Source: a virus
Strand: one strand, 5' to 3'
Length of the DNA stretch: 30,067 bases
IMG/VR virus record: IMGVR_UViG_3300044625_000877
Location: 1 to 30,067 of that record
The notes under the pieces were generated by a model. The model was not told the DNA's origin. It saw only the letters and a program-made list of their open reading frames with translations, and made no database searches. A program made the position numbers and the translations under genes. This document shows, piece after piece, positions 1 through 30,067 of the stretch. Positions within the stretch are counted from its first letter, which is position 1. Each line of letters starts with the position of its first letter.

Positions 1-158
1 ATTAGTTTATGTGTGTTGATATCGTGTTGTTCAAATAGATTTCTAATGTGTTCAAATACGTCTTCGATTCCTTGCTGATAATCTGAATTCTGATTTGTGT
101 TGTATTTTGTAAATGTGCGATAAGAACTCGTTTGCAGTTCCCAAAGCATCATTGCCAT
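1..158. repeat. Terminal direct repeat, left copy
   Basis: Bases 1-158 recur at 29910-30067 with one difference (C at 127, T at 30036). The repeat lies inside a coding sequence that reads through the junction into the gene ending at 29903, so the contig closes on itself as a unit of about 29,909 bp. This is seen directly. Whether it is an assembly overlap of a circular or permuted genome or a physical terminal repeat cannot be decided from sequence alone. Confidence 0.95.
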
Positions 159-236
159 ATCAGTTGCCTTCACACAACGCAAATGTGCAAGTGCATCATC
201 ACCATCATCAAGATTAAAAGTTAGTGTTGCTTTCAT
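1..236 (-). CDS. Small conserved phage protein, 5' part (cut by the window edge)
   Basis: The ATG is at 234-236 and the frame is open to base 1. Joined across the junction it ends at a TGA at 29903-29905, giving 80 residues that begin MKATLTFNLDDGDDALAHLR. It resembles the small 'AxLxFNLPD...ALWxxxQxxR'-type proteins common in Bacteroidetes phages and prophages, whose function is unknown to me. The middle (CVKATDMAMMLWELQ) and the acidic C-terminal half look helical. The start overlaps the stop of the 233-442 gene by ATGA, and its own stop overlaps the start of the gene ending at 29906, so it is a translationally coupled link in the leftward operon. The mismatch between repeat copies changes residue 37 from Ser (here) to Asn (at 30036). 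Confidence 0.85.
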   Translation of the reverse strand, partial: MKATLTFNLDDGDDALAHLRCVKATDMAMMLWELQTSSYRTFTKYNTNQNSDYQQGIEDVFEHIRNLFEQHDINTHKL

Positions 237-442
237 TTCATATAAATCATTATGGCTTCATCGCAATCATCAACATATATACTTAAAAGTTCATTTTTTA
301 CTTCTTCGTACTTTTCAAATAGTTCTGGATCTAACGAATGAATTGCAAATATGTGAATTGTTTCAAAAGCATTTTTTAATGCAAGATAGCGTTGATTTGT
401 TGCTCTTTGATAAGCATCGTGTATATATTTTGGTCTATTCAT
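233..442 (-). CDS. Hypothetical protein, 69 aa
   Basis: This short, mainly helical protein starts MNRPKYIHDAYQRATNQRYL, has mixed charge and no membrane segment or metal cluster. I do not recognise a family. Its ATG (440-442) overlaps the TGA of a 16-codon reading frame upstream, and its own TGA (233-235) overlaps the next ATG. Both junctions are ATGA, which supports translation in series with its neighbours. Confidence 0.75.
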   Translation of the reverse strand: MNRPKYIHDAYQRATNQRYLALKNAFETIHIFAIHSLDPELFEKYEEVKNELLSIYVDDCDEAIMIYMK

Positions 443-489
443 ATATCAATTTTTTTTAGTCGTTTAATGAACACTTCAATTTCGTTCAT
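439..489 (-). CDS. Possible 16-residue micro-ORF bridging two genes
   Basis: ATG at 487-489 opens a 16-codon frame (MNEIEVFIKRLKKIDI) ending in TGA at 439-441. Its start overlaps the stop of the 93-aa gene by ATGA and its stop overlaps the start of the 69-aa gene by ATGA. Exact 4-base overlaps on both sides suggest that ribosomes are handed across the gap this way. It may be a coupling peptide without its own function. The alternative is that the 39-bp gap is untranslated and the overlaps are chance. Confidence 0.4.
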   Translation of the reverse strand: MNEIEVFIKRLKKIDI

Positions 490-767
490 AGCTTATCATT
501 GATTACAATTTGAACTGGTGCATCTGATTCACCAACAATTGTTTGCCTTGCTTGTTTTGGCTTGAAGTATTCGAGCATCGTTAAATAATAATGCAAGAAA
601 TCTTCATCGTCCATATCACTTAATATTTCCATCGCACGTTGCGCACCACTTGTCACAACGTAATCACCTAACTTGTGCCACATCTCTGTTTTTTGAGATA
701 CTGCACCTTTAGGTTTCAAACCACCGTGTCCTTTTTTCAACCTTCCGTTTTCATCACGTTCAGCCAT
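486..767 (-). CDS. DUF5681-like small protein, candidate small terminase subunit
   Basis: The 93-aa protein begins with a basic, glycine-rich segment (GRLKKGHGGLKPKGA, residues 8-22) of the kind found at the start of DUF5681-type phage proteins. A helical middle follows (residues 25-72), then a C-terminus with KPKQARQTIVGESDAP and a hydrophobic end. Proteins of this shape in Bacteroidetes phages are sometimes called small terminase subunits because they have a DNA-binding-like N-terminus and lie near packaging genes. Here the large terminase is on the other strand 7 kb away, so the context does not confirm it. The frame starts at 767 after an AT-rich 40-bp gap. Confidence 0.75.
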   Translation of the reverse strand: MAERDENGRLKKGHGGLKPKGAVSQKTEMWHKLGDYVVTSGAQRAMEILSDMDDEDFLHYYLTMLEYFKPKQARQTIVGESDAPVQIVINDKL

Positions 768-807
768 AAGTAACTTTAATTTATAGTGTCAATTATTAAA
801 TATAAAA

Positions 808-1161
808 TCAATCCAGTTTACTTTTAAAATGCAAAATTAATTGTTCCATCTTACTATCATAGTATTTAGAAAACGTGTTGAATCCTTCGTTATTCGATTC
901 ATAGCAACGATAAAGAACACCACGTAATCGTTGTGATGGTTTCTTCATTGTATCTTCTAAATCAGTTTTAAGTGATTCCACCATTTCAATTTCATCGCGT
1001 GAAAACGATTCTTCTTTGAATAGCAGATAACCAAATTGATTTGCAGTTGTAAATAATTCTGATGCTTGAACTGGTGTTAATTCATTAGTACCAAAAGTAA
1101 GACGTAGTGTTTTGTCTTTCCTTGTTGTTACTGCTTCTAATTGCGCTGGTATTGTAATCAT
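808..1161 (-). CDS. Conserved phage hypothetical protein, 117 aa
   Basis: It starts MITIPAQLEAVTTRKDKTLR and runs as an N-terminal beta-rich part (IPAQLEAVTTRKDKTLRLTF), a helix (TPVQASELFTTANQFGYLLF), then a C-terminal part with PSQRLRGVLYRCYE and SKMEQLILHFKSKLD. I recognise this layout from single-copy proteins of Flavobacterium-type phages, where no function is established. Its ATG overlaps the stop of the small Cys-rich protein upstream (TAATG at 1159-1163), so the two are probably made together. Confidence 0.8.
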   Translation of the reverse strand: MITIPAQLEAVTTRKDKTLRLTFGTNELTPVQASELFTTANQFGYLLFKEESFSRDEIEMVESLKTDLEDTMKKPSQRLRGVLYRCYESNNEGFNTFSKYYDSKMEQLILHFKSKLD

Positions 1162-1319
1162 TATTTGTATAATTCTAATTTGTGTTTACACGTTCCATCT
1201 TGTTCTCTAATATCACCTAAAAAATATGCTTGATAGTATTTAGATGGTATTGCTTTAAAGCGATAGCATTCTTCTCTTTGAATGCATTTAGAATTATCAC
1301 ACATAGTTATATCGGGCAT
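1161..1319 (-). CDS. Small Cys-rich protein, probable metal binder
   Basis: The 52-residue protein starting MPDITMCDNSKC has four cysteines in the order C-x4-C-x5-C-x25-C, a pattern typical of small zinc-binding phage proteins, with aromatic residues between the halves (YRFKAIPSKYYQAYF). I prefer the ATG at 1317-1319. The same frame also has an ATG at 1344-1346, which would add MLQQNLFTI and place the start within an 8-bp inverted repeat (1338-1345/1362-1369). The function is unknown. It is the first gene after the gene-free block 1347-1746. Confidence 0.7.
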   Translation of the reverse strand: MPDITMCDNSKCIQREECYRFKAIPSKYYQAYFLGDIREQDGTCKHKLELYK

Positions 1320-1337
1320 AATTGTAAATAGATTTTG

Positions 1338-1369
1338 TTGTAACAAATTTGATGTAAAAAATGTTACAA
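1338..1369. repeat. 8-bp inverted repeat before the Cys-rich gene
   Basis: TTGTAACA at 1338-1345 and TGTTACAA at 1362-1369 are exact inverted copies separated by 16 AT-rich bases. It could be an operator for a dimeric regulator or a 5'-UTR hairpin just ahead of the start at 1319. There is no run of T immediately after it on the minus strand, so it does not look like a terminator. Confidence 0.5.
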
Positions 1370-1393
1370 TAGATTATTAGTTATTATATAAGT

Positions 1394-1414
1394 AATATGT
1401 ATAATAAACATATT
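1394..1414. repeat. AT-only inverted repeat next to the mirror repeat
   Basis: AATATGT (1394-1400) and ACATATT (1408-1414) form a 7-bp stem around a 7-base loop. The stretch 1370-1414 is almost entirely A and T and abuts the homopurine tract. Such a region would unwind easily, as in a replication origin. It may equally be a weak hairpin at the end of the transcript coming from 1700. Confidence 0.4.
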
Positions 1415-1415
1415 C

Positions 1416-1471
1416 AAAAGAAAAGAAAGAAAAAGAAAAAAAGGTAAAAAAGAAAAAGAAAGAAAAGAAAA
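1416..1471. repeat. 56-bp homopurine mirror repeat (H-DNA/triplex type)
   Basis: The plus strand is all A/G except T at 1445, and it is mirror-symmetric about 1443.5. Outward from the central GG (1443-1444) the left arm reads A7-G-A5-G-A3-G-A4-G-A4 and the right arm T-A6-G-A5-G-A3-G-A4-G-A4. The four G pairs (1435/1452, 1429/1458, 1425/1462, 1420/1467) each sum to 2887. Only the pair 1442/1445 breaks the symmetry, so 27 of 28 positions match. Homopurine mirror repeats are the known substrate for intramolecular triplex (H-DNA). What it does here is inference: a replication or transcription roadblock, an origin part, or a stabilising tail of the RNA encoded just upstream on the minus strand. 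Confidence 0.85.
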
Positions 1472-1486
1472 AGCCTCCCCAAGAAA

Positions 1487-1702
1487 AACAAACGTTCACG
1501 CTAACAAGTAGCATTTACTCGATCCAAGCACTGGTGTTCTGCAAGTTTAGACGTTTGATACTGCGCTGTGTCTTACGCAGGTTATTGTAATTGTGTTAAT
1601 CATAAAGAAGAAAAGCGTGAAGGGAGTAATGCAACAAACCACCCAACACGCTTTCTTGTGTTAATCCTAAACTTGTAAATATGACAGAACGTTTTTGCAT
1701 TG
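1487..1702 (-). ncRNA. Candidate structured non-coding RNA, about 210 nt
   Basis: No convincing reading frame lies between 1347 and 1746. Instead there are nested inverted repeats: 1490-1497 with 1687-1694 (8 bp), 1542-1550 with 1667-1675 (9 bp, 11 with a G-U and an A-U pair), 1612-1619 with 1647-1654 (8 bp, extended by 3 bp past a one-base bulge), and a side hairpin 1561-1565/1576-1580. TTGTGTTAATC occurs twice (1591-1601, 1656-1666) beside the inner hairpin. On the minus strand a TATATTTG box (1706-1713) would start transcription within a few bases of the outermost stem, and the 3' side runs into GTTTTTCTT, GGGGAGGC and a long pyrimidine tract. An alternative 8-bp pairing (1495-1502 with 1614-1621) would exclude the outer and inner stems. 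I cannot match it to a known RNA family. Strand is inferred from the promoter. Confidence 0.5.
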
Positions 1703-1705
1703 CAA

Positions 1706-1713
1706 CAAATATA
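1706..1713 (-). promoter_or_regulatory. TAnnTTTG promoter -7 box for the candidate RNA
   Basis: On the minus strand these bases read TATATTTG, a full match to the Bacteroidetes -7 consensus. Initiation a few bases downstream would fall near 1700, just before the first arm of the outer stem (1694). No TTG/TTTG stands at the usual 18-21 bp upstream spacing, so it might need an activator or the phage sigma-like factor. Confidence 0.4.
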
Positions 1714-1746
1714 CGATGCTTATTCAATTAGTTGATTGTATACTTA

Positions 1747-2169
1747 TCAAGAAGTTTTCAAAGTTTCGCGCATCAATTTAATCTCACGTTTAATACACGC
1801 ACTACAAGTTGAACGTTCGTTGTATGCTTGTGTGATTTGGTCTTTGTATGCGTAGAATTGATTGCGTTGTGTGTCATCTATCTTACCAGTTGTTTCGATT
1901 TCTTCCAACAACAACAACAACTCATTGCGTTCACTATCTGTGAGCATTCCTTTCCATTTATTTGCAGGACACGATGCAAGTGATAGTTTTGCTTTGATGG
2001 GCATAACACAACCACACAAGTGAATTGATTTCTTTTTGTATTGCACTTCGATTTCTTTTTCTTCACCAACGATTAGCGATCCACACGATTGCGTTGAAGG
2101 TTCGAAGAATTTGCAGTTGCGACATATGGCTAACCTGCGATTGTATTCAGATGATTTAACGAATAACAT
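1747..2169 (-). CDS. Zinc-ribbon-like phage protein, 140 aa
   Basis: Cysteines occur as CRNC (residues 16-19), CG, CGC and CPANKW, the spacing of a rubredoxin/zinc-ribbon fold that I recognise in a common small protein of Bacteroidetes phages. A helical segment follows (residues 75-110), then a second CxxC (STCSAC) in a basic C-terminus. It probably binds zinc and may contact nucleic acid or RNA polymerase, but this is inference. The ATG at 2167-2169 lies 14 bases inside the end of the sigma-like gene, so the two are coupled. Confidence 0.8.
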   Translation of the reverse strand: MLFVKSSEYNRRLAICRNCKFFEPSTQSCGSLIVGEEKEIEVQYKKKSIHLCGCVMPIKAKLSLASCPANKWKGMLTDSERNELLLLLEEIETTGKIDDTQRNQFYAYKDQITQAYNERSTCSACIKREIKLMRETLKTS

Positions 2170-2650
2170 TTTGTTTAAGTTTTTGTTTTATTTTATCTAT
2201 TGTTCTATAAAGATACACCGAAGGAATACCAGTTTGTTTTGAAAGTTCTTTGTACGTGAAATCTTCAAGTATGTATTCTTCAAATACTAATCTTTCAAAT
2301 TCACTTAAGCGACTGATTAAGATATCCAGTTGTTCGTTCGTCATTCTTGCACCTAACCACGTTTTATCTTCTTCATAATTCTTATCTACAAAATCACGTT
2401 TGTTTCTTTTGTATTCGATGTGCAATTTGTAGAATGGTGATGATGGTGAATTGATAGACAAGTACATTACACGTATTATATAGAATTCAAATTCTTCATT
2501 CTGCAAAAGATTGTCAATGTGTTTTGATTTTACTGCGCTGATAATTGCATCGTGCAATAAATCTTCGTAATAATCTTGACCACGTGCAATATTGTGCGCA
2601 ATCTTTTTTAAATGCGTATAGTTCTTGTTTATGTAATTATCAAGTGTCAA
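2156..2650 (-). CDS. Phage-encoded sigma-70-like (ECF-type) factor
   Basis: The 164-aa protein has the two-part layout of a small sigma factor. Residues 1-62 (HLKKIAHNIARGQDYYEDLLHDAI) resemble region 2, where a conserved acidic pair follows the region 2.1 helix. Residues 105-160 contain LSEFERLVFEEYILEDFTYK then ELSKQTGIPSVYLYRTIDKI, a typical region 4 helix-turn-helix that would bind a -33/-35 element. Such proteins occur in several Flavobacterium-type phages. Its place as second gene of the leftward (mostly virion) unit suggests a role in directing host polymerase to late or phage-specific promoters. That role is inferred. It overlaps the nuclease gene by 11 bp. Confidence 0.8.
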   Translation of the reverse strand: MTLDNYINKNYTHLKKIAHNIARGQDYYEDLLHDAIISAVKSKHIDNLLQNEEFEFYIIRVMYLSINSPSSPFYKLHIEYKRNKRDFVDKNYEEDKTWLGARMTNEQLDILISRLSEFERLVFEEYILEDFTYKELSKQTGIPSVYLYRTIDKIKQKLKQNVIR

Positions 2651-3044
2651 GATACTTCTTTATTATTTCAATTGCTTCATTACTACCTTTACAAATATAC
2701 GAATCGTAATTTCTATTTCTTAATTCACTTTGCCACCACTTTTGTTCGCTTGATATTGCACCACCTTTTTCTTTCTTCATTTCAATCGCAAGACCGTGAA
2801 ATGATCCACGTGGTTCGTAGATAAACAAATCTGGAAAACCTTTAACGTAACCAGTACGTTTCATTTTTACTGCTTGTAAATAACTTGTACGCATACCACC
2901 TGCTGAAGCGCAATACAACGCGTTTGGATACGCAGAACGAATGAATTGAATGACCAATTGTTGCTGATACGCTTCAGAATTCACTTTCAAATTGTTCTTT
3001 TTGTATGTTTTTTTAGGTTTTCTATTAAAAGTTTTTATGTTCAT
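2640..3044 (-). CDS. VRR-NUC domain nuclease (PD-(D/E)xK fold)
   Basis: The 134-aa protein matches the small stand-alone VRR-NUC nucleases of phages. It shows an N-terminal Glu (E24 in SEAYQQQ), the catalytic GFPDLFI (PD at 71-72), AIEMK (E88 and K90 of the ExK motif), and a SEQKWW motif (Q101). These enzymes cut branched or junction DNA and usually accompany phage replication or recombination. A lysine-rich tail precedes the domain (residues 8-20). It is the first gene of the leftward unit. The ATG at 3042-3044 lies about 90 bases downstream of the predicted start of transcription. Confidence 0.9.
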   Translation of the reverse strand: MNIKTFNRKPKKTYKKNNLKVNSEAYQQQLVIQFIRSAYPNALYCASAGGMRTSYLQAVKMKRTGYVKGFPDLFIYEPRGSFHGLAIEMKKEKGGAISSEQKWWQSELRNRNYDSYICKGSNEAIEIIKKYLDT

Positions 3045-3069
3045 TTTCAGTAAGTTAGATAGTAGTCAG

Positions 3070-3098
3070 AAAAAAAAGATTAAAAAAAGTGAAAAAAA
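3070..3098. promoter_or_regulatory. Phased A-tracts upstream of the rightward promoter
   Basis: Three plus-strand A-runs lie at 3070-3077, 3082-3088 and 3092-3098, with centres about 10-11.5 bp apart, one helical turn. A fourth, shorter run is at 3111-3115. Helically phased A-tracts bend DNA and can act as UP elements for the RNA polymerase alpha subunit. They stop two bases before the -33 box at 3101. On the minus strand they become U-runs in the leader of the nuclease gene. Confidence 0.6.
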
Positions 3099-3100
3099 GT

Positions 3101-3130
3101 TTTGTAGTTCAAAAAGTTGTTGTATGTTTG
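3101..3130 (+). promoter_or_regulatory. Strong Bacteroidetes-type promoter of the rightward unit
   Basis: TTTG at 3101-3104 (-33) and TATGTTTG at 3123-3130 (-7, consensus TAnnTTTG) are separated by 18 bp, close to the known Bacteroidetes spacing. Initiation is expected near 3137. It lies in the divergent gap between 3044 and 3171 and has phased A-tracts immediately upstream. This is the best promoter match found in the window. Confidence 0.75.
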
Positions 3131-3140
3131 CTCCATCAAA

Positions 3141-3171
3141 CAAATATAAACAAACAAAAAACAAAACACAA
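3141..3171 (-). promoter_or_regulatory. Probable promoter of the leftward unit, overlapping the rightward one
   Basis: On the minus strand 3141-3148 reads TATATTTG (TAnnTTTG). A TTG at 3169-3171 stands 20 bp upstream as a possible -33 half. Initiation is predicted near 3134, within a few bases of the rightward start point, so polymerase footprints at the two promoters would overlap. The -33 match is weak. Confidence 0.45.
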
Positions 3172-3178
3172 TGAACAC
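3152..3178 (+). repeat. A-rich leader repeat, copy 1
   Basis: The run AAACAAAAAACAAAACA followed by two or three bases and ATGAACAC matches 3468-3494 at all but two positions. It covers the 5' leader and first codons of the gene at 3171. A-rich, G-poor leaders are typical translation starts in Bacteroidetes, where Shine-Dalgarno sites are rare. Confidence 0.7.
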
Positions 3179-3416
3179 AATCGTTTTAACCACTAACACC
3201 AACAGTCCTTTTGTTTCTAACATGACAATCTTACAAGAAACTGATAAGGCTTTTAAAATTGAGAATGAGTATAAAACTTATTCTTGCTGGATTCCTAAAT
3301 CAGCTTTACAAATAGTAGAAGATTTAAAAGAAATTGAATGTTACACATTTAAAATGTGGTTCCGAAAGTTAGATAATGGAAATGCAATTACTAAAGCCTT
3401 TAGATTATTCTCATAA
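3171..3416 (+). CDS. Hypothetical protein, 81 aa, first gene of the rightward unit
   Basis: It starts MNTIVLTTNTNSPFVSNMTI and is a small, beta-rich protein containing YKTYSCWIPKSAL (residues 35-47), a 'W-I-P-K-S' element seen in small early proteins of Bacteroidetes phages. The function is unknown to me. It is the first gene after the strong promoter, so it is likely expressed early and at high level. Its leader (AAACAAAAAACAAAACA before ATGAACAC) is nearly duplicated in front of the gene at 3487. A short hairpin (GTGCG 3429-3433, CGCAC 3443-3447) follows the stop. Confidence 0.8.
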   Translation: MNTIVLTTNTNSPFVSNMTILQETDKAFKIENEYKTYSCWIPKSALQIVEDLKEIECYTFKMWFRKLDNGNAITKAFRLFS

Positions 3417-3467
3417 ATAAAATGAGGGGTGCGACTCAACAACGCACATTAATTAAATCAAATAACA

Positions 3468-3494
3468 AAACAAAAAACAAAACAAGATGAACAC
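3468..3494 (+). repeat. A-rich leader repeat, copy 2
   Basis: This is the second copy of the leader at 3152-3178, in front of the gene at 3487. The two mismatches are the two bases just before ATG. It may be a shared translation enhancer or the trace of a small duplication. Confidence 0.7.
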
Positions 3495-3678
3495 AGTAAC
3501 ATTTTACCACAACGGAATCGAAGTAAACGAATTCACATTCGCAACTGAAAAAGAAGCAGTTGATTGTATGATTCGCCACGCATCTGAAAAGAATCTTGAA
3601 ATCAATGACCTTTATACAGAAGCGTATTCGGAAGGCAACAAACCTGAAACATTAATCATAGTAAACGCAATCAAATGA
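3487..3678 (+). CDS. Hypothetical protein, 63 aa
   Basis: It starts MNTVTFYHNGIEVNEFTFAT and looks like a small alpha/beta fold: two strands, a helix (TEKEAVDCMIRHASEKN), then a final strand (ETLIIVNAIK). No family is recognised. The ATG follows the second copy of the A-rich leader, and the stop overlaps the next ATG (ATGA at 3675-3678). Confidence 0.75.
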   Translation: MNTVTFYHNGIEVNEFTFATEKEAVDCMIRHASEKNLEINDLYTEAYSEGNKPETLIIVNAIK

Positions 3679-3806
3679 GCAAAGAACTTAAATACATAAT
3701 AGGTGCAATCCTGCTATTCATCGCGATGGGAATTATTGGTAACGATGAATATGAATTCGAAAAGCGTCAAGAATCAGTAACAATTGAAAACAATGAAAAC
3801 AACTAA
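3675..3806 (+). CDS. Small single-span membrane protein, 43 aa
   Basis: ATG at 3675 overlaps the previous stop by ATGA. The peptide MSKELKYIIGAILLFIAMGI has a clear membrane segment (about residues 7-22) after a short basic N-terminus, then an acidic, Asn-rich tail (KRQESVTIENNENN). Small early phage membrane peptides often interfere with host processes, but nothing here identifies a target. Confidence 0.65.
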   Translation: MSKELKYIIGAILLFIAMGIIGNDEYEFEKRQESVTIENNENN

Positions 3807-3984
3807 AACAATACAACTAACCGATGAAGAACGAAACATTATTTACTCTGCTATCATCTTTACGCAGAACCAGTACGCAGATATGCGTAGTAGCAACGAG
3901 ACATTTAACACCTATCTTAATGAAAGAATCGATAAACTTGAATCCTTATTGCACAAATTTATTACAAGCAAATTCGACAACTAA
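3793..3984 (+). CDS. Hypothetical helical protein, 63 aa
   Basis: I take the ATG at 3793-3795; a TTG nine bases earlier is possible but weaker. The product starts MKTTKTIQLTDEERNIIYSA and is helical and charged, with a likely coiled segment (NERIDKLESLLHKF). The 'TDEERNIIYSAI' stretch resembles small phage proteins with one long helix pair. The function is unknown. It overlaps the preceding gene by 14 bp. Confidence 0.7.
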   Translation: MKTTKTIQLTDEERNIIYSAIIFTQNQYADMRSSNETFNTYLNERIDKLESLLHKFITSKFDN

Positions 3985-4120
3985 TCGTAAATTTGTTTGT
4001 GTTAAATCTTCAGCAGATGCATACAAGTTAACTCACAACGAAATCAGCAACAATATTGTTAAGCAAAAAAAGATTTCAGAAATGCGTTGGAACGATAGCA
4101 TAATTGAACCATATTTGTAA
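3920..4120 (+). CDS. Possible hypothetical protein filling the 3985-4138 gap
   Basis: The frame that ends at 4120 contains a protein-like C-terminal part (KFVCVKSSADAYKLTHNEIS, then RWNDSIIEPYL) using the codons usual in this genome, and the 154 bases after 3984 hold no other gene. The start is uncertain. The ATG at 3920 gives 66 aa but overlaps the previous gene by 65 bases out of frame, and no A-rich leader is present. The first residues are probably only a shadow. Confidence 0.35.
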   Translation: MKESINLNPYCTNLLQANSTTNRKFVCVKSSADAYKLTHNEISNNIVKQKKISEMRWNDSIIEPYL

Positions 4121-4138
4121 CTCTAAAAAACAACATAA

Positions 4139-4468
4139 ATGCAAACACTTAACTTAATTGGAGTAGCGCAAGACATCGCGTTAACTCACGAACAACTAAC
4201 AACAATTCGTAAATCATTCTTCGCGCACATTAAATTGTGCACACTTGAAAACGAATTTAAAGAAGTAATTGTAACACCAGTTCCAATCGATGGAAAACTT
4301 TACAAACTACGTACGTATGGCGAATGGTCTGAACACGATGGGGTTGACCAATACGAATGTTTAGATGCTGAATTGATTTCGTACAACGAACCAGTGTGGT
4401 GGGGGTTAAATACAGATTGGTTTCACACGAGATTCGAACGAAAAGATTTTTTACCTATTAACTTTTAA
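4139..4468 (+). CDS. Hypothetical protein, 109 aa
   Basis: It starts MQTLNLIGVAQDIALTHEQL, with an N-terminal helix, then a beta-rich acidic part with several tryptophans (YGEWSEHDG, EPVWWGLNTDWF) and a short basic end (ERKDFLPINF). No family or catalytic motif is recognised. It is preceded by the A-rich leader AAAAAACAACATAA and followed after 11 bases by the next gene, so it belongs to the early rightward operon. Confidence 0.75.
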   Translation: MQTLNLIGVAQDIALTHEQLTTIRKSFFAHIKLCTLENEFKEVIVTPVPIDGKLYKLRTYGEWSEHDGVDQYECLDAELISYNEPVWWGLNTDWFHTRFERKDFLPINF

Positions 4469-4479
4469 AAAATAAAACA

Positions 4480-4755
4480 ATGCAACAAGAAGAAAAAAAG
4501 TACACATTCGTTGTGTTTAAATCACCACGCAGATTAATCATTAGCAATTCAGAAATTGGTACTGGTAATAGTGGTGAAAACATCATCGTACATTCTCGCA
4601 GAACATCAGATTATTATCTTTGCTATGGTACTGAATCTGAAGTTAGTCAATGGACAAAGGCACGAATGGCTGAAGGATTCGACTTCGATGATTATTACGA
4701 ACCATCTGCATCATTCGATGTAAATTTACACAAAGATGTTTTAATACATTTGTAA
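4480..4755 (+). CDS. Hypothetical protein, 91 aa
   Basis: It starts MQQEEKKYTFVVFKSPRRLI. An N-terminal beta part follows a short charged lead, then come YYLCYGTESEVSQW and an acidic, aromatic segment (GFDFDDYYEP). I do not recognise it. The acidic, aromatic surface would suit a protein-binding or DNA-mimic role, but that is only a possibility. The stop is followed one base later by the ATG of the SSB-like gene. Confidence 0.7.
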   Translation: MQQEEKKYTFVVFKSPRRLIISNSEIGTGNSGENIIVHSRRTSDYYLCYGTESEVSQWTKARMAEGFDFDDYYEPSASFDVNLHKDVLIHL

Positions 4756-4756
4756 T

Positions 4757-5320
4757 ATGGCGCAATGGATCGATGAAATGTACTTACACGAAGAACGTGA
4801 AGAAATCAAAGCAATAAAAGAACAAAAAAGTAAACAATTAAATCTAAATACAATGAGTAAAAAAAGTGTGGTTAAACACGTGCAAAGCGCGGGAACTTGG
4901 AACGGTATGTTCAAATTCGAAGTAGAATTCGAAAACAATGATTCTGGTACTTGTTTCTGCAAGGAAGAATCGACTATTCAAAAGAATTTTCCAATCGGAA
5001 AAGAAGTTGAATACGAACTCTCGCCAATGGGCAAAGGTCACAAGGTGAAAGCAATTTACAATCCAACATCATCTGCATCAACTGGTGGTAGTAGTAATGG
5101 TGGTGGTGGTGGTGGTTTCAAATCATTCGCAAAATCACCCGAAGAACAATCACGAATTGCACGAATGAACGCGTTAACAAATGCAGTAAACTGGGCAGTA
5201 AGTAAAGATGGTTCAAGTGAATTAGATGTGCTAACAATTGCATCTGCATTCGAGCATTTCATTATGAATGGCTTGAACACAACAACAACAAAATCAACAA
5301 CAGACGAAATTCCATTTTAA
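4757..5320 (+). CDS. SSB-like single-stranded-DNA-binding protein
   Basis: The core (about residues 33-100) reads as a small OB-fold-like beta protein (GTWNGMFKFEVEFENNDSGT, EVEYELSPMGKGHKVKAIYN). A flexible Ser/Gly linker (GGSSNGGGGGGF) and a helical part follow, and the last residues are DEIPF, the acidic-hydrophobic SSB tail that recruits replication proteins. It probably coats phage single-stranded DNA. Two starts are possible. ATG 4757 gives 187 aa with a charged N-terminal helix. ATG 4853 gives 155 aa starting MSKKSVVKH after an A-rich leader. A TACATTTG box at 4745-4752 without a good -33 partner could serve the shorter form. Confidence 0.8.
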   Translation: MAQWIDEMYLHEEREEIKAIKEQKSKQLNLNTMSKKSVVKHVQSAGTWNGMFKFEVEFENNDSGTCFCKEESTIQKNFPIGKEVEYELSPMGKGHKVKAIYNPTSSASTGGSSNGGGGGGFKSFAKSPEEQSRIARMNALTNAVNWAVSKDGSSELDVLTIASAFEHFIMNGLNTTTTKSTTDEIPF

Positions 5321-5331
5321 AAAAAAACAAT

Positions 5332-5625
5332 ATGAAAAAGTTAATCAATCTAACTCAAGAAGTAAAAACACTTCTAACAACAAGACCAGCATTGCGCGAC
5401 AACAACAGAAAACTTTGCGTTGCAATTTGGAAAAAAGAAATGCGTATAAAACAACTATCTGAAGATTTCGCATACGAATATCAACGTGGATCGTTGACGT
5501 GCGCAGATAACATCACACGTTGTGCGCGTAGGGTGAAAGAAGAAAACGCTGAATTGCGTGGTTACAATCACACCAGTAACAAGAAGAAAGAACAAATTGC
5601 AAAAAAAATCTTTAAGAAAAAATGA
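5332..5625 (+). CDS. Conserved phage hypothetical protein, 97 aa
   Basis: It contains LLTTRPALRDNNRKLCVAIW (residues 14-33) and ITRCARRVKEENAELRGYNH (61-80), then a lysine-rich end. I recognise the 'RPxLRDxxxKLxxxIW ... RCRRKxQEExPELRG' layout from proteins encoded beside replication genes in Bacteroidetes phages and prophages. The function is unknown. The basic, helical character suits nucleic-acid binding. The end overlaps the next ATG by ATGA (5622-5625). Confidence 0.8.
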   Translation: MKKLINLTQEVKTLLTTRPALRDNNRKLCVAIWKKEMRIKQLSEDFAYEYQRGSLTCADNITRCARRVKEENAELRGYNHTSNKKKEQIAKKIFKKK

Positions 5626-5864
5626 TAGTTGAACGATACAATACACCATTCGCAAGTTTCGTGAAGAAGAATTTTGGTACTATTAACAAGTTCAAAAAAG
5701 TTTTAAGTGTAAGCGAACCAACCGTTCGCTTATACTTGAAACACCCCACACGAATGCGTATTGAAGATTTCAACCGCATCTGTAACTTTCTTGAGATGAA
5801 ACGTGAAGATGTTTGGAAAGCAATGACAATAGACATAACAATTAAACACGAAGGCAATGAGTGA
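5622..5864 (+). CDS. Cro-like helix-turn-helix DNA-binding protein
   Basis: The 80-aa protein has the helix order of a small Cro/CI-type regulator: NKFKKVLSVSEPTVRLYLKH (residues 22-41) gives the helix-turn-helix with SEPTVRLYL as likely recognition helix, followed by MRIEDFNRICNFLEMKREDV. There is no dimerisation or cleavage domain. It may regulate the overlapping promoters at 3101-3171, but no operator was identified. The ends overlap neighbours (ATGA upstream, 8 bases ATGAGTGA downstream). Confidence 0.75.
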   Translation: MIVERYNTPFASFVKKNFGTINKFKKVLSVSEPTVRLYLKHPTRMRIEDFNRICNFLEMKREDVWKAMTIDITIKHEGNE

Positions 5865-6387
5865 TACAAGAGCAATACGTGCAATTAAGAATGAAATCAT
5901 TGATATGATTCCACCAATACACTACAAACGTTTCAATCAATTATGGGAACTGGTTGTACCTAACGTAGTAACACCATCAGCAGAACAGATTGAAGTACAA
6001 CGTGAAATCGCAAATGAACGTGATAGATTTTGGTTATGTGTTGAAGACAAAGTGTGTTCGCAAATGGGCATTAATTCAGTTGAATTATACAACAAAACAC
6101 GTATTCGAGAAGTCGCACAATCACGTCAAATCATTTGGTGGATTATGTATAACACTTGTCGCATCAGTTTACAAGCAATTGCGAACCGTTACTACAAAGA
6201 CCACGCAACGTGTTTACACGGAATCAGACAAGTTAGTGCTATTATGCAATTCGATAAAACTTTTCGCGCTGATGTTGAATGCATATGCGATGCAATTGCA
6301 AACGCAGGTTTTACACAGGCACAAGAATTTTACCGTACTTTTACGAAAGAAATCGAAAGACAAAAAACAAAAAAACAAAAACAATGA
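5857..6387 (+). CDS. DnaA domain IV-like replication initiator protein
   Basis: Residues 60-150 follow the C-terminal DNA-binding domain of DnaA (Bac_DnaA_C): NKTRIREVAQSRQIIWWIMY (79-98) corresponds to the conserved 'K-R-R-E-x-V-x-A-R-Q' helix, SLQAIANRYY to the linker helix, and KDHATCLHGIRQV (114-126) to the DnaA signature 'DHTTVLHA'. The AAA+ ATPase domain of DnaA is absent, since residues 1-55 are too short and lack a Walker motif. Such stand-alone domains occur in Bacteroidetes phages and probably bind the phage origin. No cluster of canonical DnaA boxes was seen, so its target site is unknown. Confidence 0.8.
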   Translation: MSDTRAIRAIKNEIIDMIPPIHYKRFNQLWELVVPNVVTPSAEQIEVQREIANERDRFWLCVEDKVCSQMGINSVELYNKTRIREVAQSRQIIWWIMYNTCRISLQAIANRYYKDHATCLHGIRQVSAIMQFDKTFRADVECICDAIANAGFTQAQEFYRTFTKEIERQKTKKQKQ

Positions 6388-6779
6388 ATGGTTATTTTTT
6401 AATGAAAAAAATTGATGCGTTAGAACTGCGCATCAAAGAACAACAAGAACAAATTGATGCTATTGAAAAACGATTGAAACAACGTGAACCATCAAAACGA
6501 TTTCAACCACCAACACAATCTGAAGTTGTACTTTACATTTGCAATGATTTACAAAAGTTGTGTGGATCTGATGCTGAAGTATTCGCAGAAAAATTTGTAG
6601 CGCATTACGAAGCAAATGGTTGGAAGGTTGGAAGGAATGCGATGAAAGATTGGAAAGCATCGGTAAGAAAATGGAACATAGAACAATTTAATAAACAAAC
6701 AAATGCAACGATTACAAATGGAAAATTCAATTCAACGAATGCCGAACGCATCTATCGTGATGCACAGAACATCGGATAG
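6384..6779 (+). CDS. Replication-associated protein, 131 aa
   Basis: ATG 6384 overlaps the previous stop (ATGA). Residues 7-34 form a coiled coil (LELRIKEQQEQIDAIEKRLK). Residues 38-95 then carry a helical domain: RFQPPTQSEVVLYI ... FVAHYEANGWKVGRNAMKDW ... VRKWN. This 'PPTxxEV ... F...Y...GW..G...MKDWKAxVRNW' motif is a common C-terminal part of phage replication proteins of the DnaD/replisome-organiser kind. The coiled coil replaces the usual winged-helix part. It may help load the host helicase. That role is inferred from context. Confidence 0.75.
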   Translation: MNGYFLMKKIDALELRIKEQQEQIDAIEKRLKQREPSKRFQPPTQSEVVLYICNDLQKLCGSDAEVFAEKFVAHYEANGWKVGRNAMKDWKASVRKWNIEQFNKQTNATITNGKFNSTNAERIYRDAQNIG

Positions 6780-7455
6780 AATCACAATTGCAGAACGTCA
6801 AAGTGAATTCATTAGCAAACACGATTTACCTACATTCGTAAAACTATGCGCAAAGTTGTGTGCTATGTATGGTCTGCAATTACCCGAAGCACAATTGTTA
6901 CAACTGCTAAAAGATTTTATTGATAAGCATTATGCGTGGTGTACGTTTGAGCATTGGAACATAGCATTCGAACTCAATGCATCAAATCAATTAGAAAAAA
7001 AAGTTGAACCATTTGGTGCGTTAACCGTTACATTCTTGGGTGATGTCTTGACTTGCTACAAACCACTTCGCGACAAAGCGAATTTGGAATGGCAACGTGA
7101 AGTGAACGAAAACAAACAACTACAAGCACCACCAGTTGTCAACGAAGAAGATTGGTTGAACTCATTGCGTGAAGATATCGATGCATTCAAGCAAAAGAAG
7201 TTCACGATAATTGATATGCGTGGTTCTATTATGCTCGAATGGCTTGAAACAAGCGGAAGAATTGCACACGATTATTTCACAGATGAAGAATATCGCAAAG
7301 CAAAAATTGAAGCAAAGCGAATTGTGTTTTCAGATTTGCAAATGTCACAACCTAAATTCGATAGAATGGTTGAAGGTAAAAAAGAAAAGGTGCGTGATTA
7401 CATTCGTATTCAAGGTCTGCGCGAATTGTATAAAATCTATTTAAGTAAGCAATGA
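6703..7455 (+). CDS. Replication-region protein of unknown function, 250 aa
   Basis: This is a mainly helical protein with no Walker or nuclease motifs. Segments such as FVKLCAKLCAMYGLQLPEAQ (residues 47-66), DKHYAWCTFEHWNIAFELNA and a charged C-terminus (DRMVEGKKEKVRDYIRIQGL) recall a family next to replication genes in Bacteroidetes phages, perhaps a helicase-loader-type partner. The start at 6703 has an A-rich leader (AATAAACAAACAA) but overlaps the previous gene by 77 bp. ATG 6760 would give a 20-bp overlap. Its end overlaps the next ATG by ATGA. Confidence 0.7.
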   Translation: MQRLQMENSIQRMPNASIVMHRTSDRITIAERQSEFISKHDLPTFVKLCAKLCAMYGLQLPEAQLLQLLKDFIDKHYAWCTFEHWNIAFELNASNQLEKKVEPFGALTVTFLGDVLTCYKPLRDKANLEWQREVNENKQLQAPPVVNEEDWLNSLREDIDAFKQKKFTIIDMRGSIMLEWLETSGRIAHDYFTDEEYRKAKIEAKRIVFSDLQMSQPKFDRMVEGKKEKVRDYIRIQGLRELYKIYLSKQ

Positions 7456-7802
7456 GTAAATACATTTATGATGAACAAGGCATTTGCACAAATGGTGATG
7501 CAATGTATTACAAAGCAGATGGTATTTTAGCGCATTATGAAGTTGCAAAAAATAAATATGGATATGCAAGAACGTTTGAAGTTCAAGGATCAATTATAAG
7601 TATTTGCAGACCTTTATCTTGGGAAGAAGAAGATGTTACATCAACGAAAGAAGAAGCGATTGCATTGGCTAAATATGAATTAAAAAGAGCATTAATTAGT
7701 TCTAATTATAATGGTCAATTTGATGGTTTACTTGTGGCAATGGGTGAAGTTGTAGAACCAAAGAATCAAATAATTGATAAACCACAATTAAGTTTATTTT
7801 AA
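7452..7802 (+). CDS. Small protein ending in a beta-clamp-binding motif (QLSLF)
   Basis: The 116-aa protein begins MSKYIYDEQGICTNGDAMYY, has a beta-rich N-terminal half and a helix (TSTKEEAIALAKYELKRALI). It ends exactly in QLSLF (residues 112-116), the consensus pentapeptide QL[SD]LF that docks in the hydrophobic pocket of the bacterial sliding clamp DnaN. A C-terminal, probably flexible motif (KNQIIDKP before it) suits clamp binding. Because the phage has no polymerase, this could steer the host replisome. The binding is inferred from the motif only. It overlaps both neighbours. Confidence 0.75.
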   Translation: MSKYIYDEQGICTNGDAMYYKADGILAHYEVAKNKYGYARTFEVQGSIISICRPLSWEEEDVTSTKEEAIALAKYELKRALISSNYNGQFDGLLVAMGEVVEPKNQIIDKPQLSLF

Positions 7803-9106
7803 TGAGCGAAGCACGTCAAATAATTTACCACGAAAAGCAATTGAAAGCGTTAGAACTTTTATCAATTGAAAATCCAACGTCTCAAATTCTTTACGGTGGT
7901 GGTGTGTTTAGTGGAAAATCTTTTTTAGGTTGTGACTGGCAAATAAAAAGACGTTTAAAATATGCAGGTACAAAAGGTTTAATTGGTCGCGCTGAATTAA
8001 AAAAACTGCGTCTATCAACGATGCAAACGTTCTTTGAATTATGTTCTTTTTATGGATTAAAACCAAACGTGCATTACACTTATAATGGACAAGACCACGT
8101 TATTAAATGGTACAACGGAAGTCAAACAATATTAATGGATTTAGCTGATATGCCATCAGACCCCGATTTTCAGAGATTTGGATCGATTGAAATCACAGAT
8201 TACTTCGTAGATGAAGTTGCAGAAGTTTCAAAACGTTGCGTAGACATTTTGGAATCACGCGTTCGTTACAAATTAATTAATGACAAAGCAAAAGGTTTAA
8301 TGACCTGCAATCCATCAAAAGGTTGGTTGTACAATGAATTTTATTTGAAGTACAAGAACAATGAATTACCAGTTCATCGTGCATTCGTTCAAGCATTACC
8401 AACTGATAATCCACATATCAGCGAAACGTATTTAGAAAATTTAAGACGATTGCCAGAATACGATAGAAAACGTTTGCTTGAAGGCAATTGGGAATTCGAT
8501 GATGATTCAGATAAGTTGTTTGCAACTGATAATTTGTTGCGAATGTTTCGAAATGAATTATTAGATGGAACGAAATACATAACATCAGACATTGCGCGAT
8601 TCGGTAAAGATAGAACCATCATTTGCGTGTGGAATGGTTTAACACTTGTTGAATTAAAAATGCTACATAAAGCGTCTATTGACGAAGTAGTGAATGAAAT
8701 TCGAAACACCGCAAAGAATCACAACGTGTTGTTGCAAAATGTAGTGTGTGATGAAGATGGTGTTGGTGGTGGTGTTGTAGATTATTTGAAATGCAGGGGT
8801 TTCGTCAATGGATCAAAAGCAAAGCAACCACAATATCAAAACTTAAAGAGTGAATGTTACTACACACTTGCTCAATACATCGAAGAAAACAAGTTGACAA
8901 TTTTTGTCAATGATAAAAAAGAACAAATTGTGCGTGAACTGGAAATGATTAAACGTCACCGTGCAGATGTAGATGGCAAACTTCAAGTCACACCAAAAGA
9001 CCAAATCAAATTGCGCGAAGGAATTTCACCCGATATTGCTGATGCAATTATGATGCGAATGTTTTTTGAATTGAATAAATCATATGGTCAATACTTTGTT
9101 GGTTAA
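7802..9106 (+). CDS. terL: Terminase large subunit (packaging ATPase/nuclease)
   Basis: The 434-aa protein has the full TerL layout: Walker A GGGVFSGKS (residues 32-40), Walker B YFVDEVAE (VDE at 136-138), a coupling segment MTCNPSKGW (168-175), and an RNase H-like nuclease with Asp in TSDIARFGKDR (D263), CDEDGVGGG (D317/D319) and SPDIADAIM near residue 415. It drives DNA into the prohead and cuts the concatemer. The length is normal. It is in the rightward operon with replication genes, on the strand opposite to portal and capsid and about 5 kb from the portal gene's nearest end, which is unusual. Its ATG overlaps the stop before it (TAATG). Confidence 0.95.
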   Translation: MSEARQIIYHEKQLKALELLSIENPTSQILYGGGVFSGKSFLGCDWQIKRRLKYAGTKGLIGRAELKKLRLSTMQTFFELCSFYGLKPNVHYTYNGQDHVIKWYNGSQTILMDLADMPSDPDFQRFGSIEITDYFVDEVAEVSKRCVDILESRVRYKLINDKAKGLMTCNPSKGWLYNEFYLKYKNNELPVHRAFVQALPTDNPHISETYLENLRRLPEYDRKRLLEGNWEFDDDSDKLFATDNLLRMFRNELLDGTKYITSDIARFGKDRTIICVWNGLTLVELKMLHKASIDEVVNEIRNTAKNHNVLLQNVVCDEDGVGGGVVDYLKCRGFVNGSKAKQPQYQNLKSECYYTLAQYIEENKLTIFVNDKKEQIVRELEMIKRHRADVDGKLQVTPKDQIKLREGISPDIADAIMMRMFFELNKSYGQYFVG

Positions 9107-9129
9107 TAAAAATAAACTAAATTCACACA

Positions 9130-9339
9130 ATGAAATACATATACGAAACAATGGGAATAACGCAAGAACGCGAACGTTTCCTAATCACAATGCTATCGAC
9201 ATTAGTGCAACAACAAAAACAAGTTGGTGATATTCTAAACGAATTTCACAAAAGTAAAAATCTAACATCACGCGAGAAAATGTACTTGTCTTTTTGCGCT
9301 GGTGCTATACTTGAGAAAAAACACAAAGAAGAAAACTAA
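9130..9339 (+). CDS. Hypothetical protein, 69 aa
   Basis: It starts MKYIYETMGITQERERFLIT and is entirely helical by composition, with a Gln-rich middle (TLVQQQKQVGDILNEFHKSK) and a charged end. No family is recognised. It follows the terminase gene by 23 bases with an A-rich leader (AATAAAAATAAACTAA) and sits in the same operon. Confidence 0.7.
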   Translation: MKYIYETMGITQERERFLITMLSTLVQQQKQVGDILNEFHKSKNLTSREKMYLSFCAGAILEKKHKEEN

Positions 9340-9351
9340 AAACAAAAATCA

Positions 9352-9936
9352 ATGCAATTACTTGAATACCTTTTACCATCAGATGTAAAAAGAAAAAAAG
9401 AACTTGAACTTTATATCGAAGAAAATAGAGACAAGAAAATTCCTAATAAAGAAAAAACTGCAACGTATCATTTTCAAATTCGTATTCCAGATATGGAACA
9501 AGATTTGGAATGTTGGGGAATAACAGAAGAACAATACATTCACAACTTTTTAAACAAAGATTCCTTACTGCGTTATTGTGTTCAACCGTATGAATTCGTT
9601 GGAATTTTTGACGATAATAAAAGATATTATGCGACAATGTTTGAAGCGCATAAAGAATTTATTGATGCATTAGATGAGATTGAATTTTATCAAGAAGCAA
9701 TAAGCGAAATGTACCAATACTTTAAAAAGAAAATTAAAAATATTGATTATCGCAATCTTTACGAAAAAGAAGATGGTGTTTATTTAGGTTATCGAACTGC
9801 ACCTTCACCACCAGATGATGAATGGTATGATCCGCGAATGTTAGGAATATTAAACGAAGGACATATGATAATGACAAGGGAAGAATATCACACTCAATTA
9901 AAAAAAATAAAAAACAACTTAAAGAAAAAAAAGTAA
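9352..9936 (+). CDS. Hypothetical acidic protein, 194 aa
   Basis: It starts MQLLEYLLPSDVKRKKELEL. A charged helix is followed by a beta part (ATYHFQIRIPDMEQDLECWG), long acidic-aromatic helices (EFIDALDEIEFYQEAISEMY), a conserved-looking turn (APSPPDDEWYDPRM) and a lysine-rich end. No catalytic motif is evident and I do not recognise it. It ends by TAATG overlap with the next gene. Confidence 0.7.
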   Translation: MQLLEYLLPSDVKRKKELELYIEENRDKKIPNKEKTATYHFQIRIPDMEQDLECWGITEEQYIHNFLNKDSLLRYCVQPYEFVGIFDDNKRYYATMFEAHKEFIDALDEIEFYQEAISEMYQYFKKKIKNIDYRNLYEKEDGVYLGYRTAPSPPDDEWYDPRMLGILNEGHMIMTREEYHTQLKKIKNNLKKKK

Positions 9937-10256
9937 TGCAAACAGACGAAGAAAAATTACGCGTCATTAATTTACTAATGTGGTTGCAGGTTGCAATCTA
10001 CGCGTGTGATGAAGTTGAAAATATTAGATGGTTCAACAAACACAGAACAAAACAATCACTACAAGCATTAGTGCGCACGATTCTTACAGAACACAATGTA
10101 GTTATCAAAGCGTTTTGGGACACGCAAGGTGTGCGAATGGACGAAATCACTTTGATTCTCGATGAACTCACAAAACAAATTGCAAGTTGCCAATATCACA
10201 AACTGCCCGAAGTAACTGAATGGATTGTTAACAATGATTATTTACGCGAGATATGA
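9936..10256 (+). CDS. Hypothetical protein, 106 aa
   Basis: This helical protein starts MQTDEEKLRVINLLMWLQVA and later has FNKHRTKQSLQALVRTILTE and MDEITLILDELTKQIASC. It has no membrane segment and no recognised domain. It is coupled to both neighbours (TAATG upstream, ATGA downstream at 10253-10256). Confidence 0.7.
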   Translation: MQTDEEKLRVINLLMWLQVAIYACDEVENIRWFNKHRTKQSLQALVRTILTEHNVVIKAFWDTQGVRMDEITLILDELTKQIASCQYHKLPEVTEWIVNNDYLREI

Positions 10257-10456
10257 AATTTATAGTAAGGTTAAAGTTCAAAGGTGAATTGCTTAGAGAT
10301 GAATTATTTAATAATTATGACAGTGCCTACGATTATTTTTTTTTCCATGCCTGTAATATGACGAACGAAGTTGGTAGAGATTATGCATTTACGTACAAAG
10401 ATTGCTTTTGCAATAAAGAGCGCGAAATAGAAATACTTGAACACATTGAAATCTAA
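10253..10456 (+). CDS. Hypothetical protein, 67 aa
   Basis: This small aromatic-rich protein (MKFIVRLKFKGELLRDELFN, then YDSAYDYFFFHACNM) has two cysteines close together (DCFCNKE). It starts by ATGA overlap with the gene before it. The product is not recognised. Confidence 0.65.
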   Translation: MKFIVRLKFKGELLRDELFNNYDSAYDYFFFHACNMTNEVGRDYAFTYKDCFCNKEREIEILEHIEI

Positions 10457-10467
10457 AACTAAAAATT

Positions 10468-10677
10468 ATGGATAAACAAAAATTGAAGATTGATATGCAT
10501 GAGTATTACCACAATTGTAGTGATGGTTGTTGCACTGATTATGGCACTATCATAAAAGTTAATGGCGTTGAATTAAATTCACATAATCAAGATGCATATA
10601 CAATCTTGAAAAACGTACTTGAATTTCTTGGATATGAAGTTGAAATAAACGAAACATTTGAAGGTAACAATGAGTAA
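10468..10677 (+). CDS. Conserved small phage protein with CxDGCC motif, 69 aa
   Basis: The segment MHEYYHNCSDGCCTDYG (residues 10-26) followed by IKVNGVELN and a helix (YTILKNVLEFLGYEVEI) is a pattern I know from many unrelated phages ('YHxCGDGCCxxYG'). The clustered cysteines could hold a metal. No function is established. It overlaps the next gene by 8 bases (ATGAGTAA). Confidence 0.75.
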   Translation: MDKQKLKIDMHEYYHNCSDGCCTDYGTIIKVNGVELNSHNQDAYTILKNVLEFLGYEVEINETFEGNNE

Positions 10678-10897
10678 ATTAGTTGATGAAGTAATTAGTG
10701 ATTTAAAACACCGCGAATTGAAAGGTGTGGAAACGTATAATACAACGATGGATAGAACTGATTTAACGCAACAAGAATGGTTGCAACATCTTTACGAAGA
10801 ATTGCTTGATGCTTCGCTTTACACGAAGAAATTAATTAAGACATTCGATAAATTAAAATTCAATTTACAAGAAGAACAAGTAAAAGACCTTCGATAA
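10670..10897 (+). CDS. MazG/DUF5664-like small protein, last gene of the rightward unit
   Basis: The 75-aa product (ATG 10670) reads TTMDRTDLTQQEWLQHLYEE then LLDASLYTKKLI. The acidic LYEELLDASLY helix resembles the EExxD helix of MazG-like nucleotide pyrophosphohydrolases and of DUF5664-type phage proteins. The fold is truncated to one helical pair, so enzymatic activity is uncertain. The gene ends 38 bases inside the 3' end of the converging spanin-like gene, and a strong terminator begins 24 bases after its stop. Confidence 0.65.
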   Translation: MSKLVDEVISDLKHRELKGVETYNTTMDRTDLTQQEWLQHLYEELLDASLYTKKLIKTFDKLKFNLQEEQVKDLR

Positions 10898-11321
10898 TTG
10901 CAACACCAGTTGCGACAAGTAAAACGTCACGTTGACGTTTTTTTTGTTTTGTCAATTTATTATTTGACGCTTGAAGATTTTGTTTATCATCTTCTAACAA
11001 CTTCACTTTTGCTCTGAATTCTTTTTCGTTTTGCTCGTACTTGTTGATTTGTTTTGAATACAATTCGATATCTTTTTTCAGCATCACAATTTTTTGTTCG
11101 TGAATATCTGATAAGTCACGATAGTACCGTTCTGATAAAATTAATTTGTTAATCAAAACGTAGCGTTCTGTTGGGTTCAAAGTATCGTTGATTATCCAAT
11201 TGTTGTAGATAGTAGAACACGCTATCAACTGCGTGTTCGTCAACATTAGTAACACTATTGATACGATTAAAATCAATATAGTATTTATTCGTGCGTTCTG
11301 CTTTCTTGTTATCGATTTCAT
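10860..11321 (-). CDS. Spanin-like lipoprotein (o-spanin candidate), overlapping its partner
   Basis: The 153-aa product has a basic N-terminus, a hydrophobic segment and a lipobox LIAC (Cys35), then a long charged coiled coil (about residues 70-130) and a C-terminal membrane segment (VLLVATGVAIIEGLLLVLLV). Its first 57 codons lie out of frame within the 3' part of the preceding gene (173-bp overlap), an arrangement resembling Rz/Rz1. A lipoprotein paired with a bitopic membrane protein downstream of lysis genes fits an outer-membrane spanin. The second membrane segment is not usual for o-spanins. The coding region contains the terminator of the opposite unit. Confidence 0.65.
   Translation of the reverse strand: MKSITRKQNARINTILILIVSIVLLMLTNTQLIACSTIYNNWIINDTLNPTERYVLINKLILSERYYRDLSDIHEQKIVMLKKDIELYSKQINKYEQNEKEFRAKVKLLEDDKQNLQASNNKLTKQKKRQRDVLLVATGVAIIEGLLLVLLVN
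10921..10945 (+). terminator. Intrinsic terminator of the rightward unit
   Basis: AAAACGTCA (10921-10929), loop CGT, TGACGTTTT (10933-10941) form a perfect 9-bp stem followed by T to 10945 (eight T from 10938). It lies 24 bases after the stop of the last rightward gene. On the minus strand it encodes residues of the spanin-like protein just before its C-terminal membrane segment, and there the stem is preceded by A and lacks a strong U-run, so it acts in one direction. Confidence 0.9.
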
Positions 11322-11526
11322 ACAATTGTTTTTGAATTTCTTGTTGTTGTAATTTGTATTCTTTCAAAGCACCTGCATTTGAATTTAAGATGCTATCTAT
11401 GCGCTGAATTTCTTTTGTGTTATTCATAACTGGTTGTTCTTTTTTATTCCATACAAACCAACAAATCACTAACCAAGCAAGTGATGTTAGAACATAAACT
11501 GCAAGTGTTATATATATCTGCTTCAT
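11149..11526 (-). CDS. Bitopic membrane protein with coiled coil (i-spanin candidate)
   Basis: The 125-aa product has one N-terminal membrane span (ITLAVYVLTSLAWLVICWFV, about residues 6-25) followed by a periplasm-type coiled coil (IQRIDSILNSNAGALKEYKL, QQQEIQKQLYEIDNKKAERT) and a C-terminal VDSVFYYLQQLDNQRY motif that I know from Bacteroidetes phage proteins at this position. This is the topology of an inner-membrane spanin (Rz type). It begins by ATGA overlap with the metallophosphoesterase gene, and the lipoprotein gene starts inside it. Confidence 0.7.
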   Translation of the reverse strand: MKQIYITLAVYVLTSLAWLVICWFVWNKKEQPVMNNTKEIQRIDSILNSNAGALKEYKLQQQEIQKQLYEIDNKKAERTNKYYIDFNRINSVTNVDEHAVDSVFYYLQQLDNQRYFEPNRTLRFD

Positions 11527-12521
11527 AACAATCGACCATTGTGAATGCGATAATTCTTTACGTGAAAATCTTTACCAACACCACGTGTGATTATTGCAAA
11601 TCCGTGATTGTATTTTGAATAAGGGTTGTAGTCGGGTGATAATTCTGATAAACAACCAACACCCCAACACGTTATAATTTTACCATTAATATCACGTTCT
11701 GAATGTTCCGCAGTTTGATGGTGATGTCCACACATCGCAGTCGCTTTTGCCTTCATATAAAGACCACGTGCAACGTTTACTGATGGTATAAATTGTTTAC
11801 CGAATTCGTGTCCGTGAAATATGCTTAAACCACCGACATTCAATTTACTTTTTCCATCAATCCAAATGATTCTGTTCTTATCGCAATGTGTTAATGTTGG
11901 AAAATCAAATGCATCTATGTCAAATAATTCGGGTGCTTTAACACGCATATAACGCCAGTACCGTTCTTCGTGGTTTCCTTCTTTGTAATATATATTCGCA
12001 TTCGGAAATGCTTGACGTAATTCAAATAAGAACGTGCGCATCGCATAAAGTTCTTCGCTGAATTTTCTTTTCTTTGGATCTTTGACAAAATCACTAATCA
12101 TATGGCAATCGAGCGCATCACCATTCAAGATAATTGTATCACATTGTTCTTGGATACCAGTATCAATTGCAAGTGTTAATGCTTCAACATCGTGATATGG
12201 AATATGTACATCAGAGAGTACAAGAATTTTCGAACCTTTCACATCAATATGTTGACGTTTCTTCGCGTATGATTTCGGTAATTTGAATGGATTTAACGCA
12301 CGTGGTTTATCATCATACAACGATTTATCAGTTGTGTTTTTTCTGTTTTTTGTTCCGTTTTTACCACGTATTGTTCTAACGTATTTACGCGCGTGTTCAA
12401 CATCTGTGTATACTTCGGGGTGTTCTTTAAAAAGTTTTTTAGCAAGTGTTAGTGATGGCGTTTCTATGAACTGCTCACACACTTTCTTCGCGATTAGATT
12501 CGCTTGTGTTTTTTGCGTCAT
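11523..12521 (-). CDS. Calcineurin-like metallophosphoesterase with N-terminal helical domain
   Basis: The ATG start at 12519-12521 (MTQKTQANLIAKK) gives 332 aa; an upstream TTG is less likely because an A-rich leader precedes the ATG. After a helical, possibly DNA-binding part (residues 5-55) come all metallophosphoesterase motifs: LSDVHIPYHD (D104, H106), LNGDALD, EGNHEER, FHGHEFG and CGHHHQT. The two-metal site therefore looks intact. The family cleaves phosphodiesters or phosphomonoesters; the substrate is unknown. Similar proteins are common among late genes of Bacteroidetes phages. The gene overlaps the holin-like gene by 47 bp. Confidence 0.9.
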   Translation of the reverse strand: MTQKTQANLIAKKVCEQFIETPSLTLAKKLFKEHPEVYTDVEHARKYVRTIRGKNGTKNRKNTTDKSLYDDKPRALNPFKLPKSYAKKRQHIDVKGSKILVLSDVHIPYHDVEALTLAIDTGIQEQCDTIILNGDALDCHMISDFVKDPKKRKFSEELYAMRTFLFELRQAFPNANIYYKEGNHEERYWRYMRVKAPELFDIDAFDFPTLTHCDKNRIIWIDGKSKLNVGGLSIFHGHEFGKQFIPSVNVARGLYMKAKATAMCGHHHQTAEHSERDINGKIITCWGVGCLSELSPDYNPYSKYNHGFAIITRGVGKDFHVKNYRIHNGRLL

Positions 12522-12735
12522 TGGTTTTATTTGTGAATGCTTCAACCACCGTTGTACTTAACACACCACCTGCAACAATTGCTAATGCATCATACATGAA
12601 TTGTGGTGCAACGTAACTTGTGAATGTTCCAACGTAAGCTAATACAATCAAATTAATAACGATAAAAATAGCAGTAACTCTTTTACTGCTAACACTTTTT
12701 GAATAACTAAATAAATTGTTAATCCAATTCTTCAT
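12475..12735 (-). CDS. Holin-like membrane protein, 86 aa
   Basis: After a basic lead (SKSVSSKR) there are two hydrophobic segments, VTAIFIVINLIVLAYVGTFT (about 20-39) and LAIVAGGVLSTTVVEAF (about 51-67), then a charged polar tail with KTNDAKNTSESNREES. Size, two spans, charged tail and the position beside the endolysin-like gene fit a holin. There is no diagnostic motif, so this rests on topology and context. It overlaps its upstream neighbour by ATGA. Confidence 0.65.
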   Translation of the reverse strand: MKNWINNLFSYSKSVSSKRVTAIFIVINLIVLAYVGTFTSYVAPQFMYDALAIVAGGVLSTTVVEAFTNKTNDAKNTSESNREESV

Positions 12736-12980
12736 AACAACTTCATCAACAATTCTACAATGACACCACCTACAATGCCCATTCCCGTAGCTATACCAGT
12801 AAACTTCGCAACTTGCAGTTTTTGATTTTGAATGTAGCGTTCGTGACGTTCAACTTTCTTCACAAGACCTTCTTGCAACATTTCATCGTCACCAATTAAC
12901 GTTAACAACACTCTATCGATTTTGCGATTAAGCAATTGTATTTCTTCGTGTATCAAGTGCGTTTCATTTTCGTGATTCAT
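12732..12980 (-). CDS. Single-span membrane protein with coiled coil, 82 aa
   Basis: A soluble helical N-terminus (HEEIQLLNRKIDRVLLTLIG, then KKVERHERYIQNQKLQV) precedes one C-terminal membrane span (GIATGMGIVGGVIVELLMKL). The ATG at 12978-12980 overlaps the endolysin-like stop by ATGA; an ATG two codons earlier is also in frame. Such tail-anchored helical proteins are common in phage lysis cassettes, possibly as holin partner or antiholin. That is inference. Confidence 0.65.
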   Translation of the reverse strand: MNHENETHLIHEEIQLLNRKIDRVLLTLIGDDEMLQEGLVKKVERHERYIQNQKLQVAKFTGIATGMGIVGGVIVELLMKLL

Positions 12981-13528
12981 AACCATTCATTCAATAGCGT
13001 GTACGTGAAAAACTTATTACCACTTGCTTCGCACATAGAAATCAGTTGTGCAAATTCCTGCGGATTGTTTAGCACTTGACAACCTGCACTCCATTTTTCT
13101 ACAAGTGTACTTATTGCATTTGGATTTGCTCGATGAATATTAATTCCAAAAATACCACGCTCAATGTTCGTTGTTACTTCTGCAATTTCATTCTTATTCG
13201 AATCACGATAAACATCAATTGGTGCATACTGCGTTAATGCTTTGTATTGACCTTTGTGATATCCTAACACCCACGAATTTTTATACTGGTTAGGTACAAC
13301 CATCGCAGTTCCTTTTGGATTCATCAAATTCAATAACCAATGGCGACCTGCATTTGTAGTTGCAGTAAACCAATACACTTCATCGTCTTTAACCACGCCA
13401 ACTAAATCATCAAATCTATTTGGAATGTTAGCGCGTGAGCGAATACCGACCAAATGAAATTTCATTGCGAAATCATATTTGTGTTTAGCGAATTCTTCTT
13501 GCAGTTGTTTAATTGTTGGCTTGACCAT
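12977..13528 (-). CDS. Endolysin-like protein with H...SAGC motif
   Basis: The 183-aa protein has GIFGINIHRANPNA (H132) followed by EKWSAGCQVLNNPQEFAQL (S147, C150). A His followed by SxGC is the catalytic signature of the L,D-transpeptidase/YkuD-like and related phage lysin families, which act on peptidoglycan. The rest is beta-rich (VGVVKDDEVYWFTATT, YQYAPIDVY-type turns). It has no signal peptide, so it would depend on the adjacent holin-like protein. Position directly before the two membrane proteins supports a lysis role. The exact bond cleaved cannot be told. Confidence 0.7.
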   Translation of the reverse strand: MVKPTIKQLQEEFAKHKYDFAMKFHLVGIRSRANIPNRFDDLVGVVKDDEVYWFTATTNAGRHWLLNLMNPKGTAMVVPNQYKNSWVLGYHKGQYKALTQYAPIDVYRDSNKNEIAEVTTNIERGIFGINIHRANPNAISTLVEKWSAGCQVLNNPQEFAQLISMCEASGNKFFTYTLLNEWL

Positions 13529-13631
13529 TTTGCAATCTTTTTACTTGTTGTTCTTTTTTCTTTATGTACTTCTTTAATTTTTCAAAGTACACTTGTTGTT
13601 TTTCTAAATCTTTTTTTCTTCCCCTTGACAT
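13509..13631 (-). CDS. Small basic coiled-coil peptide, 40 aa
   Basis: ATG at 13629-13631 gives a lysine- and glutamine-rich helical peptide (SRGRKKDLEKQQVYFEKLKK), ending at TAA 13509-13511, 20 bases inside the endolysin-like gene. It fills the gap between that gene and the connector gene exactly and keeps the operon's overlapping pattern. No function is known. Confidence 0.55.
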   Translation of the reverse strand: MSRGRKKDLEKQQVYFEKLKKYIKKKEQQVKRLQNGQANN

Positions 13632-13637
13632 ATTTAT

Positions 13638-14216
13638 TTATTGAAAGTACGAATCTAACCAACCGCGTTTGTATTGACCTTTCACGTATCTATCACTTCC
13701 CATTGATATCTCAAAATTGTTTGATGGATAAACATCTGTATCTGAATACAATTGATTCTGCGTGTTCGTTGAATATTCGGGAAATAAAGAAGTGTTATCA
13801 CACAAGTAATCAACCATACGCGCAGTATAGAACATTGCTTTTTGACGTGATTGTTCACGATAATTTTGCAAATCATCTTGTGTTATTGGTTGTGAATCTT
13901 CACTTGTGCGAATCACCAACGAACCATTATCTGTTTTCATATATAAGTGCGGAAGCATCTCATACATTGCCCACCAACACACCATTCTGCGCACCCAGTT
14001 GTCGAGCAACGTCAAGTAATTACCGCTAATTGTATTATTCGCAACATCACTTTTTATCTTGTTGTATAAATCAGTACCAAGATATTGTTGCAGATGTTCG
14101 TCTTGCGCTAAATAGATTGCAGGATACATAAGTAATGGATCAACAGAACCATTCACCCACGTGTATTTTTTGATATAATTTTCGTCTACTAAAAGAACTT
14201 CGGGTTGTAGTGCCAT
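13638..14216 (-). CDS. Head-tail connector/adaptor protein (DUF6712-like)
   Basis: The 192-aa protein begins LLVDENYIKKYTWVNGSVDP and contains helical segments YLAQDEHLQQYLGTDLYNKI and TLLDNWVRRMVCWWAMYEML, then RQKAMFYTARMVDYLC and YSTNTQNQLYSD. This layout matches the DUF6712/gp6-type adaptor found next to the portal in Bacteroidetes phages, where it forms the ring below the portal. It follows the portal by 8 bases in the leftward operon. Confidence 0.75.
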   Translation of the reverse strand: MALQPEVLLVDENYIKKYTWVNGSVDPLLMYPAIYLAQDEHLQQYLGTDLYNKIKSDVANNTISGNYLTLLDNWVRRMVCWWAMYEMLPHLYMKTDNGSLVIRTSEDSQPITQDDLQNYREQSRQKAMFYTARMVDYLCDNTSLFPEYSTNTQNQLYSDTDVYPSNNFEISMGSDRYVKGQYKRGWLDSYFQ

Positions 14217-14224
14217 ATTATTTT

Positions 14225-16174
14225 TTATTTGTATTTAAGTGAACCTCTCGATGGTGTATCAATTGGTCTTATTGCTTCAACACCTTTTGGTTTTAAGCTA
14301 TCAACGTTATCTTTTACAACTGAATCATTTGCAAGACCTTTGTTTGGTAAGAACTGACCACCTTTGCGTTTTCTGAAATATATTTTTCTGAAGAACTTAT
14401 GATGGCAGTAACAACCGCCCTTCCAATACCATATGGAATACCCACTGGTACCTGCGGGTGCGAACTGCGAATTCTCACCTTCCATTGCAATGATGTCTTC
14501 ATAACGATACACCGCACCTGCTTTTGAAAGCGAAACCATCTCGCGACAAAATTCACGCGTTACCATTTCGCCATTGCGCCACGTTAGATTTTTAGAATAG
14601 TAATAACGGATTTTGTAAAGACCTTTGTCGGTTTCATCGGAACGCTCATTCGGTTTTCCACGAAGCGACATATACTCTTTGCGATATTGTTCTTCGTTGT
14701 GCGGGTCGGTTACTTCTTCATCTGATATGCATTCCCATTCTTCTTCATCAACGTATTCAGCTTTATCAGCAAGATGTTTTAACCACGCATCAGAATCTTC
14801 ATCACTAATGTGCGCAGGTACACCATTAATCAGTTTTGGTTCTGATTTATTTTTCTTTACTTTTTTTTTTTGACTGCTCAATTTAGCAATTGCATCACCA
14901 CCAACTGCGAACATTGATTTCGCAACTTCAACATCAAGTTGTAAGAACTGCACAAGAAATACAATTGCTTGTTCTTGTGTCAAAATTCCTTCTTTCACTT
15001 TCGATACAATGTCAATTGCAGATGAAATTTGTGCACCGTTATATGTTACATCTGAAACTTTTACTTCGGCTGTAACATCAGTTGTTGTTGGTTGTTCAAC
15101 CGGTGTATCAATAACAATCGATTCAGTTGGCATTGCAGTTTCAACAATTTCAAATGGTGAATTAAGTGCAATTTCAATATCACCAAGTATTGGTGTGAAC
15201 ACATCTGTAATTAATCTTTGATATGGCTGAATTACTTGGTGGTTGAAGATGTCTAACGCAACAATCATTTCATCTTTATTAGAACCAAAACCACCATTAT
15301 CACGAATACCAAAAAGTAAAGGTGATGTGATTCTGTGACCAATCATAATTTGCTTCGCTGTTTCTTCACTCAAAAACTGATATTGCTTGTCTGCATCAGA
15401 AATTGGAAATGGTTCTATTTGTGGCGCTCTTGCAGGGTCTTCATTGAACGTCATTAAGAACTTACCTGCGTTACTTGCACCGCTTAATCTTGCTTCCCAT
15501 TCGCGTCTGATTTGCTCACGTTCTTCTTTCTGCGGAATGCCATTCAAGAAGTTAATAATGAACGATGGGAATAAACCATTTAAGATGTTATTCACGTGAT
15601 ACATTCCCATCTGATAAGACAACTCAATGTAATTCAAAGAACCATAATAATCTGGTTTTGAATAATACATTGAACCTGCACACATCGAATGCTCATAAAT
15701 TACTTGACGTGGATATTCTTTTGCACATGATGGATCAAACAAAGGAATGAAATATGGTTTTCCTTTTTTACTTCTTGTGTTATTCCAATCGTATGAATAC
15801 CAAATACCAGTTACTTCTTCACACTCTTTATCGTAAGCTAATCTGCAATTTTCAAAAGGTAAGTGATTGATTTGCGCAACGCGTGTACCATCTAATGACC
15901 AAATAACTTCTGCAACAAATTGACCTTGCAGTTTTAAATCGAATGCAATTCCATTCAACGCATTATCAAGAATTGTATCTGTGCCTTTACCTGCAATCAT
16001 AAACGCAATCGAATTCACCAACGCATTGTGAATCGGTGAATTTTGATAAAGATTAATTAAGTATTGCGGATAAAGATTATTGTCGCCATAATCAATCCAA
16101 CCTGCGCGATTCTCTTTTTCAATTGCTTCGGTTGGTTGGTATTTTGCGAAATTAAATTGTTGTATGTTAGTCAT
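14225..16174 (-). CDS. Portal protein with C-terminal Cys/His domain
   Basis: The 649-aa protein has a portal core in residues 1 to about 360: AGWIDYGDNNLYPQYLINLY near the start, then a long helical stem (LNYIELSYQMGMYHVNNILN) and HRITSPLLFGIRDNGGFGSN. A Ser/Thr-rich linker and helices follow, then a separate domain (about 520-620) with RYYYSKNLT, TREFCREMV, EDIIAMEGENSQFAP and WKGGCYCHHKFFRKIYFRK (Cys/His cluster at about 588-592). That domain recurs at the end of Bacteroidetes phage portals, with no known role; the cluster could bind metal. It precedes the connector gene, and its ATG overlaps the gene before it by 1 base. Confidence 0.88.
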   Translation of the reverse strand: MTNIQQFNFAKYQPTEAIEKENRAGWIDYGDNNLYPQYLINLYQNSPIHNALVNSIAFMIAGKGTDTILDNALNGIAFDLKLQGQFVAEVIWSLDGTRVAQINHLPFENCRLAYDKECEEVTGIWYSYDWNNTRSKKGKPYFIPLFDPSCAKEYPRQVIYEHSMCAGSMYYSKPDYYGSLNYIELSYQMGMYHVNNILNGLFPSFIINFLNGIPQKEEREQIRREWEARLSGASNAGKFLMTFNEDPARAPQIEPFPISDADKQYQFLSEETAKQIMIGHRITSPLLFGIRDNGGFGSNKDEMIVALDIFNHQVIQPYQRLITDVFTPILGDIEIALNSPFEIVETAMPTESIVIDTPVEQPTTTDVTAEVKVSDVTYNGAQISSAIDIVSKVKEGILTQEQAIVFLVQFLQLDVEVAKSMFAVGGDAIAKLSSQKKKVKKNKSEPKLINGVPAHISDEDSDAWLKHLADKAEYVDEEEWECISDEEVTDPHNEEQYRKEYMSLRGKPNERSDETDKGLYKIRYYYSKNLTWRNGEMVTREFCREMVSLSKAGAVYRYEDIIAMEGENSQFAPAGTSGYSIWYWKGGCYCHHKFFRKIYFRKRKGGQFLPNKGLANDSVVKDNVDSLKPKGVEAIRPIDTPSRGSLKYK

Positions 16175-16557
16175 TAAGTGCCAGTATAAATTACATCAAC
16201 GGGAATCGTTGGTGTTGAAACGTCATAATAATTCACGCTTTCTGTAAGTTCAAAAATTCCTTTTTCAACTAACCCAACAACAGACGCATCTGTTGGGTCT
16301 GTATTACTTGAAGAATTTTGACCATACACTTCGTATCTATATCTTCCTGCATCAACAAGTGTTGCAGTTGTTAATTCAATTGTGGTGATTCTTTCGTTCT
16401 CACTTATTACATCAACAACTTGACCTAATGATTCACCAGTCATTTCATAAGTCAATACTAACAAATAATGCGTGAATGCAGTTGTGTAATAACTACGACC
16501 TTCGTTCAACGTTAGATGCGTTGTTTGATTTGCAGTATTTGTAAGTAAGTAAATCAT
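16174..16557 (-). CDS. Structural hypothetical protein, 127 aa
   Basis: I take ATG 16555-16557 (MIYLLTNTANQTTHLTLNEG). It has a beta-rich, immunoglobulin-like composition with alternating strands (HYLLVLTYEMTGESLGQVVD, RITTIELTTATLVDAGRYRY EV). The layout is typical of a small virion protein encoded between the tail-tube-like gene and the portal in related phages. A role as head or tail decoration is inferred. A 38-bp hairpin sits in the 74-base gap before it. Confidence 0.7.
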   Translation of the reverse strand: MIYLLTNTANQTTHLTLNEGRSYYTTAFTHYLLVLTYEMTGESLGQVVDVISENERITTIELTTATLVDAGRYRYEVYGQNSSSNTDPTDASVVGLVEKGIFELTESVNYYDVSTPTIPVDVIYTGT

Positions 16558-16575
16558 TTTTCCTTGTAAAGTAAA

Positions 16576-16613
16576 GTTAACAAATGGTGGTTGTGTGACC
16601 ACCAAATGTTAAC
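16576..16613. repeat. Interrupted hairpin between tail-tube-like and structural genes
   Basis: GTTAACA..TGGTGGT-TGTGTG-ACCACCA..TGTTAAC forms a 14-pair stem (GTTAAC 16576-16581 with 16608-16613, TGGTGGT 16585-16591 with ACCACCA 16598-16604) with a small AA/AA internal loop and a 6-base loop. No T-run follows on either strand, so I read it as an RNA-stability or processing hairpin rather than a terminator. Confidence 0.7.
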
Positions 16614-16631
16614 ATAAATTATAATTGTTTA

Positions 16632-17144
16632 TTAGTCAAGAATTGAAGCAGGTGCACCGCTCAATTTGTATGCGCGTTTTGGTGCTTCGTGAGTAAATGC
16701 TAATGTGTAACCATTCATATCACCTAACGTTGTACCAGTTGTAGCAGTTGATGTTGAAAGGTCTGCACCATTCTCATAACCAACAGCCCACCAATTATCG
16801 TTTGCATCTAAAACGAAAACAATTACACGTGCTTTTGCAACGGTTTGTAATTCTAATCTTTTCGCGCTTGACAATTTGTGAAGCATCACGTTCACCGTTT
16901 GCGTGTAGAACACCGTTCCATTGTCACGATTGAAGTTAATTGTTTCTTCAAATGATGCTGTTTGTGTTGGTAATTCATAAGTAAACAAATCACCACTTGC
17001 TGGGCCAACAATTGTAGTTACGATTTCATTTGCATCAAGTGTAAATGAATCAACAATTGTTTGATCAACAAGAATAATTTTCTTTACTGAGCCCACCCCA
17101 TCTTTGCAGTCAAGAGTAAATCCCGTAGATAATTCACAAGCCAT
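16632..17144 (-). CDS. Major tail (tube-like) structural protein
   Basis: From ATG 17142-17144 the 170-aa protein starts MACELSTGFTLDCKDGVGSV, the beginning I know from tail-tube-like virion proteins of Bacteroidetes phages, and has GTTLGDMNGYTLAFTHEAPK near the end. The middle is beta-rich (VDSFTLDANEIVTTIVGPAS, TVFYTQTVNVMLHKLSSAKR). It follows the capsid gene by a 79-base leader with a 9-bp direct repeat (GATGCACC-type copies at about 17173-17180 and 17189-17196). Codon choice and position suggest high expression. An alternative is a second head protein. Confidence 0.7.
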   Translation of the reverse strand: MACELSTGFTLDCKDGVGSVKKIILVDQTIVDSFTLDANEIVTTIVGPASGDLFTYELPTQTASFEETINFNRDNGTVFYTQTVNVMLHKLSSAKRLELQTVAKARVIVFVLDANDNWWAVGYENGADLSTSTATTGTTLGDMNGYTLAFTHEAPKRAYKLSGAPASILD

Positions 17145-17223
17145 ATTTTCTTTGTTATTATTTGCACAAAAGTGATGCACCGTTGTTTGATGCACCACAA
17201 TTGTACAAGGGTTATTTAATTAA

Positions 17224-18126
17224 TTAGGCAGTATATTGGTAGAATGCGATTTCGTTTCCGAATCCATACTGAACACCTGCGAAAAACTTCGCTCCGAAAC
17301 GTACGTTATCTGACAAGTCTTTATCGTACATATCCAACAAAGCAACTTCGTTCCAATCAGAAAGAAGGTTAGTACCGAACCACAAGTTAGATGGTTGAGC
17401 CATTACCATTGTGTCGTTTGACATACCTGGACATTCAACGATTTCGTATTGACCTAACCAAGTCATTACAACGCTTTCTCCTTGATACAAGTAAGAACCA
17501 TTTCCTAATCCAAGAATCGCATAACGGAAAGATTCAGCAACGTTTGATGAAACATAGATGCGTGGCTTTTCAGTTGAGCGACGAACTTTCAATGGACAAG
17601 TGTCAACTAATCTTTTGATTTCATCGATAACGTTTGTTTCGTCAATTGCAACTGGTGTTGATACATCAAGAACAGAAGCATCAGCCAAGAACAATGTTTC
17701 GAATCCATCGTATTCACCAGCGTTTGCGTTAACACCGCTCCATATAAGAACTTCGTTTCTCGCTGCAATTCCTGCCATCATGTTAGCAATGATTGCATCA
17801 GCAAGTGAAGCATGAAGTTGTCCGTTCTGCTCTGATTTAGCTTCCCAATCTGCAAGGAAATCTTTTTTGCAAAGTTGTCTGTGAACTTGGAATTTTTCAA
17901 GTGTTAAAACACGCTCTGTTAATGTAACAGTTCCAGTTGGTGTGAAGTCACAAGTCGCATTTGCGAAAGTGATGTTGTCAACTAATTTGCGAACTACTTG
18001 CTTGTACTCAACGTTTTCTTTAACGGTGATGTACTGCAATGTTTCGTTAGACAAGAACGCCGAACGAATGTAACCTGCTGCTTCTTTACCAGCATAGGTT
18101 GATGTAAGTGAAGTGGTTGTAGCCAT
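17224..18126 (-). CDS. Major capsid protein
   Basis: The 300-aa protein starts MATTTSLTSTYAGKEAAGYI, then has SNETLQYITVKENVEYKQVV, LTLEKFQVHRQLCKKDFLAD (the long spine-helix region), RIYVSSNVAESFRYAIL and a C-terminal GAKFFAGVQYGFGNEIAFYQ. The order and the neighbours (scaffold-like gene upstream, tube-like gene downstream, protease in the same operon) fit an HK97-fold capsid of the Bacteroidetes siphovirus type. Its codon use looks less AT-rich than its neighbours, as expected for a highly expressed gene. I see no obvious delta domain; the scaffold is separate. Confidence 0.85.
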   Translation of the reverse strand: MATTTSLTSTYAGKEAAGYIRSAFLSNETLQYITVKENVEYKQVVRKLVDNITFANATCDFTPTGTVTLTERVLTLEKFQVHRQLCKKDFLADWEAKSEQNGQLHASLADAIIANMMAGIAARNEVLIWSGVNANAGEYDGFETLFLADASVLDVSTPVAIDETNVIDEIKRLVDTCPLKVRRSTEKPRIYVSSNVAESFRYAILGLGNGSYLYQGESVVMTWLGQYEIVECPGMSNDTMVMAQPSNLWFGTNLLSDWNEVALLDMYDKDLSDNVRFGAKFFAGVQYGFGNEIAFYQYTA

Positions 18127-18143
18127 TTTTTATTTTTCTTTTT

Positions 18144-18725
18144 TTATTTGTTTTTATTTAGGTTGTAAGCGAAGCGTTCTTCGTACGTCATTTGCTTAAA
18201 TGATTTTGAAGGTGCTTCTTTAACTGCTTTTTTGAATTCAGTTTTTACTGATTCAACTGCTGGTTGTGCAGATAGTTTTGTTACTTGCGCTGACAAGTTT
18301 TCTTTTTCTGCTTTTAGTGTAGCAATTTCTTTTTCAAGATTTGCAACAACATTTAGGATTGCTTCGAATTCAGCATTCATTTCAGTTGATTGCTCAACAA
18401 CTTCTGTTGCTTCTGCTTCAACTTCAACTTCAACTTTTGGTTCTTCTTCCATTGGTTTGATTTCTGCAATCACACCTTCGGTAACAACGATTGTTGATCC
18501 ATCAGCTAATTTGTATTCGCCATCAAGTAAAGGTGCATCGTTTCCTTCTGCATCTTTAACAAGTACACGAACACCAACTGCCCACGCATCACTATCGGTG
18601 TAAATAGAAGAACCATCTTCAAGAATTCCTTCGGTCATTTGCTTTACTTCAACAACTTCTTCTGATACAGATAAGCTGATGTTGTACTTTGCAAACAACT
18701 CTTGTACTTTTTCTTTTAGGTTCAT
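18144..18725 (-). CDS. Capsid scaffold-like protein
   Basis: ATG 18723-18725 (MNLKEKVQELFAKYNISLSV) gives 193 aa; the frame extends to 18782 but the extra residues look like leader translation. The N-terminal half has IYTDSDAWAVGVRVLVKDAE and EYKLADGSTIVVTEGVIAEI. An acidic Glu/Val-rich linker, a coiled coil (VVANLEKEIATLKAEKENLS) and a basic C-terminus with KSFKQMTYEERFAYNLNKNK follow. Gene order directly before the capsid and the coiled-coil plus basic tail are typical of a scaffold. It probably contacts the capsid protein through the C-terminus and is removed by the protease. Confidence 0.8.
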   Translation of the reverse strand: MNLKEKVQELFAKYNISLSVSEEVVEVKQMTEGILEDGSSIYTDSDAWAVGVRVLVKDAEGNDAPLLDGEYKLADGSTIVVTEGVIAEIKPMEEEPKVEVEVEAEATEVVEQSTEMNAEFEAILNVVANLEKEIATLKAEKENLSAQVTKLSAQPAVESVKTEFKKAVKEAPSKSFKQMTYEERFAYNLNKNK

Positions 18726-18827
18726 AATGTGTTTATATATTAATTCAATGAGTAAATAGAACATCACGTAGATTTGTTTCATAATTCAGATGATTGTTCT
18801 GTGTTATTGTTTTTTGTTTGATAAAAG

Positions 18828-18851
18828 AAAGGTGCTAAACGTAGCACCTTT
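18828..18851 (-). terminator. Hairpin terminator/attenuator between tail and head modules
   Basis: AAAGGTGCTA (18828-18837), four-base loop, TAGCACCTTT (18842-18851) form a perfect 10-bp stem. On the minus strand it is followed by CTTTTATC-type T-rich sequence and on the plus strand by TTCTTTTT, so it could act either way. It lies 6 bases after the stop of the 58-aa gene and about 100 bases before the scaffold-like gene. No TAnnTTTG promoter was found in the gap, so it may attenuate read-through or mark an RNA processing site. Confidence 0.75.
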
Positions 18852-18856
18852 TCTTT

Positions 18857-19033
18857 TTAATCGAAGTATGAATTCAATCGTTTGAATAATTCTATTTCAT
18901 CTTCATTCAATCCATATTTTTTTATTGCAATCTTTGTTTCTTCATTACAGATTTTTTGAATTGCGTTGATGAAGTTATTTACATCACCATTATTCAATTC
19001 AATTCGCAAGTATGCACCACCTTCGATGTTCAT
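18857..19033 (-). CDS. Hypothetical protein, 58 aa
   Basis: ATG at 19031-19033 (MNIEGGAYLRIELNNGDVNN) overlaps the protease stop by ATGA and the frame ends at TAA 18857-18859, just before the hairpin at 18828-18851. It is helical and acidic (CNEETKIAIKKYGLNEDEIE). No family is recognised. The coupled start and the terminator after it support a real gene. Confidence 0.7.
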   Translation of the reverse strand: MNIEGGAYLRIELNNGDVNNFINAIQKICNEETKIAIKKYGLNEDEIELFKRLNSYFD

Positions 19034-19941
19034 TTGTTCGGGTCAAATGCCCAATTTTTAAGTGATATAGTTCGCTTACTTCCGCACTCATTACCTTCGC
19101 TATCAACTAACGAATCACCTGCGCTATTTTCACGCATACGATTCACAAAAGCGATTGTTTTACCAGCCCATTCAAAGTGTTTTTCTGTCCATTCAGATTT
19201 TGGTGTTGATAGTAATTCTAAATTTCTTTCAATTGGTGACCTATCTAATGATGCTAAACGTGAGCATTCAGATTTTGCCCATTCATTAAGTTCATCGTAA
19301 GTCATATTTACAACTCGTACATAATCTTCATAACGTGCAACGATTTCTTCTTCACTTGCCAACTGCAACATTTGTTCAAGTTCAATGATCCATTGTTCTT
19401 GTTGTTCAGACATCTTCATTTCTTTTTTTGGTACGAACATTCCTTCGATTGAAAACGCTTTTACTTCACCACTTTTTACTTTGTTCCAAACTTCATCGTT
19501 CTCAACCTTCATACCACCGAACCACGTGCCCACTGGTAATGAAAAACCGAACTCTTTTGATTTATCATTTTCACCTTCGATTAACCAACTCTCAACAAGC
19601 GTTAAACCAACAACTGGTGATTCGTGTTCTAACGTTGCGTTGTGATGTAAGTTCTGCTTGAAGTAATTGTGTGCAATCTTTTCAATTGTTTCTTTTGAAT
19701 ACTTCACGTAATACTCACCTTGCGTTTCATCGTATCTGTAAATTAGTTGGTCGGGAATTAATAACGCACCGTATAACATTTTCCGTTCTTCTGATGCAAG
19801 TGTTACATAACGCTTTTCGTCTGATAGTGCAACGAAATCAACACCAATTGCAGGGTCTTCAACAACGCTAATTGCGTGAACTCCTAACATACCAGTATCA
19901 TCGATTCCATACTCGATAACTTTTATTTTTTTATTCATCAT
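19030..19941 (-). CDS. Prohead serine protease (XkdF/S78_2-like)
   Basis: The 303-aa protein has HHNATLEHESPVVGLTLVES (H106 region), GTWFGGMKVENDEVWNKVKS and KAFSIEGMF (S164), the His...Ser arrangement of XkdF-like (peptidase S78_2) prohead proteases. The N-terminal part (EYGIDDTGMLGVHAISVVED) is typical of the family. The C-terminal part (residues 215-303) is helical and basic, ending in RTISLKNWAFDPNK. It would process the scaffold and capsid. It lies between the tape measure and the capsid block rather than beside the portal, as elsewhere in this phage group. Confidence 0.85.
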   Translation of the reverse strand: MMNKKIKVIEYGIDDTGMLGVHAISVVEDPAIGVDFVALSDEKRYVTLASEERKMLYGALLIPDQLIYRYDETQGEYYVKYSKETIEKIAHNYFKQNLHHNATLEHESPVVGLTLVESWLIEGENDKSKEFGFSLPVGTWFGGMKVENDEVWNKVKSGEVKAFSIEGMFVPKKEMKMSEQQEQWIIELEQMLQLASEEEIVARYEDYVRVVNMTYDELNEWAKSECSRLASLDRSPIERNLELLSTPKSEWTEKHFEWAGKTIAFVNRMRENSAGDSLVDSEGNECGSKRTISLKNWAFDPNK

Positions 19942-21809
19942 AACTTTGATTGATTATTTATTAATTGTTGTGCTTCTATTGAATTCGAAACTTGACCACT
20001 AATCACATACGCTTGAAATGGTGGTTGTTGATTAGGTTGATTTTGCAAGAACGAAAGTGATAAAGGTGAAGGTGAACCGCCAACATTTGTACTTCCATTT
20101 AAACCACCGCCACCACTTGGTGTTGTTTTACTTTCGAATTTCGTTTGTTGAATTTTAATAACGTTTGCAAGACCTGCTGCAAGTGCTACACCTGCTTCAA
20201 CGAATTGCGCACCCGTTGCAAGTTTTGCAGGGTTACCACCTGCTGTCAATGCGTTGTTAACTGCTGTGTATGTTGCAACAATTGCTTGTGCCAAATTGAA
20301 TGCTTTCACAACTTCAAATTGTCGCTTCGCATCTTTTTCTGATTTAGTACCAAACGATTCTGCAAGATTTCCCAACGCACCAAATACATCACTTGCCATT
20401 TGTAAACGCTTTGCATTTAATTCGCGTTGACGTTGTTCTGCGCGTAACGCTTGTTCTGCGTCAAGTGCATCTAATGCATCATTTTCAACTTTCTTGATTT
20501 CAATTACTTTGTTTGTTGTTTGTAATGCACCTTCGATTCTTTGCACACCTTGCGTTTCATATAACAAATCTAAATTGCGTTCATTCACACGTTCCGCTTC
20601 ATAAGCTTCTTCCATTGCTTTCTTCAATGCATCTGCTTCTTCTTGCATTAATTGGTCACGTGTTTTCTTTTTATCTTGACCTGCTTTTTTTATGATGTCA
20701 TTTTTCTTCTGTTCTGTTTTTTGAGTGTTCTCAATTTGCAATGAATTCATTGCTTGTTGGTCATTGTATATATCTTCACTAATGAATTGAATTTCTTTAT
20801 TCAAATTATCTAATTCAGTAACGGTACTACCAGTAAGAGATAAACCAAAATCTGCATAAGCATTTAATGCATCACCGAACATTGTACCAGTCAACCCCAT
20901 TTTATCCATTGCAATACGTTGCGCTTCGCTCAATTGCATCGTACTCTCGGTGTTCTTTGCATTCATTAATTGCGCTTGTTTAGCATAAAGTTCTTCAAGG
21001 TATTTTAGTTTACCGCGAACCTTTGCTTCTTGTTGCAATTTTAAAATCAAATTATTTTTTGCATTGATAATATCGTTGGTTGCGTTGATGTCATTAATGG
21101 CTTCCATACCATTTTCTTTCAACGCTTTATTTACTTTTTCTAATGCTGATGTTCTTTGTTCTTCGCTCAACGTATGGTCATTAACCGCACGCACTAACAA
21201 TTCAATTTGCGCTTCTTGAATTTTAACCGACTCCATTTCTTTCATCACGGCATCACTAGTCATCATTGCATTGATTGCTTCATCTTGACTCATCGTAAAG
21301 TTGTCAACCGCTTTGCTCAATTCGTCCCAATACGCAATGACTGCACCTATCGCACCAGCAACTAAAAAAATAGGGTTAGCCATCAATGCTTTACCCATAT
21401 CACCAAGACCCTTAATCAAACCACCAAGTTCTTCTTTGATAGTTTTAAAATTCAGTTGTCCAAGTGCATTACCAAAACCACTTAATGCAATACCTGCACC
21501 TTTGAAATCTAATGACATAATTCTGTCACCAAACAAACCGATGTTATTTGAAACCTGCTCAAATGCATTACCTGCGTTGGCATTCAACTCTTGCGCTAAA
21601 TCAGCAATGTTGTCTTTTAATTCAGATGCACGTTGTGATGCTTTTTTGAATTCTTCGCTTGATTGATCCATTTCAAGCATCTGATTTTGTAATGCGCGTA
21701 GTTCTGCTTTCGCACTTTTAAAACCTTGTGCACTTTGTTCTGATGCTTGTGCAACATCGTTCATATATTGAACGCCATTGCCAGTTATGTTGAATTCTTT
21801 TGTAGCCAT
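19938..21809 (-). CDS. Tail tape measure protein
   Basis: The 623-aa protein has the tape measure composition: a helical, Gln/Ala-rich N-terminus (NDVAQASEQSAQGFKSAKAE), a hydrophobic middle (NPIFLVAGAIGAVIAYWDEL), a long charged coiled coil (about 370-480, with KKTRDQLMQEEADALKKAME) and a C-terminal hydrophobic segment (FNLAQAIVATYTAVNNALTA). A Gly/Pro/Ser-rich end follows. It sets tail length. If the usual 0.15 nm per residue holds, the tail would be roughly 90 nm, which suits a siphovirus. Both ends overlap neighbours by 1-4 bases. Confidence 0.9.
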   Translation of the reverse strand: MATKEFNITGNGVQYMNDVAQASEQSAQGFKSAKAELRALQNQMLEMDQSSEEFKKASQRASELKDNIADLAQELNANAGNAFEQVSNNIGLFGDRIMSLDFKGAGIALSGFGNALGQLNFKTIKEELGGLIKGLGDMGKALMANPIFLVAGAIGAVIAYWDELSKAVDNFTMSQDEAINAMMTSDAVMKEMESVKIQEAQIELLVRAVNDHTLSEEQRTSALEKVNKALKENGMEAINDINATNDIINAKNNLILKLQQEAKVRGKLKYLEELYAKQAQLMNAKNTESTMQLSEAQRIAMDKMGLTGTMFGDALNAYADFGLSLTGSTVTELDNLNKEIQFISEDIYNDQQAMNSLQIENTQKTEQKKNDIIKKAGQDKKKTRDQLMQEEADALKKAMEEAYEAERVNERNLDLLYETQGVQRIEGALQTTNKVIEIKKVENDALDALDAEQALRAEQRQRELNAKRLQMASDVFGALGNLAESFGTKSEKDAKRQFEVVKAFNLAQAIVATYTAVNNALTAGGNPAKLATGAQFVEAGVALAAGLANVIKIQQTKFESKTTPSGGGGLNGSTNVGGSPSPLSLSFLQNQPNQQPPFQAYVISGQVSNSIEAQQLINNQSKL

Positions 21810-22000
21810 TAAAAAAAGATTAGATAACTAATAAATAGATAAAAAGCAACATTTACACTTATTCGCAAAACTTTTAGTGCGTAATACTTACGCATATCCA
21901 ACTCGTATTTGCCCTGCGCGATTTGTGATACGAATGATTTTCCTTTGATATCATTCTTAATGAACTCTAAACACGTAACAACGTTATCCGCTTTTATCAT
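21809..22000 (-). CDS. Small protein with C-terminal membrane segment, 63 aa
   Basis: It starts MIKADNVVTCLEFIKNDIKG and ends with a hydrophobic run (LRISVNVAFYLFISYLIFF). It is coupled to the tail-tip gene (ATGA at 21997-22000) and overlaps the tape measure start by one base. Its place next to the tape measure suggests a tail role, but the membrane-type end is odd for a virion part. Unrecognised. Confidence 0.7.
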   Translation of the reverse strand: MIKADNVVTCLEFIKNDIKGKSFVSQIAQGKYELDMRKYYALKVLRISVNVAFYLFISYLIFF

Positions 22001-24897
22001 ACTTGTTCTATATTTAAATTAATTACTGATGCAACACTTGCAGTAATGTTAATCAATGAACCTTCTGTGATTGTATTACCTAATGTGTATGCAACTGCAT
22101 CATCTGTGATTGTAATTGTAGGTGTACCAACAACGTTATCAATTGTGTTAATTGCCAAATCATAAGGTGCGTAAACGTCAATGGTTTGCACATCGATTAG
22201 TTCAATAGTCCACAATACATTTGTATCATTTTCATTGTTGATGTACCAGTTGCTTCCATCACTTACCAATGTCACCGCACTATTCGTTGCGTTCATTGTA
22301 TACGTTAACGCGTCATCGATTTTCTGCATACCATAAGGTTGCAACGTCACACCATAAGTTGAATCGATGTTCTTGAATGTAATTGATTGACCGCGATATT
22401 GCGTTGCGTTTGGTACATACAACGTGATATCTGCACTCATATCTTGCGTTAAGATGTAGTTGTCATTGCGCGTTACTGCATAATCAGTTGAAACAATTTT
22501 AATTGGTCTTTCGATTGGTGTTGTGAACTTTACATTGTCACCAAAAAACTTTGGTGCTAATACATTCGTTTTTGATTGTAGTAAGTTCTTCGTTCCGCTT
22601 GATGGCAATGAATAACACTTGTCATTTAATGGATTCCAAAAATAACCATAACGTCTGCAACAATCTTCTGTTGCTTCAACTGGGTCACCGTTTGAATCTT
22701 CCCAATTCAATGTCTTATCACGATTCGCACTAACTGGTGTAGCATCACACGAATTATCGATATCCAACACACGAATCAATTTAACTTTTGTCACGTCCAT
22801 TTCACCCAACACATAACCATCGATATCCAACACGCGCCACCAACTATCAACGATCCATATTTTATCAGCAAAAGAAAAGGTAAAAATATCTTCAAGCGTA
22901 AGTGCAAAATATGCTTCCATTATTCTTGCTTGACCATCGTAGATTTCGCGATAGTAATTGCGCCAAAAACGATTGTACAAATTGTTGTAAGGTGATGCAG
23001 TAATTGTATGCAATGGTACTTCGGGTGCAAAGTTTAAATCTAAATCATTCACTCCTGCGTTCATCGTGGAATAGTTACTCAAACACTTCACACTTGTTGT
23101 TTCGACCGCATCTGTTACTTCATTATACATCTGCACGTTAAAGTTCGCGAAGTAATAAAGAATTCGTGGTTTAGGTACAACGAATTCACCTGCTTCGTTT
23201 AAGAACTTTGGAACAACAACATCTGAACCATCTACGCCATTACACGGTGTTGATGCAAATGCAAGTTCTATTTTTTCTTCACCAGTTGCGAAATCATTGA
23301 TAACATCAAAATCGTTTTCAGTCACTTCATACCTTCCAAAAATTCTTCCGTTGTCTTGATAAATCTTGTTGCAAAAATCGCCATCAGCACTATACGTGAA
23401 TGTGAATTTCTTCTTCTGCAAATCTGTTGTTGGTGCGTATACAATATCTTTATTCAAATCTAATTTCTTTGACCAATCCAACGTGTTACCACTTGCGATG
23501 TATTCGTTCATTGGTTCGATTCTCAATGTGTTTGGTAATGTTTTATCGGGAACGAAAACCAAGTTGAACATTTGTTGAATGCTTTTGATGAAATCAATCT
23601 GCTTCATTTCGGGCGCATTGAATTCCATAAAGACATTCACGTTACCATACAATTCAGATGTTACACTTTGCAATTCTATACCCGTACCAGTGTAATCGTT
23701 TGAACCATTACCAATCAAATCTAAATCTAACGAAGGTTCTGCACCATTACCAATTGTATTGAGCGACATAAAACCAACACGCACCTTTAATGTATCACCA
23801 GTATTCAAGTGCAACGTTCGTAGAAAATCAACATTGATATTTGTTGCTGTTGGTGTTCCATATTGATAAATAACTTGATAAGGTAACAACGTATAATTCA
23901 CACTATCATTGATGTAAAATACAACCGCAAAAGTTGTTGTACTTAAATCAGTATTGGTGTTGTTACGTGTTGCACTTCCGTGTAACCAAAAACGAAATGT
24001 AAAGTTACCAGTTGTTGGTGCAGTAAATACACCACCACTCCACGCGTTTGCATTATCTTCATATTCAGTTAGCTGTGTAAACAAATCATATTCACTATCT
24101 GATGCAGTCAATGTGATGTTATTGATGTTACTTGCAAGTGCTAAATTCGATGCAAATAAACCAGTTGTATTATCACCGTTCAAGTATTGCGAATCAACAA
24201 ATGGTACATACACATCAGTAAGAATGCTATCTAAATAATCACTCTCATAACTAATACCTGCATCAAGAAGAATTTGGTCAAACAAATACTTCGCTTTTAC
24301 CGCAGGTGTTAAATGACCAACGTACAAAGGTGCACCACCATATTGCGAATCATTAGGGTTGAAATATAACGGTTGTCCTTCTGGATTACTTGCCGTGAAA
24401 TTGAACTTATCGCACAACGTAAGAATCACATCATCGTTCATACCGCTCACATTCTCATACAACAACTGATAATCTAAATCACCATTCGCAATTGTACTAA
24501 TGTCACGTAGCATTTTTTCATTTAACGCACGTGATAGATTTGGTACTTCACCAAAAAACACAACTTCAAATTCGAACAACTTACCTTGCGACCAATACAC
24601 ACGCTTCACTTGAATGTGACCACTTGCAACTGGTATTGTGTTACTCGTTAACGTTGCTTCTGTTTTTATTCTATAATCAAACCAACCATCAAAATTCACG
24701 TTGTAAATCGCACCAAAGAAATCAACGTTTGTTTTACTTGCAGGTATTCTGAATTCACGCGAGTAATTACCAACTGCGCTGAAATCTGTGATGTCTGTGA
24801 ACTTAAAATTCAAATGCAATTTTTCATTCTCGTACAGATCCAAAGTTGCATAAGTACCATCACCATTATTAACTGATAAAATAACTTCGTTTATCAT
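21997..24897 (-). CDS. Tail tip/baseplate hub-like protein, 966 aa
   Basis: The N-terminal part (MINEVILSVNNGDGTYATLD, LYENEKLHLNFKFTDITDFS, GHIQVKRVYWSQGKLFEFEV) resembles the long tail-tip proteins of Bacteroidetes phages that sit next to the tape measure. About residues 270-400 form a distinct beta-sandwich (GGVFTAPTTGNFTFRFWLHG ... LHLNTGDTLKVRVGF), a PA14/C1q-like layout that could bind glycans. Residues 440-620 look like a hub (KQIDFIKSIQQMFNLVFVPD). The C-terminus carries fibre-like repeats (SITFKNIDSTYGVTLQPYGM). It probably closes the tail and contacts the cell. Receptor binding is inferred. Confidence 0.8.
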   Translation of the reverse strand: MINEVILSVNNGDGTYATLDLYENEKLHLNFKFTDITDFSAVGNYSREFRIPASKTNVDFFGAIYNVNFDGWFDYRIKTEATLTSNTIPVASGHIQVKRVYWSQGKLFEFEVVFFGEVPNLSRALNEKMLRDISTIANGDLDYQLLYENVSGMNDDVILTLCDKFNFTASNPEGQPLYFNPNDSQYGGAPLYVGHLTPAVKAKYLFDQILLDAGISYESDYLDSILTDVYVPFVDSQYLNGDNTTGLFASNLALASNINNITLTASDSEYDLFTQLTEYEDNANAWSGGVFTAPTTGNFTFRFWLHGSATRNNTNTDLSTTTFAVVFYINDSVNYTLLPYQVIYQYGTPTATNINVDFLRTLHLNTGDTLKVRVGFMSLNTIGNGAEPSLDLDLIGNGSNDYTGTGIELQSVTSELYGNVNVFMEFNAPEMKQIDFIKSIQQMFNLVFVPDKTLPNTLRIEPMNEYIASGNTLDWSKKLDLNKDIVYAPTTDLQKKKFTFTYSADGDFCNKIYQDNGRIFGRYEVTENDFDVINDFATGEEKIELAFASTPCNGVDGSDVVVPKFLNEAGEFVVPKPRILYYFANFNVQMYNEVTDAVETTSVKCLSNYSTMNAGVNDLDLNFAPEVPLHTITASPYNNLYNRFWRNYYREIYDGQARIMEAYFALTLEDIFTFSFADKIWIVDSWWRVLDIDGYVLGEMDVTKVKLIRVLDIDNSCDATPVSANRDKTLNWEDSNGDPVEATEDCCRRYGYFWNPLNDKCYSLPSSGTKNLLQSKTNVLAPKFFGDNVKFTTPIERPIKIVSTDYAVTRNDNYILTQDMSADITLYVPNATQYRGQSITFKNIDSTYGVTLQPYGMQKIDDALTYTMNATNSAVTLVSDGSNWYINNENDTNVLWTIELIDVQTIDVYAPYDLAINTIDNVVGTPTITITDDAVAYTLGNTITEGSLINITASVASVINLNIEQV

Positions 24898-26123
24898 AAT
24901 CCTACTCCTTGACTATATTTAAGATTTAAAGTGACGTTGAACAACTTGCTATACTTTTCATTTTTGATTGTGAACTGCGAATCAGCAACTAATACTGGTG
25001 TTTGACCACCACCATCATCAACAATGTAAACATCATTCGAGCGCAACAACGTCTGCAAGAATTCGAACTCACCAACACTCAACCAATCACTATTAATCAC
25101 AAGACCTTTTGTTGTGTTTACATATCTATCTGTTACACCCCTATCGTAAGTATTAAAACCAAATGTTGTTGAATTGTAATCACCAATTACTTTTTGATAT
25201 TGCTTACGTTCGTAGTTATAACTCAACTCACTTCGCTTTGTGAAGTTGAAATAGTCAACACCACCACAAGTGTTTGTCCACATCAATCGCACATTGTCAA
25301 ATAAACAATCATCATCAACGCGATAAAAAACATAACGTCTTGAAACCCTTGTACCACCTGCGTTACGCGCATACACATCATACCATTTCCAATTGGTCAT
25401 TGTTGCACCATCGGATAACAAATTTGCAGGGTATGCACCGAATGCATTTAATGTTGATGGATCACCACTCAATGCATAAGTGATTGTATCGATTAACGTG
25501 TTTGATTGATTGAATATATTAACTGCAATTTCAACTGCTTCTGTATCGGTTAAATACGTTGATATCTGACCAACTGAATACATAATACCATAATCATTTA
25601 ATCGTGCAGGTATGTAAACTTCATTTGTTGTTAAACCACCAACACTTGTGTAATCACTCCAAACGTGTGTTGTGTTCAAGCGTTCTGATAACAAATACTT
25701 ATCAGTTGTATTGAGCGCATAACGTTCATTTGGGTCTGGTTGAAAACCATCGCTAACTTGATATTCTGCAAGAAAGAAATAACCACGACTTGAAAGTGCT
25801 TGACCAACGTTTGTAACGGTGAACACACCATTGATTAACCAACCTTCTTTAATCGTTGCACGTGCGTATACAACCGAACTTGCTTCATCTTGAATGTTAT
25901 AAAAATTTGCAAGTGTTGAATGGTACAACTTTTCACGTATGATAGGTGCGATATCTAACACACCATAACCATTCGCGTTCGGTTGTACGTTAATTACGAA
26001 ATCTTCAAAATCAAATACGTAGCGAAAACCTGCGTTACCGCTATTGGTTGAAGATGCAACGTAGATAAGACGTTGACCAACTGGTGTAAATTGTTCGGGT
26101 TGTTGTTGAATTGTAATTGCCAT
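24894..26123 (-). CDS. Tail structural protein, 409 aa
   Basis: A beta-rich protein with QPEQFTPVGQRLIYVASSTN at the start, YVFDFEDFVINVQPNANGYG, then MWTNTCGGVDYFNFTKRSEL and a repeat-like C-terminus (WLSVGEFEFLQTLLRSNDVY). I recognise it from the tail-tip region of Bacteroidetes phages, where it may be a distal-tail or baseplate component. No enzymatic motif is seen. It overlaps the tail-tip gene start by ATGA and lies 2 bases after the neck-type gene. Confidence 0.75.
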   Translation of the reverse strand: MAITIQQQPEQFTPVGQRLIYVASSTNSGNAGFRYVFDFEDFVINVQPNANGYGVLDIAPIIREKLYHSTLANFYNIQDEASSVVYARATIKEGWLINGVFTVTNVGQALSSRGYFFLAEYQVSDGFQPDPNERYALNTTDKYLLSERLNTTHVWSDYTSVGGLTTNEVYIPARLNDYGIMYSVGQISTYLTDTEAVEIAVNIFNQSNTLIDTITYALSGDPSTLNAFGAYPANLLSDGATMTNWKWYDVYARNAGGTRVSRRYVFYRVDDDCLFDNVRLMWTNTCGGVDYFNFTKRSELSYNYERKQYQKVIGDYNSTTFGFNTYDRGVTDRYVNTTKGLVINSDWLSVGEFEFLQTLLRSNDVYIVDDGGGQTPVLVADSQFTIKNEKYSKLFNVTLNLKYSQGVGL

Positions 26124-26125
26124 AA

Positions 26126-26668
26126 TTATTGAAATTGTGTATTTAACGTTGCTTCGAAATCTTTTCCATACGCAACAAATAATTTTTCTTCATATTCTTC
26201 CCAAGTGTTATCGAGCGCATACTCGAATGCGTTCCAACCTTTGATGCCTTTCTTACCTATGCTTCGAGCAATTAAGAATGCAACACTTCGTTTTAACGAT
26301 TCAGTTTGTTTTTGAATGCGACCATCTTTATCGCGTAGCTTGATGCCACGTTGGTTAATCCAATCGTATATAACACTTGATGGTGGTGCTTTTTTATTTG
26401 CACCGCGACCATCTTCCATTGATCCAAAATACTTACTTGCATTTCCCTTCGCGAATACGCTAACACCGATATTTGATTTCTTGATTTTCAATCTGTATGC
26501 AAGTGATTTATTTAACGTGCCAGTATTAACGCGATTCGTTGTTAGTGAGCGACCTGCACCCGTTGTTGTTTTGCGTTTCAATCTGTAATCACTTTGCATC
26601 AACTCAATAAAACGCTTTGCCATTTCATCGACAACTGAAAAGAAGTTCGGCATTTTTTCGCGTGTCAT
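26126..26668 (-). CDS. HK97 gp10-like neck/tail-completion protein
   Basis: The 180-aa protein is basic, with NTGTLNKSLAYRLKIKKSNI, YFGSMEDGRGANKKAPPSSV, IYDWINQRGIKLRDKDGRIQ and SVAFLIARSIGKKGIKGWNA. The 'GRG...K..P...IYDWI..RGI ... ARSIGKKGI' pattern recurs in head-tail joining proteins (HK97 gp10-like) of Bacteroidetes phages. It probably sits between connector and tail terminator. Its ATG overlaps the stop of the 65-aa gene by ATGA. Confidence 0.7.
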   Translation of the reverse strand: MTREKMPNFFSVVDEMAKRFIELMQSDYRLKRKTTTGAGRSLTTNRVNTGTLNKSLAYRLKIKKSNIGVSVFAKGNASKYFGSMEDGRGANKKAPPSSVIYDWINQRGIKLRDKDGRIQKQTESLKRSVAFLIARSIGKKGIKGWNAFEYALDNTWEEYEEKLFVAYGKDFEATLNTQFQ

Positions 26669-26862
26669 TTCATTGCGTTTTTAAATTCTTCAAGTGTATT
26701 GATTACTTGCGTGTTAATGATGCAAGGTAAAGTGATTGCATAAATACCTTCGTTCAAATGCAAGTGCACACATTGCTCATCTATAATTTCATATTCGTGA
26801 AATACATAAATATCATTTCGATATGTTAGTTGTATTCCTTTTACTTCGATTGCTTCCATCAT
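26665..26862 (-). CDS. Hypothetical protein, 65 aa
   Basis: A small beta-rich protein (MEAIEVKGIQLTYRNDIYVF, then HEYEIIDEQCVHLHLNEGIY) without a recognised domain. Two ATGs lie side by side at the start. It is coupled to the fibre-like gene by a 1-base overlap and to the neck-type gene by ATGA. Confidence 0.7.
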   Translation of the reverse strand: MMEAIEVKGIQLTYRNDIYVFHEYEIIDEQCVHLHLNEGIYAITLPCIINTQVINTLEEFKNAMK

Positions 26863-27998
26863 TAACCTTTGTTTATTTGAACTTGTATAAATGAACTTCT
26901 GGTTGTATCACCAGTTGAACCATTTTGAACCGCAACAATTATATATTGATTCTGTGTCCAATCGATATTATTCGTGCTAACTGCTATGATTATTCCCGTA
27001 TTATCGTCTGCGTTGATGTTAGCATTACCTGCCATTGTTTCGGTATTGGTAGCAGTTTTAACTGCAAGTGTTCTTGTGTATTGAAAAAACAATGTTTGTG
27101 CTGCTGCTGCTGCACTTGTTGCTATCAATGATCCACCAATTGCACTACTTGTATTCACATACATACGTGTAGTTACTACGCCTAACGTTCCTGTTTTTCT
27201 GATTCTTGTTTTCACGTAAATAACATCACCAACTGCAATTGTATTTGCAGGTATTAAAATTGATGATGTTAATGTATTTGTAGTTGTACCAGTAACCGCA
27301 GTACCATCTGTGATGGATTGAATGTTTTGAATAGGTAATGTTTGAAATGTCTTATCACCACGAAAATATTGCGATGTTGTACCTGCTGTTATTGCAGGTT
27401 CAATTCCTGCGCTCGATAAACTTTCATTTTTCCATAAACCACTAACACTATCATATTGTAACAAATCATTATTTGCAATACTTGTAATTTGAACACCGTG
27501 TAATTCATCAAGTTCGTAACCATTTTGAATAGCTAATACAACGCGACCTTGCGTTGGGTGAACACGCGCAACATAACCAATGAACACTGAATGATTTGGT
27601 TCTGCTGGTGGTGTATTCGCAACAACTCCACCTGCTGTTGTAGCTGATAACCATAACATATCACCTGCTGTAAATGCACTTGTGTCGATATCGTGCAAAG
27701 TTCCATTAACCGCAATTTGACCATCTGTATTATTGGCAATGTTTGCAATCACCATTCCAATCGTCTTACTTGATGTCGCTTCTGAATTCGCTTGTGCAAG
27801 AACTGCATTTGGTCTGTTCCCAGTTGCACCACTCAAATAAACGATTTGTCCTTTCGTTAATGTTGAACCCGTTGAATTTCTAACAACGATTTGAATTCTT
27901 TCTGCGCTATCAACAACACCATCAACATCTGTATCGTAAACAGATTTGAGCATATCACCACCACCTGCAATTGCTTTTATATAAAAGTCTTTACTCAT
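26862..27998 (-). CDS. Tail/head fibre-like protein, 378 aa
   Basis: The N-terminal region (ERIQIVVRNSTGSTLTKGQI, VYLSGATGNRPNAVLAQANS) and the following beta-repeats (TSAFTAGDMLWLSATTAGGV, YVARVHPTQGRVVLAIQNGY) form a module found near the start of many phage fibres. NDLLQYDSVSGLWKNESLSS (around residue 182) is the usual 'L.YD...G.W' hinge, then a beta-rich tip with an Ala5 run (ATSAAAAAQT) and a thread-like end. It probably attaches to the virion at the N-terminus and binds host surface at the tip. Confidence 0.78.
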   Translation of the reverse strand: MSKDFYIKAIAGGGDMLKSVYDTDVDGVVDSAERIQIVVRNSTGSTLTKGQIVYLSGATGNRPNAVLAQANSEATSSKTIGMVIANIANNTDGQIAVNGTLHDIDTSAFTAGDMLWLSATTAGGVVANTPPAEPNHSVFIGYVARVHPTQGRVVLAIQNGYELDELHGVQITSIANNDLLQYDSVSGLWKNESLSSAGIEPAITAGTTSQYFRGDKTFQTLPIQNIQSITDGTAVTGTTTNTLTSSILIPANTIAVGDVIYVKTRIRKTGTLGVVTTRMYVNTSSAIGGSLIATSAAAAAQTLFFQYTRTLAVKTATNTETMAGNANINADDNTGIIIAVSTNNIDWTQNQYIIVAVQNGSTGDTTRSSFIQVQINKG

Positions 27999-28456
27999 AT
28001 GCTTGAAGGTGTATCACACGATGACCAATAATAAGGCACAACCATATCAAATGTAATTGTCCAACCGGTTAACACGTTTGCAAATTCTTCAATGAATGGT
28101 TCAATGCCTACGTTCTGAACACTTATCAATTCACCAAACACTTGTCGATTTGTCATAACATTAGCAATGAAATCTTCAACGATTTGTTGCAAGTCACTCA
28201 ACACTTCTTTTTGATAATCTGTTTTTGTTTCTTTGTCGCGCGGAAGATCCGCGAGAATTATTTGAAATGAAAATGTTTTCGCACCAGTTGCATACGTAAC
28301 TGATGGTGGTATAACTTGGAACATTGGAAATTCATTCCACTTCTCGATATCAAACGTATCGATGTGACCAAAGCGAAATTCTTTGATTATATAATGAGCA
28401 TCAACCCAAGTTTGGAATTTATTGATAAGTTCGTTTAATGATTGTATTTGTGACAT
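27995..28456 (-). CDS. Tail terminator/completion-like protein, 153 aa
   Basis: The 153-aa protein has RFGHIDTFDIEKWNEFPMFQ, DLQQIVEDFIANVMTNRQVF, and NVGIEPFIEEFANVLTGWTI followed by FDMVVPYYWSSCDTPSSI. This 'NVGIEPF.EEF.N.LTGW.I.FD..VPY' ending is characteristic of a tail-end protein in Bacteroidetes phages. It probably caps the tail tube. Its first codons overlap the end of the frameshifted chaperone (28419-28456), an arrangement that may tune their ratio. Confidence 0.7.
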   Translation of the reverse strand: MSQIQSLNELINKFQTWVDAHYIIKEFRFGHIDTFDIEKWNEFPMFQVIPPSVTYATGAKTFSFQIILADLPRDKETKTDYQKEVLSDLQQIVEDFIANVMTNRQVFGELISVQNVGIEPFIEEFANVLTGWTITFDMVVPYYWSSCDTPSSI

Positions 28457-29170
28457 AATTATAATCGAGCATATAGTTCATATAAGTAAATAGTTCCCAC
28501 GCCTTTTTTTCGCTAATTAAATCCAACTTTGTTAAATCACGTTCGCACGCTTCCATAAACATATGGTAAAAGCCATAACGACCTAACACTTGTTTTAATC
28601 CATCGTCAAATCTTGCATCTTGTTCTTCAACTCCATCAGTGTCTGCTCCAAAAATTCTTGGGAATTGTTGTTTAGTTCGTTTAGCAAAGTCGAAAAAAAA
28701 AGCATCGCACCGTTGAATTGTTCAAGCGTCATTTGCTCAACATACGATTCATTGAGCACACGATTTTCGATTGTGTATTTTTCGATTGTGTACTTGTCAA
28801 CAACACGTTTATCAATTGGTCTATACAACACACCCATAATCTTTACGATGTTAGTATGCACATCTTTGCACCATTCGCTGATGTCAGCGTATTCACCTGC
28901 TGTGATTTCGTAAAGGTTTGGAATGAATGCGAAATCTTTATCTTTAATTGTGATTTGCTGAAAGAACCGTGCGCTCTCAATCAACAACGATTCATTGAAT
29001 GCATTTATTAGCACTGGTAAATCTTTGATAGGAATTTCTTTCGCTTGTTCTTTTGTGATTGAACAACACGCACACACTTGTTCGATTTCGTTCTTTGCAA
29101 GTTTAAAATCACGAAAGTGTTTTAACGTTATTGATGCGTAATCAGCAGGAATGGATACACGTAATGACAT
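28419..29170 (-). CDS. Tail assembly chaperone, -1 frameshift fusion (about 250 aa)
   Basis: The frame -1 to the 28595-29170 gene is closed by TGA just upstream of the T9 run and then stays open for 91 codons to TAA at 28419-28421, with no ATG near its beginning. Slippage on T-TTT-TTT (28700-28694) would fuse the first 159 residues to FDFAKRTKQQFPRIFGADTD and DARFDDGLKQVLGRYGFYHM, ending TNTIIKRTYQ. This is the lambda G/GT arrangement, a known feature of tail chaperones. It fills the 138-bp gap 28457-28594. A sequencing error in the T-run could mimic it, but the family makes a real shift more likely. Confidence 0.7.
28595..29170 (-). CDS. Tail assembly chaperone, zero-frame product
   Basis: The 191-aa protein contains NAFNESLLIESARFFQQITI, AGEYADISEWCKDVHTNIVK then IMGVLYRPIDKRVVDKYTIE, and a terminal helix MTLEQFNGAMLFFSTLLNEL. 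The 'GEYADI...K...KIM.VLYRPI ... ALFFFSTL' pattern is that of tail chaperones in Bacteroidetes phages. At codons 157-160 the mRNA has a run of nine T (minus-strand bases 28701-28693), the slippery site for the longer form. Without slippage translation ends at 28595 after 32 more residues. It stands just after the HAD gene (1-base gap). Confidence 0.78.
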   Translation of the reverse strand: MSLRVSIPADYASITLKHFRDFKLAKNEIEQVCACCSITKEQAKEIPIKDLPVLINAFNESLLIESARFFQQITIKDKDFAFIPNLYEITAGEYADISEWCKDVHTNIVKIMGVLYRPIDKRVVDKYTIEKYTIENRVLNESYVEQMTLEQFNGAMLFFSTLLNELNNNSQEFLEQTLMELKNKMQDLTMD

Positions 29171-29171
29171 A

Positions 29172-29522
29172 TTAATAATTGATTAAAATACCTTTTGTTT
29201 GTGTTTCTTTTAGAGCATCAATAACATCTGGATTATTGTCATAATGTTTTGTTATTTGTAACTCTTTTATCTTTTCAATTTTACTCTCGTTTGAGCCAAC
29301 GGTGTAAACTCTACTCACGTTCAAACCAATTTCTTTTGCTAATGTTTCAACTGGTTTTCTGTTGCGTTCATTACGTGCTGAAATGATGAACACGTTGTAT
29401 CCTTCTGTCATTGCACGTTTAATCAATGCGCGACCTTGCATTGTGTTTAACACACCATCGAAGTCAAATGAAATGCGTTCGTGACCATTCAAATGACGTT
29501 TAACACGTTGTACGTAATTCAT
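29172..29522 (-). CDS. HAD-superfamily phosphatase-like protein, 116 aa
   Basis: All HAD motifs are visible: SFDFDGVLNT (Asp20, Asp22), VFIISARN (Ser48), the Lys in SKIEKIKEL (K81/K84), and HYDNNPDVIDAL (Asp95, Asp99). The cap domain is minimal, so the active site is open, as in the small phage HAD hydrolases that act on nucleotides or other small phosphates. The substrate cannot be told. The ATG overlaps the MPIP-type gene stop by TAATG (29520-29524). Confidence 0.85.
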   Translation of the reverse strand: MNYVQRVKRHLNGHERISFDFDGVLNTMQGRALIKRAMTEGYNVFIISARNERNRKPVETLAKEIGLNVSRVYTVGSNESKIEKIKELQITKHYDNNPDVIDALKETQTKGILINY

Positions 29523-29662
29523 TATTTAAATTCATCATAAGACATTCGACATACTGCAAAGCGTTGTGGTGATTCGTAATCTTTAATCATCACTTCATCA
29601 GACATACAACGTTGCAAGAAATCTTCTTTCTTTTCGTTTGGTTGTGGTGTTGGTATTGGCAT
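29522..29662 (-). CDS. MPIP-type small conserved phage protein, 46 aa
   Basis: ATG at 29660-29662 opens a 46-residue protein MPIPTPQPNEKKEDFLQRCM with DEVMIKDY and QRFAVC. This 'MPIPKP..GE...F..RCM.D..M..E.....QR.AVC' pattern recurs as a small protein or as a domain next to prohead proteases in many phages. The function is unknown; two invariant-type cysteines are kept. It ends at 29522-29524 by TAATG overlap with the HAD gene. Confidence 0.75.
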   Translation of the reverse strand: MPIPTPQPNEKKEDFLQRCMSDEVMIKDYESPQRFAVCRMSYDEFK

Positions 29663-29675
29663 ATTTTTATTTTTT

Positions 29676-29906
29676 TTACGATCCACAATACAAGCAATCG
29701 TCGCCAGTATCGTTCAAGATTCGTTCGATTTCTTCATTGATTTGTTGTTCATTCCACGTTGGGTGAAATGCTTTGATTTGTGAACGCAAAAATGCGTTGT
29801 TGTTGTCGCTCATAATTTGTTTATTTTTTTTTAATATAACATTCCACTCCCATTTATCTTTTGGCGCATTCCATAATTCTTCAAACATCGAATCTAATAT
29901 GCTCAT
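29676..29906 (-). CDS. Hypothetical protein, 76 aa (possibly two small proteins joined)
   Basis: ATG 29904-29906 overlaps the stop of the junction-crossing gene (ATGA). The N-terminal half (MFEELWNAPKDKWEWNVILK) resembles a small phage peptide of the 'LFKELWExPKDKxxW' type. A second ATG at residue 32 (MSDNNNAFLRSQIKAFHPTW) follows codons AAA AAA AAT AAA CAA ATT, which look like the usual A-rich leader of this genome. It may be a read-through fusion of two small genes, or the second start may be used independently. The end has CLYC. Confidence 0.7.
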   Translation of the reverse strand: MSILDSMFEELWNAPKDKWEWNVILKKNKQIMSDNNNAFLRSQIKAFHPTWNEQQINEEIERILNDTGDDCLYCGS

Positions 29907-30067
29907 ATGATTAGTTTATGTGTGTTGATATCGTGTTGTTCAAATAGATTTCTAATGTGTTCAAATACGTCTTCGATTCCTTGCTGATAATCTGAATTCT
30001 GATTTGTGTTGTATTTTGTAAATGTGCGATAAGAATTCGTTTGCAGTTCCCAAAGCATCATTGCCAT
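29903..30067 (-). CDS. Small conserved phage protein, 3' part (repeat copy)
   Basis: This is the C-terminal part of the 80-aa protein whose 5' part lies at 1-236. The frame ends at TGA 29903-29905 after TKYNTNQNYQQGIEDVFEH-type sequence and INTHKLII. It is cut at the right edge of the window. At 30036 the T gives Asn37 where the left copy has Ser37. The stop overlaps the next start (29906) by ATGA. Confidence 0.85.
   Translation of the reverse strand: MAMMLWELQTNSYRTFTKYNTNQNSDYQQGIEDVFEHIRNLFEQHDINTHKLII
29910..30067. repeat. Terminal direct repeat, right copy
   Basis: This segment repeats bases 1-158 with one mismatch (T30036 against C127). The mismatch creates GAATTC in this copy. Confidence 0.95.

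What the first reader, a model, noticed from the sequence alone, without database searches (positions are those of the whole stretch)
1487..1713. Undescribed structured RNA candidate inside the leftward operon
Three nested long-range stems (1490-1497/1687-1694, 1542-1550/1667-1675, 1612-1619/1647-1654), a side hairpin and a duplicated 11-mer lie in a gene-free block, with a TAnnTTTG box placed so that transcription would begin just before the outer stem. I can match it to no known RNA family.
Basis: partly seen in the sequence, partly recalled or inferred. Interest (0 to 1): 0.75.

Follow-up and report, generated by a model that had tools for sequence, protein, structure and literature searches.

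The report
Pseudoknotted late-operon leader RNA in phages
A gene-free stretch in a virus of Bacteroidota bacteria encodes a previously uncatalogued folded RNA whose shape is kept by matched mutations in dozens of related viruses; it sits like a gate just before the genes that build the virus particle, though no experiment has yet shown what it does.

Summary
The finding is real, but the fold must be redrawn. The block makes a minus-strand RNA with no Rfam match, even at E up to 10. Relatives in more than 100 viral stretches show compensatory changes well above controls.

The supported architecture has two modules:

(1) A 5' module just after a conserved TAnnTTTG box. It is an intrinsic-terminator-like hairpin whose loop pairs with the RNA's own 5' end (window AAUGCAA/UUGCAUU). 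This pairing recurs with many unrelated but matched sequences, including four different perfect 7-mers in one scaffold.

(2) A 3' module: a hairpin with a loop pseudoknot, a GCA/UGC helix and a second hairpin. It is followed by a G-run and a mirror-symmetric pyrimidine tract.

Some relatives carry a different large RNA in place of module 2, weakly like Rfam Betaproteobacteria-1. An overlapping small ORF is not conserved.

Position (after a Cys-rich gene, before the structural genes) suggests a leader that controls transcription into the late operon. That function is inferred. I rate it a new RNA family with an unusual terminator architecture.

The parts
1706..1713 (-). TATATTTG, Bacteroidota-type -7 box; predicted start of the RNA about 1700-1702
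   Evidence: Identical in the 8 closest distinct sequences; a TAnnTTTG-like box precedes the leaders of the other groups. Transcription itself not shown. No convincing -33 element was found by eye.
1695..1701 (-). 5' segment AAUGCAA that pairs with the terminator loop (pseudoknot partner a)
   Evidence: 100% paired in 8 distinct sequences, but invariant within this group; complementary pairing recurs with different sequences in other groups
1647..1654 (-).
   Evidence: 100% of cells paired, 4 of 8 pairs with changes on both sides
1628..1634 (-). loop UUGCAUU, pseudoknot partner a'
   Evidence: As for 1695-1701
1612..1619 (-). 3' arm of the terminator-like hairpin (CACGCUUU)
1604..1611 (-). U-rich tract after the hairpin (UCUUCUUU), predicted intrinsic terminator
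   Evidence: A T-rich tail follows the hairpin in the leaders collected (where it was a search criterion; also by eye); termination not shown.
1576..1580 (-). P3 5' arm CUGCG
   Evidence: 99.8% paired over 85 sequences, all five pairs with double changes
1561..1565 (-). P3 3' arm CGCAG
1570..1573 (-). P3 loop segment AGAC, pairs with 1549-1552
   Evidence: Pseudoknot helix 89.2% paired over 85 sequences, 22 double-change cells at its central pair
1549..1552 (-). GUCU, pseudoknot partner of the P3 loop
1540..1542 (-). GCA, pairs with UGC 1528-1530
   Evidence: 100% paired; GUA/UAC in 6 and GCG/CGC in 3 sequences
1528..1530 (-). UGC partner, inside the most conserved stretch of the 3' module
1500..1512 (-). 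terminal hairpin GCUA-CUUGU-UAGC
   Evidence: Helix 97.9% paired, four of five pairs with double changes
1474..1480 (-). conserved G-run (GGGGAGG)
   Evidence: A G-run stands before the pyrimidine tract in most relatives
1416..1473 (-). pyrimidine tract, mirror-symmetric about ACC (1443-1445)
   Evidence: Mirror score beats run shuffles in most lineages but not in the L248-type tails; different spacings, still mirrored, in L268 and L275
1747..2169 (-). 140-aa Cys-rich gene directly upstream, next to the RNA in nearly all relatives
   Evidence: Pfam gives only a sub-threshold DUF6171 match

Best explanation
The block is the structured leader RNA of the phage's late operon, made of two modules. 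Transcription starts just after the TATATTTG box at about 1700 and runs leftward. The first 100 nt form an intrinsic-terminator-like hairpin whose loop pairs back to the RNA's own 5' end, or in one group to an upstream hairpin loop. I propose that this loop-locked terminator sets how many polymerases stop there. Polymerases that read through make the 3' module, a compact pseudoknotted RNA with a G-run and a pyrimidine tract, and go on into the structural genes. Shown by comparison: the fold of both modules on the minus strand, the matched turnover of the loop and 5' sequences, and the position. Inferred: transcription from this box, termination at the hairpin, that pairing alters termination, and that read-through is raised late in infection by the neighbouring Cys-rich or sigma-like protein or by the 3' module acting on RNA polymerase.
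For: 3' module over 85 distinct sequences: 96.3% of cells paired, 155 double-change cells against 42.0 (sd 4.4) in shuffles, none of 500 as high; slid structures give at most 28 (separate MAFFT alignment). 5' module: across 84 distinct leaders, the longest Watson-Crick match of the first 28 nt to the terminator loop is 7 bp or more in 48, against 2% with shuffled loops and 9% with loops swapped between leaders. In 48 leaders of the GYCAA type the pairing holds in all but one of 384 cells, and pseudoknot and hairpin together show 66 double-change cells against 21.8. In the 27 distinct F-type leaders the mean match is 7.1 bp; swapping loops gives 4.6 and never reaches it in 2000 trials. In L268, L270, L271 and L272 the kissing 7-mers are four different but perfectly complementary pairs. 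L165 has a 66-aa gene between the terminator and the 3' module with no clear promoter of its own, so read-through must serve both. Genes upstream on the same strand include a sigma-like one; portal, capsid and tape-measure genes lie further along the same strand once the record is read as circular.
Against: No transcript, termination or read-through data exist. Energy does not single out the window fold (z = -1.7). The window's pseudoknot partner sequence is invariant among its closest relatives, so its own pairing is supported mainly by analogy with other leader types. A few mosaic leaders lack good complementarity (L062 type, 3 loci; L193 5 bp). Nothing shows that the Cys-rich protein acts on transcription; its predicted model was too poor to use (pLDDT 58.6). 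The 3' module could act in trans instead.
Confidence: 0.47

Rival explanations
1. The block makes one or two trans-acting phage small RNAs. The 5' module is a self-capped, pseudoknotted RNA of about 100 nt ending at its terminator, and the 3' module is a second RNA processed from read-through. They regulate host or phage mRNAs or bind a host protein.
For: A 5' end locked into the terminator loop would suit a stable short RNA; RydC is a pseudoknotted small RNA whose fold is needed for stability (PMC4337610). The 3' module is nearly invariant at several unpaired positions, as for a binding surface. Other structured RNAs take its place at the same locus.
Against: The modules stay at one spot before the late genes in nearly all relatives. 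The 5' pairing sequence turns over fast, which does not suit a fixed target.
Confidence: 0.3
2. The conserved stretch encodes a small protein with the consensus [M]TTLAxHQCLxRATALL and a hydrophobic tail encoded by the pyrimidine tract.
For: An ATG and an open frame are present in many relatives. Read in the frame CTT-GCA, the variable columns fall more often on third codon positions (my recount of that output, whose own frame labels were set one base off).
Against: The window copy begins ACG and has an in-frame TAG. The start codon is missing in several lineages and most close relatives of the window stop early. In L285, L287, L288, L290 and L291 the helix changes GCA/UGC to GUA/UAC turn the would-be HQC into LRY. 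Hairpin length changes shift the frame.
Confidence: 0.04
3. The conserved element works as DNA: a replication origin or packaging site in which the pyrimidine mirror repeat forms an intramolecular triplex (H-DNA).
For: The tract is a mirror repeat in several lineages with different spacings; the phage encodes a DnaA C-terminal domain protein.
Against: Covariation with pseudoknots, kissing loops and G-U pairs on one strand is an RNA signature. The tract is missing in relatives that carry the other RNA at this place, and the L248-type tail is not a mirror.
Confidence: 0.08
4. The 3' module is part of a mobile or homing cassette that moves between phages, together with nearby nuclease genes.
For: The module is closely similar in phages whose neighbouring protein is only 22-36% identical. 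Genes between it and the next conserved gene vary, including HNH-like ones.
Against: It stays at the same locus, and most copies have no nuclease gene next to them. Recombination between related phages explains the pattern without a transposition unit.
Confidence: 0.08

Closest known systems
Lambda-type late leader (Q gene, pR', early terminator)
   Same: A regulator-like gene, then a promoter, then a terminator close downstream, then the late genes on the same strand (lambda layout from my own knowledge; role of lambda Q in PMC7171158, abstract).
   Different: No Q homologue was recognised; the box is Bacteroidota-type; the terminator loop pairs with the RNA's own 5' end; a second conserved RNA module follows.
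HK022 put RNA
   Same: A phage-encoded RNA early in a transcript, in an operon that must pass terminators (PMC9378689).
   Different: put is modelled as 73 nt with two stem-loops. This RNA has two pseudoknotted modules over about 220 nt, and antitermination is not shown.
Rfam RF02932 Betaproteobacteria-1 RNA
   Same: A related-looking RNA stands in place of the 3' module in some relatives (28.5 bits in L013, 22.9 bits in L081; gathering score 49.4).
   Different: The window RNA does not match it at all; the 3' module has another fold.
RydC-type pseudoknotted small RNA
   Same: A short RNA with a pseudoknot important for its stability (PMC4337610).
   Different: Bacterial and Hfq-bound; here the RNA is phage-borne, the pairing sequence changes from phage to phage, and the RNA lies in front of an operon.

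Membership tests
Any Rfam 15 family | Covariance-model score at or above the gathering threshold | tested here: not met
   0 hits in the whole window; 0 hits up to E = 10 in 1340-1750
RF02932 Betaproteobacteria-1 | Score of at least 49.4 bits | tested here: not met
   Window: none. Alternative 3' modules in relatives: 28.5 bits (L013) and 22.9 bits (L081), below threshold
HK022 put RNA | About 73 nt with two stem-loops | tested here: not met
   Architecture differs (against PMC9378689)
HK022 put RNA | Makes RNA polymerase resistant to terminators in cis | not testable with these tools
   Needs transcription assays
Lambda-type late leader | Intrinsic terminator shortly after the late promoter | tested here: inconclusive
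   Box, covarying hairpin and U-rich tract found; termination not shown
Lambda-type late leader | Late structural genes downstream on the same strand | tested here: met
   Portal, capsid and tape-measure genes on the minus strand, reached by reading leftward around the record
Lambda-type late leader | Q antiterminator encoded just upstream | tested here: inconclusive
   A conserved Cys-rich protein is there but Pfam and PHROGs give no function
RydC-like small RNA | Released short RNA acting in trans through Hfq | not testable with these tools
   No expression data
Protein-coding small ORF | Start codon and open frame conserved | tested here: not met
   Window ACG start and TAG; start lost or frame cut in several lineages

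The most novel reading that the evidence does not exclude
A class of transcription terminator whose hairpin loop is locked by base pairing to the transcript's own 5' end or to an upstream hairpin loop, with fast-diverging matched sequences that act as phage-specific codes. The codes could control late-operon read-through and prevent or cause cross-talk between co-infecting phages. It is coupled to a swappable downstream RNA module that acts on RNA polymerase.
Probability: 0.3. Interest if true: 0.9.

Novelty: new variant of a known kind. Interest (0 to 1): 0.72.

Why it matters
Gene-expression timing in phages of Bacteroidota is poorly known (my own judgement). This RNA is widespread in environmental viral contigs, lacks any Rfam entry, and gives a concrete testable idea: terminator strength set by a kissing interaction with the transcript's own start. 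The fast but matched change of the paired sequences offers ready-made compensatory mutants, and the swap between two unrelated 3' RNAs at one locus points to a shared, unknown function.

Tried and rejected
Duplicated 11-mer: not conserved. Single-sequence folding of the plus and minus strands: weak. Small ORF: rejected. Alternative helices in the 3' module (UUGCA/UGCAA, 85% paired; CCAA/UUGG triloop) are weaker than GCA/UGC: they show one-sided changes only, and CCAA/UUGG is lost in L285-L291. tRNA or tmRNA: none in the window nor in L268-L274. Bacterial genomes: a protein profile of the neighbour and a motif of the 3' module gave no related locus. Cultured phages: no DNA match to the RNA beyond low-complexity pieces. 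Literature: no description found; the 2017 paper on 224 candidate RNAs is not held.

Full report
What is there. The window is a 30,067-base IMG/VR virus record of a Bacteroidota-type phage; its terminase is closest to that of Flavobacterium phage 11b, at 46% identity. The first ~3 kb run leftward: VRR-NUC (2640-3044), a sigma-like protein (2156-2650) and a 140-aa Cys-rich protein (1747-2169). The gene-free block follows. Portal, capsid and tape-measure genes lie on the same strand and are reached by reading leftward around the record, whose two ends carry nearly the same gene.

The observation. The box TATATTTG (1713-1706, minus strand) and the three stems exist in the sequence. Folding energy is not impressive (z = -1.7). 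Rfam has no match. With the neighbour protein as bait, 80 related loci were fetched; in the 11 closest the block is conserved just downstream of that gene. The outer two are paired in 80% and 71% of cells, with one double-changed pair between them.

The 3' module. A DNA pattern for its most conserved stretch found 107 viral stretches. Nearly all lie just downstream of a homologue of the Cys-rich gene, some of these only 22-36% identical. Aligned over 78 distinct sequences and then over 85 with a covariance model, it shows a hairpin (CUGCG/CGCAG in the window; CUUCG/CGAAG, CUGAG/CUCAG and others elsewhere), a pseudoknot from its loop to GUCU, a GCA/UGC helix (also GCG/CGC and GUA/UAC) and a last hairpin. 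96.3% of cells are paired and 155 cells carry double changes, against 42.0 in shuffles and at most 28 when the structure is slid. The model also recovers L283-L291, which were not used to build it, and does not find the other RNA types at this locus above noise. The alignment is fitted to the model, so the MAFFT alignment is the safer one; both agree.

The 5' module. In the window the terminator-like stem AAAGCGUG/CACGCUUU is followed by UCUUCUUU, and its loop UUGCAUU is complementary to AAUGCAA at the predicted 5' end. The same arrangement occurs in other leaders with other sequences: GUCAAACC/GGUUUGAC, CAGGGUG/CACCCUG, AUGCGUGA/UCACGCAU, CAUGCGACA/UGUCGCAUG and more. In L268, L270, L271 and L272 it is a loop-loop match with four different perfect 7-mers while the scaffold around them is conserved. 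Controls: 48 of 84 distinct leaders have a match of 7 bp or more, against 2% with shuffled loops; loops swapped among the 27 distinct F-type leaders never reach the observed mean in 2000 trials; in 48 leaders of the GYCAA type, pseudoknot and hairpin give 66 double-change cells against 21.8. A few mosaics break the pairing (L062 type, L193).

Modularity. In other relatives the 5' module is followed by a larger, different RNA that weakly resembles Rfam Betaproteobacteria-1. A pattern for that RNA hits at least 120 viral stretches in varied phages. In L165 a 66-aa gene lies between the terminator and the 3' module. After the RNA come variable accessory genes and then a conserved 117-aa gene.

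Coding alternative. A frame with the consensus MTTLAxHQCLxRATALL overlaps the 3' module in many relatives. The window copy has ACG and TAG, several lineages lack the start, and helix-preserving changes in L285-L291 break the would-be peptide. I therefore read the constraint as RNA.

The pyrimidine tract (1473-1416) is a mirror repeat in several lineages with different spacings, but not in the L248-type tails, so I list it as suggestive only.

Mechanism. The best reading is a late-operon leader with a loop-locked terminator and a read-through RNA module. The fold, the strand and the position are shown by comparison; transcription, termination, regulation and partners are inferred. The closest working analogies are the lambda late leader and HK022 put RNA (PMC9378689); it is not shown to be a member of either by the tests above.

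Noticed in passing
L013 5547-5639, L022, L068, L292, L344 and others, same locus: A different RNA of roughly 330 nt replaces the 3' module; sub-threshold match to Rfam Betaproteobacteria-1, and a pattern for it hits at least 120 viral stretches with varied neighbours.
   Followed up: partly
L017, L019, L020, L026 and others, downstream of the Cys-rich gene: A further conserved block of about 240 nt beginning GGACATAGAAAGG follows a small reverse-strand gene; probably another structured RNA.
   Followed up: no
window 1416-1473: Polypyrimidine mirror repeat; spacings differ between lineages yet stay mirrored in several of them, as expected of a triplex-forming sequence.
   Followed up: partly
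L268, L270, L271, L272: Leader loops in one conserved scaffold carry four different, perfectly complementary 7-mers next to genes 88-91% identical in DNA: fast matched turnover.
   Followed up: partly
L165 about 555-780: A 66-aa gene inserted between the terminator and the 3' module.
   Followed up: partly
window 1-236 and 29903-30067: Both ends carry nearly the same gene sequence, so the record is probably terminally redundant or circular.
   Followed up: no
L272, about 150-265 nt after the Cys-rich gene: A tRNA-like sequence (GTCAGGTGGCGGAATGG...GTTCGAATCTTGTCCTGAC) follows the leader terminator; ARAGORN does not call it.
   Followed up: partly
downstream of the RNA in L163, L188, L194, L200, L224, L247: Small proteins with an HNH-like CMCCNST...SVDHI motif among the variable accessory genes after the RNA.
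   Followed up: no
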